Source of the DNA: Rhodanobacter sp.
Lineage (GTDB): Bacteria; Pseudomonadota; Gammaproteobacteria; Xanthomonadales; Rhodanobacteraceae
Assembly (NCBI GenBank): GCA_004298045.1
Contig: SCRM01000021.1
Coordinates: 186,001-250,000, forward strand
Length of the DNA: 64,000 nucleotides
Direction of reading: 5' to 3'
The notes beneath the pieces are model-generated. The model saw only the letters and a program-made list of their open reading frames with translations. It ran no database searches and was not told the origin of the DNA. The translations under genes were made by a program, and so were the position numbers. Position 1 is the stretch's first letter; each line of letters begins with the position of its first letter. This document shows, piece by piece, positions 1-64,000 of this stretch.

Positions 1-82
1 CAGCGAGGCTCATGCTGCCCAAGCGGGCAGCAGCTTCGAACGCGCGCAAGGCGTTCAGCGAGGGCAGGTCACGATTCGACAT
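1..82 (-). CDS. LysR-family regulator, TrpI-like, N-terminus only
   Basis: Only the first 27 codons lie in the window; the gene runs off the left edge. Reading the minus strand from an ATG at 82 gives MSNRDLPSLNALRAFEAAAR and then LGSMSLA, which is the start of the winged helix-turn-helix of LysR regulators. It is divergent from trpB. In Pseudomonas the LysR protein TrpI, encoded divergently from trpBA, activates that operon with indoleglycerol phosphate as inducer, so a TrpI-like role is inferred from position and N-terminal likeness. The inducer-binding domain is not visible. Confidence 0.8.
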   Translation of the reverse strand, partial: MSNRDLPSLNALRAFEAAARLGSMSLA

Positions 83-157
83 GATGTGAGGTTAACTCAA
101 CCTTCGATGCAAGTTCTTCGCTTTTTTGCAGGCACTGGTGCCGATAGGGTGTGAGTA

Positions 158-171
158 TGTGGCATATGCCA
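158..171. promoter_or_regulatory. 14-bp perfect palindrome before trpB, candidate operator
   Basis: GTGGCATATGCCAC reads the same on both strands. It lies in the 112-bp divergent region between the LysR gene and trpB, ending 23 bp before the trpB ATG at 195. A second imperfect dyad, TGAG-N5-CTCA, lies at 87-99. Either could be a LysR-type site. The position so close to trpB would also suit a repressor or an mRNA hairpin. Confidence 0.4.
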
Positions 172-194
172 CGATGTGTCTTTACGGAGTCGAC

Positions 195-1406
195 ATGGCC
201 GAGGTTCTGGATTTCCACGCCTTCCCCGATGTGCAGGGCCGGTTTGGCCGCTTTGGTGGCAGCTACGTGGCCGAGACATTGATGGCGCCGCTGGCGGCGT
301 TGACCGAAGCCTATCTGCGTTTGCGCAAGGACCCCGCGTTCATCGCCGAGCTGGACCGCGACCTGGTGCACTACGTGGGCCGCCCCAGCCCGATCTACTT
401 TGCCGAGCGGCTCACCAGGCACGTTGGCGGCGCGCGCATCGTGCTCAAGCGCGAGGACCTGAACCACACCGGCGCGCACAAGATCAACAACACCGTGGGC
501 CAGGCGCTGGTGGCGCGCTACATGGGCAAGACCCGCATCATTGCCGAGACCGGCGCCGGCCAGCATGGCGTCGCCAGCGCGACCGTGGCGGCGCGGCTGG
601 GGCTCAAGTGCGTGGTGTACATGGGCGCCACCGACATCGAGCGGCAGAAGATCAACGTCTACCGCATGAAGATGCTCGGCGCCGAGGTGGTGCCGGTCAC
701 TTCCGGCTCGCAGACGCTGAAGGATGCCCTGAACGAGGCGATGCGCGACTGGGTCACCAACGTCGCCGACACCTACTACATCATCGGCACCGTTGCCGGC
801 CCGCATCCGTATCCGATGATGGTGCGCGATTTCAATGCCATCGTCGGGCGCGAGGCGCGTGCGCAAATGCTGGCCGAGTACGGCCGTCTGCCGGACGTGT
901 TGACGGCGTGCGTCGGTGGCGGTTCCAACGCCATGGGCCTGTTTTACGAGTTCCTGAACGACCGCGACGTGCGTATCGTTGGCGCCGAAGCCGGCGGTGA
1001 CGGCACTGCACCAGGCCACCACGCCGCCTCGCTGTCGCTCGGTCGTCCCGGCGTGCTGCACGGCAATCGCACCTATGTGCTGTGCGACGACAACGGCCAG
1101 ATCACCGAGACGCATTCGGTCTCCGCCGGCCTCGACTACCCCGGCGTCGGCCCCGAGCACGCGTTCCTGAAAGACGCCGGCCGCGCCGAGTACGTGGGCG
1201 TCACCGACGAGGAAGCGCTTGCCGCCTTTCACCTGCTGGCGCACACCGAAGGCATCCTGCCCGCGCTGGAATCCAGCCACGCGGTGGCGCAGGCGATCAA
1301 GCTCGCCCGCGAATACCCGAAGGACGGCATCGTGCTGTGCAACCTGTCGGGGCGCGGCGACAAGGATGTGCACACGATTGCCGCGCGCGAGGGGGTGAGG
1401 ATATGA
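195..1406 (+). CDS. trpB: Tryptophan synthase beta chain
   Basis: TrpB condenses indole with L-serine to give tryptophan, using PLP, in the alpha2-beta2 complex with TrpA. The 403-aa product has the [13 protein letters not shown] opening, the PLP lysine in [10 protein letters not shown], the catalytic glutamate in AETGAGQHG and the phosphate-binding loop GGGSNA, and is of family length. The reading frame is open upstream to a TTG at 126, but ATG 195 is preferred because GGAG at 186-189 is well spaced and the alignment starts there. It is followed by trpA after an 85-bp repeat-containing gap. Confidence 0.97.
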
Positions 1407-1410
1407 GCGT

Positions 1411-1528
1411 CGGATATGGGATCCGGGACTCAGCGGAGGCAGGCACGAACCCCGATGGGTACCGGTCATTTTTCTTGCGAGCAAGTGCGCCATGACGAAT
1501 CCCGAATCCCGAATCCCGAATCCCAATC
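1411..1528. repeat. GGGATTCGGGATT-type intergenic repeat, copy 1
   Basis: The trpB-trpA gap carries GGATATGGGATCCGGGACTC at 1413-1432 and, in opposite orientation, four iterations of a CGAATCC heptamer beginning at 1496. The two arms can pair. The same sequence type recurs at 25211-25364 and 38559-38735. From memory, such strings are common between genes in Xanthomonadales. The right arm runs into the coding sequence of trpA. Confidence 0.75.
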
Positions 1529-2325
1529 GCATCGACACCCGCTTCGCCCACCTCAAGGCCAACCATCGCGCCGGGCTCATTCCCTTCATTACGGCCGGCG
1601 ATCCGGCACCCGCGCACACCGTCGCGCTGATGCATGCGTTGGTTGCGGCCGGTGCGGATGCGATCGAGTTGGGGGTGCCGTTCTCCGATCCGATGGCCGA
1701 CGGCCCGGTAATCCAGCATGCGAGCGAGCGTGCCATTGCCAACGGCGTCGGCCTGGCCGACGTGCTCGGCTGGGTACACGCGTTTCGCGAGCGCGACAGC
1801 GACACTCCGGTGGTGCTCATGGGTTATTTGAATCCGGTCGAGATTCACGGCTACGAGCGCTTTGCGCAGGAGGCTGCCGCTGCGGGCGTGGACGGCGTAT
1901 TGCTGGTCGATTGCCCACTGGAGGAATCCGCCGTGCTCGCGCCACTGCGCGCGGCAGGGCTGCACCAGATTCTGCTGGCCGCGCCGACCACCGCGCCAGA
2001 GCGCTTGGCATCGCTGTGCCAGGCGGCCAACGGATTCCTCTATTACGTGTCGTTTGCCGGCATCACCGGCGCCGCAAGCCTGAGCGTGGGCGACATCGCC
2101 GCGCGCGTTGCCGATGTGCGTGCGCATGCGGCAGCGCCCGTTGCCGTCGGCTTCGGCGTGCGCGACGGTGAAAGTGCGCGCGCCATTGCGCAATTCGCCG
2201 ATGCGGTCGTGATCGGCAGCGCGCTGGTCGATCGTCTTGCCGGGGCGACGACGGTCGCGGACGTCACGCAGCGCGCCACGGCGTTCCTGGCGCCGATCCG
2301 TGCCGCACTGGATCGTCCGCGCTGA
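1492..2325 (+). CDS. trpA: Tryptophan synthase alpha chain
   Basis: TrpA cleaves indole-3-glycerol phosphate and passes indole through a tunnel to TrpB. The 277-aa product has ELGVPFSDPMADGP (catalytic Glu and Asp), FAGITG and the phosphate-binding VGFGVRDGE, typical of the family. Homologues usually start at about NRIDTRFAHLKA. Here no start codon exists at that point, and the only usable ATG (1492) lies 11 codons earlier, so the first residues MTNPESRIPNP are encoded by the intergenic repeat. No convincing Shine-Dalgarno sequence precedes it. It probably shares the trpB transcript. Confidence 0.96.
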   Translation: MTNPESRIPNPNRIDTRFAHLKANHRAGLIPFITAGDPAPAHTVALMHALVAAGADAIELGVPFSDPMADGPVIQHASERAIANGVGLADVLGWVHAFRERDSDTPVVLMGYLNPVEIHGYERFAQEAAAAGVDGVLLVDCPLEESAVLAPLRAAGLHQILLAAPTTAPERLASLCQAANGFLYYVSFAGITGAASLSVGDIAARVADVRAHAAAPVAVGFGVRDGESARAIAQFADAVVIGSALVDRLAGATTVADVTQRATAFLAPIRAALDRPR

Positions 2326-2363
2326 CCACACGCCGGCGTCCGGATCGGTGTAGCCAAGTTCGC

Positions 2364-2388
2364 TAGAATGGGCAACTCGTACAAGGGG
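2364..2388 (+). promoter_or_regulatory. accD -10 element and ribosome-binding site
   Basis: TAGAAT at 2364-2369 fits a sigma-70 -10 box and would start a transcript near 2376. AAGGGG at about 2383-2388 is a ribosome-binding site for ATG 2394. The -35 is not obvious. The arrangement suggests accD has its own promoter, although it follows trpA by only 68 bp. Confidence 0.5.
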
Positions 2389-2393
2389 TTCCC

Positions 2394-3263
2394 ATGAACT
2401 GGCTGCAGAAAATCATGACGCCGCGCGTGCATCCGCAAAGTGCGGTAGCGGGCAAAGGCAAGGTTCCCGAAGGCGTGTGGGAGAAGTGCGGCGGCTGCGG
2501 CTCGGTGCTGTACAAGCCCGAGCTCGAGCGCAACCTGATGGTGTGCCCCAAGTGTGGACACCACCACGCCATCCGTGCCCGTACGCGGCTTGCCGCGCTG
2601 CTCGACGCTGGCTCCGGCAGGGAGCTTTGGGCTGGCATGGAGGCGGTGGACCCGCTGAAATTCCGCGACACCAAGAAGTACCGCGACCGCATTGCCGCTG
2701 CGCAGAAAAAAAGCGGTGAAAAGGACGCCTTGGTCGTCATGAGCGGCAAACTCAAGGACATGCCGCTGATCGCCACTGCCTTCGAATTTGCCTATATGGG
2801 CGGCTCGATGGGTTCCGTCGTCGGTGAAAAGTTCACTCGCGCCGCCGAGCGCGCGCTGGCGGACAAGAGCGCCTTGGTCGGGTTCACCGCTACCGGCGGC
2901 GCGCGCATGCAGGAGGCGTTGTTTTCGTTGCTGCAGATGGCCAAGACTTCGGCCGCGCTCGCGCGCTTGCGCCAGGCTGGGGTGCCCTACATCAGTGTGT
3001 TGACCAACCCGACTACCGGCGGCGTATCGGCCAGCCTCGCCATGCTCGGCGACATCAATATCGGCGAGCCCAAGGCGCTGATCGGTTTTGCCGGCCCGCG
3101 CGTGATCGAACAGACCGTGCGCGAAACGTTGCCGGAAGGCTTCCAACGCTCGGAGTTCCTGGTTGAGCACGGCGCCATCGACCTCATCGTCGATCGCCGC
3201 GAAATGCGGGACAAGCTGGCCGACTTGCTGCGGGTACTCAAGCAGCTGCCACGCGCGGCCTGA
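2394..3263 (+). CDS. accD: Acetyl-CoA carboxylase carboxyltransferase beta subunit
   Basis: AccD, with AccA, transfers the carboxyl group from carboxybiotin to acetyl-CoA to make malonyl-CoA, the first committed step of fatty-acid synthesis. The 289-aa protein has the N-terminal four-cysteine zinc finger (CGGC near residue 34 and CPKCGHH near 53), then a crotonase-fold domain with [10 protein letters not shown] and [12 protein letters not shown]. Length and start match the family. The trpBA-accD neighbourhood is shared with other gammaproteobacteria. Confidence 0.97.
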
Positions 3264-3505
3264 AGCCCGCGGCCAGCCTGCTACGGCTGCCGCCTGCGGG
3301 CGGCAGCTTCGCGTCCGGCGTCCAGTTTTCCACAGGCGGTGTGGATGAGTGCCTCGCAAGTCTGTGGACAACTCCTGCTGACGGGTTGCCATTCAGGCGT
3401 TTGGCTCTCTTTGCCGAAGACCTGCGCAGTTGGTCGGCTGACGCGGCTTGCCGGGAACAGCGCCCGAAACGTTAGACTCAATGTCTCGTTTCCGGAGGAC
3501 CCCGC

Positions 3506-3931
3506 ATGAAAAGCCTGCTGCTGGTGATTGCCCTGGCCTCGATGCCCGTCCTGGCGCAAGGCGCCGAACTGCCGACCACCGCTGCCCCGGAGGGCACCAG
3601 GGTCTACGTCATCAGCCCGGCCGACGGCGCCACGGTCCGCTCTCCGGTCACGGTGCGCTTCGGCTTGTCCGGCATGGGCGTCGCCCCGGCCGGCATGGCC
3701 AAGGCGCACACCGGGCATCACCACCTGTTGGTGGACATGGACACGCTGCCGGCGGCCGGCCAGCCGATCCCGACCGACGCGCAGCATCGCCATTTCGGCG
3801 GCGGCCAGACCGAGACCGCGCTGGAACTTGCGCCGGGCACGCACACCCTGCAACTGGAGCTGGGCGATGCGAATCACGTGCCGTTCGTGCCGGCCGTGGT
3901 CTCGCGCAAGATTACCATTCACGTGGAGTGA
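3506..3931 (+). CDS. DUF4399 periplasmic protein
   Basis: This 141-aa protein starts with a cleavable signal peptide (MKSLLLVIALASMPVLAQG) and continues as one small domain of the DUF4399 type: YVISPADGATVRSPVTVRFG, a His-rich GHHHLLVDMDTLP, then LAPGTHTLQLELGD. Its function is unknown; the clustered histidines could bind a metal, which is speculation. GGAGGA at 3494-3499 supports ATG 3506. It stands alone between accD and gltX. The 242 bp before it hold no other gene that I can see. Confidence 0.85.
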   Translation: MKSLLLVIALASMPVLAQGAELPTTAAPEGTRVYVISPADGATVRSPVTVRFGLSGMGVAPAGMAKAHTGHHHLLVDMDTLPAAGQPIPTDAQHRHFGGGQTETALELAPGTHTLQLELGDANHVPFVPAVVSRKITIHVE

Positions 3932-4004
3932 CAGCGCCACAGCGGATCGGGCAGGGGAGCGGATCGGCTAAAATGCTTGGCTTTGCCGCTTCAGACTCAA
4001 AGTC

Positions 4005-5405
4005 ATGACCATGCGCACCCGTTTCGCCCCCAGTCCCACCGGCTTCCTGCACATCGGCGGCGCGCGCACCGCCTTGTATTGCTGGCTGGAAGCGCGGCGG
4101 CATGGTGGCGAGTTCGTGTTGCGCATCGAGGACACCGATCGCGAACGTTCGACCGATGCGGCGGTAAAAGCCATCCTCGATGCGATGGCGTGGCTCGATC
4201 TCAACGCCGACGCGGCGCCGGTGTACCAGACGCAGCGCCTGGCGCGCTACACCGAGGTGGCCAACCGCCTGCTGGCCGAAGGCAAGGCGTACTACGCCTA
4301 CGAGAGCAAGGAAGAGATCGAGGCGATGCGCGAAGCGGCGATGGCGAAGGGCGAGAAGCCCCGCTACAACGGCTACTACCGCGACCGCAACGAGCCGTAC
4401 CGCGACGATCCGAACCGGGTGATCCGGTTCAAGAACCCGACCGCAGGCACGGTGGTGTTCGAGGACAAGGTGAAGGGCCGCATCGAGATCGCCAACAGTG
4501 AGCTGGATGATCTCGTGATTTTCCGCTCCGACGGTTGGCCCACCTACAACTTTGCCGTGGTGGTGGACGACACCGACATGGGTATCACTGAGGTGATCCG
4601 CGGCGACGACCATGTCAACAACACGCCGCGCCAGATCAACATCTACCATGCGCTCGGCGCACCGGTGCCGACTTTTGCGCACCTGCCGATGATTCTGGAC
4701 ATCCACGGCAAGAAGCTCTCCAAGCGCACCAATTCGGTCAGCGTCATGGAGTACCGCGAGGAGGGTTACCTGCCGCATGCCATCCTCAATTACCTCGTGC
4801 GGCTGGGTTGGTCGCATGGGGATCAGGAGATTTTTTCGCGCACGGAGATGACGGCGTTGTTTGATATCGGCGACGTCAACAAGGCGGCGTCGCGGTTCGA
4901 CATCGAAAAGCTGAAGTGGCTCAACCAGCATTACCTGAAAACCGACGAGCCCGCGGCGCTGGTGCCCGAGTTTGCCTGGCATCTCGCCCGCGCCGGCATC
5001 GACGCGACACGCGGCCCGGCGCCAGCCGAGGTAATCGTCGCCTTGCGTGACCGCGTGCACACGCTGAAGGAAATGGCCGAGCGCGCGAAGATCTGGTACG
5101 GCCCGATCACCGACTGGGACGAAAAGGCCGTCACCAAGCACCTCAAGACCCCGACGGGCGCCGCCGTGCTGGAAGCTGCGAAGCCGCTTCTGGCGGCCGT
5201 GGCGTGGAACCCGCTGGCGATCCATCCGCTGGTCGAACAGCTGGCCGCGCACCTCGAAGTGGGCATGGGCAAGATCGCGCAACCATTGCGTGTGGCCATG
5301 ACCGGTACGCAAGTGTCGCCGTCGATCGAGGACACGATCTACCTCACCGGCCGCGACGAGGCACTCCGGCGCATCGACTACGCGCTGGCGCTCGCGCGCG
5401 GCTAG
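4005..5405 (+). CDS. gltX: Glutamyl-tRNA synthetase
   Basis: GltX charges tRNA-Glu with glutamate in the cytoplasm. The 466-aa class I synthetase shows the HIGH-type signature in [20 protein letters not shown] and the KMSKS-type loop as KKLSKR, with an anticodon-binding helical C-terminus. ATG 4005 gives MTMRTRF, the usual beginning; a second ATG at 4011 is possible. A -10-like TAAAAT lies at 3969-3974. The next gene starts 10 bp after its stop. Confidence 0.97.
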
Positions 5406-5415
5406 GTCACGCATC

Positions 5416-5694
5416 GTGGACGAGCTCCTGGCTCGCGCGATGCAGGGCGTCGATCCGGACGCGCCGGATGCTTTCTGGCAGATTTTTGCCAACCTCATGG
5501 CGATGGTGCCGTGGGTTGCGCTTATGTGGTGGAACCTGGCGTTTGTCGCGGTGGGCGCGCTGCTTGGCTGGTGGCGCGGACGGCTGTGGGAAGGCGTTGC
5601 TTGGGCGTGGGTGCTCGGGCCAATCGGGTGGTTGGTTTTACTCGCCCGCACACGGCGACATGCCACCCCGCCTCCGCTACCGCACCGGCGCTGA
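5416..5694 (+). CDS. Small membrane protein, unknown function
   Basis: This 92-aa frame opens with GTG at 5416, 10 bp after gltX, and is probably translated from the gltX transcript. It has two hydrophobic segments (about residues 28-50 and 60-77), a central GWWRGRLWEG and a proline/arginine-rich tail. I do not recognise a family. Tryptophan-rich membrane sequence and tight spacing make it more likely real than chance, but the support is moderate. Confidence 0.6.
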   Translation: MDELLARAMQGVDPDAPDAFWQIFANLMAMVPWVALMWWNLAFVAVGALLGWWRGRLWEGVAWAWVLGPIGWLVLLARTRRHATPPPLPHRR

Positions 5695-5745
5695 TTTCGC
5701 TGGCGCACGGCGCGACAGGTATGATCGTTGAGGGAGATCGCCGTG

Positions 5746-6228
5746 ATGCATGAAACCGCCACCCACCTGCAGCTGCAACACACACATCATCACGATGCGA
5801 AGGGTTTTGTGCGCGAGGTGGAGCACGTCAGCGAGGAGCGCGGCCTGCGGCTGACCCCGTTGCGCATGGAGGTGCTCGAACTGATCGCGGCAGCCACCAA
5901 GCCGGTGAAGGCCTACGATCTGCTCGACCAACTGCGCGAAAAGCACGGCAATGCGGCGCCGCCCACGGTGTATCGCGCGCTGGATTTCCTGCTCGAACAG
6001 CGGTTCATCCACAAACTCGAATCGATCAACGCCTACGTCTCCTGCCACCACCCGGCGCAGGCGCATCAGGTGCCGTTCCTGATTTGCGACGTGTGCGCCA
6101 GTGCCGAGGAGGTGTGCGACCCGCGCGTGGCCGCGCTGATCGACGCACAGGCGCAGGCGCTCGGCTTTCAGGCGCTGGCGCAGACGCTTGAAGTGCATGG
6201 CGTCTGCAAGCGCTGTCGCAAACGCTGA
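5746..6228 (+). CDS. zur: Fur-family zinc uptake regulator Zur
   Basis: Zur is a dimeric repressor that binds DNA when loaded with zinc and controls zinc uptake and storage genes. The 160-aa product has the Fur winged helix (RLTPLRMEVLELI, PPTVYRALDFLLEQ) and two C-terminal CxxC pairs (CDVC, CKRC) for structural zinc, with a His-rich N-terminus. It looks like Zur rather than Fur because of those cysteines and because a Zur-type box precedes the next gene. ATG 5746 is chosen over upstream TTG 5728 because AGGGAG at 5731-5736 fits it. Confidence 0.9.
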   Translation: MHETATHLQLQHTHHHDAKGFVREVEHVSEERGLRLTPLRMEVLELIAAATKPVKAYDLLDQLREKHGNAAPPTVYRALDFLLEQRFIHKLESINAYVSCHHPAQAHQVPFLICDVCASAEEVCDPRVAALIDAQAQALGFQALAQTLEVHGVCKRCRKR

Positions 6229-6259
6229 CTGAATGGCGCGATACGCCACTTGCCGCGGC

Positions 6260-6282
6260 GAAACGTTATAAAGTAACATCCC
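6260..6282. promoter_or_regulatory. Zur box
   Basis: The 23-bp site GAAACGTTATA-AAG-TAACATCCC matches the enterobacterial Zur consensus (GAAATGTTATA, then WTATAACATTTC) at about 18 of 23 positions. It ends 3 bp before the ATG of the MerC-like gene at 6286. TATAAA within it (6267-6272) could itself be the -10, which would make the transcript nearly leaderless and put Zur directly over the promoter. Confidence 0.8.
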
Positions 6283-6285
6283 GTT

Positions 6286-6765
6286 ATGGACAACGTGGAT
6301 ACTTCAGTCGCGCTCGATGGCCGTCTGCCAGACGGCTCGGCGGTTTCGGCTTGCGCGCCGGCAAGGGCCACACACACGCATGGGTGGGACGCTGCCGATC
6401 GCGTGGGCGCCACGGCTTCGTTCCTGTGCGCCATCCATTGTGCCCTATTGCCGTTTGTGCTGACGGCGTTGCCGCTGGTCGGCCTGGGGTTTCTCGCCAG
6501 CCATCGGTTTGAGCGTTATTTCGTGTTGTTTGCCGTCGCACTGGCGTTGCTGGCGCTGATCACGGGTTACCGGCGGCACCGCCGGGCGTTGCCGTTGCGG
6601 TTGGCACTGCCGGGCCTGGCGTTGTTGCTGCTTGGCGTGACTTGGGCCGAGGCGTATCCGATCGTGCTGCATGCCACGTTGGTGACCTGTGGCGGGTTGC
6701 TGGTGGCGTCCGGGCATTTCGTCAACCTGTGGATCGACCGCAGGCGCGGGCATTGCGCACATTGA
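6286..6765 (+). CDS. MerC-domain membrane protein, probably Zur-regulated
   Basis: This 159-aa inner-membrane protein belongs to the MerC family: a cysteine pair in FLCAIHCALLP on the first membrane helix and about four hydrophobic segments. MerC proteins move Hg(II) inward in mercury operons, but no other mer gene is present here. Location behind zur and a Zur box points to zinc or a related divalent metal as substrate; this is inference. The leader lacks a Shine-Dalgarno sequence, which fits leaderless translation from the promoter embedded in the Zur box. Confidence 0.8.
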   Translation: MDNVDTSVALDGRLPDGSAVSACAPARATHTHGWDAADRVGATASFLCAIHCALLPFVLTALPLVGLGFLASHRFERYFVLFAVALALLALITGYRRHRRALPLRLALPGLALLLLGVTWAEAYPIVLHATLVTCGGLLVASGHFVNLWIDRRRGHCAH

Positions 6766-6809
6766 TGCGGTGATTGTGTAACGCGGCAGGCGGTTCCTAG
6801 CATGATTGG

Positions 6810-7772
6810 ATGAGCGCAAACCCCGCCCACGATGACGCTGCGGCCCACGCGTCAGCGTCGCAGCACTACCTCCACCATCACGATCATGCGCTGCCTCCGG
6901 CCGTGCGCGGGCGCAAGTTGCTGATCGCGTTTTTGCTCACCACGATGATGATGATCGCCGAGATCGTGGGTGGGCTGTGGTCGGGCTCGTTGGCGCTCCT
7001 GACCGATGGCGGCCACATGATGGTGGACGCGCTCGCCCTGTTGATGGCGTTTGCCGGCGCGCGGCTCGCCCTGCGCCCGGCCGATGCCAAACGCAGTTAC
7101 GGCTATGGGCGCATGGAGGTCCTGGTCGGCTTCGTCAACGCGCTCAGCCAGTTCGTGTTGGTGGGCTGGGTGGTGTATGAGGCGTTCGACCGGCTGCTGC
7201 ATCCTGACAGGATCTTGTCCGGCATGATGCTGGTGGTGGCGCTGGTCGGGCTGGTCGTCAATGTGCTGGTGCTGCGCAGCCTGCATACCCATGCGCATGA
7301 CGACATGAACGCTGCCGGGGCTTCGCTGCACGTGTTGGGCGACCTGCTTGGTTCGGTCGCGGCAGTGCTGGCTGCGCTGGCGATCCAGGCGTTCGGGTGG
7401 CTGTGGATGGATCCGACCTTGTCGATCCTGGTGGCGATCCTGATCCTGGCCAGTGCGTGGCGCTTGTTGCGGCGCTCGGCGCATATCTTGCTCGAAGGCG
7501 TGCCCGAAGGGTTGGACAGCGCGACAGTGGAGGCGGCATTGCGCAGCGCCGACCCGGCCATCCGCGACATCCATCATTTGCACGTGTGGCAACTGGCCTC
7601 CGGCTCGCGCATGGCTACCTTGCACGCCGTGGTGGAAGACCCGGCTGGCGGCGCGCGCGCGCTGCGTGCCATCAACCAGTTGCTGCTGGAGCGCTTCGAG
7701 ATCCGACATGTCACGGTGCAGATCGATCCTGGCCCGTGCGCCGATCACGACGAGCACTGCGCCCACGATTGA
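6810..7772 (+). CDS. Cation diffusion facilitator, ZitB-like zinc exporter
   Basis: This 320-aa CDF transporter exports Zn(II) or similar ions by proton antiport. It has a His-rich N-terminus (HHHDH), six predicted membrane helices, the HxxxD site in LLTDGGHMMVD on helix 2 and a second one in LHVLGDLLGS on helix 5, and a cytoplasmic C-terminal domain with HHLHVWQL. It lies 44 bp after the MerC-like gene, completing a zinc module of sensor, putative importer and exporter. No separate Zur box was found directly before it. Confidence 0.92.
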   Translation: MSANPAHDDAAAHASASQHYLHHHDHALPPAVRGRKLLIAFLLTTMMMIAEIVGGLWSGSLALLTDGGHMMVDALALLMAFAGARLALRPADAKRSYGYGRMEVLVGFVNALSQFVLVGWVVYEAFDRLLHPDRILSGMMLVVALVGLVVNVLVLRSLHTHAHDDMNAAGASLHVLGDLLGSVAAVLAALAIQAFGWLWMDPTLSILVAILILASAWRLLRRSAHILLEGVPEGLDSATVEAALRSADPAIRDIHHLHVWQLASGSRMATLHAVVEDPAGGARALRAINQLLLERFEIRHVTVQIDPGPCADHDEHCAHD

Positions 7773-7847
7773 TGCGTTCCGCTGCGCTATGGCTGGCAGT
7801 GCCGGCGCTGGTATCATGGCCAGCCAACACGCATCGAGGAGATTTTC

Positions 7848-8009
7848 ATGGGCAAGGGTGACCGCAAGACCCGCCGTGGCAAGACCTATCGTGGCAGCTA
7901 CGGCAACAAGCGCGTGCACGCTGTGCGTCCGGTCGTAGTCGGCGCCAAGGCGACGGCGGTGAAACCGGTGGCAGCCAAGAAAGCCGCGCCGAAGAAAAAA
8001 TCCGCCTGA
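7848..8009 (+). CDS. Small ribosomal subunit protein bTHX
   Basis: This 53-aa, strongly basic protein begins MGKGDRKTRRGKTYRGSYGN, the conserved signature of bTHX, a small peptide of the 30S head. A lysine/alanine-rich tail follows (AAKKAAPKKKSA). GAGGAG at 7836-7841 is an excellent ribosome-binding site, and a strong terminator follows 22 bp after the stop, so it is probably a monocistronic unit. Confidence 0.93.
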   Translation: MGKGDRKTRRGKTYRGSYGNKRVHAVRPVVVGAKATAVKPVAAKKAAPKKKSA

Positions 8010-8031
8010 TCCGCATTCGGCAGCACGCATG

Positions 8032-8057
8032 AAAAACCCCGCCTCGGCGGGGTTTTT
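8032..8057 (+). terminator. Intrinsic terminator after bTHX
   Basis: A CCCCGCC/GGCGGGG stem with a tiny loop is flanked by five A and five T, so it can act in both directions. It follows the bTHX stop by 22 bp and insulates the his operon promoter. Confidence 0.93.
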
Positions 8058-8208
8058 CGCGTCTGGGGTTCGCAGAAGGCTTGACGGTTTCAGCCCAGTG
8101 CGCTTTTGGCCGGGTGGTATCGCGTGCCGGAACCCGGCTTCCTGCAGACATCCGAGGCGACGCCAGCCCCGATGCACCGCCAATCCTTCAGAACCCCGCT
8201 TCGCCCTG

Positions 8209-8237
8209 TTGCGCTGCGTCGCAGCATCCCGTAGAAT
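8209..8237 (+). promoter_or_regulatory. his operon promoter
   Basis: TTGCGC (8209-8214) and TAGAAT (8232-8237) are separated by 17 bp, a good sigma-70 match. The transcript would begin near 8244, about 24 nt before the first start codon. The 258-bp gap upstream of the operon otherwise holds only the bTHX terminator. No histidine-rich leader peptide or attenuator was seen. Confidence 0.65.
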
Positions 8238-8246
8238 CGCTAACCA

Positions 8247-8266
8247 ATGTATTAACGCATTAACAC
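8247..8266. promoter_or_regulatory. Candidate operator for the TrpR-family his regulator
   Basis: The sequence ATGTATTAACGCATTAACAC contains two ATTAAC half-sites 8 bp apart and is strikingly AT-rich for this genome. It covers the expected transcription start and ends 1 bp before the ATG of the TrpR-like gene, so it is well placed for autorepression. Confidence 0.55.
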
Positions 8267-8267
8267 G

Positions 8268-8603
8268 ATGAAACGACGATCGCTGGACCCCGAAACCCCC
8301 ATCGAAGATGCCGAACTCGGCTTGTGCGCGGTGCTGTTGTCGCTCAAGGGCGTCGAGGAAATGGACGCGTTCCTGCGCGATCTGTGCACGCCGGCCGAGT
8401 TGGAGGTGCTGGTCGACCGCTGGCGGGTGGTGCCGCATCTGCTCGATGGCATCTCGTATCGTGAAATCCATGAGCGCACGGCGGTCAGCATCACCACGAT
8501 TGGTCGCGTTGCGCGCTTTCTCAACCAAGGCAATGGCGGGTATCTCGCGGCGGCGGCACGCGCCTCGCGCCGTCGCGCCGCCGCCAACAAGGTACGTCCA
8601 TGA
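8268..8603 (+). CDS. TrpR/YerC/YecD-family regulator heading the his operon
   Basis: This 111-aa protein has the Trp-repressor fold of the YerC/YecD family: [34 protein letters not shown] (helix-turn-helix) and [13 protein letters not shown]. Encoded first in the histidine operon and overlapping hisG by 4 bp (ATGA), it is probably a histidine-biosynthesis regulator, often called HisR in Xanthomonadales from comparative genomics (from memory). The effector is unknown; histidine is the obvious guess. There is no Shine-Dalgarno sequence, and the presumed operator overlaps the leader. Confidence 0.85.
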
Positions 8604-9493
8604 AACCGCGTGATCGCCTGCGGGTCGCCATGCAGAAATCCGGTCGGCTCACCGAACCGGCACTCGAATTGTTGCGCCGTTGTGGCCTGAGCTTCCGCCA
8701 GAGCCGCGACAAGCTGTTCTGTTTTGGCGAGAGCGAGCCGGTCGACCTGCTCCTGGTGCGCGACGACGACATCCCCGGCCTGATTGCACAGGGCGTATGC
8801 GATGTCGGCATCGTCGGGCGCAACGTGCTCGACGAATTCCGGCTTACCGCCGGCGTCGAGCAGGCGCCGCTGGCAGAGCTGCGCGCGCTGGGGTTCGGCC
8901 GCTGCCGGTTGTCGATTGCGGTGCCGCAGGAATCCGCCTATCGCGAACCGGCGCAGTTGGCCGGCCTGCGCATCGCCACCTCGTACCCCGGCCTGCTCGG
9001 TGCCTGGCTGCGTGAGCGCGGCATCGAGGCCGGCGTGGTGACGCTTGCCGGGTCGGTGGAGATCGCGCCGAAGCTCGGCACCGCCGACCTCATCTGCGAT
9101 CTGGTGCAAAGCGGCGCGACGCTGGTGGCAAACCAGTTGCGCGAGGCCGACGTACTGCTGGACAGCGAAGCCGTGCTGGCCGGCCCGGCTGAGCTGCCGG
9201 GCGACGAGCGGGGCGATCTCTTGGCGCTGCTGCTCAAGCGGCTGGACGGTGTGATCCAGGTGCGTGAGTCGCGCTTGCTGCTGCTGCAGGCGCCGCGCTG
9301 CGCGGTGGAAGCGGTCACCCGGCTGTTGCCGGGCGGTCCGCAGCCAACCTTGCTGCCGGTGGCGGGGCAACCCGAGCAACTGCTGTTGCAGGCGCTGTGC
9401 GCCGGCGAAGTGAGCTGGCGGCAACTGGAAGAAATCAAGAAGGCCGGCGCACGCGACATGTTCGTGTTGCCGGTCGAGAAGATGCTGACCTAG
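8600..9493 (+). CDS. hisG: ATP phosphoribosyltransferase, long form
   Basis: HisG joins ATP and PRPP, the first and feedback-controlled step of histidine synthesis. At 297 aa it is the long form, with two catalytic subdomains ([11 protein letters not shown] at the start, [13 protein letters not shown] in the phosphate-binding region) and a C-terminal ACT-like domain that binds histidine. It overlaps the upstream regulator by 4 bp and is followed after 8 bp by hisD. Confidence 0.96.
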
Positions 9494-9501
9494 GAACCCC
9501 G

Positions 9502-10809
9502 ATGAACCGGATCGACTGGAACACGCTCGACGAGACGGAGCGGACCAAGGCACTGGCACGCCCTGCGCGGGCGCAGGCGGCGGAGCTGCATGCGGGCGTC
9601 GCCGACATCATCGCCGCGGTGCGCGAGCGCGGCGACGACGCGCTGCGCGAGTTCGGCGCCAAATACGATCACTGCACGCTGGACGCCTTGCAGGTGACGC
9701 CGCGCGAGTTTGCCGAGGCCGAAGCGGCACTCACCGAATCGCTCAAGGCGGCGATCCGTGAAGCGATCGGGCGGGTCGAGACCTGGCACCGTGCGGCGGC
9801 GCTGCCGCCGGCTGCGGTGGAAACCGCGCCCGGCGTGCACCTCGAACGCATCGTGCGTCCGGTGGGGCGGGTTGGCTTGTACGTGCCGGCGGGCAGTGCG
9901 CCGCTTCCGTCGACGGCGGTGATGCTGGGCGTGCCCGCACGCATTGCCGGCTGTCCGCAGGTGGTGCTGTGTTCCCCGGCGCGGACGGATGGGCGGTGCG
10001 ACGCTGCCGTGCTGTACGCCGCGCAGCTCACCGGCGTGCATCAGGTGTTCAAGGCAGGCGGTGCGCAGGCCATCGCCGCCATGGCCTATGGCACCGCGAG
10101 CGTACCCAAGTGCGACAAGCTGTTCGGCCCCGGCAATGCGTGGGTGACGGAAGCCAAGCTGCAGGTTGCGGCCGACCCCGATGGCGCCGCCATCGACATG
10201 CCGGCCGGCCCGTCCGAGGTGCTGGTGATTGCCGATGCCGACGCCAACCCGGTATTCGTGGCCGCCGATCTGTTGTCGCAAGCCGAGCACGGCCCGGATT
10301 CGCAGGTGATTCTGCTCAGCCCGTCGGCGGCGTTGCTCGATGCCGTGGCGGTGGAAGTCGAACGCCAATGCGCCGAGTTGCCGCGGATCGCCATCGTGCG
10401 CAAGTCGCTTGCGCGCAGTCGGCTGATTCTCGTCGCCTCGCTGGCACAGGCGGTGGAAGTCAGCAACCGCTATGCGCCGGAGCACCTGATCATCCAGGTG
10501 AATGATCCGCGCAGCCTGTTGTCCGGCATCCAGAGCGCGGGCGCGGTGTTTCTCGGCGCGTGGGCGCCCGAGTCGGTGGGCGATTACTGCAGCGGCAGCA
10601 ACCACGTGTTGCCGACCTACGGCCACGCGCACAGTTACAGCGGCGTATCGGTGGCGAGCTTCCAGAAGCAGATCACGGTGCAGGAGCTGAGCGCCGATGG
10701 CTTGCGTGCCATCGGCCCGTGCACGGCAACGCTGGCGGCGGCTGAACAACTCGACGCTCACCGCCGTGCGGTGACGTTGCGTCTGGCGACCCTGGAGCGA
10801 ACGGCATGA
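9502..10809 (+). CDS. hisD: Histidinol dehydrogenase
   Basis: HisD oxidises L-histidinol twice, via the aldehyde, to histidine with NAD and a zinc ion. The 435-aa protein has the family signatures [47 protein letters not shown] and [10 protein letters not shown]-like [14 protein letters not shown] 9502 ([10 protein letters not shown]) is the correct start; the frame stays open into hisG but has no reason to be used there. It overlaps hisC by 4 bp. Confidence 0.97.
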
Positions 10810-11879
10810 ACGTGCTCGATCTGGCGCGGCCGGAAATCCGCGCACTCACGCCATATTCCTCTGCGCGCATGGAAGCCCGCGGCGGCGCGGTGCTGCTCAA
10901 CGCCAACGAATCCGCGTGGCCGCCCACGGGCGACACCGGCATCGGGTGCAACCGTTATCCCGAGCCGCAGCCGCCGGAGCTGGTTGCGGCCCTGGCGCGT
11001 TTGTACGGTGTGCGCGAGGCGCAGCTGCTGGTGGGGCGGGGCAGCGACGAAGCCATTGACCTTTTGATGCGCGCGTTTTGCCGCGCCGGGCACGACGCGA
11101 TCGTGATCCAGCCGCCCACTTTTGGCATGTACGCAGTGAGTGCACATATCCAGGGCGCCGAGGTGATCACGGTGCCGTTGGGTGCGGATTTTGCGCTGGA
11201 CGTCGAAGCCACGCTGGCCGCGGTAACGCCTGCGGTCAAGCTGGTGTTCGTGTGCACGCCGAACAACCCGACCGGCACCCAGGTGCCACGGCGCGATCTC
11301 GAACGGCTGGCACAGGGGCTTGCCGGTCGCGCCTTGCTGGTGGTCGACGAGGCGTATGTCGAATTTGCCGACGAGGCCGGCATGGCCGACGCGCTCGACC
11401 GCTTTGAGCACCTGGTGGTGCTGCGCACGTTGTCCAAGGCGTGGGCGCTGGCCGGTGCGCGCGTCGGCTGCCTGTTGGGGCATCCGGACGTGGTGGCCTT
11501 GTTGCGGCGGATCATGGCGCCGTATCCGCTGCCGCGGCCGAGCGTGGCGGCGGCGCTGCTGGCGCTGTCCGGCTGGGGGCAGACCAACGCCCGGGCGCAT
11601 CTGATGGTGGTGCGCAACGAGCGTGCGCGCGTGGGCGCCGCATTGGCACGGATGGACGGTGTGCACGCGGTATTGCCCTCGCAAGCCAATTTCCTCACGG
11701 TGCGGTTTGCCGATGCCTCCGACGCTTTCGCGCGCTTGTCCGCGGCGGGCATCGTGGTGCGCGACGTACGCCGCTACCCCGGCCTGGAGGACGCCTTGCG
11801 CATCACCATCGGCACGCCGCAACAGAACGACGGTGTGCTGGCGGCGTTGCGCGGGCCGGTGGCGGAGGTGCTCGCATGA
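10806..11879 (+). CDS. hisC: Histidinol-phosphate aminotransferase
   Basis: HisC transaminates imidazole-acetol phosphate to histidinol phosphate with PLP. The 357-aa fold-type I aminotransferase has the N-terminal [30 protein letters not shown], the VVDEAYVEF segment and the PLP lysine in [15 protein letters not shown]. Both ends overlap neighbours by 4 bp (ATGA), indicating translational coupling within the operon. Confidence 0.96.
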
Positions 11880-12943
11880 GCGCGCGCAAACTGTTGTTCG
11901 TCGATCGCGACGGGTGCGTCATCGAGGAACCGGCGGATGGCCAGATCGACAGCTATGAAAAACTCGCCCTGCTGCCGGAGGTGGTCGCCGCGCTGCAGCG
12001 GTTCGTCGGCGCCGGCTACGAGCTGGTGATGGTGACCAACCAGGATGGCCTCGGCACGCCGTCGTTTCCCGAAGCAAGTTTCCGTGGGCCGCAGGAGCTG
12101 CTGCTGCGCCTGCTGGCATCGCAGGGCGTGCGTTTTCGCGAGGTGCTGATCGATCGCAGTTTCGACTACGAAGGCAAGGACACGCGCAAGCCCGGCGTCG
12201 GCCTGATGCGCGCGTACCTTGCCGACGACGGCTGGAGCCGCGCCGCGTCGGCAATGGTGGGAGATCGCGAAACCGACCTGCAGTTTGCCGCCAACCTCGG
12301 CGTGCGCGGATTTCGCGTCGGGCCGCACGGCCTTGGCTGGAACGAGATCGCGCATCGCGTGCTGGATGCGCCGCGCATCGGCGAGGTGGTGCGCGACACA
12401 CGCGAAACGCGCATCCGCGTGCGCGTCGATCTGGACCGCGTGGCCGATCCGCAGGTGCACACCGGGCTCGGCTTTTTCGACCACATGCTGGAGCAGGTCG
12501 GCAAGCACGGCGGCTTTGCGCTGGAACTCGAATGCCAGGGCGATATCCACATCGACGATCACCACAGTGTGGAGGATTGCGCGCTGGCCCTCGGGGCGGC
12601 ACTGAAGCAGGCGCTGGGCAACAAGCGCGGCATCGCACGCTACGGCTTCTCGCTGCCGATGGACGAGAGCGCCGCCGATGCCCGGCTTGACCTTTCCGGG
12701 CGTCCGTACTTCGCGTTCGATGGCACCTTTCCACGCGAGCGCGTGGGCGAGCTGGCGGTGGAAATGGTGCCGCACTTTTTCCGCTCGCTGTGCGAGGCGC
12801 TGGGCGCGAACCTGCATCTTTCCGTGCGTGGCGACAACGCGCACCACATGGTGGAGGCGTGCTTCAAGGTGGTCGCGCGCACGCTGCGCCAGGCCATCGC
12901 GCGCCAGGGCGACGAGCTTCCCAGCACCAAGGGCTTGCTCTGA
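11876..12943 (+). CDS. hisB: Bifunctional histidinol-phosphatase / imidazoleglycerol-phosphate dehydratase
   Basis: HisB carries two steps. Residues 1-165 are a HAD phosphatase ([31 protein letters not shown]) and residues 166-355 are the dehydratase ([39 protein letters not shown]). This fused form is typical of gammaproteobacteria. The 355-aa gene overlaps hisC by 4 bp and its stop shares a base with the hisH start. Confidence 0.96.
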
Positions 12944-13533
12944 TGCGGGTGGTACTGGTCGATGCCGGCGGCACCAACATCGGCTCGGTGCGCTACGCCT
13001 TGCGACGCCTCGGCGTGGAGACGGCGCTCACGGCGGATGCGGCGGCCATTCGCAGCGCCGACCGCGTGATCCTGCCGGGCGTGGGCGCGGCCGGCCCCGG
13101 CATGGCGCGCCTGCATGAGCTTGGCTTGGTCGAAGTGCTGCGTTCCCTGACGCAGCCGGTGCTGGGCGTGTGCCTGGGCATGCAGCTTTTGTGTGCGCAT
13201 CTGGACGAGGGCAACGTCGAGGGCCTCGGATTGATTCCGGCACGCGTGGGCCACTTGGTCGCGCGCGCCGAGCTGCGTGTGCCGCACATGGGCTGGAACA
13301 CGCTGCGTGCGGTCGCGCCGCACCCGTTGCTGGCGGGCCTGGAGGCAGGCGATCAGGCGTATTTCGTGCACAGCTATGTGGTGCCGGTCGGGCCGTGGAC
13401 GCTGGCGACCGCGGAATACGGCGAGCCGTTTTCTGCTGTGGTCGCACACCGCAACTTTTTCGGCATGCAATTTCATCCGGAGCGCTCGGCTAAAGTCGGC
13501 GCCCGCTTGCTCGGGAATTTTCTCCGACCATGA
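12943..13533 (+). CDS. hisH: Imidazole glycerol phosphate synthase, glutaminase subunit
   Basis: HisH hydrolyses glutamine and channels ammonia to HisF. The 196-aa class I amidotransferase shows DAGGTNIGSVRYALRRLG, the catalytic cysteine in GVCLGMQLL and the His-Glu pair in MQFHPERS. ATG 12943 overlaps the hisB stop by one base (TGATG), the tight coupling expected in this operon. Confidence 0.96.
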   Translation: MRVVLVDAGGTNIGSVRYALRRLGVETALTADAAAIRSADRVILPGVGAAGPGMARLHELGLVEVLRSLTQPVLGVCLGMQLLCAHLDEGNVEGLGLIPARVGHLVARAELRVPHMGWNTLRAVAPHPLLAGLEAGDQAYFVHSYVVPVGPWTLATAEYGEPFSAVVAHRNFFGMQFHPERSAKVGARLLGNFLRP

Positions 13534-14258
13534 CGTTTACCGTTATCCCTGCCATCGACCTGCGCGGCGGCCACGTGGTACGCCTGAAGCAAGGCGATTA
13601 CGCCCAGCAGACCACCTATGCCGACGATCCGCTCGGCGTAGCGCAGCGCTATGCGGAAGCGGGCGCAACGTGGCTGCACGTGGTCGACCTCGACGGCGCC
13701 CGTGCCGGCCAGTTCGACAACCTTGCCGTCATCGAGGCGCTGGCCCGGGTCGGCATGCAGGTGCAGGCCGGCGGTGGCGTGCGTACGGAGGCCGACGTGC
13801 GTCGCCTGCGCGACGCCGGCGTGGCCCGCGTCGTGGTCGGCAGTGTTGCCATCCGCGACCCGCAGCAGGTGGTGACGTGGCTTGCCGATTTCGGTGCCGA
13901 ACACTTGACGATTGCGCTGGACACCCGCCGCGTCGATAACCGCTGGACGTTGCCCAGCGCCGGCTGGACCCAGGTCGAAGCCGGCACACTCGACCAGCTC
14001 GCGCCCTGGTATGCCGCACGCGGCGCGCAGCATCTGCTGTGCACCGATATCGACCGCGACGGCATGCTCGCCGGCTGCAACCTCGACCTGTACCGGCATC
14101 TTGCCGCCAGCGTGCCGACGCTGCAGGTGCAGGCGTCCGGCGGCGTGCGTGCGCTGGGTGACATCCGCGCCGCGCGCGCTGCCGGCGCCACCGGGGTCAT
14201 CCTTGGTCGCGCCTTGCTCGAAGGCCGGTTCACCTTGCGCGAGGCGCTGGCATGCTGA
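13530..14258 (+). CDS. hisA: ProFAR isomerase (phosphoribosylformimino-AICAR-P isomerase)
   Basis: HisA converts ProFAR to PRFAR by an Amadori rearrangement. The 242-aa beta/alpha barrel has the catalytic aspartates in [13 protein letters not shown] and [10 protein letters not shown], and phosphate-binding GGGVR and SGGVRALGD. It overlaps hisH by 4 bp and hisF by 7 bp. Confidence 0.96.
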
Positions 14259-15022
14259 GCCGGCGCATCATTCCCTGCCTCGACGTGCGCGATGGCCAGG
14301 TGGTCAAGGGCGTGCAGTTTCGCAACCACGTGGTGATGGGCGGTATCGTCGACCTCGCGTTGCGCTACCGCGATGAAGGCGCCGACGAGCTGGTGTTCTA
14401 CGACATCACCGCCAGCCCGGAAGGGCGCAGCGTGGATCGCGCGTGGGTGGAAAAGGTCGCGCGCGTCATCGACATTCCGTTTTGCGTGGCCGGTGGCATC
14501 CGTTCGGTGGCCGATGCACGCGCGGTGCTGCACGCCGGGGCGGACAAGATTTCGGTGAATTCTCCGGCGCTCGAACGTCCCGGCCTGATCGACGAGCTGG
14601 CAGCGGCATTCGGCGTGCAGTGCGTGGTGGTCGGCGTTGATTCGCTGCGCGATGCGGATGGCGAGTGGCGCGTGCGCCAGTACACCGGCGACCCCTCGCG
14701 CACGCAGGCCCTGCGCCGGCGCACGCTCGACTGGGTGGCCGAGGCGCAGCGCCGTGGCGCGGGCGAGATCGTGCTCAATTGCATGGGCAGCGACGGCGTG
14801 CGCGCCGGCTACGATCTCCCGCAGCTCAAGGCGGTGCGTGCGTTGTGCACGGTGCCGCTGATTGCCTCGGGCGGCGCTGGCGCCCCGGAGCATTTCCGCG
14901 ATGCGTTCCGCGCGGCCGATGTCGACGGTGCACTCGCCGCCAGTGTGTTCCATTCCAGCGCCATCGCCATCCCCGATTTGAAGCACCAGCTGGCTGCCGC
15001 GGGCATCCCGGTGCGGTTGTAG
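14252..15022 (+). CDS. hisF: Imidazole glycerol phosphate synthase, cyclase subunit
   Basis: HisF uses ammonia from HisH to convert PRFAR into imidazole glycerol phosphate and AICAR. The 256-aa barrel is paralogous to HisA and has [34 protein letters not shown] and [13 protein letters not shown]. The start overlaps hisA by 7 bp; hisI follows after 15 bp. Confidence 0.97.
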
Positions 15023-15037
15023 GCAAGGAAACAAACC

Positions 15038-15685
15038 ATGAGTGCGATGCATACCGATCTTTCGCGACTGGACTGGGCCAAGGGCGACGGCCTGGTGCCG
15101 GCCGTCGTGCAGCACGCGGCCAGTGGCGAGGTGCTGATGCTCGGCTACATGAACGCCGAGGCGCTGGCGGCGACGCAGTCCAAGGGGCTGGTGACGTTTT
15201 GGAGCCGCAGCAAGCGGCGATTGTGGATGAAGGGCGAAACCTCGGGCAACGTGCTGTCGGTGGTGTCGATCCGCGCCGATTGCGATGCCGACACGCTGTT
15301 GATCGCCGCCACGCCCAGTGGCCCGACCTGCCATACCGGCAGCTTCAGTTGTTTTGGCGACCGCGGCGAGGTGCGTCCGCCGCTGGGCTTTCTTGCCGAG
15401 CTGGATGCGCTGGTCGCCACGCGCGATGTCGAACGCCCGGCCGGCAGCTACACCACGAAGCTGTTCGAATCCGGCGTGCGCCGGATGGCGCAAAAGGTGG
15501 GCGAAGAAGGCGTGGAAACGGCATTGGCCGCGGTGGTGCAAGGCGACGAGGAACTGCTTGGCGAGGCGGCGGATCTGCTGTTTCACCTGACCGTGGTGTT
15601 GCGCGCCCGCCACCTCGGGCTGGGCGAGGTGGCGGCCGTGCTGGCGCGCCGTCACGCGGAGCGCGAAGCAAGCGCCAAAAACTGA
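15038..15685 (+). CDS. hisI: Bifunctional phosphoribosyl-AMP cyclohydrolase / phosphoribosyl-ATP pyrophosphatase
   Basis: HisIE carries steps 2 and 3 of histidine synthesis. Residues 1-115 form the cyclohydrolase ([28 protein letters not shown], zinc-binding DCDADTLL and CHTGSFSCF); residues 116-215 form the all-alpha pyrophosphohydrolase ([29 protein letters not shown]). At 215 aa it is a standard fusion. AAGGAA before ATG 15038 is a good ribosome-binding site. It is the last gene of the operon and converges with the C13 peptidase gene 1 bp later. Confidence 0.96.
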
Positions 15686-15686
15686 A

Positions 15687-16670
15687 TCAGGGCGCCGCGG
15701 ACGATGCGGCGGGCGCCGGCGCAAACGGCACGGGCGGGCCGGGTTTGACTCCTTTGCGCCACGCCGCAAGCTGTGCCTGGATGCCGCCGCCGGCGTCCAT
15801 CTGCGGCTCCGACGGGGGGAGCTTGTCCTGTCGTTCCCAGCCGGCGATTTCGGTTTTCGCGATGCCGAAGGCCGCCAAAAAACTATCCGTGTGGTTGAGC
15901 CCATCGACCAGCCATGCATGGCCGAAATACGTGAGCTCGGATTCGCTGCCGCAACCAAACGAGCTGCGATCGCTGCGGGCGGCGGTCAGTACCAGCGTGC
16001 CCGGCGCATGCAGCGGCGGGATGAAGCCGCCCGAGTAGCAGGCATTGACCACGACGACTTTCCAGTCGAACGTGTGCTCCTTGAGAATGCCGGCGAGGTC
16101 GTTGGCGTCGATCTGGTCCAGCGGCAGTGGATCCATGTCCACCAGCAGTTGGTGATCCTCGCTGCCATGGGTGGCGAGGTAGAGCATCAGGATGTCGTCG
16201 GGGTGCATGACCTTGGCCAGGCCATCCAGCGTGCCTTCGAGGTTGCTCCACGTCGCCAACGGGCGCGTGGCGAGCGGGGCCGGGTTGTTCTCCAGCACCA
16301 GCACATGGGTGCTGGGACCGAGGCGGGCAGGGAAGGCGCGCGCGATGTATTCGACTTCGTTGCGAAAGACGTCCTCGCCGCCGTCGCCGGCAAACGCGAC
16401 GACATACAGATTGGGGGTGCCGGGCACACGTGGCGTGAGTTTGGCCAGCGCAGTACGCACCAATCCGGCTTGCGCGTAAAGCACCTGCTCGGGCGTTGGT
16501 GCGTCGGCCGGCCAGCCGGCGGCGGTGTCATCCCCGCTGTCGGCCGTGTTGGCGGCGCTCGCTGGCGTGGCCGTGGATGCCGCTACCGGGGTCGATGGCC
16601 ACCGCGGCGACCAGAGCGTCAGCAATACGCCGGCAGCAAAGGCAAGCAGGGTGATGACGATGGTGCGCAT
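15687..16670 (-). CDS. Membrane-anchored C13-family (legumain-like) cysteine peptidase
   Basis: This 327-aa protein has an N-terminal membrane anchor or signal segment (residues 4-20), an Ala/Thr-rich linker, then a caspase-fold domain. The dyad looks intact: His168 in YLATHGSEDH and Cys211 in VVVNACYSGGF, the C13 pattern also shared with caspase-like C14 and GPI-transamidase. The bacterial role is unknown; the domain would face the periplasm. The gene starts 3 bp after mtnC ends, on the same strand, so it is probably co-transcribed with methionine salvage, an odd pairing. Confidence 0.85.
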   Translation of the reverse strand: MRTIVITLLAFAAGVLLTLWSPRWPSTPVAASTATPASAANTADSGDDTAAGWPADAPTPEQVLYAQAGLVRTALAKLTPRVPGTPNLYVVAFAGDGGEDVFRNEVEYIARAFPARLGPSTHVLVLENNPAPLATRPLATWSNLEGTLDGLAKVMHPDDILMLYLATHGSEDHQLLVDMDPLPLDQIDANDLAGILKEHTFDWKVVVVNACYSGGFIPPLHAPGTLVLTAARSDRSSFGCGSESELTYFGHAWLVDGLNHTDSFLAAFGIAKTEIAGWERQDKLPPSEPQMDAGGGIQAQLAAWRKGVKPGPPVPFAPAPAASSAAP

Positions 16671-16673
16671 GGT

Positions 16674-17360
16674 TCAGGGCGTGATCGCGTCGAAATCCGC
16701 GTACACCGGGTGGCGCGGGTGCGGTGGGCGTGGCTGCGGCGGGCGCACCAGCCAGCCGGTTTGCAAGCCGGCGGCGTGGGCGGCATCCAGCTCTTCGACA
16801 ATGTCGGACAAGAACAGGATGCGCTCGGGGGCCTCGTCGATGGCGGCTGCGATCGTGGCGTAGGACGCCGCTTCGCGCTTGGGCCCGGAGGTGGTATCGA
16901 AGTAGCCGCTGAACAGCGGTGTCAGGTCGCCTGCTTCGCTGTAGCCAAAAAACAGCCGCTGCGCCGCGACCGAGCCGGACGAGTACACATACAGCCGCAG
17001 TCCCGCCGCTTGCCAGGCGCCGAGACGTGCCGGGACCTCGGCATAAACGTGGGCGCGGTAGTCGCCGGCGACATAGCCATCGCGCCAAATCATGCCTTGC
17101 AGTGCCTTGAGCGCGGTCGACTTGCGATCCTCGTCAATCCAGCGCAGCAGCAGTTCGATCACGCCCTGGCGTGCCGCCTCGACCAGCCCAACCTCACGCG
17201 CGGCCTCATGCAGCCAGTGCTGCACTTCAGGCTGGTCGCCATGGGTTTCCACAAAGGCGGGCAGGCGCTTGCGCGCGTACGGAAACAGCACGTCCTTGAC
17301 GAAATGGATCGAGCTGGTGGTGCCTTCGATATCGGTGAGTACGACGCGGACGGGGGGCAT
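16674..17360 (-). CDS. mtnC: Acireductone synthase (enolase-phosphatase E1)
   Basis: MtnC enolises and dephosphorylates diketo-methylthiopentyl phosphate to acireductone in methionine salvage. The 228-aa HAD-family protein opens with VVLTDIEGTTSSIHFVKDVL (nucleophile Asp), followed by the SSGSVAAQRLFFGYS and FLSDIVEELDAA motifs. It follows mtnD by 45 bp and precedes the C13 peptidase by 3 bp on the minus strand. Confidence 0.95.
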   Translation of the reverse strand: MPPVRVVLTDIEGTTSSIHFVKDVLFPYARKRLPAFVETHGDQPEVQHWLHEAAREVGLVEAARQGVIELLLRWIDEDRKSTALKALQGMIWRDGYVAGDYRAHVYAEVPARLGAWQAAGLRLYVYSSGSVAAQRLFFGYSEAGDLTPLFSGYFDTTSGPKREAASYATIAAAIDEAPERILFLSDIVEELDAAHAAGLQTGWLVRPPQPRPPHPRHPVYADFDAITP

Positions 17361-17405
17361 GCGGCGAATCCCGGAAAGGGCCCCCAGTTTACCGGGCGTG
17401 CCGTT

Positions 17406-17966
17406 TTATGCGCCGGTCGCAATGGGCTGCATGCGCGGGAAGCCCTTGGCGATGTCACTGCCGGTGTAGGTCGCGACCCACCCTTCCTTGTTGGTAAACA
17501 GGCGGATGGCGACGAAATATGGTGCCTCGCTCATATCGAACCAGTGGCGGGTGCCGTCCGGCACGCCAATGAGATCCCCGGCTTCGCACAGCACGGCATA
17601 CACCTTGCCGCCAAGGTGCAGGGTGAACTGGCCGGCTCCGGCTACGAAGAACCGCACCTCATCCTCGCTGTGGGTGTGCTCGGAGAGGAATTTCTCACGC
17701 AGCGACGCGCGGTCGGGATGGTCGGGCTTGAGGCTGATGACGTCGACGGCCTGGTAACCCTCCTCGCGCATCAGACGGTCGATGTCGCCGCGGTAGGCGG
17801 CGATCACTTCCTCCTGGCTGGCGCCGGGGGCGATCGGCTGGTTCGCGGCCCACTGCTCGAAGCGTACGCCGACCTGGGCCAGCTCGCGCTTGATCGCAGC
17901 GTGATCTGTCCAATCCGCAACCGGCGTGGTGGGGCGATGTTCGTCAAAAATGCGCAGGCGGCTCAT
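17406..17966 (-). CDS. mtnD: Acireductone dioxygenase
   Basis: MtnD splits acireductone with O2: with Fe it yields the methionine keto-acid precursor, with Ni a CO-forming off-pathway reaction. The 186-aa cupin has the metal ligands in [13 protein letters not shown] (His, His, Glu) and the later histidine in [11 protein letters not shown] 17966 is chosen over the upstream TTG because GAGGAGA lies just before it. Its start overlaps the mtnB stop by 4 bp. Confidence 0.95.
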
Positions 17967-18610
17967 GGTGACAATCTCCTCAGATCCAGTTCGCAATCAA
18001 GCAGGAATTCCAATGCTTCGAGATGTCGCTGCGCCTCAGCCATGTCGCGGCCCCAGGTGTAGAGGCCGTGGCCGTCGATCAGGTAGGCCGCCAGCGGCTT
18101 GTCGGCATCGAGCCAGGCCTTCACTTGGGCCACCAGCTCGGGCATGTGCTGGGTATTGGGAAACACCGGGATGACGAGCGTGTCGGCATGCGTGGTGATG
18201 CCGGCGATCGCCTTCTGCAGCTCCCAGCCCTGGAGCCGCACCTCGCCGGCGCGTGCGTACAGGCGCGAAGCGACGCTCTGCACATGCGAGTGCGTATGCA
18301 GCACGACGCCGATGACAGGCATGCGGCGGTAAATCTGCGTGTGCAGTGCGGTTTCAGCGCTGGGATGGGCATTGGTGCCGACCGGGTTGCCATCCAGGTC
18401 GACCAGCATGATGTCGTCGGCGCGCAGCTTGCCCTTGTCGCGTCCCGAAATCGTGATGACAATGTGCGCGGCGTCCACGCGCAGCGAAAAGTTGCTGCTG
18501 GTGGCTGGCGTCCAGCCACGCTCAGCCAGGTTGCGCGCAGCATTGGCGATGGCTTCGGCACATGCACGAAAGACGGTGGGCGATATCGAGTCGGGCAGCT
18601 GCTGGCTCAT
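17963..18610 (-). CDS. mtnB: Methylthioribulose-1-phosphate dehydratase
   Basis: MtnB dehydrates methylthioribulose-1-phosphate, the step before MtnC. The 215-aa class II aldolase-fold protein has SSNFSLR, the zinc ligands in [11 protein letters not shown] and the distal histidine in [11 protein letters not shown]. The frame is open for 17 codons upstream, but ATG 18610 ([10 protein letters not shown]) fits family length. It heads mtnB-mtnD-mtnC-C13; mtnA and mtnK or mtnP are not in the window. Confidence 0.94.
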
Positions 18611-18615
18611 GCAAA

Positions 18616-18643
18616 TGGACGTCCAAACGAGTGGCTGACTATA
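18616..18643 (-). promoter_or_regulatory. mtnB promoter region with TGGACGTCCA palindrome
   Basis: On the minus strand TATAGT (18643-18638) can serve as a -10 for mtnB. Between it and the ATG lies a perfect 10-bp palindrome, TGGACGTCCA (18616-18625), which resembles the MetJ half-operator core AGACGTCT. Only one copy is seen, whereas MetJ needs tandem sites, so regulation by MetJ is a guess. Confidence 0.35.
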
Positions 18644-18726
18644 CACCAAGGCCACCGGCACCAGTCGTGGTTAATGCGTTCCATTCGCGCCTTGTATGGT
18701 GTGCGCGGCGTAGGATCAACCCGATT

Positions 18727-18746
18727 CCGCCATTCGCGAATGGCGG
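18727..18746. promoter_or_regulatory. 20-bp perfect palindrome upstream of the HiPIP gene
   Basis: CCGCCATTCGCGAATGGCGG is an exact 20-bp palindrome ending 27 bp before the HiPIP ATG. A TAGGAT -10-like hexamer lies 10 bp before it (18711-18716), so the dyad would sit at the transcription start or in the 5' leader. It may be an operator for a homodimeric regulator or an mRNA hairpin. Confidence 0.5.
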
Positions 18747-18773
18747 CCTGCATGCCAACGACGGAGGTTTTTC

Positions 18774-19106
18774 ATGTCGCACGAAGAGAGCAACGAGTCG
18801 CGTCGCCGTTTCCTCAAGGTGGCTGCCGGCACCACGGCTGCCGCGGTGGTGTTGGGCGGGCTGCCTACCATGGCGCGCAGCGCCGACTTGCCGCACGTGA
18901 CGGCAGCGGACCCGACGGCCAAGGCACTCGATTACATCGACGACGCCGCAAAGACCAAGAACCCCAAGCACAAGGCGGGCGACAATTGCGCCAACTGCCA
19001 GTTCTACTCGGGCGGTGCGACCGGCTACGGCCCGTGTGCCTTGTTCCCCGGCAAGTCGGTGAGTGCAAAGGGCTGGTGTGTGTCGCACGCGCCCAAGGCG
19101 CACTGA
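18774..19106 (+). CDS. hip: High-potential iron-sulfur protein (HiPIP)
   Basis: HiPIPs are small periplasmic 4Fe-4S electron carriers. This 110-aa precursor has a twin-arginine signal (ESRRRFLKVAAGTTAA, export to about residue 37) and four cluster cysteines in CANCQFYSG, GPCALFPG and KGWCVS. Tat export fits a cluster that is inserted before translocation. GGAGG at 18762-18766 supports ATG 18774. It is monocistronic, with a strong terminator 33 bp after the stop. The physiological partner is not shown here. Confidence 0.95.
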   Translation: MSHEESNESRRRFLKVAAGTTAAAVVLGGLPTMARSADLPHVTAADPTAKALDYIDDAAKTKNPKHKAGDNCANCQFYSGGATGYGPCALFPGKSVSAKGWCVSHAPKAH

Positions 19107-19138
19107 TCGAACACGCCACGCGTTCATCACGATGAAAG

Positions 19139-19167
19139 AAAACGGCCGGCATTTGCCGGCCGTTTTC
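19139..19167 (+). terminator. Intrinsic terminator after the HiPIP gene
   Basis: ACGGCCGGCA and TGCCGGCCGT form a 10-bp stem with a 2-nt loop, flanked by A-rich sequence on the left and TTTT on the right. It can work in both directions. Confidence 0.93.
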
Positions 19168-19475
19168 GTATCGGGTTTGCCGGCGCTGTGCTGCCAGCAG
19201 AAAAGTGCTGCCCGACGCATCAGGCTGAGGAGCTGCCTACCTGACACGCCGGGCGGCGATCCGGGGCCCACTGCCAAGTGATCAACCCACGGGCCGAGGA
19301 TCATAACCCGCGCCGCCGTGAATAGGCTGTTCGTGCGCGGATTTCTTTGTCGATAACGCCGTAATACGCCCCAGTATCAACGATCTACAATAAAACCTTG
19401 ATGTTGAACATGACGGTCAGGAGACGAAACGCCAACCTGGACCTACTGCGGGCGAAGATGCCGAAAGATCCTGTA
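19168..19475. other. 308-bp intergenic stretch with a rod-like structured segment
   Basis: The gap between two convergent genes holds no convincing protein gene. Its left half can fold: GGCGGCG (19252-19258), ATCC and GGCCC (19265-19269) pair with GGGCC (19291-19295), GGAT and CGCCGCC (19311-19317), giving an interrupted rod, and a smaller TCAGG/CCTGA hairpin lies just upstream. It could be an undescribed small RNA or terminator-linked structure. It does not match SRP, 6S, tmRNA or RNase P signatures that I know. The right part is AT-richer and has a TACAAT box (19386-19391) before a 31-codon frame at 19401-19496. Confidence 0.4.
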
Positions 19476-20942
19476 TCAATCGGCGGCGTTCACTGAAGTT
19501 GCGGCAGATTTGCGTTGATGCAGGTAGCTATGCCGGTAGCCGTAGGCGAAATAGATCACCAGGCCGATGACCGTCCAGATGCTCATCAGCGCCCAGTTGT
19601 ACCAGTTCTCCCAGTACAGCAGCGTGGCGCAGGAAAGCACGCCCAGCACGCAAGTGACTGGCGCCCACGGCACGCGGAAAGTGCGCGGCAACTCCGGGTG
19701 GGTGTAGCGCAAGATCAGCACGCCGGCGCATACCGCGACGAAGGCGATCAAAGTGCCCATGGACACCAGGTCGCCGAGGATATCGAGCGGAAACACCGCA
19801 GCCAGCAACGCAATGCCAACGCCGGTGATCACCGTGTTGATGTGCGGCGTCTTGTAGCGTGGGTGGATTTTCGCAAACACTGGCGGCAAGAGGCCGTCGT
19901 TGCCCATGATCATGAAGATGCGCGGCTGCGCGATGATCATCACCAACACCACGGACGACAAGCCGATCAGCGCGCCGATCTCCACCAGCCAGCGCAGCCA
20001 GTTGAGTTCCGGATGCGCGCGTACGGCGGTGACTACCGGCTCGGTTGTACCCAACAGGTCGAACGGCAGCAGGCCGGTGATGACGGCGGCCATGCCCACG
20101 TAAAGCACGGTGCAGATCGACAGCGAAACGAGAATGCTGATCGGCAGGTCGCGCTGCGGGTTGCGGGCTTCCTGCGCGGCGGTCGAGGTGGCTTCGAACC
20201 CGATGTAGGCGAAAAACACGATGGTGGCGGCACGCATGATGCCTGACCAACCGTATTTCTCCGGCCCTTCGTTGGCGGGAATGAACGGGTGCCACAACTC
20301 GGGGTTCACGTACTGCCAGCCGGCCACGATCACGATCACGATCAGCCCCACCTTGAGGATGACCATCGCGAGATTCGCACCGCTTGATTCGCGGATGCCG
20401 ACGTAGCACAACCACGTCAGCGCCAGCACGATCACCACGGCAGGCAGGTTGATCAGCGCGCCGGTCAGGATGAAATGGCTGTCGTGGTAGGCAATCGGTG
20501 CGTTGGTCAGCACGGCGGGTATGTGCAGGCCCATGTGGTCGAGCAAGCTGGTGAAGTAGCCGGTCCAGCTCACCGCAACCGCCGAAGCCGACACACCGTA
20601 TTCGAGCACCATGTTCCAACCGATGAACCAGGCGGTCAGCTCACCCAGTGTGGCGTACGCGTAGGAGTACGAGCTGCCCGACATCGGGATCAGCGTGGCG
20701 AACTCCGCGTAGCACAGCGCGGTAAAGCTGCAGCACACGGCGGCAATGATGAAGGCGAGGATGATGGCCGGCCCGGCATGCTCGGCCGCAGCCTGCCCGG
20801 TGATGACGAAGATGCCGCCGCCGATCACCGCGCCAATCCCGAGCGCCGTCAGCCCCCACGGTCCGAGCGTCCGCTCCAGCGCCACACCATGGGCATCGCT
20901 GCCGTCAAAGTTGGTCTTGCAGGCAAACAGTTGCGTGAACAT
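19476..20942 (-). CDS. APC-superfamily amino-acid permease, CAT-like (copy 1)
   Basis: This 488-aa integral membrane protein of about 12 helices belongs to the cationic-amino-acid-transporter branch of the APC superfamily: LGIGAVIGGGIFVITGQAA on helix 1, FFAYIGFEATSTAAQEARNP in the helix 6 region. Substrate cannot be told from sequence. It lies 37 bp downstream of a paralogue on the same strand, and the two are probably co-transcribed. Confidence 0.9.
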   Translation of the reverse strand: MFTQLFACKTNFDGSDAHGVALERTLGPWGLTALGIGAVIGGGIFVITGQAAAEHAGPAIILAFIIAAVCCSFTALCYAEFATLIPMSGSSYSYAYATLGELTAWFIGWNMVLEYGVSASAVAVSWTGYFTSLLDHMGLHIPAVLTNAPIAYHDSHFILTGALINLPAVVIVLALTWLCYVGIRESSGANLAMVILKVGLIVIVIVAGWQYVNPELWHPFIPANEGPEKYGWSGIMRAATIVFFAYIGFEATSTAAQEARNPQRDLPISILVSLSICTVLYVGMAAVITGLLPFDLLGTTEPVVTAVRAHPELNWLRWLVEIGALIGLSSVVLVMIIAQPRIFMIMGNDGLLPPVFAKIHPRYKTPHINTVITGVGIALLAAVFPLDILGDLVSMGTLIAFVAVCAGVLILRYTHPELPRTFRVPWAPVTCVLGVLSCATLLYWENWYNWALMSIWTVIGLVIYFAYGYRHSYLHQRKSAATSVNAAD

Positions 20943-20979
20943 CGGGCTCCCGGACTATGCGCGAGGCGCGGTTGCAGCG

Positions 20980-22479
20980 TCAGTTGGAACCATTGCTGCG
21001 CGCGAGGTTGCTCTTGCGGTAGCCGTAGGCGAAGTACACCACCAGACCAATGCCGCCCCACACGAAGAAGGTGATGATCGCCTTCTCCGACAGGTTCAGG
21101 AACAGCAGCAGGCAACCGAGCACGGCGAGTGGGCATACCAGCCATGCGATGGGCGTGCGGAACGGCCGCGGGCGATCCGGCTGTGTACGGCGCAGGATCA
21201 GCACGCCGAGCGCCACCATCATGAACGCGAACAGCGTTCCGGAGTTGGTGATGTCGGCAAGGATGCCCACCGGGAACAGCGCACCGAACACCGCGACGAA
21301 GGTGCCGGTAATCAGCGTGATGATGTGCGGGGTATGGAACCGCGGATGGATCTTCGCGAGCCCCGACGGCAACAGGCCATCGCGTGCCATGGTGAAGAAG
21401 ATGCGTGTCTGGCCGTAGGTCATGGTGAGGATGACCGACGGCAGGGCGATGCCCGCAGCCAGCCCGACGAGGTTGCCGAGCCGGTTGTAGTCGAGCAGAC
21501 GCAGCACATGTGCCAGCGCCTCCTTGCTGCACACCAGCGGCTGCGCGGCATGTTCGCTGACCGCCGCGCACGCAGCGGCAAAGCCCGGGGTGCCGGGCTC
21601 GAATGCCACGCCGTGGGCATCCATCAACGGCTGCGAACCGACCGAGCCAACCGCGCCGTAGCTGACCAGGAGGTAGTACACCGTGCACACGCCAAGCGAA
21701 CCGATCAGGCCGATCGGGATGTTGCGGTTCGGGTTCTTGGTTTCTTCCGCCGCGGTGGACACCGCATCGAACCCGATGTAGGCGAACACAATGGAGGCGG
21801 CGGCACCGAGCACGCCGATGCCGCCCATCGGGCTACCCCACCCATTGGGTACGAACGGCGTGAAGTTGGGATCTTTCACCGCCGGTATGGCGACGAACAC
21901 GAATGCCGTCAGTGCGGCGATCTTGATCAGCACCAATACAGTGTTGACCGAAGCGGATTTCGAAGTGCCGACCACCAGCAGGCCGGTGACGGTGAGCCCG
22001 ATCAGGCAAGCCAGCAAATTGAAGCTGCCGCCATCCATCGGCCCCACGCGCAGAAACTCGGGCAGCCCGTAGCCCGCGTGCACCAACAGTCCGTTGACGT
22101 ACCCGGCCCAGCCGACGCACACCGTACTGGCAGCGATCGTGTATTCGAGCACCAGCGCCCAGCCCACGACCCAGGCGGTGCCCTCGCCGAGCACGCCATA
22201 GGTATAGGTATAGGCGGAACCTGCGACCGGCACCATCGAGGCAAGCTCGGCGTAGGCCAGTGCCGCCAGTGCGCAAATGATGGCGGCAATCACGAACGAC
22301 ACCATCATGCCGGGGCCGGCTTTCTGCCCCGCCTCGGCTGTCAATACAAAAATGCCGGTGCCGATGATGGCGCCGATGCCAAGCATGGTGAGCTGGAACG
22401 CACCGAGTTGGCGGGTAAGACCTTTTTTCTCCGCCGTGGCGATGATCTGGTCGATCGGCTTGACGCGCTTGAACAGCAT
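20980..22479 (-). CDS. APC-superfamily amino-acid permease, CAT-like (copy 2)
   Basis: This 499-aa paralogue of the downstream permease shares LGIGAIIGTGIFVLTAEAG and FAYIGFDAVSTAAEETKNP. It has an extra hydrophilic stretch of about 50 residues between two mid-protein helices (around SVGSQPLMDAHGVAFEPG to VCSKEALAHVLRLL), absent in copy 1. The frame continues 36 codons upstream, but ATG 22479 (MLFKRVKPIDQ) is the family start. The pair looks like an old tandem duplication. Confidence 0.9.
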   Translation of the reverse strand: MLFKRVKPIDQIIATAEKKGLTRQLGAFQLTMLGIGAIIGTGIFVLTAEAGQKAGPGMMVSFVIAAIICALAALAYAELASMVPVAGSAYTYTYGVLGEGTAWVVGWALVLEYTIAASTVCVGWAGYVNGLLVHAGYGLPEFLRVGPMDGGSFNLLACLIGLTVTGLLVVGTSKSASVNTVLVLIKIAALTAFVFVAIPAVKDPNFTPFVPNGWGSPMGGIGVLGAAASIVFAYIGFDAVSTAAEETKNPNRNIPIGLIGSLGVCTVYYLLVSYGAVGSVGSQPLMDAHGVAFEPGTPGFAAACAAVSEHAAQPLVCSKEALAHVLRLLDYNRLGNLVGLAAGIALPSVILTMTYGQTRIFFTMARDGLLPSGLAKIHPRFHTPHIITLITGTFVAVFGALFPVGILADITNSGTLFAFMMVALGVLILRRTQPDRPRPFRTPIAWLVCPLAVLGCLLLFLNLSEKAIITFFVWGGIGLVVYFAYGYRKSNLARSNGSN

Positions 22480-22600
22480 GCATGGTTCCCCGTGGGACGA
22501 CGACGTCGCGCGCGAACGGGCGCGCGATGCGTGGCGCAACGGGCCGGCGGACGGCCAACCATAGCGGAGCCGCGCGCACCGGTACAAGACGCGATGCAGC

Positions 22601-22606
22601 TAGAAT
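22601..22606 (+). promoter_or_regulatory. -10 element of the NUDIX gene
   Basis: TAGAAT at 22601-22606 is the -10 form repeatedly seen in this window (accD, ndk, his operon). It lies 21 bp before ATG 22627 and argues against starts farther upstream. The -35 is not clear. Confidence 0.4.
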
Positions 22607-22626
22607 GGCTGACCTTCCCGGTGTCC

Positions 22627-23187
22627 ATGCCACAAGTCATGCCTGCGTTTTTTCCGCATCTTGCGGCTGCTTTTGCCGACTATCGCGCGCGGTATCCGGA
22701 GGAGGGCGAAGTCGTTGCCGATTTCGAATCCTTTCTTGCCTCCGATGCGGCCGTATTCGAGCGCCGGCACCAGGTTGGCCACTTCACCGGGTCGGCCTGG
22801 CTGGTGAGTGCGGACAGCGAACGGGTGCTGCTTACCCACCACCGCAAGCTCGGTCGCTGGCTGCAATTGGGCGGGCACGCCGATGGCGATACCGATCTTG
22901 CGCGGGTCGCGCTGCGCGAGGCGGACGAAGAGTCGGGGCTGCCCGGCTTGACGGTCGATGCGGAGATTTTCGATCTCGACGCGCATCGCATTCCGCCACG
23001 CGGCGATGAGCCGGAACATTGGCATTACGACGTGCGGCATGTCGTGCACGCCACAATCAGCGAGGACTTCGTCGTCGGTGCGGAATCGCTCGCGCTGGCC
23101 TGGCGCCCGATCAGCGACCTCGCGCTCGATGACCCCGACGCTTCAATGCAACGGATGGCGCGCAAGTGGATGAACCGGCCGCGCTGA
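22627..23187 (+). CDS. NUDIX hydrolase
   Basis: The complete NUDIX box (GX5EX7REUXEEXGU) is present as a GGHADGDTDLARVALREA segment followed by DEESGL, so this 186-aa protein should hydrolyse a nucleoside diphosphate linked to another moiety; the substrate is not predictable. An N-terminal extension of about 50 residues precedes the NUDIX fold. ATG 22627 is chosen because a -10 box at 22601 excludes upstream starts; ATG 22639 is an alternative. It is divergent from the permease pair. Confidence 0.88.
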   Translation: MPQVMPAFFPHLAAAFADYRARYPEEGEVVADFESFLASDAAVFERRHQVGHFTGSAWLVSADSERVLLTHHRKLGRWLQLGGHADGDTDLARVALREADEESGLPGLTVDAEIFDLDAHRIPPRGDEPEHWHYDVRHVVHATISEDFVVGAESLALAWRPISDLALDDPDASMQRMARKWMNRPR

Positions 23188-23217
23188 GGGACTGCCTGGA
23201 AAGCAATACCGCTCCGG

Positions 23218-23271
23218 GTCGGGCCTCATCCGACGAGTGCTTGCCAAGAGCCTGTCGGGCCGAAGCCCGAC
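23218..23271. repeat. REP-like palindromes, GTCGGGC-YGAA-GCCCGAC family
   Basis: GTCGGGC-CGAA-GCCCGAC at 23254-23271 is an 18-bp hairpin, preceded by a weaker GTCGG/CCGAC hairpin at 23218-23234. It sits between convergent genes (NUDIX and nbaC), where it could aid termination. The same palindrome with TGAA in the loop occurs before tadA (40342-40359). Confidence 0.75.
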
Positions 23272-23284
23272 CTCCGGAGGCGTG

Positions 23285-23824
23285 TCAGGCGGTCTCAGTC
23301 GCGTCGGCATAGCGCGCCGGTGCCGGGTTCACATGGCCGCACGCGGTGCAGGTGCGCGCTTCGGGCGAGCGGTAGTAGCGCTCGAACACCGGCGGGAAAT
23401 CATGCTCGATGCTCTGGAGCGTGAAGTACTCCTCGTACAGCTTGTGATTGCACGCCTCGCAGTACCACAGCAGACCGTCCTTCTCGTGCGGCAGGCGCTT
23501 GCGTTCGATCACCAGGCCGACCGATTCCGGCATGCGTTCCGGCGAGTGCGGTACGCGCGGCGGCAGGTAGAACATTTCGCCGGCATGCAGGGGCAGGTCG
23601 CGCTTTTGCCCGTCGTCCTGCACGTGCAGCACCATCTCGCCCTCGAGCTGGTAGAAAAATTCCGGGCCTTCGTCCCAGTGATAGTCGGTGCGCGCGTTTG
23701 GCCCGCCGACGATCATCACGATGAAATCGCCGTCGACGATGCACTTGTTGCCAACCGGGGGCTTGAGCAGATGACGGTGGGTTTCGATCCATTGCTGGAG
23801 CGCGAACGGGGGAGTCAGGGACAT
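23285..23824 (-). CDS. nbaC: 3-hydroxyanthranilate 3,4-dioxygenase
   Basis: The enzyme opens the ring of 3-hydroxyanthranilate to a product that cyclises to quinolinate, linking tryptophan breakdown by the kynurenine route to NAD synthesis. The 179-aa cupin shows the iron ligands in [13 protein letters not shown] and PHSPE, and a C-terminal rubredoxin-like site (CEAC and CTAC), typical of the bacterial enzyme. ATG 23824 (MSLTPPF) is preferred over an upstream in-frame ATG at 23854. No other kynurenine gene is adjacent. Also known as haaO. Confidence 0.93.
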
Positions 23825-23882
23825 GGCCGAAACCTGCGGGATGGCGTACGCCACAGAGGCATGCAGCGTAGTCGCCGGCGCC

Positions 23883-23923
23883 TGTATACCGAATGATTGA
23901 AATCAGGTTGACAGGTGCCCTGT
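23883..23923 (-). promoter_or_regulatory. nbaC promoter with two inverted repeats
   Basis: On the minus strand TATACA (23888-23883) may be the -10. TGATT-GA-AATCA (23894-23905) falls in the -10/-35 spacer and ACAGG-TGC-CCTGT (23911-23923) just upstream. Such placement suits a repressor. No regulator gene is adjacent, so the binding protein is unknown. Confidence 0.4.
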
Positions 23924-23991
23924 GCGAACCGAACCCGTGTTCGACCGGGGCAGCACGCGGGCCGGAAGGCCCCGGCTCGCGTGCAATCTGT

Positions 23992-25197
23992 TTACAACGC
24001 TTCGAACACGCCCGCCGCGCCCATGCCAGTGCCGATGCACATGGTCACCATGCCGTACTTCTGTTTTTTCTGGCGCATGCCGTAAAGCATCGTCGCGATG
24101 CGGATCGAGCCGGTGGCGCCCAGCGGGTGGCCGAGTGCGATGGCGCCACCGTGTGGGTTGACCTTGGCCGGATCGAGGCCGAGGTCGTGGATCACCGCCA
24201 GCGATTGCGCGGCAAACGCCTCGTTGAGTTCGATCCAGTCGAGTTGGTCCTGCTTCATGCCGGTGAGCTTGAGCGCCTTGGGAATCGCTTCCTTCGGCCC
24301 GATGCCCATGATTTCCGGCGGCACGCCAGCTACCGAGAAGCCGACGAAGCGCGCCATCGGCGTCAGGTTGTAATCCTTCAGCGCCTGCTCGCTGGCCAGC
24401 AGCACGGCGCCGGCGCCATCCGACATCTGGCTGGAATTGCCGGCGGTCACCGTGCCGCCGAGCTTGCCGTTGCGGAACACGGTGCGCAGCTTGCCGAGCA
24501 CTTCCGGCGTGGAGCCGGCGCGCGGGCCTTCGTCGTTTTCGATCAGGCGGGTGTCGCTCTTGATGCCGTGGGTGGCGAGATCCGGATAACGGTCATCCAG
24601 CTTGAACGGCGTGATCTCGTCCTTGAACAGGCCGGCGGCCTGCGCGGCCAGCGCGCGGCGATGGCTTTCCGCGGCGAACGCGTCCTGCTGCTCGCGGCTG
24701 ATCTTCCAGCGCGTGGCGACGTTTTCGGCAGTGATGCCCATGCCGTAGGCGATGCCGATGTTCTCGTCCTTGAAGATGTCGGGGTTCATCGCGATCTTGT
24801 GGCCCATCATCGGCACCATGCTCATGCTTTCTGTGCCGCCGGCCAGCATCAGGTCGGCTTCACCGAGGCGGATGCGGTCGGCGGCCATCGCCACCGATTG
24901 CAGGCCCGAGGAGCAGAAGCGGTTCACGGTGACACCCGGCACGTGGTCGGGCAGGCCGGCGAGCAGCAGGCCGATGCGCGCGACGTTCATGCCTTGCTCG
25001 GCCTCCGGCATCGCGCAACCGATGATCACGTCCTCAATACGGCCTTTGTCGGCGCTTGGCGCTTGCGCCAGCACCCCGCGGATCACGTGCGCCAGCATGT
25101 CATCCGGGCGGGTATGGCGAAACACGCCGCGCGGTGCCTTGCCCACCGGCGTGCGCGTCACGGCAACGATGTAGGCGTCTTGTACTTGCTTGGTCAT
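23992..25197 (-). CDS. Acetyl-CoA C-acyltransferase (thiolase) of beta-oxidation
   Basis: This 401-aa thiolase cleaves 3-ketoacyl-CoA to acetyl-CoA and a shortened acyl-CoA. It has the nucleophile cysteine in VNRFCSSGLQ, NEAFAAQ, GGAIALGHPLGATG (His) and the second cysteine in MCIGTGMG. GGAGAA precedes ATG 25197. It lies 167 bp after the HAD/enoyl-CoA hydratase gene on the same strand, with an intergenic repeat between them. It is FadA/FadI-like; I leave the symbol open. Confidence 0.94.
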   Translation of the reverse strand: MTKQVQDAYIVAVTRTPVGKAPRGVFRHTRPDDMLAHVIRGVLAQAPSADKGRIEDVIIGCAMPEAEQGMNVARIGLLLAGLPDHVPGVTVNRFCSSGLQSVAMAADRIRLGEADLMLAGGTESMSMVPMMGHKIAMNPDIFKDENIGIAYGMGITAENVATRWKISREQQDAFAAESHRRALAAQAAGLFKDEITPFKLDDRYPDLATHGIKSDTRLIENDEGPRAGSTPEVLGKLRTVFRNGKLGGTVTAGNSSQMSDGAGAVLLASEQALKDYNLTPMARFVGFSVAGVPPEIMGIGPKEAIPKALKLTGMKQDQLDWIELNEAFAAQSLAVIHDLGLDPAKVNPHGGAIALGHPLGATGSIRIATMLYGMRQKKQKYGMVTMCIGTGMGAAGVFEAL

Positions 25198-25210
25198 GAG
25201 CTTTCTCCGA

Positions 25211-25364
25211 GAGCCGGGATGCGGGATTGGGGATTCGATCGAAGCGGCTTGATGCGATCCAGAACCCGGTTGCGATGCCCGGCACTCTCAATAGTGTTGT
25301 GTGGAGTGGCCTCGGGATTCGGGATCGTGGCTTTTGCCCCATCCCGAATCCCGTATCTCGAATC
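25211..25364. repeat. GGGATTCGGGATT-type intergenic repeat, copy 2
   Basis: The thiolase/dehydrogenase gap is almost wholly made of this repeat: GCCGGGATGCGGGATTGGGG at 25213-25232 on one side, then CTCGGGATTCGGGATC near 25311-25326 and the inverse ATCCCGAATCCCG at about 25341-25353. The arms can pair. It interrupts an otherwise tight operon without adding coding sequence. Confidence 0.75.
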
Positions 25365-27752
25365 TCAGTTCCTGAGCGGCTTGCCCGTCGTCATCGTGTG
25401 CGCAATCCGCGCCTGCGTCTTTTCGGTCTTGGCCAGCTCCACGAAGTATTTGCGTTCGAGGTCGAGCAGCCATTGTTCGTCGACTAGCGAGCCGCGTTCG
25501 ATGTTGCCGCCGCACAGGGTGTCGGCGATGTGCGTGGCGATCAGTACGTCGTGCTCGGACGCGAAATAGCCGGCCTGCAGGTTGGCCAGTTGCGCCTGGA
25601 AGGTGGCGCGACCGACGTCGCCAGCAACCGGGATCGCGTGCTGGTAGAGCGGCGGGCGCCAGCCCGACTCGGCAAGCGACAGTGCGACCTTCTTCGCCAC
25701 GTACAAGAGCTCGTCGGCGTTGAACACGACGACATCGCTGTCGCGCAGCAGACCGAGCTTCCTGGCGTCGAATGCGCTGGTGGAAGCCTTGGCCATCGCC
25801 ACGGTTTCGAACACGTGCTTCAACCCTTCGAACGGATCGTCCGGATGGGACTTGGCGGCGCGGATCGCCAGCTCGTGCAGCCCGCCGCCGGCCGGCAGCA
25901 GGCCGACGCCGGCCTCGACCAGGCCGATGTAGCTTTCCAGCGCGGCCACTGTGCGTGCCGAATGCATCTGGAACTCGCAGCCGCCGCCCAGCGCCAACCC
26001 GCGCACCGCGGACACCACCGGCACGAGCGCATGCTTGATGCGCATGCTGGTGCGCTGGAAGTTCGCCACCATTTTCTCGAAGTCGTCAAAGCGGCCGGCT
26101 TGCAGCAGTCCGAGCGCGCCCTTGAGATCGGCCCCGGCGGAGAACGGTTCGCTGGTCTGCCAGATCACCACCGCCTTGAGCTGGTCCTCGGCGATGCCGA
26201 TCGCGTGCTGCACGCCGTCCAGCACCTGGTCGTTCACCGTGTGCATCTTGGTCTTGAACGAGACAATGCCGACGCCGTCGTTGCCCAGCGTCCACAGCCG
26301 CACGCCATCGTTTTCCCACAGCGTCGTGCCGTGATCGAAGGTTTCGCCGAGGATTGGATCGGGGAACAACTGGCGGGCGTACACCGGGTGGGCGGAGCGC
26401 GGCTTGGCCTTGCCGTCGGCGGCCGACCATGAACCATCCTTGCCGTGCACGCCGGTACGTCCGTCGGTGACCCACGCTGGCAGCGGCGCCTTGCTCATGG
26501 CCTTGCCGGCCGCGATGTCCTCGGCGATCCAGCCGGCGACCTGCTGCCAACCGGCGGCCTGCCAGGTTTCGAACGGGCCGAGCTTCCAGCCGTAACCCCA
26601 GCGGATGGCGAGGTCGACGTCCCGCGCTGTGTCGGCAATGCTCGCGAGGTGATAGGCGCTGTAGTGGAAGAGATCCCGGAACGTCGCCCACAGGAACTGC
26701 GCCTGTTTATCCTGCGAGGCGCGCAGCTTGGCGAACTTCTCGGCCGGGTTCCTGATCGCAAGGATCGCGGCGACCTCATCCGACGCCTTCTGCTGCGACG
26801 GGCGGTAATCCTGCTTGGCGAGGTCGAGCACCACGATGTCCTTGCCGACCTTCTTGTAGAAACCGGCGCCGTTCTTCTGGCCGAGTGCGCCTTTTTCGAT
26901 CAGCGTGGAGAGCCAGGTGGGCGCCTTGAAATACGAGTGCCACGGATCATCGGGCAGGGTGTCGGCCATGGTCTTGATGACGTGCGCCATGGTGTCCAGG
27001 CCGACCACGTCCGCCGTGCGGTAGGTGGCGCTCTTCGGGCGGCCGACGGCCGGGCCGGTCAGCGCATCCACCACGTCGAAGCCCAGGCCGAACTGTTCGG
27101 TGTGGTGCATGGTGGCCAGCATCGAGAACACGCCGATGCGGTTGCCGATGAAGTTGGGCGTGTCGCGCGCGATCACCACGCCCTTGCCGACGGTGGTGGT
27201 AAGGAAGGCTTCCAGCGCGGCGACGATGGCCGGGTCGGTGTGCCGGGTCGGCGTCAATTCGACCAGGTGCATGTAGCGCGGCGGGTTGAAGAAGTGCACG
27301 CCGCAGAAGCGGTGGCGCATTTCCTCTGGCAGCACGTCCGCCAGCCCGTTGATTGACAATCCCGAGGTATTGGAGCCGATCACCGCGGTCTTCGACAGAT
27401 GGCCGGCGATCTTCTTGTACAGATCCAGCTTCCAATCCATCCGTTCGGCGATCGCCTCGATCACCAGGTCGACATCCTTGAGCAGATCAAGGTGCTCGTC
27501 GTAGTTGGCGGGGAGGATCGCCGCCGCCAGCGCCGGGTCGGCGAGCGGGGCGGGCGAGAGCTTCTTCAAATGCTCGATGGCTTTCAGCGCGATGCCGCTT
27601 TTCGGACCTTCCTTCGCGGGCAGATCGAACAGCAGGGTTTCCACGCCGGCATTGGTCAGGTGGGCGGCGATCTGCGCGCCCATGACGCCGGCACCGAGCA
27701 CCGCGGCCTTGCGGATGTGCAGTGTCGCGGGAGAGGTAGATGGAGCAGTCAT
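25365..27752 (-). CDS. 3-hydroxyacyl-CoA dehydrogenase / enoyl-CoA hydratase, FadN-type
   Basis: This 795-aa bifunctional enzyme hydrates enoyl-CoA and oxidises 3-hydroxyacyl-CoA. The dehydrogenase domain is N-terminal (VLGAGVMGAQIAAHL for NAD, GVHFFNPPRYMHLVE), and the crotonase domain is C-terminal (AFSAGADLKG-like FSAGADLKGALG, ALGGGCEF). This order is that of Bacillus FadN and opposite to E. coli FadB. GGAGAA supports ATG 27752. It follows the PsrA-type regulator by 84 bp. Confidence 0.93.
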   Translation of the reverse strand: MTAPSTSPATLHIRKAAVLGAGVMGAQIAAHLTNAGVETLLFDLPAKEGPKSGIALKAIEHLKKLSPAPLADPALAAAILPANYDEHLDLLKDVDLVIEAIAERMDWKLDLYKKIAGHLSKTAVIGSNTSGLSINGLADVLPEEMRHRFCGVHFFNPPRYMHLVELTPTRHTDPAIVAALEAFLTTTVGKGVVIARDTPNFIGNRIGVFSMLATMHHTEQFGLGFDVVDALTGPAVGRPKSATYRTADVVGLDTMAHVIKTMADTLPDDPWHSYFKAPTWLSTLIEKGALGQKNGAGFYKKVGKDIVVLDLAKQDYRPSQQKASDEVAAILAIRNPAEKFAKLRASQDKQAQFLWATFRDLFHYSAYHLASIADTARDVDLAIRWGYGWKLGPFETWQAAGWQQVAGWIAEDIAAGKAMSKAPLPAWVTDGRTGVHGKDGSWSAADGKAKPRSAHPVYARQLFPDPILGETFDHGTTLWENDGVRLWTLGNDGVGIVSFKTKMHTVNDQVLDGVQHAIGIAEDQLKAVVIWQTSEPFSAGADLKGALGLLQAGRFDDFEKMVANFQRTSMRIKHALVPVVSAVRGLALGGGCEFQMHSARTVAALESYIGLVEAGVGLLPAGGGLHELAIRAAKSHPDDPFEGLKHVFETVAMAKASTSAFDARKLGLLRDSDVVVFNADELLYVAKKVALSLAESGWRPPLYQHAIPVAGDVGRATFQAQLANLQAGYFASEHDVLIATHIADTLCGGNIERGSLVDEQWLLDLERKYFVELAKTEKTQARIAHTMTTGKPLRN

Positions 27753-27836
27753 GAGGATTCTCCGAGCAAGGACAACAAGGAGTGCTGAGCAGCCACTCAA
27801 GGTGAACGCACGGCCGTAGCCGCGCGGTGAAAGGGG

Positions 27837-28451
27837 TCAGGACGCACTGAGGCCGGCGGCCGCAAAGCGGATGAGGTGTTGCGTGGTCTGTTCGCGATGC
27901 GCACGTTCGCTGACGTTGTCGCGGCGGCGGATCATGCCGAAGCCGGACATGGCGAGCGTCAGCGCGCCGGTCACCAGGTCGATGCGCCAGTACAGCTCTT
28001 CCTTGCTGAGGCCCGGCAGGAGGCGCGCGAACTCGGCGGTGAACTGGCGCATCACGTGGCCGTAGTTTTCCGACAGAAAGGTGCGCAGCGTGTCGTCATG
28101 CTCGGCGAATGCGCGCGCCAGCACGCGCATGAAAAGTGAGCCGCCGTTGTCGTGCGAGAGCTCCAGCGCGGGCCGGATGAACGCTGCCAGCACGTCTTCG
28201 AGTCGGGTCCCCGGTGCGCCGGATACTTTCGCCAGTGCGGCGAGGCGCTCGGTGTTGAGGGCATCGAGGCGGCGGCGAAACACCTGTTCCACCAGCTTGT
28301 CCTTGGAGCCGAAGTGGTAATTCACGGCAGCCAGGTTGACGCCGGCGGCGCTGGTCAGTTGACGCAGCGAAGCGCCATCGAAGCCGCGCTGCGCGAACAG
28401 CGCCTCGGCGGCGTTCAAGATGCGTTCCTTGGTGGAACCGGCTGGGTTCAC
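27837..28451 (-). CDS. psrA: TetR-family fatty-acid regulator, PsrA-type
   Basis: This 204-aa TetR repressor closely resembles Pseudomonas PsrA: RILNAAEALFAQRGF, then SLRQLTSAAGVNLAAVNYHF (helix-turn-helix), and a matching ligand domain with FMRVLARAFAEHDD and YWRIDLVTGALTLAMSG. PsrA is released from DNA by long-chain acyl ligands. The gene starts with GTG at 28451 and a perfect PsrA-type operator lies 34 bp upstream, implying autoregulation and control of the downstream beta-oxidation genes. Confidence 0.88.
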   Translation of the reverse strand: MNPAGSTKERILNAAEALFAQRGFDGASLRQLTSAAGVNLAAVNYHFGSKDKLVEQVFRRRLDALNTERLAALAKVSGAPGTRLEDVLAAFIRPALELSHDNGGSLFMRVLARAFAEHDDTLRTFLSENYGHVMRQFTAEFARLLPGLSKEELYWRIDLVTGALTLAMSGFGMIRRRDNVSERAHREQTTQHLIRFAAAGLSAS

Positions 28452-28484
28452 GGCGCAGGCCTTCAGGCAGGTAACCGGACAAGT

Positions 28485-28500
28485 TCAAACGATCGTTTGA
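28485..28500. promoter_or_regulatory. PsrA operator
   Basis: TCAAACGATCGTTTGA is a perfect 16-bp palindrome and fits the PsrA consensus, (G/C)AAAC-N4-GTTT(G/C), exactly. It lies between the psrA start (28451) and the divergent ndk promoter. Confidence 0.88.
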
Positions 28501-28570
28501 GGATACGCGGGCGCCTTTGTGGTCGTCAAATCAACGATCCACGCCGCGGCGACCGTGCTTGCCAATGCAG

Positions 28571-28576
28571 TAGAAT
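28571..28576 (+). promoter_or_regulatory. ndk -10 element
   Basis: TAGAAT at 28571-28576 could start the ndk transcript near 28583, leaving a leader of about 90 nt. The -35 is poor. The PsrA operator is 70 bp upstream, too far for simple occlusion of this promoter. Confidence 0.35.
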
Positions 28577-28675
28577 CTGTCAAACTTCATTGGCTAAACC
28601 CGCATTTCCAGTCGGTTTTGGCTGTTTGCGGCACGATGCCGCCCCGCCGTTTTCCCTGTCTTCCCGGAGCATCCC

Positions 28676-29098
28676 ATGGCGCTGGAGCGCACGCTTTCCA
28701 TCATCAAACCCGACGCGGTTGCCAAAAACGTGATTGGCGAGATCTACAGCCGCTTTGAAAAGGCCGGGCTGCGCGTGGTCGCCGCCAAGCGCAAGCAGCT
28801 CTCGCGCGCCGAAGCCGAGGGCTTCTACGCGGTGCACAAGGAGCGCCCGTTCTTCAAGCCGCTGGTCGAGTTCATGACCTCCGGCCCGGTGATGATCCAG
28901 GTGCTGCAGGGCGAGAACGCGATCGCGAAGAACCGTGAGCTGATGGGGGCCACCAACCCGAAGGATGCTGCGCCCGGCACGATCCGCGCCGATTTCGCCG
29001 ATTCGATCGACGCCAACGCGGTGCACGGTTCCGATGCGCCGGAAACCGCCAAGGTCGAGATTGCCTACTTCTTCGCCACCACCGAGATCCACGGCTGA
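28676..29098 (+). CDS. ndk: Nucleoside diphosphate kinase
   Basis: Ndk balances nucleoside triphosphates by a ping-pong reaction through a phosphohistidine. The 140-aa protein has the [17 protein letters not shown] start, [15 protein letters not shown], the nucleotide loop [14 protein letters not shown] and the active histidine in [12 protein letters not shown]. The ndk-rlmN-pilW order is conserved in gammaproteobacteria. Confidence 0.97.
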
Positions 29099-29129
29099 GG
29101 CGTTCGTCGCCCGCCGCCAATGCCAAGCC

Positions 29130-30278
29130 GTGAACACCGTCGTCGCTACTCCCGCCAACCCGCCGCGAGCCGGCAAGGTCAACCTGCTCGATTTTGATCG
29201 CGACGGGCTGCGCGAATTCTTTGCGCAACTGGGCGAGAAACCCTATCGCGCCGACCAGGTGATGAAGTGGATCTACCACAACCTCGAGGACGACTTCGAG
29301 GCGATGACCGATCTGGGCAAGGCGCTGCGCACGAAACTGGCCGAGGTGAGCTGTATCGAGCGACCGAACACGCTGGTGGAGAAAGCCGCCACCGACGGCA
29401 CGCACAAGTGGCTGTTGGGCATGAACCAGGGCAACGCGGTGGAAACCGTGTACATCCCGGAGCCCACCCGCGGCACGTTGTGCGTGTCCTCGCAGATCGG
29501 TTGCGCGCTCAACTGCCAGTTCTGTTCCACTGGCGCCCAGGGCTTCAACCGCAATCTCAGCACCGCGGAAATCATCGGACAGGTGTGGGTGGCGGCGAAG
29601 TATCTCGGCAACATCACCCATCAGACCCGGCGCATCACCAACGTGGTGATGATGGGTATGGGCGAGCCGCTGGCCAATTTCGACCATGTCGTGCGCGCGA
29701 TGAAACTCATGCGCGATGACCTCGGGTTCGGGCTTGCCGCCAAGCGCGTCACGCTGTCCACCGCGGGCATGGTGCCGCAGATCGACAAGCTCTCCGAGGA
29801 GATCGACGTCTCGCTGGCGGTGTCGTTGCACGCCACCAACGACGAGCTGCGCACCGAGCTGATGCCGATCAACAAGCGCTATCCGCTGGCCGAGCTCATG
29901 GGCGCGTGCGACCGCTGGCTGGCGCGCAAGCCGCGCACCACGATCACCTTCGAATACACCTTGATGAAAGGCGTGAACGATCAGCCGTTGCATGCGAAGC
30001 AGTTGATCCGCTTCATGCGCCGGTACCCGACGTGCAAGGTCAACCTGATCCCGTTCAACCCGTTCCCGGGCACGCAGTTCAAGCGCTCCGAGACGAGCGT
30101 GATCGAGGCATTTCAGGCACAGTTGATGGCGGCCGGCGTTTTGACCATGCTGCGGCGGACGCGCGGCGAGGACATCGATGCCGCGTGCGGCCAGCTTGCC
30201 GGGCAGGTGAAGGATCGCACCCGGCGCAGCGCCGAGATCCGCAAACGCCAGAACGCCGAGGTGACGCATGCGCTGTGA
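29130..30278 (+). CDS. rlmN: 23S rRNA (adenine-2503-C2)/tRNA-A37 methyltransferase RlmN
   Basis: RlmN is a radical-SAM enzyme that methylates C2 of A2503 in 23S rRNA and A37 in some tRNAs. The 382-aa product has the cluster motif [21 protein letters not shown], and the catalytic cysteine region near the C-terminus ([21 protein letters not shown]). There is no suitable ATG; GTG 29130 gives a family-length protein and lies 31 bp after ndk. The end overlaps pilW by 11 bp. Confidence 0.94.
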
Positions 30279-31086
30279 ACGGTTGCTGTGGTTGGGCCTT
30301 GCCGCGCTGCTCGGCGGTTGCGTCACCGTTGGCGGCAACAACGGAAACAACTACGGCGAAGGTTCCGGCAACCAGCGCGCTCCGAAGGTGGTCAGCGCCA
30401 GCAAGGCGCAGCAGCGGCGGGATGCGGCCCGCATCCATACCGAACTGGCCCAGCATTACCTCGCGCAGGGCGACCTGCAGGATGCGTTGGCAAAGTTGCA
30501 GCTCGCGCTGAAGTTCGATCCCGACTACGCCCCGGCGCACACCGTGATCGCGTACGTCTACGAACGGATCAACAAGGTGCCGGAGGCCGAGGCGAACTAT
30601 CGCAAGGCGGAGGCGCTGGAGCCCACCAAGGGCGATACCAACAACAACCTCGGCCTGTTCCTGTGCCGCCACGGCAAGGAACAGGAGTCGATCGCCTATT
30701 TCAACAAGGCGGTAGCCGATCCGTTCTACAGCACGCCCGACGCGGCGCTGACCAATGCCGGCATATGCCAGATGAACGTCAGCAATATGACGGGTGCCGA
30801 GGCCAGTTTCCGTGACGCGATCGCACGTAATCCAAATAACGGTGATGCACTTTTCCACCTCGCCGAAGTACTCTATCGACAGGGGAACGCTTTTGGTGCA
30901 CGTGCGTTCATCCAGCGCTTCGAGGCGCTGGGTAAGCCGACTGCGGCATCGCTTCAGCTCGGTTACGGCATCGAATCGCGCTTGGGCAACAAGGATGCTG
31001 CCCAGAACTATCTCAGGCGCTTGCACAGCCAGTTTCCGGGAGCGGAGCCGGCTCACGCCGCCAACAGCACTGCCAGTCACCCATGA
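30268..31086 (+). CDS. pilW: Type IV pilus biogenesis/stability lipoprotein PilW (PilF)
   Basis: PilW/PilF is an outer-membrane lipoprotein with TPR repeats that helps assemble the PilQ secretin. This 272-aa protein has a lipobox LLGGC (Cys18), a Gly/Asn-rich linker, then about six TPR units from residue 50 ([39 protein letters not shown]). It overlaps rlmN by 11 bp and rodZ by 4 bp. Its presence implies type IV pili. Confidence 0.93.
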
Positions 31087-32078
31087 CCACCCTTCAGCCC
31101 TCCCTGCCCGGTCAGGACACGTCCGAGTGCGATCCAGTCGAACCGGCGGTTCACGCCGACACCGTATTCGATGCGCGTGCAATCGACGCCCACGCGGCGA
31201 ACTTTGGCAACCGGCTGCGTGCCGCGCGCGAGGCGCAGGGGCTTGATCTGGATGCCTGCGCACAAGCGCTCAAGTTGCCGATACGCATCTTGCGCAAGCT
31301 GGAGCAGGGCGCCTACGAAGGTACGGATTCACGCGTTTATCTGGCCAGCTATCTCGAAAGCTACGGCCGCCATCTCGGGGTGGACGCGGCGGCGATCAAC
31401 GCCGAAGTCGCCCTGCTGCGCCAGCCGGAGCCACCACTGATTGCCACCGGCGGCGTTTCGCACTCACGTTTTCTGTTCGACCGTTACCGTGCGGCAGCGA
31501 CCTATGTCGTGCTGACCATGGTGATTGCGGTACCGACCATCTGGTTTGGTGTGCGCAGTACGCTGGATCGCGATCTCAGCCACTTGACGCCGCTTGATGC
31601 TTCGCCCGTCGCGCAGCAGGATACGCGGCCGGTGGTGCCCGCCCGGCGCGGCGAATCGACCCGGGGGATGCCGACGGCACCGGTGCATGCGGCGCCCACG
31701 CCCCAACCGGCGCAGGATCAACCTCTGTTGGCATCGATGGCGCCGTTCCCCACGCTCAACGACACCAGCACACCACCGCAAGCTGCGACACCGGCCGTTG
31801 CGCAAGGCGCGCATAGCCTCAGTCTTGAACTGGACGGCGCCAGCTGGGTGGCGGTGACGCAGCAGGACGGTACGCGATTGGAATACGGCCTCTTGCCGGC
31901 TGGCAGCAGCAAGACTTGGCATAGCGATCAGCCACTGGACGTGCGCATTGGCAATGCGCAGGGCGCCCAAGTGAGCATTGATGGCACAGCGGTGGCGCTG
32001 GACGCCTATCAACGCGCAAATGTTGCGCACTTCCAAGTGCAGATTGCCGACGGCAAGGCCAGCGCGGCAAATCTCTGA
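31083..32078 (+). CDS. rodZ: RodZ-like cytoskeletal anchor
   Basis: RodZ links MreB to the cell-wall elongation machinery. The 331-aa protein has a cytoplasmic helix-turn-helix (FGNRLRAAREAQGLDL, LEQGAYEGTDSRVYLASYL), one membrane helix near residues 139-157, a Pro/Ala-rich periplasmic linker and a C-terminal DUF4115 domain (LELDGASWVAVTQQDGTRL). In E. coli ispG and hisS follow; here a terminator follows, and those genes are elsewhere. Confidence 0.92.
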   Translation: MTTLQPSLPGQDTSECDPVEPAVHADTVFDARAIDAHAANFGNRLRAAREAQGLDLDACAQALKLPIRILRKLEQGAYEGTDSRVYLASYLESYGRHLGVDAAAINAEVALLRQPEPPLIATGGVSHSRFLFDRYRAAATYVVLTMVIAVPTIWFGVRSTLDRDLSHLTPLDASPVAQQDTRPVVPARRGESTRGMPTAPVHAAPTPQPAQDQPLLASMAPFPTLNDTSTPPQAATPAVAQGAHSLSLELDGASWVAVTQQDGTRLEYGLLPAGSSKTWHSDQPLDVRIGNAQGAQVSIDGTAVALDAYQRANVAHFQVQIADGKASAANL

Positions 32079-32100
32079 TCCTGACTGAACTGCACACGCA

Positions 32101-32126
32101 AGCGGCGCCTGACGGGCGCCGCTTTC
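32101..32126 (+). terminator. Intrinsic terminator after rodZ
   Basis: AGCGGCGCC (32101-32109) pairs with GGCGCCGCT (32115-32123), followed by a short T run. It ends the rlmN-pilW-rodZ unit 22 bp after the rodZ stop. Confidence 0.85.
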
Positions 32127-32229
32127 GGTTATGCTTCCGCATTCCCGATCTCGACTGGTGGGCTGACCGCACGCCCCGAGGCAGTCGGCCCGCGCGCGGT
32201 CGGCGCACGATTTTCCAACGGTGACCCTG

Positions 32230-32883
32230 ATGGCACTTGACGACGCATACGACGACTACGAACAGAGTGAACGCGTGCAGCGCTGGCTGCGCGAAAATGG
32301 CGTGTCCATCCTCGTCGGCATCGTGATCGGCCTGGTCGGCATTTTCGGGCTGCAACAGTGGCGCCAACATCAGGCCAACAGCGAAGCGGCCGCCTCGGTG
32401 CTGTATCAGCAGGTACAGGTGACGTTGGCCAGCGACAAGCCGGCTGCGGCCACGGCCTTCATCGAAGAACTCAAGAAGGACTACGCCAAGTCGCCGTATA
32501 CCCTGTTTGCGCTAAGCGATCAGGCGCGTCGGCAGGTTCAGGACCAGCAGCTCGCCAAGGCCAGCGCGTCGCTCGAGTGGGCGGCCGGCCATGCCAATGC
32601 GCCGCAACTCAAGGCGCTGATGCAGTTGCGCCTTGCGCGCGTGCAAATGGCCAACAACGACGCCAAGACGGCGTTGACCACGCTGGGAGGCATCGCGGTC
32701 GGGCAATACGCCGGCCTGGTGCAGGAACTCCGCGGCGATGCGCTGGTCCAGCTCGGGCGCGCACCTGAAGCGCGCAAGGCATACGAAGCGGCCATGGCGG
32801 CGTTGGGTGAAGATGCTCCGCAGCACGCCGTCTTGCAGATGAAGATTGACGATCTGGCCGTGGCCGGAAAGCAGGGTGCATGA
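32230..32883 (+). CDS. yfgM: YfgM-like TPR membrane protein
   Basis: YfgM is a single-pass inner-membrane protein with periplasmic TPRs, associated with the Sec translocon and periplasmic chaperones. The 217-aa product has an acidic N-terminus (ALDDAYDDYEQSERVQRWL), a membrane helix near residues 24-42 and TPR-like helices. ATG 32230 is preferred to GTG 32221 by similarity. It overlaps bamB by 4 bp. Confidence 0.92.
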   Translation: MALDDAYDDYEQSERVQRWLRENGVSILVGIVIGLVGIFGLQQWRQHQANSEAAASVLYQQVQVTLASDKPAAATAFIEELKKDYAKSPYTLFALSDQARRQVQDQQLAKASASLEWAAGHANAPQLKALMQLRLARVQMANNDAKTALTTLGGIAVGQYAGLVQELRGDALVQLGRAPEARKAYEAAMAALGEDAPQHAVLQMKIDDLAVAGKQGA

Positions 32884-34091
32884 AATCCGTGGTGAAGACA
32901 GGTGTGTGGGTCGTGGCTCTTGGCGCGCTGGTTGCGCTGGCCGGGTGCAATTCGTTCAAGAAAGCCAACCTGCAGCCGCCGACGCCGCTGGAAAAGCATT
33001 TCACGCCGACGGTGAAGGTGTCCAAGGTATGGAGCACGCACCTGGGTGACGGTGTCGGGCGCAGTGGCCTGCGCTTGCAGCCGGCCGTGGCCGATGGTGT
33101 GCTGTATGCCGACAGTACCGACGGCAAGGTGGCGGCGTTCGACGCGGCGAGCGGCAAGAAACTGTGGGAAAAAAGCAGCCGCACCAAGGGCTGGTTCGGC
33201 TGGGGCGACAAAAAGCGCGCGGATGCGCTGTATGCCGGTGGCCCGGCAGTGGCCGGCGACCTGTTGGTGGTCGGCACGCTGGATGGTCACGTCTACGCGA
33301 TGGATGCCAAGAGCGGCAACCGCCGTTGGGAAGCCGAACTGACCGCGGAAGTGGTGGCCGCACCGGCCATCAGCGGCGACCTCGTCATTGTGCGCACCCA
33401 GGATGGCCGCGTTTATGGCCTGGATGCGGCAACCGGCACGCGACGTTGGGTTTACGACCAGGGCACTGTGCCGCTGCTCAGCTTGCGCGGAAACAGTGCG
33501 CCGTTGGCGGCCAACGGTGTGGTGTTCATCACCACCGATGACGGCAAACTGGTCGTGCTGCGCCAGGACAACGGCGAAAAGCTGTGGGAGCAGAAACTCG
33601 CCAATGGCGACGGACGCACTGATATCGAGCGCCTCGACGACGCCGATGGCAGTGTGTTGATTGAGGGTTCCACGCTGTACGCCGCGGCCTATCACGGCAA
33701 TCTCACTGCCATTGATGGCCCGAGCGGGCGTCCGCTGTGGACGCATCCGTTCTCGACTTACACCGGGCTCGCGCTTGGCGGCAACTCGATCTACGGCGTC
33801 AATGACCAGGGTGAAGTCTGGGCATTTGATCGCGCCAGCGGCTCCGACATGTGGAAGAACGCCAAGCTGAAGTACCGCTGGTTGTCCGGCCCGGCAGTGC
33901 AGGGCGATTACGTGGTGGTCGGCGACATGTACGGCTACGTGCATTGGCTGCAGAGTGGCGACGGTGCCTTGGCCGCGCGCATGCGCCTTTCGAAGAAGGC
34001 GATCATGGCGCAGCCGGTGGTAGTGGGCGATCTGGTGTACGTCGAGGACGTTACCGGCCACATTGGCGCCTACCGTCTCGACCCGCACTGA
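32880..34091 (+). CDS. bamB: Outer-membrane assembly lipoprotein BamB
   Basis: BamB is an eight-bladed propeller lipoprotein of the BAM complex. This 403-aa precursor has the lipobox VALAGC near residue 22 and repeated PQQ-like blades (AFDAASGKKLWEKSS, AMDAKSGNRRWEAEL, GLDAATGTRRWVYDQG). The yfgM-bamB-der order is conserved. der follows after 19 bp. Confidence 0.95.
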   Translation: MKSVVKTGVWVVALGALVALAGCNSFKKANLQPPTPLEKHFTPTVKVSKVWSTHLGDGVGRSGLRLQPAVADGVLYADSTDGKVAAFDAASGKKLWEKSSRTKGWFGWGDKKRADALYAGGPAVAGDLLVVGTLDGHVYAMDAKSGNRRWEAELTAEVVAAPAISGDLVIVRTQDGRVYGLDAATGTRRWVYDQGTVPLLSLRGNSAPLAANGVVFITTDDGKLVVLRQDNGEKLWEQKLANGDGRTDIERLDDADGSVLIEGSTLYAAAYHGNLTAIDGPSGRPLWTHPFSTYTGLALGGNSIYGVNDQGEVWAFDRASGSDMWKNAKLKYRWLSGPAVQGDYVVVGDMYGYVHWLQSGDGALAARMRLSKKAIMAQPVVVGDLVYVEDVTGHIGAYRLDPH

Positions 34092-34110
34092 ACTCCGGTC
34101 GGCCTGACGC

Positions 34111-35511
34111 ATGCTGCCCGTCGTTGCTCTCATCGGTCGCCCGAACGTCGGCAAGTCGACGATTTTCAATGCCATGACGCGCACGCGCGATGCGCTGGTG
34201 GCCGATTTGCCCGGGGTGACGCGCGATCGGCACTACGGCGTCTGCCGCCTTGGCAGCCGCCCCTTCATGGTGGTCGACACCGGCGGGTTGTCCGGTCGCA
34301 GTAATGAGATGGACGAGCTGACCGCGCAACAAGTGCGGCTTGCCATCGTCGAGGCCGACGCGCTGCTGCTGGTACTGGATGCACGCGAGGGCCTGTTGCC
34401 GCACGACCGCAGCATCCTTGATGAGCTGCGGCGCAGCGGCAAACCCATCGTGGTGGCCGTCAACAAGATCGACGGGCTCGATGAGCACACCGCGCTTGCC
34501 GACTTTGCCGCGCTTGGCATGGCGCACACGCTGCCGCTTTCCGCGGCCCACAACCGCGGCATCGACGCTGCCATTGCCGCATTGTTGCCGTTGCTGCCGG
34601 AAGACGTCGACGCCGAGGCGCTGGTGGCCGATGACGACAGCATTCGGGTGGCCATCGTGGGGCGCCCCAATGCCGGCAAGTCGACCTTGGTCAATCGTCT
34701 GCTTGGCGAGGACCGGCTGGTGGTTTCCGCTACCGCCGGCACCACGCGCGACCCGATCCGGGTGGCACTGGAACGCGATGGCCGGCGCTACACCCTGATC
34801 GACACCGCCGGCGTACGGCGCCGTGCCCGGGTCGAGGAAGCGGTCGAGAAATTCAGCGTCATCAAGGCACTGCAATCAATCAGCGCAGCGCAGGTGGTGG
34901 TCCTCCTGGTGGATGCGCGCGAGAACCTTGCCGAGCAGGATCTGACCCTCATCAGCCAAGTGCTGGACGAAGGCCGTGCGCTGGTGATCGCGCTCAACAA
35001 GTGGGACGGCCTCGACACTTACCAGCGCGAGCAATGCCGCGAGGCACTGTCGCGGCGCCTGCAGTTTGTCGAATGGGCGCGCCAGGTGACAATCTCGGCG
35101 CTGCACGGCTCCGGCCTGCGCGAGCTGATGTCTGCCGTCGTGCGTGCCCATGCGTCGGCGAACTACCAGCTCGGCTCCGCCGACTTGACGCGCACGCTGG
35201 AAAAGGCCTATCAGGCGTACCAGCCGCCGCTGGTGCGCGGCCACGCGCCGAAGCTGCGGTTCGCGCACCCAGGCGGCAGCAACCCGCCCACCATCGTGAT
35301 CCACGGTACCCGCACCAAACACATTGCGCCCGCCTATCAGCGCTATCTCGAAAACTACTTCCGCAAGCGCTACAAGCTGGAAGGCACACCGATCCGCATT
35401 CTGTTCCGCGAGGGCGAAAACCCGTTTGCGGGCAGGAAGAACGTGTTGACCGAAGGCCAGCAGCGCAAACGGCAGCGGATGATCCGCGAAATCAAGCGGC
35501 GCGAGAAGTAA
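34111..35511 (+). CDS. der: Ribosome biogenesis GTPase Der (EngA)
   Basis: Der is an essential GTPase of 50S assembly with two tandem G domains. The 466-aa protein has G1 motifs GRPNVGKSTIFN (residue 8 on) and GRPNAGKSTLVN (near 188), matching DTGG/DTAG and NKID/NKWD motifs, and a C-terminal KH-like domain rich in basic residues. It converges with an acetyltransferase gene 9 bp later; no clear terminator was seen between them. Confidence 0.97.
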   Translation: MLPVVALIGRPNVGKSTIFNAMTRTRDALVADLPGVTRDRHYGVCRLGSRPFMVVDTGGLSGRSNEMDELTAQQVRLAIVEADALLLVLDAREGLLPHDRSILDELRRSGKPIVVAVNKIDGLDEHTALADFAALGMAHTLPLSAAHNRGIDAAIAALLPLLPEDVDAEALVADDDSIRVAIVGRPNAGKSTLVNRLLGEDRLVVSATAGTTRDPIRVALERDGRRYTLIDTAGVRRRARVEEAVEKFSVIKALQSISAAQVVVLLVDARENLAEQDLTLISQVLDEGRALVIALNKWDGLDTYQREQCREALSRRLQFVEWARQVTISALHGSGLRELMSAVVRAHASANYQLGSADLTRTLEKAYQAYQPPLVRGHAPKLRFAHPGGSNPPTIVIHGTRTKHIAPAYQRYLENYFRKRYKLEGTPIRILFREGENPFAGRKNVLTEGQQRKRQRMIREIKRREK

Positions 35512-35520
35512 CCAACCGCA

Positions 35521-36090
35521 TCAGTCGGCGAGATCGCCCGGCAACAGGCCGTATACCGCTGCGTCGTGCGCCCGGTTCCACGCCCACAATCGGTGCCGCG
35601 CAACGCCTTCATGCCGCGCGCCAAGCTTGACCGCGACGCGCCTGCTGGCGAGGTTGTCCGTCAGGGTGACTATCTCGATGCGCGCCAAACCCAGCTCGCG
35701 AAAACCGAATGCCGCGACCAACTGTGCGGCAGCGGTCGCGGTGCCGCGACCTTGTGCCGCACTGCGCACCCAGTAGCCGAGGTTGGCGAGGCAGTGCTTG
35801 TGGTCGAGCTGGTTGAGGCCGCAACTGCCCAGCAAGGCGCCGCCGTCCACGGCGCGGATGGCGAACGCATACGCCGCGCCGACGCGCCACTGCGCGCGGC
35901 AAGTGGCAACCCATTGCTCGGCTTGCGTCGGCCCGTAGTCGGGTGTGCACCACGGCAGCCAGTGCCCCACGCCGGCGACCGACTCCCGCACCGCCGCCAG
36001 CAGATCCTGCGCATCGGCCAGCGCCCATGGCGTCAGCCGCACCGTGGAGTCGCAAAGCCGCGTTGCGGCAAGGGCGGATCGCTCTGACAT
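35521..36090 (-). CDS. GNAT-family acetyltransferase, RimJ/RimL type
   Basis: This 189-aa N-acetyltransferase of the Acetyltransf_3 type has the acetyl-CoA pyrophosphate loop [20 protein letters not shown], and ends with [20 protein letters not shown]. The substrate may be a protein N-terminus or an antibiotic-like amine; it cannot be told. ATG 36090 gives [11 protein letters not shown]; the frame is open far upstream only because it lies opposite folD. It is divergent from folD, 66 bp apart. Confidence 0.87.
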
Positions 36091-36156
36091 GGACGTCCGT
36101 TTGTATGCGGTGGATCGAGCCACGATAATGGCGCGTCCATTGCTACGGAATCCCCC

Positions 36157-38558
<2,402 letters not shown>

Positions 38559-38735
38559 GAGCCGGGATTGGGGAATAGGGATACGGAAATCGGAAGGGCA
38601 ACAGCGCTGTCCGGCACACTATTCGGTCCCGCGGTAGCGGCTTTTCCTATTCCCCATTCTCGATTTCCTGTTCCCTGCGAGAATGCCATGCCCGTTTCCC
38701 GAATCCCGTCCCCCGAATCCCGGTTACAGCACCAC
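38559..38735. repeat. GGGATTCGGGATT-type intergenic repeat, copy 3
   Basis: After guaB the sequence GCCGGGATTGGGGAATAGGG begins the left arm, and TATTCCCCATTCTCGATTTC with CCCGAATCCCGTCCCCCGAA forms the right arm, which continues past the guaA start codon at 38688. This is the same family as at 1411-1528 and 25211-25364, and again the right arm is translated. Confidence 0.75.
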
Positions 38736-40292
38736 CGCATCCTGATCCTCGATTTCGGCGCGCAGTACACACAGCTCATCGCACGGCGGATACGCGAGTT
38801 CGGGGTGTATTGCGAGATCTGGGCGTGGGACCACGACCCGGCAGAGATCGCGGCGTTTGCGCCCAAGGGCATCATTCTTTCCGGCGGGCCGGAGTCGACG
38901 ACCGAGGCGAACGCGCCGCGCGCGCCGCAGGCGGTGTTCGACGCGGGGGTGCCGCTGCTCGGCATTTGCTACGGCATGCAAACCATGGCGGCGCAGCTGG
39001 GCGGCGCCACCGAGGCTTCTGGCCATCGCGAGTTCGGCCACGCCCGTGTCGACGTCGCCGCGGAAAGCCAACTGTTCCATGGCTTCACCGACCACACGGG
39101 CTGCGCGCGACTCGACGTGTGGATGAGTCACGGCGACCACGTGTCGCAGGCACCGCCCGGGTTCGCCGTCACCGGCACGACCGACCGCATTCCCATCGCG
39201 GCGATGGAAGACGCTGCGCGGCATTGGTACGGCGTGCAGTTCCATCCCGAGGTCACCCACACCAAGCAGGGCGGAGCGTTGCTCAAGCGCTTCGTGGTCG
39301 AGATCTGCGGTTGCGCCACGCTGTGGACGGCGGCCAACATCATCGACGACCAGATCGCCCGCGTGCGGCAAACCGTCGGCGACGACCAGGTGCTGCTCGG
39401 TCTCTCCGGTGGCGTCGATTCCTCGGTGGTTGCCGCGCTGTTGCACAAGGCTATCGGCGACCGCCTGACCTGCGTGTTCGTCGACACCGGCCTGCTGCGC
39501 TATCAGGAAGGCGACCAGGTGATGGCGACGATGGCCGCCAACATGGGGGTCAAGGTGGTGCGCGTCAACGCCGCCGCGCGCTACTTTACCGCGCTCAAGG
39601 GCGTGACCGACCCCGAGGCCAAGCGCAAGATCATCGGCGGCCTGTTTGTCGAGATCTTCGACGAGGAATCACGCAAGCTTGTCGCTGGCGGCGGCAAGGT
39701 GAAATGGCTCGCGCAGGGCACGATTTATCCCGACGTGATCGAGTCGGCCGGTGCCAAGACCGGCAAGGCACATGTCATCAAGAGCCACCACAACGTGGGC
39801 GGCCTGCCGGCGCACATGCAGCTCAAGCTGGTCGAGCCGTTGCGCGAACTGTTCAAGGACGAGGTACGCCGCATCGGCGTCGAACTCGGCCTGCCGCGCG
39901 AGATGGTCTACCGCCACCCGTTCCCCGGCCCCGGTCTCGGTGTGCGCATCCTGGGCGAGGTCAAGCCCGAATACGCCGAGCTGCTTGCGCAAGCCGACGC
40001 CATTTTCATCGACGAATTGCGCAAGGCGGCGCTGTACGATCAGGTCAGCCAGGCATTCGCCGTGTTCCTGCCGGTAAAGTCGGTGGGCGTGGTGGGCGAC
40101 GCCCGCGCCTACGAGTGGGTGATTGCCTTGCGCGCGGTGGAGACCGTGGACTTCATGACCGCGCATTGGGCGCACCTGCCCTACGAGTTTCTCGGTGCGG
40201 TCTCCAACCGCATCATCAACGAGTTGCGCGGCGTCTCCCGCGTGGTCTACGACATCAGCGGCAAGCCGCCGGCGACGATCGAGTGGGAGTAG
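38688..40292 (+). CDS. guaA: GMP synthase (glutamine-hydrolysing)
   Basis: GuaA aminates XMP to GMP. The 534-aa protein has an N-terminal glutaminase (catalytic Cys in [17 protein letters not shown]), an ATP-pyrophosphatase with [16 protein letters not shown], and the C-terminal dimerisation domain. Family members begin about [15 protein letters not shown]. Here the preceding residues [14 protein letters not shown] are encoded by the intergenic repeat. The frame is open 40 codons further upstream through the repeat, so the exact start is uncertain. Confidence 0.96.
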
Positions 40293-40312
40293 GGTCTGGC
40301 CAGTGCCTGTGG

Positions 40313-40846
<534 letters not shown>

Positions 40847-41002
40847 GAATGCAGGCGGTAGAAGACGGGCAGGTAAGGCAAAGCCGTTTTGAGCCAGATT
40901 GAGTGACGGTTTGCCGGCCATCACGGTCGAAGACCAGCGCGGAAGATGGCCACAGCGGTGCAGCCGCAGCCGCTCGCGTGGTTGCCGCCGTGCTCCGGGT
41001 CG

Positions 41003-44000
41003 TCATACCTGTAGTGCGTCGCCGTCGCGCGCAACCAGGCGATACAGCACCGGCATCAGCAGCACGCCGATCACCAGGCGCGACAGCATGCCGCTCACGA
41101 TCACCAGCGCGAACGGGCGCTGCGAGTCGGTGCCGACGCCGGTGGCGATGGCGGCCGGGAGCAGGCCGAGCGCGGCGACCAGCGCGGTCATCATGATCGG
41201 TCGCAAGCGCAGGATCGCGGCTTCGCGCGTGGCCTCATTGATGGTCATGCCGCGACCGCGCAGCTCATTGGCGCACGAGATGTAGACCACTGAGGTCAGC
41301 ACCGACACGCCGAACAGCACGATGAAGCCGATGCCGGAGGAGACGGAGAACGGCGTGCCGGTGAGCCACAGCGCAAGTACCGCGCCCACCGGCGCGCTGA
41401 GCAGCACGCTGAGTACGGTGATGAACGGGAACTTGAAATTGCCGTACAGCACGAACAGCAACCCGAAGATCAGTAGGACGGTGACCGGCAAAATCAGGTT
41501 CATCTGCGCACGCGAGGCGGTGTACTCCTTGTATTCGCCACCCCAGTCGATGCGGTAGCCCTGCGGCAGTTTCACCGCCTTGGCCACCTCGCGCATGCCG
41601 GCATGCACGGTGCTGGCGAGGTCGCGTCCGCTCACCGAAAACTGCACGCCGATGTAGCGCGAGTTGTCTTCGCGGTAGATGAAGGAGGCGCCGTTGGCGA
41701 TGGTGATCGACGCCAGCTGCTTGAGCGGAATCTCCTGCCCGCCCGGCGTCAGCACCGGGATATCGCCGATCGCCTGTGGGTTGTCGCGGTAGCGTTGCGC
41801 CAGACGCACGACGAGGTCGAATTGCTTTTCGCCTTGCACCACCTGAGTGGCAACGTCGCCGCCGATGGCCGCCTCGATCACGGCATTGACGTCGGCGACG
41901 TTCAGGCCGTAGCGCGCAATGGCCGCACGGTCGATCTTGATGGCGAGGTTGGGTTGGCCCAGCTCGTGCACCAGTGTCACGTCGGTGATGCCGGGCACGC
42001 GTTCCATGGCTGCCTTGATTGCCTTGCCCTTGTCCTGCAGGGTCTTGAGGTCGGGCCCGTAGATCTTCACCGCCAGCGAACTCTTGAGCCCTGTCTCGGC
42101 TTCGTCGACCGCATCCTCGGCCGGCTGGGTGTAGTTGAAGTCGATGCCAGGCAGCACGCGCAGCTGCTTGTCGATCGCGTCGATCAACGCCTGTTTGCTC
42201 GGGTACTTGCCGTCCCACTGCGAGTAGGGCTTCAAGCCGACAAGGAATTCCACGTTGAAGAAGCCGGTGGAATCGGTGCCGTCGTCGGGCCGGCCGAGTT
42301 CGGAGGTGACGGTGGTCACCACCGGGAACGAGCGCAGGATGGCGCGGATTTTCGGCGTGATCTCGGCGGCTTTCTGGTACGAGATGGTGTACGGCATGGT
42401 GGCGCGCACCCACAGCGCCCCCTCATCCAGGTGCGGCATGAATTCGGCACCGATGCGTGGCACCAGCAGCATGGCGAGGCCGAGCAAGGCGGTCGGAATC
42501 AGCACGGTGCGCCAACGCGCGGCGAAGCAGCGATCCAGCCAGCGCACGTACAACGCCTGCGTTTTCTCGAACCAGACATTGCGCCGCTCGCGCACGCCGC
42601 GGCGCATGAAGAGTGCACACAGCACCGGCAACAGCGTGAGCGTGACCAAAAGCGAGCCGACCAGTGCAAAGATCATGGTGTCGGCCATCGGCTTGAACAG
42701 CGTGCCGGAAGGCCCGGTGAGCACGTAGATCGGCAGGAAGCTGGCGACGATCACCGCCACCGCATACACCAGCGGGCGATCCACTTCCGAAGCCGCGGTG
42801 CGGATCACTTCGCGGATGTCGTAATCGGTGCCGTGGCGCTTCGCCAGCTCGCGGAAAATATTCTCGACCATGAAGATCGCGCCATCCACGAGGATGCCGA
42901 AATCCACCGCGCCGATCGAAAGCAGGTTGGCCGAGGCGCCTTGCAGCTGGATGCACGCAAAGGCGAACAAGAGCGCGAGCGGTATCGTCGCGGCGACGAT
43001 CAGCCCGGCGCGCACGTCGTACAGGAAAAACACCAGCACCAGGATTACCAGCGCCATGCCCAGCAGCAGGTTGCGCTCGACCACGTGCGTGGTTTGCGCA
43101 ATGAGGTCGCTGAGGTCGTAGAACGGATGGATCTTCACGTCCGGCGGCAGCAGGTGCGTATTGAGCTCGCGCGTTTCCGCCTCGACCCGGCGCAGCACGT
43201 CCTGGGTCTGTTGCCCGGTGAGCATCAGGATCACGCCCTCCACCGCGTCGTCCTTGCCCATGTAACCGAACTCGCCCAGCCGCGGCGCGATGCCGATGCG
43301 CACCGTGCCCACGTCTTTCACCAGCACCGGCGTGCCGGCGTGCACGGCGAGCACGATGTTGCCGATGTCCTGCAGGGTCTCGATGCGGCCCAGCCCGCGC
43401 ACGTAGAAGAACTGGTCACCCTGGGTGTAGAAGCCGCCGCCGGCGTTGCCGTTGTTGGCACCGATGGCGGTTTCCACCTGCGCCACCGACAGGCCGTGCG
43501 CGGCGAGCTTCGCCGGGTCGAGTACCACCTGGTACTGCATGTCGCCGCCACCGAACGCGGAGTCGTCGGCCACCCCCGGCACCGAGCGGTATTGCGGTGC
43601 GATCACCCAGTCTTCCAGCGTTTTCAGCTCCATCGGCGAGCGGTCGGAGCTGGTCAGCACGTAGCGGTAGATCAGCCCCGACGGCGAGGACAGCGGCGAA
43701 ATCGACGGCGCCACGCCGGTGGGCAGGCTGATGCCCGACAAGCGGTTGAACACGCGCTGGCGCGCCCAGTAGTTGTCGGTGCCGTCGGCGAACGTGAGTG
43801 TCACGTCGGATAGCCCGTAGAGCGAAAGCGAGCGTTTCACCGCAAGCTTGGGGATGCCATTCATCGCCAGCTCGACCGGAATCGTGATCAGCCGTTCGAT
43901 CTCTTCGGCCGAGTGCCCTGGCCACTGGGTGATGATCTCCACCATCGGCGGCGAGAGGTCGGGATAGGCGTCCATCGGCAGGCGCTTGAGCGCCCACATG

Positions 44001-44116
44001 CCGGCACCAGCCACCAGCGCGGTGAGCAGCACGACCAGCAGGCGTTGCGCGAGCGCAAACGCGACAATGCGGTTGATGAGGGACGGCGTGTGCGCCGTTT
44101 GCGCCGGCTCGCTCAT
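41003..44116 (-). CDS. RND heavy-metal efflux pump, CzcA/CusA type
   Basis: This 1037-aa inner-membrane proton-driven pump has the twelve-helix RND layout with two large periplasmic loops. Helix 4 carries DFGILVDGAIFMVEN, whose acidic residues mark the heavy-metal (HME) branch rather than drug pumps. The metal cannot be told by eye. It is the last gene of a minus-strand operon (outer-membrane factor, adaptor, pump), overlapping the adaptor by 4 bp. No sensor kinase or MerR regulator is adjacent. Confidence 0.92.
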   Translation of the reverse strand: MSEPAQTAHTPSLINRIVAFALAQRLLVVLLTALVAGAGMWALKRLPMDAYPDLSPPMVEIITQWPGHSAEEIERLITIPVELAMNGIPKLAVKRSLSLYGLSDVTLTFADGTDNYWARQRVFNRLSGISLPTGVAPSISPLSSPSGLIYRYVLTSSDRSPMELKTLEDWVIAPQYRSVPGVADDSAFGGGDMQYQVVLDPAKLAAHGLSVAQVETAIGANNGNAGGGFYTQGDQFFYVRGLGRIETLQDIGNIVLAVHAGTPVLVKDVGTVRIGIAPRLGEFGYMGKDDAVEGVILMLTGQQTQDVLRRVEAETRELNTHLLPPDVKIHPFYDLSDLIAQTTHVVERNLLLGMALVILVLVFFLYDVRAGLIVAATIPLALLFAFACIQLQGASANLLSIGAVDFGILVDGAIFMVENIFRELAKRHGTDYDIREVIRTAASEVDRPLVYAVAVIVASFLPIYVLTGPSGTLFKPMADTMIFALVGSLLVTLTLLPVLCALFMRRGVRERRNVWFEKTQALYVRWLDRCFAARWRTVLIPTALLGLAMLLVPRIGAEFMPHLDEGALWVRATMPYTISYQKAAEITPKIRAILRSFPVVTTVTSELGRPDDGTDSTGFFNVEFLVGLKPYSQWDGKYPSKQALIDAIDKQLRVLPGIDFNYTQPAEDAVDEAETGLKSSLAVKIYGPDLKTLQDKGKAIKAAMERVPGITDVTLVHELGQPNLAIKIDRAAIARYGLNVADVNAVIEAAIGGDVATQVVQGEKQFDLVVRLAQRYRDNPQAIGDIPVLTPGGQEIPLKQLASITIANGASFIYREDNSRYIGVQFSVSGRDLASTVHAGMREVAKAVKLPQGYRIDWGGEYKEYTASRAQMNLILPVTVLLIFGLLFVLYGNFKFPFITVLSVLLSAPVGAVLALWLTGTPFSVSSGIGFIVLFGVSVLTSVVYISCANELRGRGMTINEATREAAILRLRPIMMTALVAALGLLPAAIATGVGTDSQRPFALVIVSGMLSRLVIGVLLMPVLYRLVARDGDALQV

Positions 44117-45273
44117 TGGGTCTGGATGAAGCGCACGAAGATGCCGCCTTCGGCGACGACCTGGTCACCGGAATGCAGGCCGTCGGCGATCAGGTAGCGG
44201 TCGCCATCGCGCTCGCCCAGCGTCACTGGGCGCCGCGCATAACCGCCGTCGGCGTTGCGCAGGTACACGAACGGCAGGTTTTCGTCGTCGCGCAGCACGG
44301 CACCCACCGGCACCTGCAACCCGCGCTGCGCCTGCGCAGAGACGAGCTGCACCTGCACGTACATGTGGCGTTTGAGCAGGCCTGCCGCGTTGTCCACCAC
44401 GACGCGCGCCACCGCCGCGCGAGTGTCGGGGTCAAGCCCCGGCGAGACATTGGCGACGATGCCATCGAGCGTCTTGCCGTCGACGGTGACGCGTGCACGG
44501 TCGCCTGCTTTCACGCGTGCGAGATCGCGCCCGTATACCTGGGCCATCACCCAAGCCTTTGCCACGTCGGCAAGAGTGAAACAGGGCGTGCTGCCGGCGG
44601 ACAGCAGCTGGCCCGGCGTGACAGAGCGCTCGACCACGGTGCCGGCCAGGGGCGCGCGGATGATGCCCTGATCGCCCGCCGCAGCATCACCACGCTCGAT
44701 CCGGGCCAGGACCGCCGGCGGCACGTGCATTGCGATGAGCGTCGCGCGTGCCGCATCACGATCCGACGCTGCGCCGATCGCATCGGACTGTGCCTGCGTG
44801 TTTTCGCGTTGCGAGATTGCATCGTGCGCAAACAAGTCCTTGTCGGTCGCGGCCAATTGGGCCGCCGCGTGCGCGGCCGCCAGCGTCTTGCGATAGGTTT
44901 CCGCGGCAGCGGCGTAATCGGGCGAGGCGACCGTTGCCAGCGGCTGGCCGGCTTGCACGTGATCGCCGAGTGCTACCAGCACCTTGACGACTGCGCCGGA
45001 GAAGGGCGCGAGCACTGCCGTCGAGTGATCGTGGTCGTAGTCGACGGTGCCGGTGGTGTCGGTCACGGTGCGATAGGTGGATGGCTCCACCGTGTACAGC
45101 CGAATGCTTTGCTGTTGTGCCGAAGTCAGGGTGACATCGTGCGGCGTCGTATCGCCGGCGGCCGTGGGCGCAGGCGATGAGGAGCAGGCAGCCAGCATGG
45201 CCGCTGCGGTCGCGACCAGCAGGGGCATGCACCAGCGCAGGGGGAACGGAGAACGCAACTTGGGCTTGTTCAT
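44113..45273 (-). CDS. RND efflux periplasmic adaptor lipoprotein
   Basis: This 386-aa membrane-fusion protein (CusB/CzcB type) has a lipobox MLAAC near residue 36, a barrel-sandwich hybrid domain (APFSGAVVKVLVALGDHVQAG), an alpha-hairpin, and IRAPLAGTVVERSVTPGQLL. VDYDHDHSTA is His/Asp-rich and might bind metal. It couples the pump to the outer-membrane factor. ATG 45273 lies 1 bp after the upstream stop. Confidence 0.91.
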   Translation of the reverse strand: MNKPKLRSPFPLRWCMPLLVATAAAMLAACSSSPAPTAAGDTTPHDVTLTSAQQQSIRLYTVEPSTYRTVTDTTGTVDYDHDHSTAVLAPFSGAVVKVLVALGDHVQAGQPLATVASPDYAAAAETYRKTLAAAHAAAQLAATDKDLFAHDAISQRENTQAQSDAIGAASDRDAARATLIAMHVPPAVLARIERGDAAAGDQGIIRAPLAGTVVERSVTPGQLLSAGSTPCFTLADVAKAWVMAQVYGRDLARVKAGDRARVTVDGKTLDGIVANVSPGLDPDTRAAVARVVVDNAAGLLKRHMYVQVQLVSAQAQRGLQVPVGAVLRDDENLPFVYLRNADGGYARRPVTLGERDGDRYLIADGLHSGDQVVAEGGIFVRFIQTQ

Positions 45274-45274
45274 G

Positions 45275-46738
45275 TCACGGTTTGGCCAGGTCGGGGTGGT
45301 GCCACCAGCCGCCGCCAAGCGCCTGGTACAGCGCGGCGGTGTCCGCCAGGCGATTGGCGCGCGCCTGGATCGACGCAATGCGCGTTTGCTGCCAAGCCTG
45401 TTCCGCATTCAGCAGCGCAAGGTTGTCGGCGTAGCCATCGCGCTGCTGGCGTTGTGCCAAATTGCGCGAGCGCTCGGCAGCCTGTTCGGCGCGGGTGGTC
45501 GCCATCACGGCGCCGGCGTCGGCATCCAGCGCCGCCAGCGCATCCGCCACATTCTGGAACGCGCCCAGCACCGTGCTGCGGTACTGCGCGGCGGCTTCGG
45601 CATAGGCGGCTTTTGCCGCGCGTTGCTGATGCAACAGCGTGCCGCCCTGGAACACCGGCGCCACCAGCGAAGTACCGAAATCCCAGAACCCGGTGCCTGC
45701 CGTGAACAGTTTGGAGAACGCGAGCGCCGTGCTGCCGGTATCCGCGCTCAAGGTCAGACTCGGCAGCCGCGCGGCGGTGGCGATGCCGACTTGTGCGCTG
45801 GCGGCGTGCAGGTTGGCCTCGGCCTGGCGCACGTCCGGCCGTTGTGCCACCAGGGCGGAGGGCAGGGAGACCGGCAGATTTTCGGGTAGCTGCAGGGCGT
45901 TGAGCGTCACCGATGGTGCGGATGACGGCGACGGGAAGTGCCCGGTCAGCATGGCCAGTGCATCGCGCGTCTGCGCCTGTTGTTTCCTCAGCGGCGGCAA
46001 GCCCGCCTTGAGTTGTGCAAGCTGGGTCTCCTGTGCGGCCACGTCGGCACCGCTCGCGTAACCCTTGCGCAGGCGAAGTTGCGTGATGTCGAGCATCTGC
46101 GTGCCGGCGTCGATCACGTGCTGCGTGGCATCGATTTGCGCATTCAGCGAAGCAAGCTGGATCGCGGTCACCGCGACGTTGGACGCCAACGTGTTCCACA
46201 CCGCAATCATCTGGAACCGGGCTGCCTGCGTCTGCGCCGCCAGCGATTCGGCGCCGCGCCGCGTGGCGCCAAACACATCCGGCGCATACGACACGGACAG
46301 TTGCGGCGTAAACAGGTTGTACTCGAACGTGTTCGAATTGGGCACCGGCGCGAGCGTGCCCGCCTGGCGCTGGCGGCTTGCCGCCAGACTCACCGACACA
46401 CTCGGCAAAAATGCCCCGCGCTGTGCCAACGCATTCTCGTTCGCCACGCGCAACGCGGCTTGCGCCGCCTTGAGGTCCGGGTTGTGCGCCAGTGCCTGCG
46501 CGATCAGCGCATCCAGTTGTGGCGAATGGAACAGCGTCCACCAGTCGCCCGAAACCTCGGCACCCGGCACGAAGCGCTGCGCGCCGTCCGCACTCGCAGG
46601 CACCGCCAGGGTTGCCTTTGGCGACGCTGGTTGGTGATAGGCAGGGCCGACGGCGCAGGCGGAAAGCAACAAGGCGCACGGCAGGGTCGCCAACGCCACT
46701 CGTGCGGCACGCTTACGCAGCATTGGCAGGCAAACCAT
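45275..46738 (-). CDS. Outer-membrane efflux lipoprotein, NodT/OprM family
   Basis: This 487-aa TolC-like factor has a lipobox LLLSAC, the family AVGPAYHQP segment after it, and two OEP repeats (IAQALAHNPDLKAAQAALR, ALVAQRPDVRQAEANL). It forms the exit duct for the pump. ATG 46738 is chosen because AGGGA lies just upstream; the frame stays open 29 codons further. First gene of the efflux operon. Confidence 0.9.
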   Translation of the reverse strand: MVCLPMLRKRAARVALATLPCALLLSACAVGPAYHQPASPKATLAVPASADGAQRFVPGAEVSGDWWTLFHSPQLDALIAQALAHNPDLKAAQAALRVANENALAQRGAFLPSVSVSLAASRQRQAGTLAPVPNSNTFEYNLFTPQLSVSYAPDVFGATRRGAESLAAQTQAARFQMIAVWNTLASNVAVTAIQLASLNAQIDATQHVIDAGTQMLDITQLRLRKGYASGADVAAQETQLAQLKAGLPPLRKQQAQTRDALAMLTGHFPSPSSAPSVTLNALQLPENLPVSLPSALVAQRPDVRQAEANLHAASAQVGIATAARLPSLTLSADTGSTALAFSKLFTAGTGFWDFGTSLVAPVFQGGTLLHQQRAAKAAYAEAAAQYRSTVLGAFQNVADALAALDADAGAVMATTRAEQAAERSRNLAQRQQRDGYADNLALLNAEQAWQQTRIASIQARANRLADTAALYQALGGGWWHHPDLAKP

Positions 46739-47041
46739 GGTGAGTCCCTGTTGCTTCCCCCGGTGCGTCAGATGGCAACGCGCCAGCACATCCTGGACAC
46801 GATAAATGGACGCCATGAACGGCATGTCACCACGAGAACTTGCGCGTCAGTATGCGCTGGTGCGATGCCGGTTATCGGTGTATGGAAACGCCGCAGCGCC
46901 ATCTCTTGGCACTTGCAGAGCGTTGGTTTGAAGCCGATGGCCAGCCGGCCAAATCAGGCATGCCAACGGTTGCCGCCGTTGAGCCATGCTATGGCGCTTG
47001 TCGCGTGGCAGTCACTGCTGCTGCCGCATTTTTCCAGGCGC
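46739..47041. other. 303-bp region upstream of the efflux operon
   Basis: This stretch should hold the promoter of the RND operon, which reads leftwards, and the end of the DsbA-like gene on its right. I see no clear -10/-35 pair, no MerR- or CusR-like palindrome and no convincing gene. A 99-codon plus-strand frame at 46840-47136 runs into the DsbA gene and is unlikely to be real. Confidence 0.5.
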
Positions 47042-47713
47042 TCAAGTCCCGGACGCCCCTGATGCAGCGAGCTCTTGCAAGGCCTGCTCGAAGACTTCCG
47101 GTGGCTGCCCGCCGGGGATCAGGTGGGCGCCGTTGACGATGGTGGCCGGGACGGAATGGATGCCGGCTTGCTGATAGCGCTGCTCCTGGGCACGCACGTC
47201 GTCGGCGTAGGCGCCCGTTTCGAGCACGCCACGGGCCGCATCCGCATCAAGGCCGACGGCGTTGACGATACGGAGGAGCACCTCGGGATCGGAGACGTTT
47301 TCGCCATCGCTGAAATAGGCGCGGAACAGCGCCTGTTTCAGCGCCAGCGCACGGGCATTGTCGCCAAGGCTCGCCCAGTGCAGCAGGCGGTGGGCATCGA
47401 AAGTGTTCCACACGCGGCTGCCGTGATGCACGTTGTAGGCGAAGCCAAGCGCCGCGGCGCGCTCGCGGATGGCGTCGCGGTTGGCATCCATTTTTTTCTC
47501 GTCGATGCCGTACTTGCGCATGATGTGCTCGCCGGCGTCTTCGCCCTCGATCGGCATCTGCGGGCTCAGCTCGAACGGCTGCAGGTGGATGTCGGCGTGC
47601 ACTTTGCCAGCGAGCTTCGCCAGCGCCCGTTGCAGGCTGGCAAATCCGATGGCGCACCACGGACAGGCAACGTCGGAGACGAAATCAATGCGCAGAGTGG
47701 CCGGCGTGGTCAT
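47042..47713 (-). CDS. DsbA-family oxidoreductase, FrnE type
   Basis: This 223-aa protein has a thioredoxin fold with the CPWC active site (SDVACPWCAIGF) and a large helical insertion, as in FrnE/2-hydroxychromene isomerase-like proteins; it has no signal peptide, so it is cytoplasmic. The cis-proline loop HSVPATIVNGAHLIPGGQP follows. FrnE proteins have disulfide isomerase activity in Deinococcus. ATG 47713 is chosen; ATG 47743 is an alternative. Confidence 0.88.
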   Translation of the reverse strand: MTTPATLRIDFVSDVACPWCAIGFASLQRALAKLAGKVHADIHLQPFELSPQMPIEGEDAGEHIMRKYGIDEKKMDANRDAIRERAAALGFAYNVHHGSRVWNTFDAHRLLHWASLGDNARALALKQALFRAYFSDGENVSDPEVLLRIVNAVGLDADAARGVLETGAYADDVRAQEQRYQQAGIHSVPATIVNGAHLIPGGQPPEVFEQALQELAASGASGT

Positions 47714-47850
47714 GGGTGATCCGGTAGCAGTGGAGATCATCATGATGTGGTGGCGGTGGCGGGTATCTCAATCGGAGCCAAGGTCAAGTTCACTTCCTGG
47801 TGACCAGGCGGCCTGCGCAAACCATTGCGAAAGCAGACCAGCCCCTGTCC

Positions 47851-48597
47851 TCAGATGGCGTAGAACTGCGCAAGCTGCTGGTATACCGCAGGCAAGGTGG
47901 CGTGCAGTGCCTGCGGGGTTTCGAAGTAGGCCTCGCTGGCAACGGCGAAAAACTCGCCGGGGCTTTCCAGCGCGTAAGGGTCGAGCGGCAGGTCAAGGCC
48001 CAGGCGTTGATCCTCGTGCAACCCGTGCCATGCGGAGGCAAACACCTGTGACCAGACGTGCGGATCCATGCGGCGGGGCAAGGGCGGAAAGCCGTTGGCT
48101 TCGCCGTTGCGCATGTCCAGCTTGTGGGCCATTTCGTGGATCACGACGTTGTGGCCCGGCACCTGGCCGGTCTGATGCACGTCGGCAAGCGAGAGGATGA
48201 CCGGGCCGCGTAGCCACGCCTCGCCCGCCAGCGCGTGGTGGCTGACGTGTTCCACGCCGGCCGCATCGACTTGCGTGCGACGTGGCACGAAGGCCTCCGG
48301 GTAGACGATGACACTGCGCCAGCCGGCGTACCAGTCGAGCCCGAGCGCGAGGATCGGCACGCAGGCATGGGTGGCAAGCAGTACACGGTCGGCGTCGCTG
48401 AGGACCAGCCCGGCTGCTGGCTCGATCGATTTGCGCTCGAGAAACAAGGTCACCAGCACGCGTAGTCGAGCCTGGTCAGCGGGGCCGAGTCGCTGCGCCG
48501 GCGCGCAATGCTGCAACGCGTAGCGCCACAGCGGCTCGGCAATCGCGCGCCGGGCGGCAATGCGCTGGTCGCGCCAGTGGCGGATTTTCTCGAGCAT
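47851..48597 (-). CDS. mtfA: Zinc peptidase MtfA (M90 family)
   Basis: MtfA is a cytosolic aminopeptidase-like zinc protein which in E. coli binds the glucose regulator Mlc. The 248-aa product has HEMAHKLDMRNGEANGFPP, with the HExxH zinc motif, and the conserved SPGEFFAVASEAYFE. Start ATG 48597. Upstream lies a 317-bp divergent region. Confidence 0.9.
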   Translation of the reverse strand: MLEKIRHWRDQRIAARRAIAEPLWRYALQHCAPAQRLGPADQARLRVLVTLFLERKSIEPAAGLVLSDADRVLLATHACVPILALGLDWYAGWRSVIVYPEAFVPRRTQVDAAGVEHVSHHALAGEAWLRGPVILSLADVHQTGQVPGHNVVIHEMAHKLDMRNGEANGFPPLPRRMDPHVWSQVFASAWHGLHEDQRLGLDLPLDPYALESPGEFFAVASEAYFETPQALHATLPAVYQQLAQFYAI

Positions 48598-48914
48598 GGC
48601 TACCGCGGCATGGATCGGATGCCTGGAATGATCGGGGTGGCGACGGCTTTCTCAAGGCGGGCCTGCAGCGGCGCTGGCTGTGCCTGACGGATTGCGTGGT
48701 GGTTGACCGGCAAGACGGGGACGGCGCTCGGCAAGAGCGCGTGGCCGGCGATGAAAGCGCGCAGTACAGCATGGCGTTTGCGGCGCAAAGCCGCAAACGC
48801 CAGCTTGCGCGCGGCAAGGCGCAGGGCTGATGCGAGTCACGGGCACGTTGCGCCGCGACCATTAGGGTGGTGCTGGTTGGCGGCACGTGCAGGAGCCGCG
48901 CCATACTGGACGCG
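48598..48914. other. 317-bp divergent intergenic region with a 12-bp-stem hairpin
   Basis: A perfect inverted repeat, GGCGTTTGCGGC-GCAAA-GCCGCAAACGCC (48773-48801), lies in the middle. No T run follows on either strand, so it is not a classic terminator. No convincing gene is present, although short frames exist on both strands. The region should hold the promoters of mtfA and of the small gene at 48915. Confidence 0.5.
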
Positions 48915-49184
48915 ATGAAAAGACCGGTTGCCAGCACCAGCGATGCGGTGGGCGACGCGACGCCGCGTGCGCAGGCGTTGCAGCCGTATCGCGCGCCGAG
49001 CCTGGTGATGACGGCGGCCGAGTGGCACGCCATGGTGCTGGAGGATCCACAGTCCGATCCATTCTGGCCGGAGTCGTGGCTGGGCACGCTTGATCCCTTG
49101 GCGAACCGGCGCGCCGAGCTGGGTGCCGAAGAACACGTGCCGTCCCCGGCCGGCTTGCTGGAGGACGGCGAAAAACGCGATTGA
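48915..49184 (+). CDS. Hypothetical protein, 89 aa
   Basis: I do not recognise a family. The product is soluble and acidic, with a proline/tryptophan-rich centre (MTAAEWHAMVLEDPQSDPFW, PESWLGTLDPLANRR). The frame is open to 48867, but ATG 48915 (MKRPVASTSD) is more plausible. It converges with the thioesterase gene 6 bp later. Confidence 0.55.
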   Translation: MKRPVASTSDAVGDATPRAQALQPYRAPSLVMTAAEWHAMVLEDPQSDPFWPESWLGTLDPLANRRAELGAEEHVPSPAGLLEDGEKRD

Positions 49185-49190
49185 GCGCGG

Positions 49191-50015
49191 TTATTTCGTG
49201 CCTTGTCCCAGCCGCACGGTGAGTGATTGCGCGGCGGTGCCGACCGGACCGTGCACGTCGCTGAGCACGGTAAAGGTTTCGCCCAACCCGCTCGGGCCGA
49301 AGTTGACGCGGGTGTCGAAGCCGACCCAGCCGGCCTGCGGCTGGCGCAAAAAGTGGATGGTGAGGTCGACGTTGGCGAAGAAGGTGTGCCCGGGGTCTTC
49401 GCGCACCACGAGGCCGTTGGCGGTGTCCACCAGTTTGACGAAGCCGGCGGTGGGCGGGTCGACCTCGCCCGCCACGAGCGGGTAGGTTGTGCGCAGCCAA
49501 CTGCGGCCGCGACCGGGGCGCGCGGTGGCTTCCTGATGGACTTCGAGCGCGTCGATGTAGCCGCCCGCCCAGACCTTGGAGAACGCCAGGCGCGGCATGC
49601 TTTCGGGCGGCGGCATGGCGTCCGATTCCAGTCCGGCGACGCTCGTGGTGTCGCTCGCCGCCAGCCGCCACACGCGGGCGCGGATGCTGACGCGCTCGCC
49701 GTGGCGCATGGTGGCTTCCACCAGCTCGATGGTGCGGCCGGGACGCACTACCTCGACGTCGATGGTGAACTCGCCCGAGTAAATCACCCCCAGCACGTCG
49801 AACGAGGCGCGCGAGACCAGCTTGTCGCTCGGCAGGCGGCGTTCGATTTCCGCCAGCACCAGCCCCGAGGCAACCGCGAGGTGCTGCTCGCCCGGCTGCC
49901 AGGCACCCTGCGAGTGCAACGTGGAGGCGAGGCGGTCGGCGGCGAGACGCACGTAGTAGCCATCGGGTACGGGCGTGCCGTCGTGGCCGAGGTGCAGGTT
50001 TTCCGCGGTGGGCAT
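49191..50015 (-). CDS. Acyl-CoA thioesterase-family protein
   Basis: This 274-aa protein looks like a double-hotdog thioesterase of the TesB-like superfamily: [10 protein letters not shown]-like [20 protein letters not shown] near residue 50, [23 protein letters not shown] and a second repeat with [20 protein letters not shown]. It would hydrolyse acyl-CoA; the substrate is unknown. ATG 50015 ([10 protein letters not shown]) is chosen over a frame open into the receptor gene. It follows the TonB-dependent receptor by 97 bp on the same strand. Confidence 0.8.
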
Positions 50016-50112
50016 GCTGGTTCCGGATCCAGGACAAGTTGCACAGCGTACTTCGCTTGCGCGGTGCGCCGGTTTCTGCTTGCGCCGGCCGACGCCAGCG
50101 CAAGCGCGCGGG

Positions 50113-52485
50113 TCACCAGCGATAGGCGAGGTTGGCGTACCAGTAGCGCCCGCTGAAGCCGAACGGCGAGCCTTCGGGGTAGGGCAGCAGGCCGTAGAAA
50201 TTGTTGGTCGGCGTGCTGTGCTCGGGGTACACGTTGAACAGGTTGTTGGCACCCAGCGTGAGCGTCCAGTCGGCCAGCGTGTATGCGGCGGACACATCGG
50301 TGAGCGTGCGCGCCGCATAGGTCTGGTCGCCCGGCAGCACCGGCACCACGAAGGTGAACGCACCATAGCGCGTGGCCTGCGCGCGCAGCGTCCACGTCCC
50401 TTGTGTCCACGTCGCGGCAAGGAACGCCTTGTTGTGCGGACTGCCGACAGTGATGATGCCGGCCTCTTCGCGGCCGATCACCGGCAGCTCAAGCCCGGCA
50501 AGGCCAAGCTGCGGCGGGTTCGGGCGCACATGGCGAATGTCGGTCTTGTTGTGGTTGTAGCCGCCGGTGAATTTCAGCGTGCCGGTGGCCAGCGTCAGCG
50601 GCCAGGTGGCGACCAGATCGACACCGCGCGTGCGGGTGTTGACTGCATTGGTGAAGAACCGCCCGCCGCTCACGAACGGAATGCCGACCGAGGTGAGGTA
50701 GTTCTCCACCGCCGGCCCGGTGAGGTCTTCGCTCAGGATGATGCGGTCGTTGATGTCCACCTGGTAGAAATCGAGCGTGGCATACGGGCCGAAGCCCGGC
50801 GTGAACACGAAACCGACGCTGTAGTTGCGCGAGCGCTCCGGCTTCAGCGGCTGCGCGCCGAGCGCGATGGCCGCCGGGTCGGACACCGGGAAGGTGCGCA
50901 CCGTGGTCAGGCTCTGGTGGCCCGAGCTGGCGTTGATGATGTCGATCGCGGTGTCGGAGTAGTACTCCTGCTGCAGCGAGGGCGCGCGGAAGCCGGTGGA
51001 CGCCGTGGCGCGCACGGCCAGCATCGGCGTGATCGCGTAGCGGCCGGAGAGCTTCCACGAGTCGGTGTTGCCGAAATCGCTGTAGTGCTCGCGGCGCACG
51101 GCGAGGCCGGCGGACAGCTTGTCGGTGAAATCGGTTTCCAGATCGACGTAGCCGGCCTGGTTGTGGCGGCTGTGCGAACCGGCATCCTCGGGGCGGTAGC
51201 CGGGGAACACTTGCGCACCGGCACCGGCGTAGGAAGCCGGGTCGCCCGGCTTGATCGCAAAGGTTTCCTCGCGCGCGATGAGCCCCCACGCGACGCTCAG
51301 CGCGTGCTGCCACGGCATGTCGAAATCGCGGTCGAAATCGGCGCTGAGCTGGTTCTGGCGCAGCGTCAGCGTGCCGATGTAGAACGCGGTGGGCGAGTCG
51401 GCGCCGAGCGCGTAGTTGAAGGTGTTGGAGGTATGGAGCTTCCAGTGGTTGCCGCCGGTGGCGGCGCCGATGTCGTAGTGCCAGCCGGCGAACTCCCCGC
51501 GCACGCCGAGCTGCGAGCTGTCGTCGCGGATGGCGCTGTTCTCCACCGGCAAATAGCCGTCCGGATACACCGCCGCCGCGGTCGGGCTGGAGCCCTGGTA
51601 TTGCGCCAGCCAGCGGAAGAAGCCGGGGGAATTCACCTTGCGCTGGTTGAACAGGCTGGCCACGTACAGCGTGGCGTGCTCGCCGAGCGGGTATTCGCCG
51701 TTGATCGCGGTCTGCTTGGCGATCTTTTTCGGCATGCCGTAGTGGAAATCCACCCGGCCGTAGCTGGGGTCGCCGGGCAGCAGCCAGTCCACGCCGGCGT
51801 GGTTGGTGGGATCGGCGTTCTGGTAGTTGGCCGCGATGCGCAGCCAGCCCGCGCCGAGCTTGAAGCCGGCATCGGCGCCGCCGTTCCAGGTGCCGCCCTG
51901 GCGGCCGGCCCACATGCCACGGGTGACGTTGACCGAGCCGTGCTCGGGGCCTTTTTTCAGGATGATGTTGATGACGCCCGCGATCGCGTCGGAGCCGTAT
52001 TGCGCGGCGGCGCCGTCGCGCAGCACCTCGATGCGCTCGATGGCGTTGAGCGGAATCGCCGAGAGATCCACCGGCGAGGAGCCGCGCCCCATCACTTCCA
52101 CGTTGTTGAGTACCGCGGTCGGGTGCTGGCGCTTGCCGTCGATCAGCACCAGCGTCTGGTCGGGCGAGAGGCCGCGCAGTTGCGCGGGCAGCGTGGCGTC
52201 GGTGGCGTCCGACAGCGTGGCCTGCGGGAAGTTGAACGACGGCAGCAGGACGTTCAGCGCACTCGGCAGGTCGCTGGCGCCGGTGGCGGCGAGGTCGCTC
52301 GGCGTCAGCACGTCGATCGGCGCGAGCGAGTCGCCTACGGTGCGATCCATGGCGCGGGTGCCGGTGACCACGACGGTTTGCAGGTTGGTAGCCCTGGCTG
52401 GCGCGGCATCCTGGGCGCGCAGGAGTGGGCTGGTGCCGAGCGCGCAGGCGACGGCGAGAGCCAGAGTGCTGACTCGAACGGACAT
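50113..52485 (-). CDS. TonB-dependent outer-membrane receptor
   Basis: This 790-aa receptor has a signal peptide (residues 1-24), a TonB-box-like [10 protein letters not shown], a plug domain ([49 protein letters not shown]) and a long beta-barrel ending in the aromatic NLAYRW. The substrate cannot be assigned. AAGGAAA lies before ATG 52485. It is divergent from a diguanylate cyclase. Confidence 0.93.
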
Positions 52486-52540
52486 GCGGGTTTCCTTGGT
52501 TGGCGATAGGGTGTGCGGCGTCGCGCCGGGGAACGCGCTC

Positions 52541-52627
52541 GCGCAAATCTGCGAAATGATACGGTCGTGGTGCCACTCATGGCGCTGACGCACATCATGG
52601 CGCGTATTCCATTCACGCGAATCTGCG
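52541..52627. promoter_or_regulatory. Direct repeats between receptor and diguanylate cyclase genes
   Basis: GCGCAAATCTGCG (52541-52553) and ACGCGAATCTGCG (52615-52627) share 11 of 13 bases, 74 bp (about seven helical turns) apart, in the 156-bp divergent region. TCATGGCGC also occurs twice between them. They may be binding sites shared by both genes. Confidence 0.35.
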
Positions 52628-52641
52628 GTTTACGCGGCTGA

Positions 52642-53865
52642 ATGCGACGTGCACCGGATTTGCCCGGTATCATGCGTGGCTTGCATGGGTATCGACCGAC
52701 GAGCACGCCGCATGCGACGCGTCGGAGGCTGTTTGCGCGGTTGATCCGCGCCCGTACGCAGGGGCAGCGCCAGGTGGAAACGGGAGCGGGCATCGCCGAT
52801 GAGGAGAGCCAGCGTTCGCTGTGGCTCAGGCAGCTTTACGCCGGCTTGGCGGCGTATTTCGGGGTTGGGTTGGCACTGTGTCTGTACGTGGCCAGCACCT
52901 GGAGCAGCGCTCCCAACCGCGACGCGATCCTGCTGGTGACGCTGATCGGCCTTGCGCCGTCGCCGGTGATCCTGCGTTATCGCAAGGCGATCGTGAACGG
53001 GCGTTTCCGCGAGCCGTTTTTCATGGCCTGGAACGCGGCCTGCTACGTCATGATTCTGGTGATGACCACTCTGGATGGCGGCATTGCCAGCCCGATTGCC
53101 CTGCTGTGGTTTTTCCCCACGATCTACCTGTTGTTTGGCTACGCCCTGCGCGCCATCCTGTTTTGCGGCGCGTTTGGGGTGGCTACCTATCTGTTGTCGG
53201 CGTCGCTGTCGCCGGCTCCGGTTCCCTACAGCCTGTTTGCATTGCAGCTGATCCTGATCGGCGACGGTTTGATGCTGGTGTGGCTGGGCGCGCACTCGCG
53301 CGACCAGCGCGAACAGCGTGTGGCCTCGCTGCGCAAACAACTGGCGGCGCTGGCATCGACCGACGCCTTGACCGGGTGCTTGAATCAGCATGCGTTCGGG
53401 CGCGCGATTGCCGGCGCATTCGAGTCGGCTGTGGCGCCCAGCGACGTTGCGCTGCTCGCTTTTGACGTCGATCACTTCAAGCAGATCAACGACCGTCATG
53501 GCCACGTCGTGGGCGACGATGTGTTGCGGCAACTGGGCGCGTGCCTGCGCGGCCTGATTCGTCACGGTGACGTGGCGGGCCGGCTCGGTGGTGACGAGTT
53601 TGCGGTGTTGTGCCCGCATACGGGCGTGAACGATGCCATCCGGTTGGCCGAGCGCTTGCGCACGGGCGTGGCAAAGCTGCCGGTTGGCGTAACGCTCACC
53701 TTGAGCGTCGGCATATGCAGCCTGCACACGACGGCCGGGGACGCGGAAACCTTGCGCCGACGTGCGGATCGCGCGCTGTACGCCGCCAAGCGCCAGGGCC
53801 GCAACCGCTCGGTGTTGTTTGCCGTCAGCGATAACACCGACTGGGCGCCCGAAACCGCAACGTAA
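52642..53865 (+). CDS. Membrane diguanylate cyclase (GGDEF)
   Basis: This 407-aa protein has about five or six membrane helices (residues 65-217), a short coiled-coil linker and a GGDEF domain from about 235. The active-site GGDEF (316-320) is intact, with DVDHFKQIND for Mg and GTP. An RHGD inhibitory I-site (307-310) lies five residues before it, so it should make c-di-GMP with product inhibition. No EAL domain. The start is uncertain: ATG 52642 or 52672; neither has a clear ribosome-binding site. Confidence 0.9.
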   Translation: MRRAPDLPGIMRGLHGYRPTSTPHATRRRLFARLIRARTQGQRQVETGAGIADEESQRSLWLRQLYAGLAAYFGVGLALCLYVASTWSSAPNRDAILLVTLIGLAPSPVILRYRKAIVNGRFREPFFMAWNAACYVMILVMTTLDGGIASPIALLWFFPTIYLLFGYALRAILFCGAFGVATYLLSASLSPAPVPYSLFALQLILIGDGLMLVWLGAHSRDQREQRVASLRKQLAALASTDALTGCLNQHAFGRAIAGAFESAVAPSDVALLAFDVDHFKQINDRHGHVVGDDVLRQLGACLRGLIRHGDVAGRLGGDEFAVLCPHTGVNDAIRLAERLRTGVAKLPVGVTLTLSVGICSLHTTAGDAETLRRRADRALYAAKRQGRNRSVLFAVSDNTDWAPETAT

Positions 53866-53951
53866 AGCGTGCTGGATGGTACGGCCCTGCGTTTGTGGAG
53901 TCGCTGGCCAGCGGTCATCCGCCAGAGACCGAGCTTGCAGGCGCGCGCCGC

Positions 53952-54010
53952 CGGGATGAATCCCGACCCACGGGTGTCGAGGTTTTTCGTGGGTCAGGCT
54001 TCAGCCCAAC
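53952..54010. repeat. Palindromic cluster between convergent genes
   Basis: CGGGATGAATCCCG (53952-53965), ACCCACG/CGTGGGT with TTTTT in the loop (53966-53994) and GGCTTCAGCCC lie in tandem before the stop of the EF-hand protein. The last is a degenerate relative of the REP-like family before tadA. It probably aids termination of both convergent genes. Confidence 0.6.
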
Positions 54011-54016
54011 AGCGGG

Positions 54017-54655
54017 TCAGCGCTTGGCGGCCTTGATCTTGCCGCAGGCAATGGGCAAGGTGACGTTGGCCGGAATCGGCCCGAGCGAGGCCACGGTGGC
54101 AGGTAGTTTTTCGCTGGCCGGTACACCGTGGATGTAGACCACACGCTTGGTGAGGTCGAGCTTTTGCCCAGGGAACGCCTTGGCAAAGGCGGCGTCGAGC
54201 GCTTTGACCGACACCGTGGCGGTGTAGTGGTAATCGCCCTTGGCATCGGCCTTGGGATAAGTGCCGTGCGGCACATCCATGCCGGCTGGGTCGGTGGTGA
54301 ACGGCACCATGGTGGTGCCCGAGGCCCTGTCGGTTTCCGTGACGTCGATGATGCCGTCCTTGTTGGCATCGTCGGCCATGGTCGCGCAGGTTGCCGCTTT
54401 GCCGTCGATGAAGCCGTGGAAATGTTGCCAGTGCTCGGTATCCGCCGGCGCGCCGTGCACGCGGATGTCGATCTTGAGCGCGTCGCCATCCAGCGCAAAC
54501 TTCGCTTCCCCGGTGGTTTTCGCGTGCGTGACACTGGTGTTTAGCGGGTGCAGATGGGCAACGTCATGGGTGGTAGCCGCTTGCGCCGCTGCCGGCATGG
54601 TCAGCGCGACGGCGCCGGCGAGCGCGGCCGCGGTGCCGAGAGTGTGGAAGTGCAT
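54017..54655 (-). CDS. Secreted protein with one EF-hand-like loop
   Basis: This 212-aa protein has a signal peptide (cleavage near AQA, residue 27). A histidine-rich HWQHFHGFIDG precedes DANKDGIIDVTE (residues 96-107), which fits the canonical calcium EF-hand loop at positions 1, 3, 5, 6, 8, 9 and 12. The remainder resembles CHRD-like secreted domains (VSVKALDAAFAKAFPG, RVVYIHGVP), but I cannot assign a family firmly. AAGGAG supports ATG 54655. Function unknown. Confidence 0.8.
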   Translation of the reverse strand: MHFHTLGTAAALAGAVALTMPAAAQAATTHDVAHLHPLNTSVTHAKTTGEAKFALDGDALKIDIRVHGAPADTEHWQHFHGFIDGKAATCATMADDANKDGIIDVTETDRASGTTMVPFTTDPAGMDVPHGTYPKADAKGDYHYTATVSVKALDAAFAKAFPGQKLDLTKRVVYIHGVPASEKLPATVASLGPIPANVTLPIACGKIKAAKR

Positions 54656-54959
54656 GGCAACTCCTTGCATGGGTGAAGGATGAGGCGTACGCCGGTCGCG
54701 GGTGTCGCCACCGGCGCACACGTCGCGGCATCATCGTCGTCGCGGCGTGAATCGCGCGTTGTTTCAGCGCTGGCCGGTGAGTGCTGCCGGCGCGTGAGAC
54801 ATGTACCACCGTGATCGCCCGTACCGACCGGCGCGAAGCAACCGGGAAGCCCGTCATGGGCAGGGAAGGGAGCCTTCAGGATGACCCCGGTCAGCGCCGG
54901 CAAGGGACTTCGGTTGCACACTATGGGGCAGGATTTTCTGGTCACCCAGCGGGGCAGGC
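54656..54959. other. 304-bp divergent intergenic region
   Basis: It lies between the EF-hand gene (minus) and a 77-aa gene (plus) and should carry both promoters. TTGCAC with ACTATG near 54912-54923 is a weak promoter candidate for the right-hand gene. I see no gene, repeat or strong palindrome. Confidence 0.4.
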
Positions 54960-55193
54960 ATGCGCAGCTTTGACGATACCCGTGGCGAGTGCTGGCAGGC
55001 GGCGCTGCTGGAGGCCTCGTACGGAAACATCGCGCTGGTGTTCAGCCCGATGCGCGGCAGCGAAGTGCGCCAGACCCTGATGCTGGCCGAGACGTTGACC
55101 GAGGCGCAGGAGCAGTTGGCCGCGCTAGACGACGCCGGCTTGCGCCGCATGCTGGACGAGGCGCAACCCTGGGACGGCGGCAACCTGACCTGA
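54960..55193 (+). CDS. Hypothetical protein, 77 aa
   Basis: A small soluble protein with no recognised family: MRSFDDTRGECWQAALLEAS, then a predicted helix pair (ETLTEAQEQLAALDDAGLRR) and a tail DEAQPWDGGNLT. Sequence looks protein-like and a GGGGCAGG stretch precedes the ATG. It converges with trxC 8 bp later. Confidence 0.65.
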   Translation: MRSFDDTRGECWQAALLEASYGNIALVFSPMRGSEVRQTLMLAETLTEAQEQLAALDDAGLRRMLDEAQPWDGGNLT

Positions 55194-55201
55194 TTGACGG
55201 T

Positions 55202-55639
55202 TCAGGCGCCGTGCGCGCGCGCCCACTGCATGATGCCCAGTACCTGCAATGCGCCGGACTGCCGCGCTACTTCGCGCCCGCCACGAAATAGCGCAAGCGT
55301 GGGGATGCTGCGTATCGCGTAGCGTGCGCCCAGATCCTGCTGCGCCTCGGTGTCGACCTTCAGCAAGCGCAACTCCGGCTCGAGCTGGCGTGCCGCCTGT
55401 TCGAAATGCGGCGCCATCATCTGGCACGGGCCGCACCACGGCGCCCAGAAATCCACCAGTACCGGGATGTCATTGCGCGCAATGTGCTTGTCGAAAGCCG
55501 CGGCATCGACAGGCGTCGGTGCGCCGGCAAACAACGGCTGGTGGCAACTGCCGCATGCGGGCGCATCGCGCAGGCGTGCGGAGGCCACACGGTTCACGGC
55601 AAGGCAATGCGGGCAGACGAGATGCAGGGCGTCGTTCAT
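55202..55639 (-). CDS. trxC: Thioredoxin 2
   Basis: TrxC reduces protein disulfides and carries an N-terminal zinc ribbon. The 145-aa protein has CPHC and CGSC zinc cysteine pairs (residues 8-35), the active site WCGPC in VDFWAPWCGPCQMM and the cis-proline IRSIPTLALF. In E. coli the gene belongs to the OxyR regulon; no OxyR site is evident here. ATG 55639 (MNDALHLV) is chosen over a longer frame. Confidence 0.94.
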   Translation of the reverse strand: MNDALHLVCPHCLAVNRVASARLRDAPACGSCHQPLFAGAPTPVDAAAFDKHIARNDIPVLVDFWAPWCGPCQMMAPHFEQAARQLEPELRLLKVDTEAQQDLGARYAIRSIPTLALFRGGREVARQSGALQVLGIMQWARAHGA

Positions 55640-55886
55640 CGCAAACGTGTCTTTGGCACCGCACGGACTGCGGCATCGTTCATGTGGGGGCGGCACAGCG
55701 CCGAATCAAAACCTCGCAGGCAGGCGTTGCCCGTTTGGCCCTGCCGGTTCCTTGCGGTGATGCCGTCAATGGGTGAGACAGACGCCGGTTTCGTGATGCC
55801 CGCAAGGCGGAATGCATCCCGGCGGTTTGCCCGCCAATGGCCGGTTCGGCTGTCACCGGGGCCTGCCCTGCGCTTGGTGGTGTATG

Positions 55887-55917
55887 ACGGCCCGTGGCAG
55901 CGCCACGGGCCGTTTTG
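55887..55917. terminator. Hairpin terminator downstream of the nitrobindin-like gene
   Basis: ACGGCCCGTGGC (55887-55898) pairs perfectly with GCCACGGGCCGT (55902-55913), followed by TTT on the plus strand. On the minus strand, the direction of the gene at 55935, the T run is weak. The 295 bp between trxC and that gene hold nothing else but a small CGGAATGCATCCCG-like palindrome. Confidence 0.7.
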
Positions 55918-55934
55918 CTTCCGGGGCGCGAAGG

Positions 55935-56537
55935 TCAGGCTTCTTCGCTTGGATGCAACCGGTTGACGAGGTGCAGGGTGTTCTCGTCGGTGTGTTTCAT
56001 CTCCTTGCCGCCCAGCGCCGCCAGCTTCAGCACCAGCGTTTGCGCGTAGTGCAGCGTGCCGTCCTCGTTGAACTTGAAGGTGCAGTCGAAGCCCTTGAGC
56101 TCGGCGCGTTCGGAGAGGTATTTGTTTTGCAGGATGCCGTAGTTGGGATCGCCCGGCGTGGCCTTGAATCTCAGGCTCTTGTCGCGCGGCTTCGCGGTAC
56201 CGCCCGCGATCATCGCGATGCCGCGGCCAAACACCACCACGCGCATCACCTGCTTGGTGGCCGGCTCCCACAGGAGGTAACCCACCTCGTCGTGGAACGG
56301 GTCCATGGCTTCCTCGCCATGGCGCCACGCGGTCATCTTGTAGTTGAGGCCTTCCAGTGACTGCTTGCCGTTTTTGGTGACGGGGATCGGATGAAACCAG
56401 GCCTTCTCGAAATAGCTGGTCTGGGCCGTCTCATCGTCGTCGTTGTGGTAGGAGAGGTCGACGCCAACGTTGCCTTCCCAATCGCCTACCAGCGGCGTCA
56501 GCGGACCGAGCCGTTGCGGGCCGAGAATCTTTGCCAT
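55935..56537 (-). CDS. Nitrobindin-like heme-binding beta-barrel protein
   Basis: This 200-aa protein fits the THAP4/nitrobindin-type ten-stranded barrel family: LVGDWEGNVGVD near the start (the GxWxGxG pattern), YFEKAWFHPI, MDPFHDEVGYLLWEPATKQV and VLKLAALGGKEMKHTDENTL at the end. Family members bind heme or fatty acids; the ligand here is not proven. It is transcribed in the same direction as the cupin gene upstream, 234 bp apart. Confidence 0.78.
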   Translation of the reverse strand: MAKILGPQRLGPLTPLVGDWEGNVGVDLSYHNDDDETAQTSYFEKAWFHPIPVTKNGKQSLEGLNYKMTAWRHGEEAMDPFHDEVGYLLWEPATKQVMRVVVFGRGIAMIAGGTAKPRDKSLRFKATPGDPNYGILQNKYLSERAELKGFDCTFKFNEDGTLHYAQTLVLKLAALGGKEMKHTDENTLHLVNRLHPSEEA

Positions 56538-56771
56538 GACTACCCCTCCTCAGTGATTTGGACGGAGCCGTTACCGTAAACCCGCGTGTATCCGGCGCGC
56601 CAATTGGAAGAATGCATGACCGCCATTGAGCCGGCCCATGACGGTGCGCATGCCGCACGTGATTGCCGATGCTGGCGAACGGGTTGTGGATGGCGCGTGA
56701 CCGCATGCGCCGCGCTGGTCCGGCACCTTGCATGGAGCCGGTCAAGTTACAGTCGTTGCCGCACGGGGGCG

Positions 56772-57794
56772 TCAGAAATAGTGTTCGGCTGGATAATTGC
56801 TGTAGAAGTCGTTGTCCCAACAGAAGTTGGTGAACGTCATGGTGACGCTGGCGGCAAGACCTTCGACGAAGTGCCACCAGCCGACCGGCAGGAACAGCAG
56901 GTCGCCTGGCTCGATCACGCATTCGAGCATCTGCACGCGGGCCATGTCGGGAAACTGCGCCAGGTCGATGTGGCGGCCATCCACCGGCGTAAAACAATGC
57001 CGGAAGTTGTACAGGTTCGGCAGCTCGCCAGTGGGGATGAGCAGCAGGCGCTTGCTGCCGATCACCTGCGCCATCAAGTTGTTGGTCAGGTCGTGGTGGG
57101 ACGGCGTGATCGTGCCCTTGGGGCCGAACCAGAAGAAGCCACCGGGCTTGGCCGGGTCGAGATATTCCGGCAACGGAACGATGTCGTTCCACAGACCCGC
57201 CAGCGCCTGCCGGTTGGTGGAGTCGTTGTTGGCGGTCATGTAGAAATCGTTGCTGGCGTCGCTGGCGCGCACCAGATCGACGTAGTCGCCGAAGCGCATG
57301 CGCTTTTTATGCGCGATGCTGTTGAGCTCGTGGTTGGCGTCGGCGTTGCGGCCAAACTGCACCTCGACCTCGCGCTCGCCGTAGTGCTCGCGGAAATAAT
57401 CGAAGTTCCAGCGTTGCATGGCCGGCCACGCGTCCAGCATGCCGGTAATGATGACCGGCCAGTTGGTGCGGTAGTGGCGGGCGAGAAAATCCTCGGCGCT
57501 GATGCGGTGGCAGTGCTCGACCGTGCTGGGCCGCAGGCAGTTGAGCTTGCGCTGCACGTCCAATGCCCAGTCGTGCTTGGCCAGCCGGCGTTTCAGGCGA
57601 TCGGCGCCGCGCAGGTAGGGGCTGCGTGCGGCCGCATCCACTTCGGCGATCGCCATTGCCTGCGGCACGCCGTGGCGAATCAGGATTTGCGCCAGCGTGT
57701 TCGGGGGGCTGCCAAAGATGAGGTTTTCGGCAATCCACGCGCGCCAGGTGTCGTCGATCGTGGTGACGACAGCAGCGGAGGGTTGCGGGCTCAT
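56772..57794 (-). CDS. Cupin-like (JmjC-type) hydroxylase
   Basis: This 340-aa protein has a small helical N-terminal region (residues 1-95) and a Cupin_8/JmjC fold after it (NWPVIITGMLDAWPAMQRWN). The Fe(II) triad looks complete: His233-x-Asp235 in SHHDLTN and His308 in VGWWHFVE, with Lys248 in GSKRLLLIP as a possible 2-oxoglutarate contact. It may hydroxylate a protein or small molecule; the target is unknown. Confidence 0.85.
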   Translation of the reverse strand: MSPQPSAAVVTTIDDTWRAWIAENLIFGSPPNTLAQILIRHGVPQAMAIAEVDAAARSPYLRGADRLKRRLAKHDWALDVQRKLNCLRPSTVEHCHRISAEDFLARHYRTNWPVIITGMLDAWPAMQRWNFDYFREHYGEREVEVQFGRNADANHELNSIAHKKRMRFGDYVDLVRASDASNDFYMTANNDSTNRQALAGLWNDIVPLPEYLDPAKPGGFFWFGPKGTITPSHHDLTNNLMAQVIGSKRLLLIPTGELPNLYNFRHCFTPVDGRHIDLAQFPDMARVQMLECVIEPGDLLFLPVGWWHFVEGLAASVTMTFTNFCWDNDFYSNYPAEHYF

Positions 57795-58037
57795 GCCTGG
57801 TTTTCCGGTCGGGATACCGGCACCGGCCGCCGGCGGCGAAGCTTCGCGAAGCTTGACGGTTGGACGGCTGCATCCTGACGACCGGCCGCAGAGGCGTCAA
57901 TTGCCCGGCGGCGACCGGCAAGCGGCAGCCGACTAGCGGCATGGGGCCGAGGAAGTCGGCTCGATGGCGCACGTCGCGGGGCGTGCACGTCGCGCACGCT
58001 TACAATGGTCGGCAGGTTGAATGCTGGGAGAGACACC

Positions 58038-58916
58038 ATGAGTACACCCGATGCGGGCCGTGCCGGCACGTTTCTGCTTGGCGGCAAGTTGCCGGTGCAC
58101 CGCCTGGGTTACGGCGCGATGCGCGTCACCGGGCTCGGCGTATGGGGCGAACCCGACGATCGCGCGGAGTGCCTGGCGACGTTGCGCGAGGTGCCAACGC
58201 TCGGGGTGAACCTGATCGACACCGCCGACTCCTACGGTCCGACCGTGTCCGAGCCGATGATCCGCGAGGCGTTGCATCCGTATGCGCCGGGGTTGGTGAT
58301 CGCAACCAAGGGCGGGCAGGTCCGCACCGGACCAAACGAATGGATCCCGGTGGGGCGTCCGGCGTATCTCGAACAGCAGGTCAAGATGAGCCTGCGCTGG
58401 TTGGGCGTGGAGCAGATCGCGCTGTGGCAGCTCCATCGCATCGACCCCAGCGTGCCGCGCGACGAACAGTTTGGTGCGATCAAGCGCATGCTCGACCAGG
58501 GCTGGATCCGGTTTGCCGGCCTGAGCGAGGTGACGGTCGAGGAGATCGAGGCGGCGCAGAAGGTGTTTCCGGTGGCAACCGTGCAAAACCACTACAGCGC
58601 CGGTTTTCGCGTCTACGACGCGGTGCTCGATTACTGCACCGCGCACGGCATCGGTTTCATTCCGTGGTATCCGCTTTCCGGTGGCCAGCTCGCCAGGCCG
58701 GATTCGCCGCTGGCGGCGATTGCGCGCGAGCACCGCGCCAGCCCTTCGCAGGTCGCGCTGGCGTGGCTGCTGAAGCGCAGCCCGGTGGTGCTGCCGATCC
58801 CCGGTACCTCGAAGCGTGGGCACTTGCGCGAAAACGTGGCTGCGGCGGAGATCGAGCTGACTGACGCCCAGTTCGCCGCCCTGGCCAGCGCCGCGCGCGC
58901 TCCCAGCCACGCCTGA
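58038..58916 (+). CDS. Aldo/keto reductase
   Basis: This 292-aa NADP-dependent reductase has the tetrad: Asp and Tyr in [15 protein letters not shown], Lys in VIATKGG and His in WQLHRID, and the cofactor segment [14 protein letters not shown]. It resembles the YakC/oxidoreductase subgroup. The substrate is unknown. TACAAT at 58001-58006 may be the -10; GGGAG precedes ATG 58038. It is divergent from the cupin gene by 243 bp. Confidence 0.92.
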
Positions 58917-58982
58917 CCGGCGCGTGGGGCGCGGCCGCTATACTGCGCGCCGCCGCTCCCACCCTGCGATTGCCGTCACGCC

Positions 58983-60338
58983 ATGCGCCGTTTCAGCCTG
59001 ACCGAACCGCTGGTAATGCTGGTGACGGTGGTGCAATGGCTGGTGCTGTCGATCTTTACCGGCGCTGTGATCGGCGCCGGTTGCTCGCTGTTCTTGCGCG
59101 CGTTGTTTGCCAGCGAAGGGCGCATGTACACGGTGCCGTGGTGGTGGCTGGCGCTGGCGCTGCCGCTGGGCGGCCTGGTGAATGGCGTGCTGCTGCATTA
59201 CGGCTATCGGCTGCGGCGCAGCACGTTCAACGACAACCCGATCATTGCGGTCAACGAACAGGCCGGGAAACTCCCGTTCCGCACCATGTGGATCAAGCCG
59301 GTGGCGGCGCTGGTCACACTGGCCTGCGGTGGTTCGGCCGGCAAGGAAGGCCCGTGCTCGCATATCGGCGCCAGCCTGGCCGCAGCGGTGGGGCGGGTGC
59401 TGCATTTGAACCCCGAGATGCGCAAGCGGCTCCTGGCGTGCGGCGTGAGTGCGGGGTTCGCGAGCGTGTTCGGCACGCCGATCGCCGGCGCCATCTACGG
59501 CGTGGAAATGCTCGCCATCGGTCGCATCCGGCACGATTTCCTGTTTCCCGGCATCGTGGCCGGGGTGACCGCGTATCAGGTGTCGCAGTACCTGGGTGTG
59601 CCGTATCCCGTTTACGTCGTGGATTTTTCCAGCCACTTCACCGAGCTGCTGTTTCTTAAAACGGTCCTGATTGGCGTGCTGTGCGGCGGCGTGGCGTGGA
59701 CGTTCGTGGAGCTGATGCGCAAGTCGCGCGAGGTGTTCGGCGCGCTGGGTGCGCGCTTTGCCCTGTGGCCGCCGTTGGTGCCGATGCTGGGCGGTGTGGT
59801 GGTGGCCGTGCTGCTGCTGGTGGTGCCCACGCAGTACATCGGCCTCAGCCTGCCGGTAATGGATCAGGCGCTGCACGGCGTGGCGATGCCCTGGCTCGGT
59901 TTTGCGTGGAAGGCGCTGCTGGTGGCGATCACCCTGGGTTCGGGTTTCTACGGCGGCATTGTCACCCCGCAATTCGTGATGGGCGCGGTGGCCGGCGGCG
60001 CATTTGCGCCCCTGCTTGGCCTGCCGCCAGCGTTGGGCGCCGCGGTTGGCCTGGTGGCGGTGGTGGCGGCGGCATCCAATGCGCCGATGGCGGCGATCCT
60101 GATGGGGATCGAGCTGTTTGGCGCCAATGCCACGCTGTACGTCGCCGGTGCCTGCGTGGCGGCGTATCTCATCATCGGCCACCGCAGCGTGTACCCGGAA
60201 CAGCAGATCGCCTTCAGCAAATCGTCGTGGATCTTTGCGCGCGCGGGCCTGCCAGTGGGGCAGGAGAAAGTGCGCCTGTCCTATGGCCTGTTGCGCTGGC
60301 TGCGCCTGCGGCGGCGCAAGCGGCGTACGCGAGGCTGA
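58983..60338 (+). CDS. ClC-family anion channel/transporter, divergent filter
   Basis: This 451-aa membrane protein is clearly ClC: GGSAGKEGPCSHIGASLAA retains the gating glutamate in GKEGP, and ASVFGTPIAGAIYGVEML and SNAPMAAILMGIELFG are typical helices. However, the Ser-containing GSGIP loop is not visible (the region reads TFNDNPIIAVN) and GGIFAP is GGIVTP, so the chloride site differs from E. coli ClC-ec1. A TATACT -10 lies at 58939-58944. Confidence 0.88.
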   Translation: MRRFSLTEPLVMLVTVVQWLVLSIFTGAVIGAGCSLFLRALFASEGRMYTVPWWWLALALPLGGLVNGVLLHYGYRLRRSTFNDNPIIAVNEQAGKLPFRTMWIKPVAALVTLACGGSAGKEGPCSHIGASLAAAVGRVLHLNPEMRKRLLACGVSAGFASVFGTPIAGAIYGVEMLAIGRIRHDFLFPGIVAGVTAYQVSQYLGVPYPVYVVDFSSHFTELLFLKTVLIGVLCGGVAWTFVELMRKSREVFGALGARFALWPPLVPMLGGVVVAVLLLVVPTQYIGLSLPVMDQALHGVAMPWLGFAWKALLVAITLGSGFYGGIVTPQFVMGAVAGGAFAPLLGLPPALGAAVGLVAVVAAASNAPMAAILMGIELFGANATLYVAGACVAAYLIIGHRSVYPEQQIAFSKSSWIFARAGLPVGQEKVRLSYGLLRWLRLRRRKRRTRG

Positions 60339-60425
60339 AAACCGCAATGTGTGGTCTTGTCCCGGCCATTCCCCATGACGGTTCTGGCCCGGCAAGCCGA
60401 TACGGAAGCTGCCGCCAGCCGGAGT

Positions 60426-61454
60426 TCAACCCCGGGCGGGGCGGATCAAGGGAGGCACGGGCAGCTGCGACACGATGGCGCTGGCGGTGGGCGGTGCGCG
60501 CGAGGCGTCGGTTGGGCCGGGCGTGACCGTGGTGGTCACCGGTGAAGCCGGTGTCGGGGATGCCGTGTTGACCACGTCGCGCGACAGCGCCGCGCGTTCG
60601 GCCTGCTTGGTCATCACGATAATGCTGATGCGCCGGTTGATCGGGTCGGCCGGGTTTTGCTTGTCCAGTGGCACCGAGGCGGCCAGGCCAACCACGCGCA
60701 CCACCTTGTCGTTTTGCAGGCCGCCAGCCAGCAGCGCGCGGCGGGCAGCGTTGGCGCGGTCGCTGGAGAGCTCCCAGTTGCTGTAGCCATTGTCGCTGCT
60801 GTAGGGCGCATCGTCCGTGTGGCCGGTGATGCTGATGTGGTTGGGCACTTTGTTGATGAATCCCGCAAGGTCGGTGAGGATGATGCGGGTGTAATCCTTG
60901 AGATGGGCGCGGCCCAAGTCGAACATCGGCCGATTCTGCTTGTCCACGATCTGGATACGCAGGCCTTCGGGGGTGATGTCGAGCAGCAGCTGATCCTTGA
61001 AGGGGGCCAATGCCTGGCTCTTTTCGATCGCCGCGTGCAGCTCCTCCTTCAATGCTTCGAGCCGCTTGCGATCTTCTTCGCGCGCGGCTTTTTCGATGGC
61101 GTTCTTGTTCATGGTGCCGGCCGGGCCGTTGTGGCGGTCCTTGCCGGGGCCGTGCGAGAGATCCATCGCGCCACCGAGTTTGATCATCGCGTCGCTCGCG
61201 CCGCCGGGACCGTCCCGGCTGGGCGGTGCGACGGTGGCGGTGCCGGGCTTGGCGCTCGGGTTGCGGAAGTATTCGCTGATGGCTGCCTTCTGCTGGCGCG
61301 TGCCGACGCCGATGATCCACATCACCAGAAAGAACGCCATCATCGCCGTGACAAAGTCGGCGTAAGCCACTTTCCACGCGCCGCCGTGGTGACCGCCACT
61401 GCTTTTCTTGACGCGCTTGACGATGACGGTGGGGCCGGCGCCGTCGTCGCTCAT
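60426..61454 (-). CDS. motB: Flagellar motor stator protein MotB
   Basis: MotB anchors the stator to peptidoglycan and carries the proton-binding aspartate. The 342-aa protein has WKVAYADFVTAMMAFFLVMW (the Asp of the single membrane helix), a plug/linker, and an OmpA-like domain with ITGHTDDAPYSS, ELSSDRANAARR and PINRRISIIV. A Thr/Pro-rich tail of about 50 residues follows. It overlaps motA by 4 bp. Confidence 0.95.
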   Translation of the reverse strand: MSDDGAGPTVIVKRVKKSSGGHHGGAWKVAYADFVTAMMAFFLVMWIIGVGTRQQKAAISEYFRNPSAKPGTATVAPPSRDGPGGASDAMIKLGGAMDLSHGPGKDRHNGPAGTMNKNAIEKAAREEDRKRLEALKEELHAAIEKSQALAPFKDQLLLDITPEGLRIQIVDKQNRPMFDLGRAHLKDYTRIILTDLAGFINKVPNHISITGHTDDAPYSSDNGYSNWELSSDRANAARRALLAGGLQNDKVVRVVGLAASVPLDKQNPADPINRRISIIVMTKQAERAALSRDVVNTASPTPASPVTTTVTPGPTDASRAPPTASAIVSQLPVPPLIRPARG

Positions 61455-62320
61455 GCCCCGGCTCCGGCGTGGTCGCCCTTGAGGTGCGTTTCAAGATCCT
61501 GGAATGTCGGGCGTTTGTTCGCCGACAGCACCTTGCGCGCAAACTCGACCGAGACTTTCGGGTTGTAGCCACGCAGGTTGGCCAGCAGTCCGACCTTGAC
61601 GCATTCGAACGCACGTCCGTCCTCACGCGCCCGTGCTTCCATGGCCGCCCCGAGCGGGCCAATGAAGCCGTAGCAAAGCAGGATGCCGAGGAAGGTACCG
61701 ACCAGCGCGCCGGCCACGTGCGCACCCACTTCCGAGGTGTCGGAGCTGAGGTTGGCCATGGTGGTGACGATGCCGAGCACGGCGGCGACGATGCCAAATC
61801 CGGGCAGGGAATCGGCCATGGTGATGACTGCTTGCGAGGGCACTTCGGCCTCGGCGTGATGGGTTTCGACTTCAGCGTCAAGCAGCGCTTCGAGCTCCTG
61901 GGGCTCCATGTTGCCGCCGATGATGAGGCGCAGGCAGTCGGTGATGAACTCGACCAGATGGTGTTCGCGCAGCAGGCGCGGGTAGGCGGAAAACACGGTG
62001 CTGGCGTATGGATCCTCGACGTGCGACTCCATGCCGAGCAGGCCGTCTTTGCGCATCACGCCAAAGATGTCGTACAGCAGCGAAAGCAGGTCGACGAAAT
62101 CCTCCTTGCGGTATTTCGGCCCCTTGAACAGCGCGCCGATCTCGTGCGCCGCGGCCTTGAGCACCTTGGACGGGTTGGCGGTGATGAACGCGCCCAGCGC
62201 GCCGCCAAAAATGATCATGAACTCGTACGGTTGCCACAATGCAAGCAACTGGCCGTGCGCGAGGAGGTACCCGCCCAGCACGCAAACGAGCACGATCAGC
62301 GAGCCAACCATTACCAGCAT
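61451..62320 (-). CDS. motA: Flagellar motor stator protein MotA
   Basis: MotA, with MotB, forms the proton-driven stator of the flagellar motor. The 289-aa protein has four membrane helices (first MLVMVGSLIVLVCVLGGYLL), a large cytoplasmic loop, and the conserved ADSLPGFGIVAAVLGIVTTM with the conserved prolines. No other flagellar gene is nearby, as is common for motAB. Confidence 0.95.
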   Translation of the reverse strand: MLVMVGSLIVLVCVLGGYLLAHGQLLALWQPYEFMIIFGGALGAFITANPSKVLKAAAHEIGALFKGPKYRKEDFVDLLSLLYDIFGVMRKDGLLGMESHVEDPYASTVFSAYPRLLREHHLVEFITDCLRLIIGGNMEPQELEALLDAEVETHHAEAEVPSQAVITMADSLPGFGIVAAVLGIVTTMANLSSDTSEVGAHVAGALVGTFLGILLCYGFIGPLGAAMEARAREDGRAFECVKVGLLANLRGYNPKVSVEFARKVLSANKRPTFQDLETHLKGDHAGAGA

Positions 62321-62397
62321 GTTTGATTTCCGGGGAGACGACTTCCTGCGCCTTCCGGGTTATCGGGCCGTGACGGGAAAAGTTGAGTGGGGGTCGC

Positions 62398-63207
62398 TCA
62401 GTTGTTTGCGCGGCTGAAATAGAACCCGCTGTAGCCCTCGACGTCGTGGTCGTGGGCAAACGGGATGCGGCATTCGCGCTCTTCGCAGCGCCAGGCGTCG
62501 ACCACGCGGTAGCCCAACTCGCCCATGGCGCGGATGAAGGCCGGGCGCGCGTGCACGTGGTAGGGCAGGCAGGCGAAGCCCATGTTCTGGAGGGTGTGGA
62601 AATCGTGGTGGTCGTGCATCGGCGAGTTGTTCACGATCAGGTGGCGCGGCGGTGCGGCGAGCGTGCCGAGCCATGCGGGCAGGTCGAAGTCGAAATATTG
62701 CAGCGCGCCCAGCACCAGCAGGGCATCCTGGCCGTCTGCCGCGTTTTTGTCGGCGGCAAATGCCAGCCGGTGCGCGGCGTCGTGTTCGGCCGCCCAGGCG
62801 CGCCCGGCTTCCATCGTGGTTGGCATGTCGCTTACCGTCCAAGTGATGTCGCCGGGGTAGTCGAGATAGCGCGCAAAGGCGTAATACGCCACGCCGATGT
62901 GGCCGCCCAGGTCAAAAAACCGCCGGCAGTTCCGGTGCAGCAGCTGTTCCAGCCAGTACAGGGTCGGATAGTCGCCAATGGCGAGTTGGCGTGTGCGGTA
63001 GCGGTATTGGGCGGCCGCTTGCGGCTGGTCGTAGCTGGCCTTGAGCGCCGCCGGCACGGCCGCCAGTGCGCTGGCGTAACTGGGAAACACGCCCAGGTAG
63101 TGGTTGCCGTGGCGTTGGCGCGCAAACTGGTGCCGATAGAGCAGCTTTGCCAGCGGCGTGAACGGCGGCAATTTCAAGGTTTCCATCGCGATGCCGCGCA
63201 GGCTCAT
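62398..63207 (-). CDS. Putative SAM-dependent methyltransferase, TIGR04325-like
   Basis: This 269-aa protein has a methyltransferase-like core: RRFFDLGGHIGVAYYAFARY for SAM binding, TWTVSDMP at the second strand and DALLVLGALQYFD. It resembles the TIGR04325 family of putative methyltransferases, often near polysaccharide genes, but the assignment is from memory. AGGAG before ATG 63207 supports the start. It lies 77 bp upstream of motA on the same strand, though functionally unlinked. Confidence 0.72.
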   Translation of the reverse strand: MSLRGIAMETLKLPPFTPLAKLLYRHQFARQRHGNHYLGVFPSYASALAAVPAALKASYDQPQAAAQYRYRTRQLAIGDYPTLYWLEQLLHRNCRRFFDLGGHIGVAYYAFARYLDYPGDITWTVSDMPTTMEAGRAWAAEHDAAHRLAFAADKNAADGQDALLVLGALQYFDFDLPAWLGTLAAPPRHLIVNNSPMHDHHDFHTLQNMGFACLPYHVHARPAFIRAMGELGYRVVDAWRCEERECRIPFAHDHDVEGYSGFYFSRANN

Positions 63208-63318
63208 GGGGTGGCTCCTGGAGCGAGGTACAGCGCCCGCAAGTCTATAGGCGGCGTCACGCTCTCGCATTGCCGTTGTTGCCTGCGACAAAACGTTCCC
63301 GCTCAACCATTTGCGGAT

Positions 63319-63332
63319 TTGATGCCGGTCAA
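63319..63332. promoter_or_regulatory. FNR/Anr box at hemN
   Basis: TTGATGCCGGTCAA matches the FNR consensus TTGAT-N4-ATCAA at nine of ten positions. It is centred about 41 bp before the hemN ATG, in the 159-bp divergent region. hemN is a classic FNR/Anr target in gammaproteobacteria, so oxygen-limited induction is likely. Confidence 0.75.
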
Positions 63333-63366
63333 TCGCGGGTTTTTGCGGCTTGCGGAGACTGGCACC

Positions 63367-64000
63367 ATGAACGCCGCCATCCAGATCCCCGAGTTCGATC
63401 CCGCGCTGATCTCGCGCTACGACGTGGCCGGGCCGCGCTACACCAGCTACCCCACGGCGCCGCAGTTCCACGCCGGGTTCGACGAGCGGGCGTTGCGCGC
63501 GGTGATCCAGGCGTCGAACGAGGAGCCGATTCCGCGCCCACTGTCGATCTACGTGCACGTGCCGTTCTGTGTCAGCCCGTGTTTCTACTGCGGCTGCAAC
63601 CGCATCATCACGCGCGACGTCGGCAAGGCGGATCGTTACCTCGAACGCCTGTACCGCGAGATCGAGCTGGTGGCGAAACTGTTCGACCGCGACCGCCAGG
63701 TGACCCAGTTGCACTTCGGCGGCGGCACGCCGAATTTCCTCGATGCGCCGCGCATGCGCGACCTGATGGGCGTGCTTGCCGGGCATTTCAATTTCGGCGA
63801 TGCGCGCACGCGCGAGTTCGGCATCGAGATCGACCCGCGGTTTGCGGATGCCGACTACATCGCCGCGCTCGGCGAGCTTGGCTTCAACCGCATCTCGGTC
63901 GGCATCCAGGATTTCGACCCCGCGGTGCAGGCGGCGGTCAACCGCATCCAGAGCGTGGCGCAGACGCGCGAGGTGCTGGAGTCGGCCAAGGCGCACGGTT
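63367..64000 (+). CDS. hemN: Oxygen-independent coproporphyrinogen III oxidase, N-terminal part
   Basis: HemN is a radical-SAM enzyme that decarboxylates coproporphyrinogen III without oxygen. The visible 211 residues include GPRYTSYPTAPQFH, the cluster motif CVSPCFYCGCN with the extra cysteine typical of HemN, and LHFGGGTPNFLD. The gene runs off the right edge. ATG 63367 (MNAAIQIPEFDP) is the first start in frame. Confidence 0.95.
   Translation, partial: MNAAIQIPEFDPALISRYDVAGPRYTSYPTAPQFHAGFDERALRAVIQASNEEPIPRPLSIYVHVPFCVSPCFYCGCNRIITRDVGKADRYLERLYREIELVAKLFDRDRQVTQLHFGGGTPNFLDAPRMRDLMGVLAGHFNFGDARTREFGIEIDPRFADADYIAALGELGFNRISVGIQDFDPAVQAAVNRIQSVAQTREVLESAKAHG

Follow-up and report, generated by a model that had tools for sequence, protein, structure and literature searches.

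Palindromic heptamer-repeat elements next to stop codons and predicted repeat-encoded N-termini of GuaA, TrpA and pseudopilins in Rhodanobacter

Tandem heptamers are reported to be the most abundant intergenic repeats in many prokaryotes, with little to indicate what they do (PMC6344855). The repeats closest to those analyzed here are the GGGAATC and GGGNATC G-quadruplex repeats of Xanthomonas and Nostoc, which occur as dispersed copies whose convergent pairs form inverted repeats (Rehm et al., 2015; PMC4692102). In that paper, the C-rich strand lies in sense at most 50 bp upstream of ORFs and the G-rich strand in sense at most 50 bp after stop codons, with some copies overlapping the stop; 7-11% of the repeats overlap ORFs at least partly, and earlier literature is cited for an excess of simple repeats around N-termini (PMC4692102). 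Rickettsia palindromic elements (RPEs), about 150 bp long, are described as lying, in many cases, in frame within protein-coding genes (PMC10969869). REP elements are palindromes, some of which sit 15 nt or less from a stop codon, and effects on the translation of the upstream gene have been proposed, with reference to studies of ribosome stalling (PMC12306157). In Beggiatoaceae, TAACTGA heptamers form intergenic direct repeats near starts, some overlapping the upstream stop (PMC4679880). The forward TAACTGA repeat has stops in all three frames, which makes a leader peptide impossible, whereas GAATCCC has none and a leader is possible.

Here we analyze a 64,000-nucleotide window of a Rhodanobacter sp. 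genome that contains three elements built from GGGAATC-type heptamers. Across the whole assembly (3.26 Mb, 22 contigs), CCCNAWTCCCNAWTCCC occurs 80 times exactly and 280 times with up to one mismatch, compared with 0 and 6 occurrences of its backwards control; the repeat is far more abundant than expected by chance. The elements consist of paired heptamer arms with at least two heptamer units, as in the definition of the repeats of Rehm et al. (2015), and 30 convergent arm pairs, some with a common arm, are present in the sampled regions of the window's genome. No Rfam family matched above its gathering score anywhere in the window. Exact sites are patchy within the genus: among the 15 genomes searched, five have 80, 69, 32, 18 and 6 sites and ten have none. 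In a genome of another genus (G031), one array holds about 30 consecutive CCCGATT units.

The likeness to the Xanthomonas repeats thus extends to the heptamer itself, the dispersed copies, the convergent pairs and the placement on the stop and start sides; unlike anything in the accessible main text on those repeats, the repeats here are predicted to encode N-termini, have filled and uninterrupted versions of the same stop/start overlaps, and form whole elements in frame (PMC4692102). That text also places the repeats in Xanthomonas and not in other gammaproteobacteria, whereas we find them in Rhodanobacter-like genomes (PMC4692102). The repeat family is therefore already known, and what appears to be new is its predicted coding of N-termini, of which we found no report for the Rhodanobacter group in the mostly open-access literature searched.

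In the window, the sequence and its open reading frames indicate that the predicted GuaA protein begins with residues read from a heptamer repeat. The guaB-guaA element occupies 38559-38723, with GAGCCGGGATTGGGGAATAGGGATACGG directly 3' of the guaB TAA (Table 1). Its right-hand end reads GCC, the ATG at 38688 and the C-rich arm CCCGTTTCCCGAATCCCGTCCCCCGAATCCCGG, which contains GAATCCC twice with a degenerate unit in between, followed by TTACAGCACCACCGC and ATCCTGATC; by eye, the left arm has only three GGG tracts. Between the nearest upstream stop and HHRILIL, in-frame ATG, GTG and TTG codons are confined to ATG 38688 and, within the left arm, TTG 38568; none lies between the C-rich arm and the conserved GuaA sequence. 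Alignment to the NCBIfam GuaA equivalog model begins at residue 18 and to the Pfam GATase domain at residue 19. No clear Shine-Dalgarno site was seen by eye upstream of the new starts. These data bear out the proposal of the initial annotation that the predicted guaA N-terminus is repeat-encoded, with the start inside the element and no later start before the conserved part; the leader peptide given there was rightly ascribed to the repeat but lacked the residues LQ.

Table 1. Features of the three elements and adjoining genes, in window coordinates.
Feature	Coordinates	Strand	Basis or remark
Second element	1407..1527	+	directly 3' of trpB stop TGA 1404-1406; ends within trpA codons
trpA with predicted repeat-encoded N-terminus MTNPESRIPNPNRID	1492..2325	+	
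Third element	25210..25364	-	G arm directly after TGA 25367-25365; not read within a gene
guaB stop codon TAA	38556..38558	+	end of ORF 36576-38558, whose 3' part reads as guaB
Left (G-rich) arm GAGCCGGGATTGGGGAATAGGGATACGGAAATCGG	38559..38593	+	sequence; pairs with right arm in predicted RNA fold
Spacer up to start codon, including second C-rich stretch (about 38644-38676)	38594..38687	+	
guaA start codon ATG within element (predicted)	38688..38690	+	relatives have ATG at the same place
Right (C-rich) arm, 11 predicted guaA codons	38691..38723	+	
guaA, 17 residues ahead of RILILDFG	38688..40292	+	ORF; Pfam and NCBIfam alignments

From ATG 1492, the predicted TrpA begins MTNPESRIPNP-NRIDTRFA, in agreement with the earlier claim that trpA, too, has a repeat-encoded start. 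We compared trpB-trpA junctions at 24 of 30 trpA loci. Twelve are uninterrupted, with the trpB stop followed by 2 nt and then the conserved RI(D/E), and with stop and start overlapping as ATGA in 11 and GTGA in one. In four others (the window, G023, G013 and G001), an element stands directly after the trpB TGA and the distance from stop to RI is 121, 174, 154 and 174 nt, respectively, a net gain of 119-172 nt. These filled sites have the G arm first and the C arm last, with a new ATG just ahead of the C arm; G001 has a further in-frame ATG upstream of the new one. The element in the window splits the ancestral trpB/trpA stop/start overlap, and trpA is the clearest case of insertion. The remaining eight junctions carry GAGTGAG/CTCACTC arms (G009, G010 and G017), GGTCAAA/TTTGACC arms (G015), an ATTCCCC form of the GGGAATC-type repeat outside the trpA start (G021), or no such arms that we could recognize (G012, G020 and G024). 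At four of these loci (L076, L073 and L087 of G009, G010 and G017, and L090 of G015), the other heptamer-like arms occupy this same stretch between stop and start, so that genomes look as though each used a heptamer dialect of its own. We also observed that in the window (1403-1495) the relic trpA ATG, which overlaps the trpB stop, begins a reading frame 30 codons long whose TGA overlaps the new trpA ATG; the corresponding frames of G001, G013 and G023 have 35-42 codons and end in TAA 7-8 nt ahead of the new ATG. Judging from this arrangement, the relic frame could act as a translational coupling relay, but it may be due to chance.

The third element is not part of any predicted leader. The gene upstream of it on the minus strand matches 3-hydroxyacyl-CoA dehydrogenase/FadB models, and the second arm of the element terminates before the start of the following gene is reached. 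Thus, all three elements in the window start at, or a few nucleotides from, a stop codon.

Elsewhere in the window's genome, elements lie at three junctions of a type II secretion system (T2SS) operon, where each follows the stop of one gene and leads into the next. The predicted leaders end SRIPNPGHARRARAAG^FTLLE in the first case and ESRIPHPESRQQG^FTLLE in the second, and the third also ends ^FTLLE, where ^ marks what we take to be the pseudopilin cleavage point. The second and third products match the XpsH and XpsI models best, at 119 versus 160 and 79 versus 150 bits, and so below the curated cut-offs; the first was called gspG from motif and position only, a family query that was perhaps off frame having given no match. 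With these three predicted pseudopilin genes, and with extensions in related genomes, the view that more than one gene carries a predicted repeat-derived N-terminus holds beyond guaA and trpA.

Across genomes, 13 GH, HI or IJ junctions (7, 5 and 1, respectively) have at least six repeat hits, a threshold set after the data were seen. In all 13, the downstream frame is open back to a start that overlaps the upstream stop or lies 2 nt from it. For gspI of G001, G013 and G014 and gspH of G005, G013 and G014, no in-frame start other than this overlapping one exists, and translation would have to run through the entire element. Below the threshold, gspGH of G009 and gspIJ of G010 have some hits and no overlapping in-frame start, and at gspF-gspG, where stop calls are uncertain, three of four repeat-bearing cases fit. 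Palindromic elements that are in frame and open throughout, as in Rickettsia, thus occur at the pseudopilin GH, HI and IJ junctions above the threshold; trpA has a new start instead. The unexpected part is the keeping of frame, for which chance would give one in three, openness being cheap; shared ancestry lowers the number of independent events.

In its three frames, (GAATCCC)n reads ESRIPNP..., NPESRIP... and IPNPESR..., which are one cyclic heptapeptide because seven is coprime with three (7 mod 3 = 1), and the opposite strand reads GIRDSGF in all frames. The match between the GuaA and TrpA peptides 'in sequence and repeat frame', which had been thought meaningful, is thus trivial and uninformative. 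Nor is it one frame that is tolerated, as had been proposed: all three give the same peptide, and C-sense frames of real arms are open in 206 of 213 cases, so that total length modulo 3 is left as the main constraint. In G sense, 191 of 213 frames are open, and unit variants such as TATTCCC bring stops into that strand. We rejected openness as proof of translation, since whole elements elsewhere in the genome (94 of 144 frames open) are no more often open than windows taken at random (2013 of 3000), and likewise rejected a built-in start codon at the inner element boundary, where TTG is found in 19 of 60 cases and ATG in only 4 of 60.

Arm positions were sampled in 47 regions (132 kb) of the window's genome, picked because they bear arrays, with 154 genes called by a home-made seeded codon model. 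Of 71 arms, 52 are intergenic, and for 27 of these 52 the outer edge lies 0-15 nt from the facing stop codon, whereas 5.0% would be expected from random positions between genes (binomial P about 1e-21); 19 of the 27 are at 3-6 nt. Gene interiors are avoided: 51.7 arms would be expected there under uniform placement, and six chains, in two called genes, were labelled interior. N-terminal C-sense arms number six against 3.2 expected under uniform placement (P=0.10, or P=0.21 without the doubtful ddl case); they correspond to seven chains, two of which overlap, and include the ambiguous ddl arm and one on contig C22 called by the gene model only, the gspG arm recognized by eye being excluded. C-terminal G-sense chains number seven against 3.0 expected (P 0.03). 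Both gene ends are touched by elements, and starts are not special. The initial annotation had suggested that the elements insert just upstream of genes and would be enriched at gene starts over random placement; the data do not support this, and the clearly non-random position is the one immediately downstream of stops.

The ddl gene (MPNPPSRIPHPGHFG) was considered as a further repeat-encoded N-terminus and set aside as ambiguous, a leader resembling RI-S/T-N/D-P being common without a clear array (26 of 26 orthologues parsed). In G014 (L211), a clear GAGTCCC array lies within the D-Ala-D-Ala ligase leader. The same site in relatives (RISNPADFG) already resembles the repeat peptide, and native codons possibly seeded the G014 array.

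We searched 61 genomes for guaA and obtained loci for 30, the window's genome (G000) included. The extension is read in four of the 30 (G000, G032, G013 and G001, hence three of 29 others), always at equal length, and the repeat tag is absent from the remaining 26. The repeat inside the guaA start reads MSESRIPNPQSRLHDDKILILDFG in G032 and G013 and MTESRIPNPPFRLHDDKIL in G001; over the 30 loci, the usual start is MT(D/N)IHSDKILILDFG, MQNIHSDKIL or a near variant. An arm ends 1-2 nt ahead of the normal guaA ATG in G014 and G031 (CCCGAGTCCCGC-ATG), and at most about a dozen nucleotides ahead of the start in G029 and G016. Among the matches listed, we took 80 named guaA loci from 587 candidates and parsed 79; one of these, from Rhodanobacter sp. 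DHB23, has the extension, with MSESRIPNPQSR as the predicted repeat-encoded peptide and a GuaA core identical to that of G013. Repeats close to the guaA start, though outside it, were found, again among the matches listed, in Xanthomonas (L103), Pseudoxanthomonas (L105), Frateuria (L102), Vulcaniibacterium (L118), Dyella (L129) and the MAGs L112, L130 and L131. Among those same listed matches, Luteimonas sp. XNQY3 (L116) has another extension of the guaA start (MTGVSESPTPDLHSDKIL), in this case with no heptamer array.

A tree of 61 GuaA cores places the extended ones among Rhodanobacter rows. The extension needs four changes on it, and branches with good support make at least three of these unavoidable. 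Its clustering is not significant (58 of 500 label shuffles equally low); given this scatter, loss, replacement or transfer has to be assumed. The flanks HSHVAAGM and LHDDK are common to G001, G013 and G032, and this suggests a single origin of the extension with later replacement rather than repeated gain. The core of the window's GuaA sits on a long branch among its close relatives (0.46 versus a median of 0.094). In G005, G006 and G009 (L017, L021 and L011), the guaB-guaA interval contains a different palindrome, TCATTCCGGCGCAGGCCGGAATCCAG..., and its presence in sister species suggests that the interval swaps repeat families.

Taking together the positions, the filled and uninterrupted sites, the shared extensions and the frames, all read from sequence, we consider it likely that a paired heptamer element is fixed after the upstream stop and that the predicted leader of the next gene is a tolerated by-product. 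The element is a palindrome of G-rich arm, spacer and C-rich arm, with one end immediately after the upstream gene's stop. Where the next gene lies close to that stop or overlaps it (ATGA), the element ends in its predicted first codons, and that gene could start either at an ATG in the element just ahead of the C arm, as predicted for guaA and trpA, or at a start overlapping the upstream stop with the whole element read through, as predicted for several pseudopilins. The element would be tolerated because its arms hold few stops in any frame and the C-arm frames give the same short polar peptide, and because the N-terminal leaders of GuaA, TrpA and the (cleaved) pseudopilins would tolerate additions, with length modulo 3 limiting what is kept. 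Leader coding would then follow from position and frame-neutral arms; translation of these frames, neutrality of the peptide and the way in which the element spreads are inferences.

RPEs lie inside proteins, whereas the elements here are N-terminal, because they follow the previous gene's stop, and their arms are heptamer arrays. By description, as palindromic and in-frame, they can be likened to RPEs (PMC10969869). The hairpin would most likely act, if at all, at the end of the upstream gene, on its transcript end or its translation, as proposed for REP elements. Closeness of a palindrome to stop codons is common to both (PMC12306157), and the elements here differ in sequence, in size and in having a second arm that may extend into the gene that follows.

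A broader reading, which we find possible but would not expect to be right, is that a propagating class of paired-heptamer elements targets the base next to stops, that its frame-neutral 7-nt unit makes insertions into overlaps immediately translatable, and that each genome has its own dialect. The dialects GAATCCC, GAGTCCC, GTTCCCC, CTCACTC and TTTGACC occupy corresponding junctions in operons, and the two arms of any one element share a dialect, which on this reading would point to active copying or homogenizing and not to simple slippage. When right arms were swapped between genomes, the own pair was unequalled at five of 11 long trpBA junctions (G000, G023, G013, G015 and the repeat-free G050). 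At guaBA, the number of 29 swaps that paired equally well or better was 0 for G014, 1 for G001, G029 and G032, 2 for G013 and G031, 3 for G000 and 10 for G016. The own pair is likewise the best one at several junctions that lack the repeat, because other palindromes are present there. The arms of an element thus tend to change together between dialects, a tendency that is not heptamer-specific.

The advantage of an element's own arm pair over most swaps between genomes would also fit selection of the N-terminal tags for some function, such as dosage control by a start-codon hairpin or a degradation or targeting tag, which we judge unlikely. Consistent with such a function, the predicted guaB-guaA fold has both arms paired around ATG 38688 (MFE -67.3 kcal/mol, z -2.45, 4 of 200 shuffles equal). 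However, the predicted trpB-trpA fold does not stand out from shuffled sequences (z -0.12, 83 of 200), the residues of the extension vary, and 26 of the 30 genomes have no guaA tag. It is more doubtful still that a RAYT-type (Y1) transposase mobilizes the element, as with REP: this would explain clean insertions such as the one at trpB-trpA, and 23 of 37 genomes searched have a Y1_Tnp match, but G000 (assembly 96% complete), with 80 sites the most repeat-rich of the 15 genus genomes, has none, the zero-site genomes G005, G007, G008 and G009 have one or two, and no target-site duplication was seen by eye. The least probable reading, that GuaA starts downstream of an untranslated simple repeat and the extension is an annotation illusion, could appeal to the arms that often stop just outside the guaA start elsewhere (G014 and G031), but the window has no start codon between repeat and HHRILIL, a later start would cut the conserved beginning of the GATase domain, frame and length are kept in four genomes, and trpA and the pseudopilins show the same pattern.

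Collectively, our data favor an element fixed after stops whose entry into the next gene is tolerated. Heptamers in these genomes would then be halves of an element that is often fixed to stop codons, and trpBA, guaBA and the T2SS operon offer natural filled and uninterrupted sites that make insertion, translation and function directly testable. If a stop-targeting class does exist, it could help explain the dominance of heptamers among intergenic repeats. For annotation, the predictions carry a warning: some N-termini in such genomes may be repeat-derived and are easily mis-annotated.
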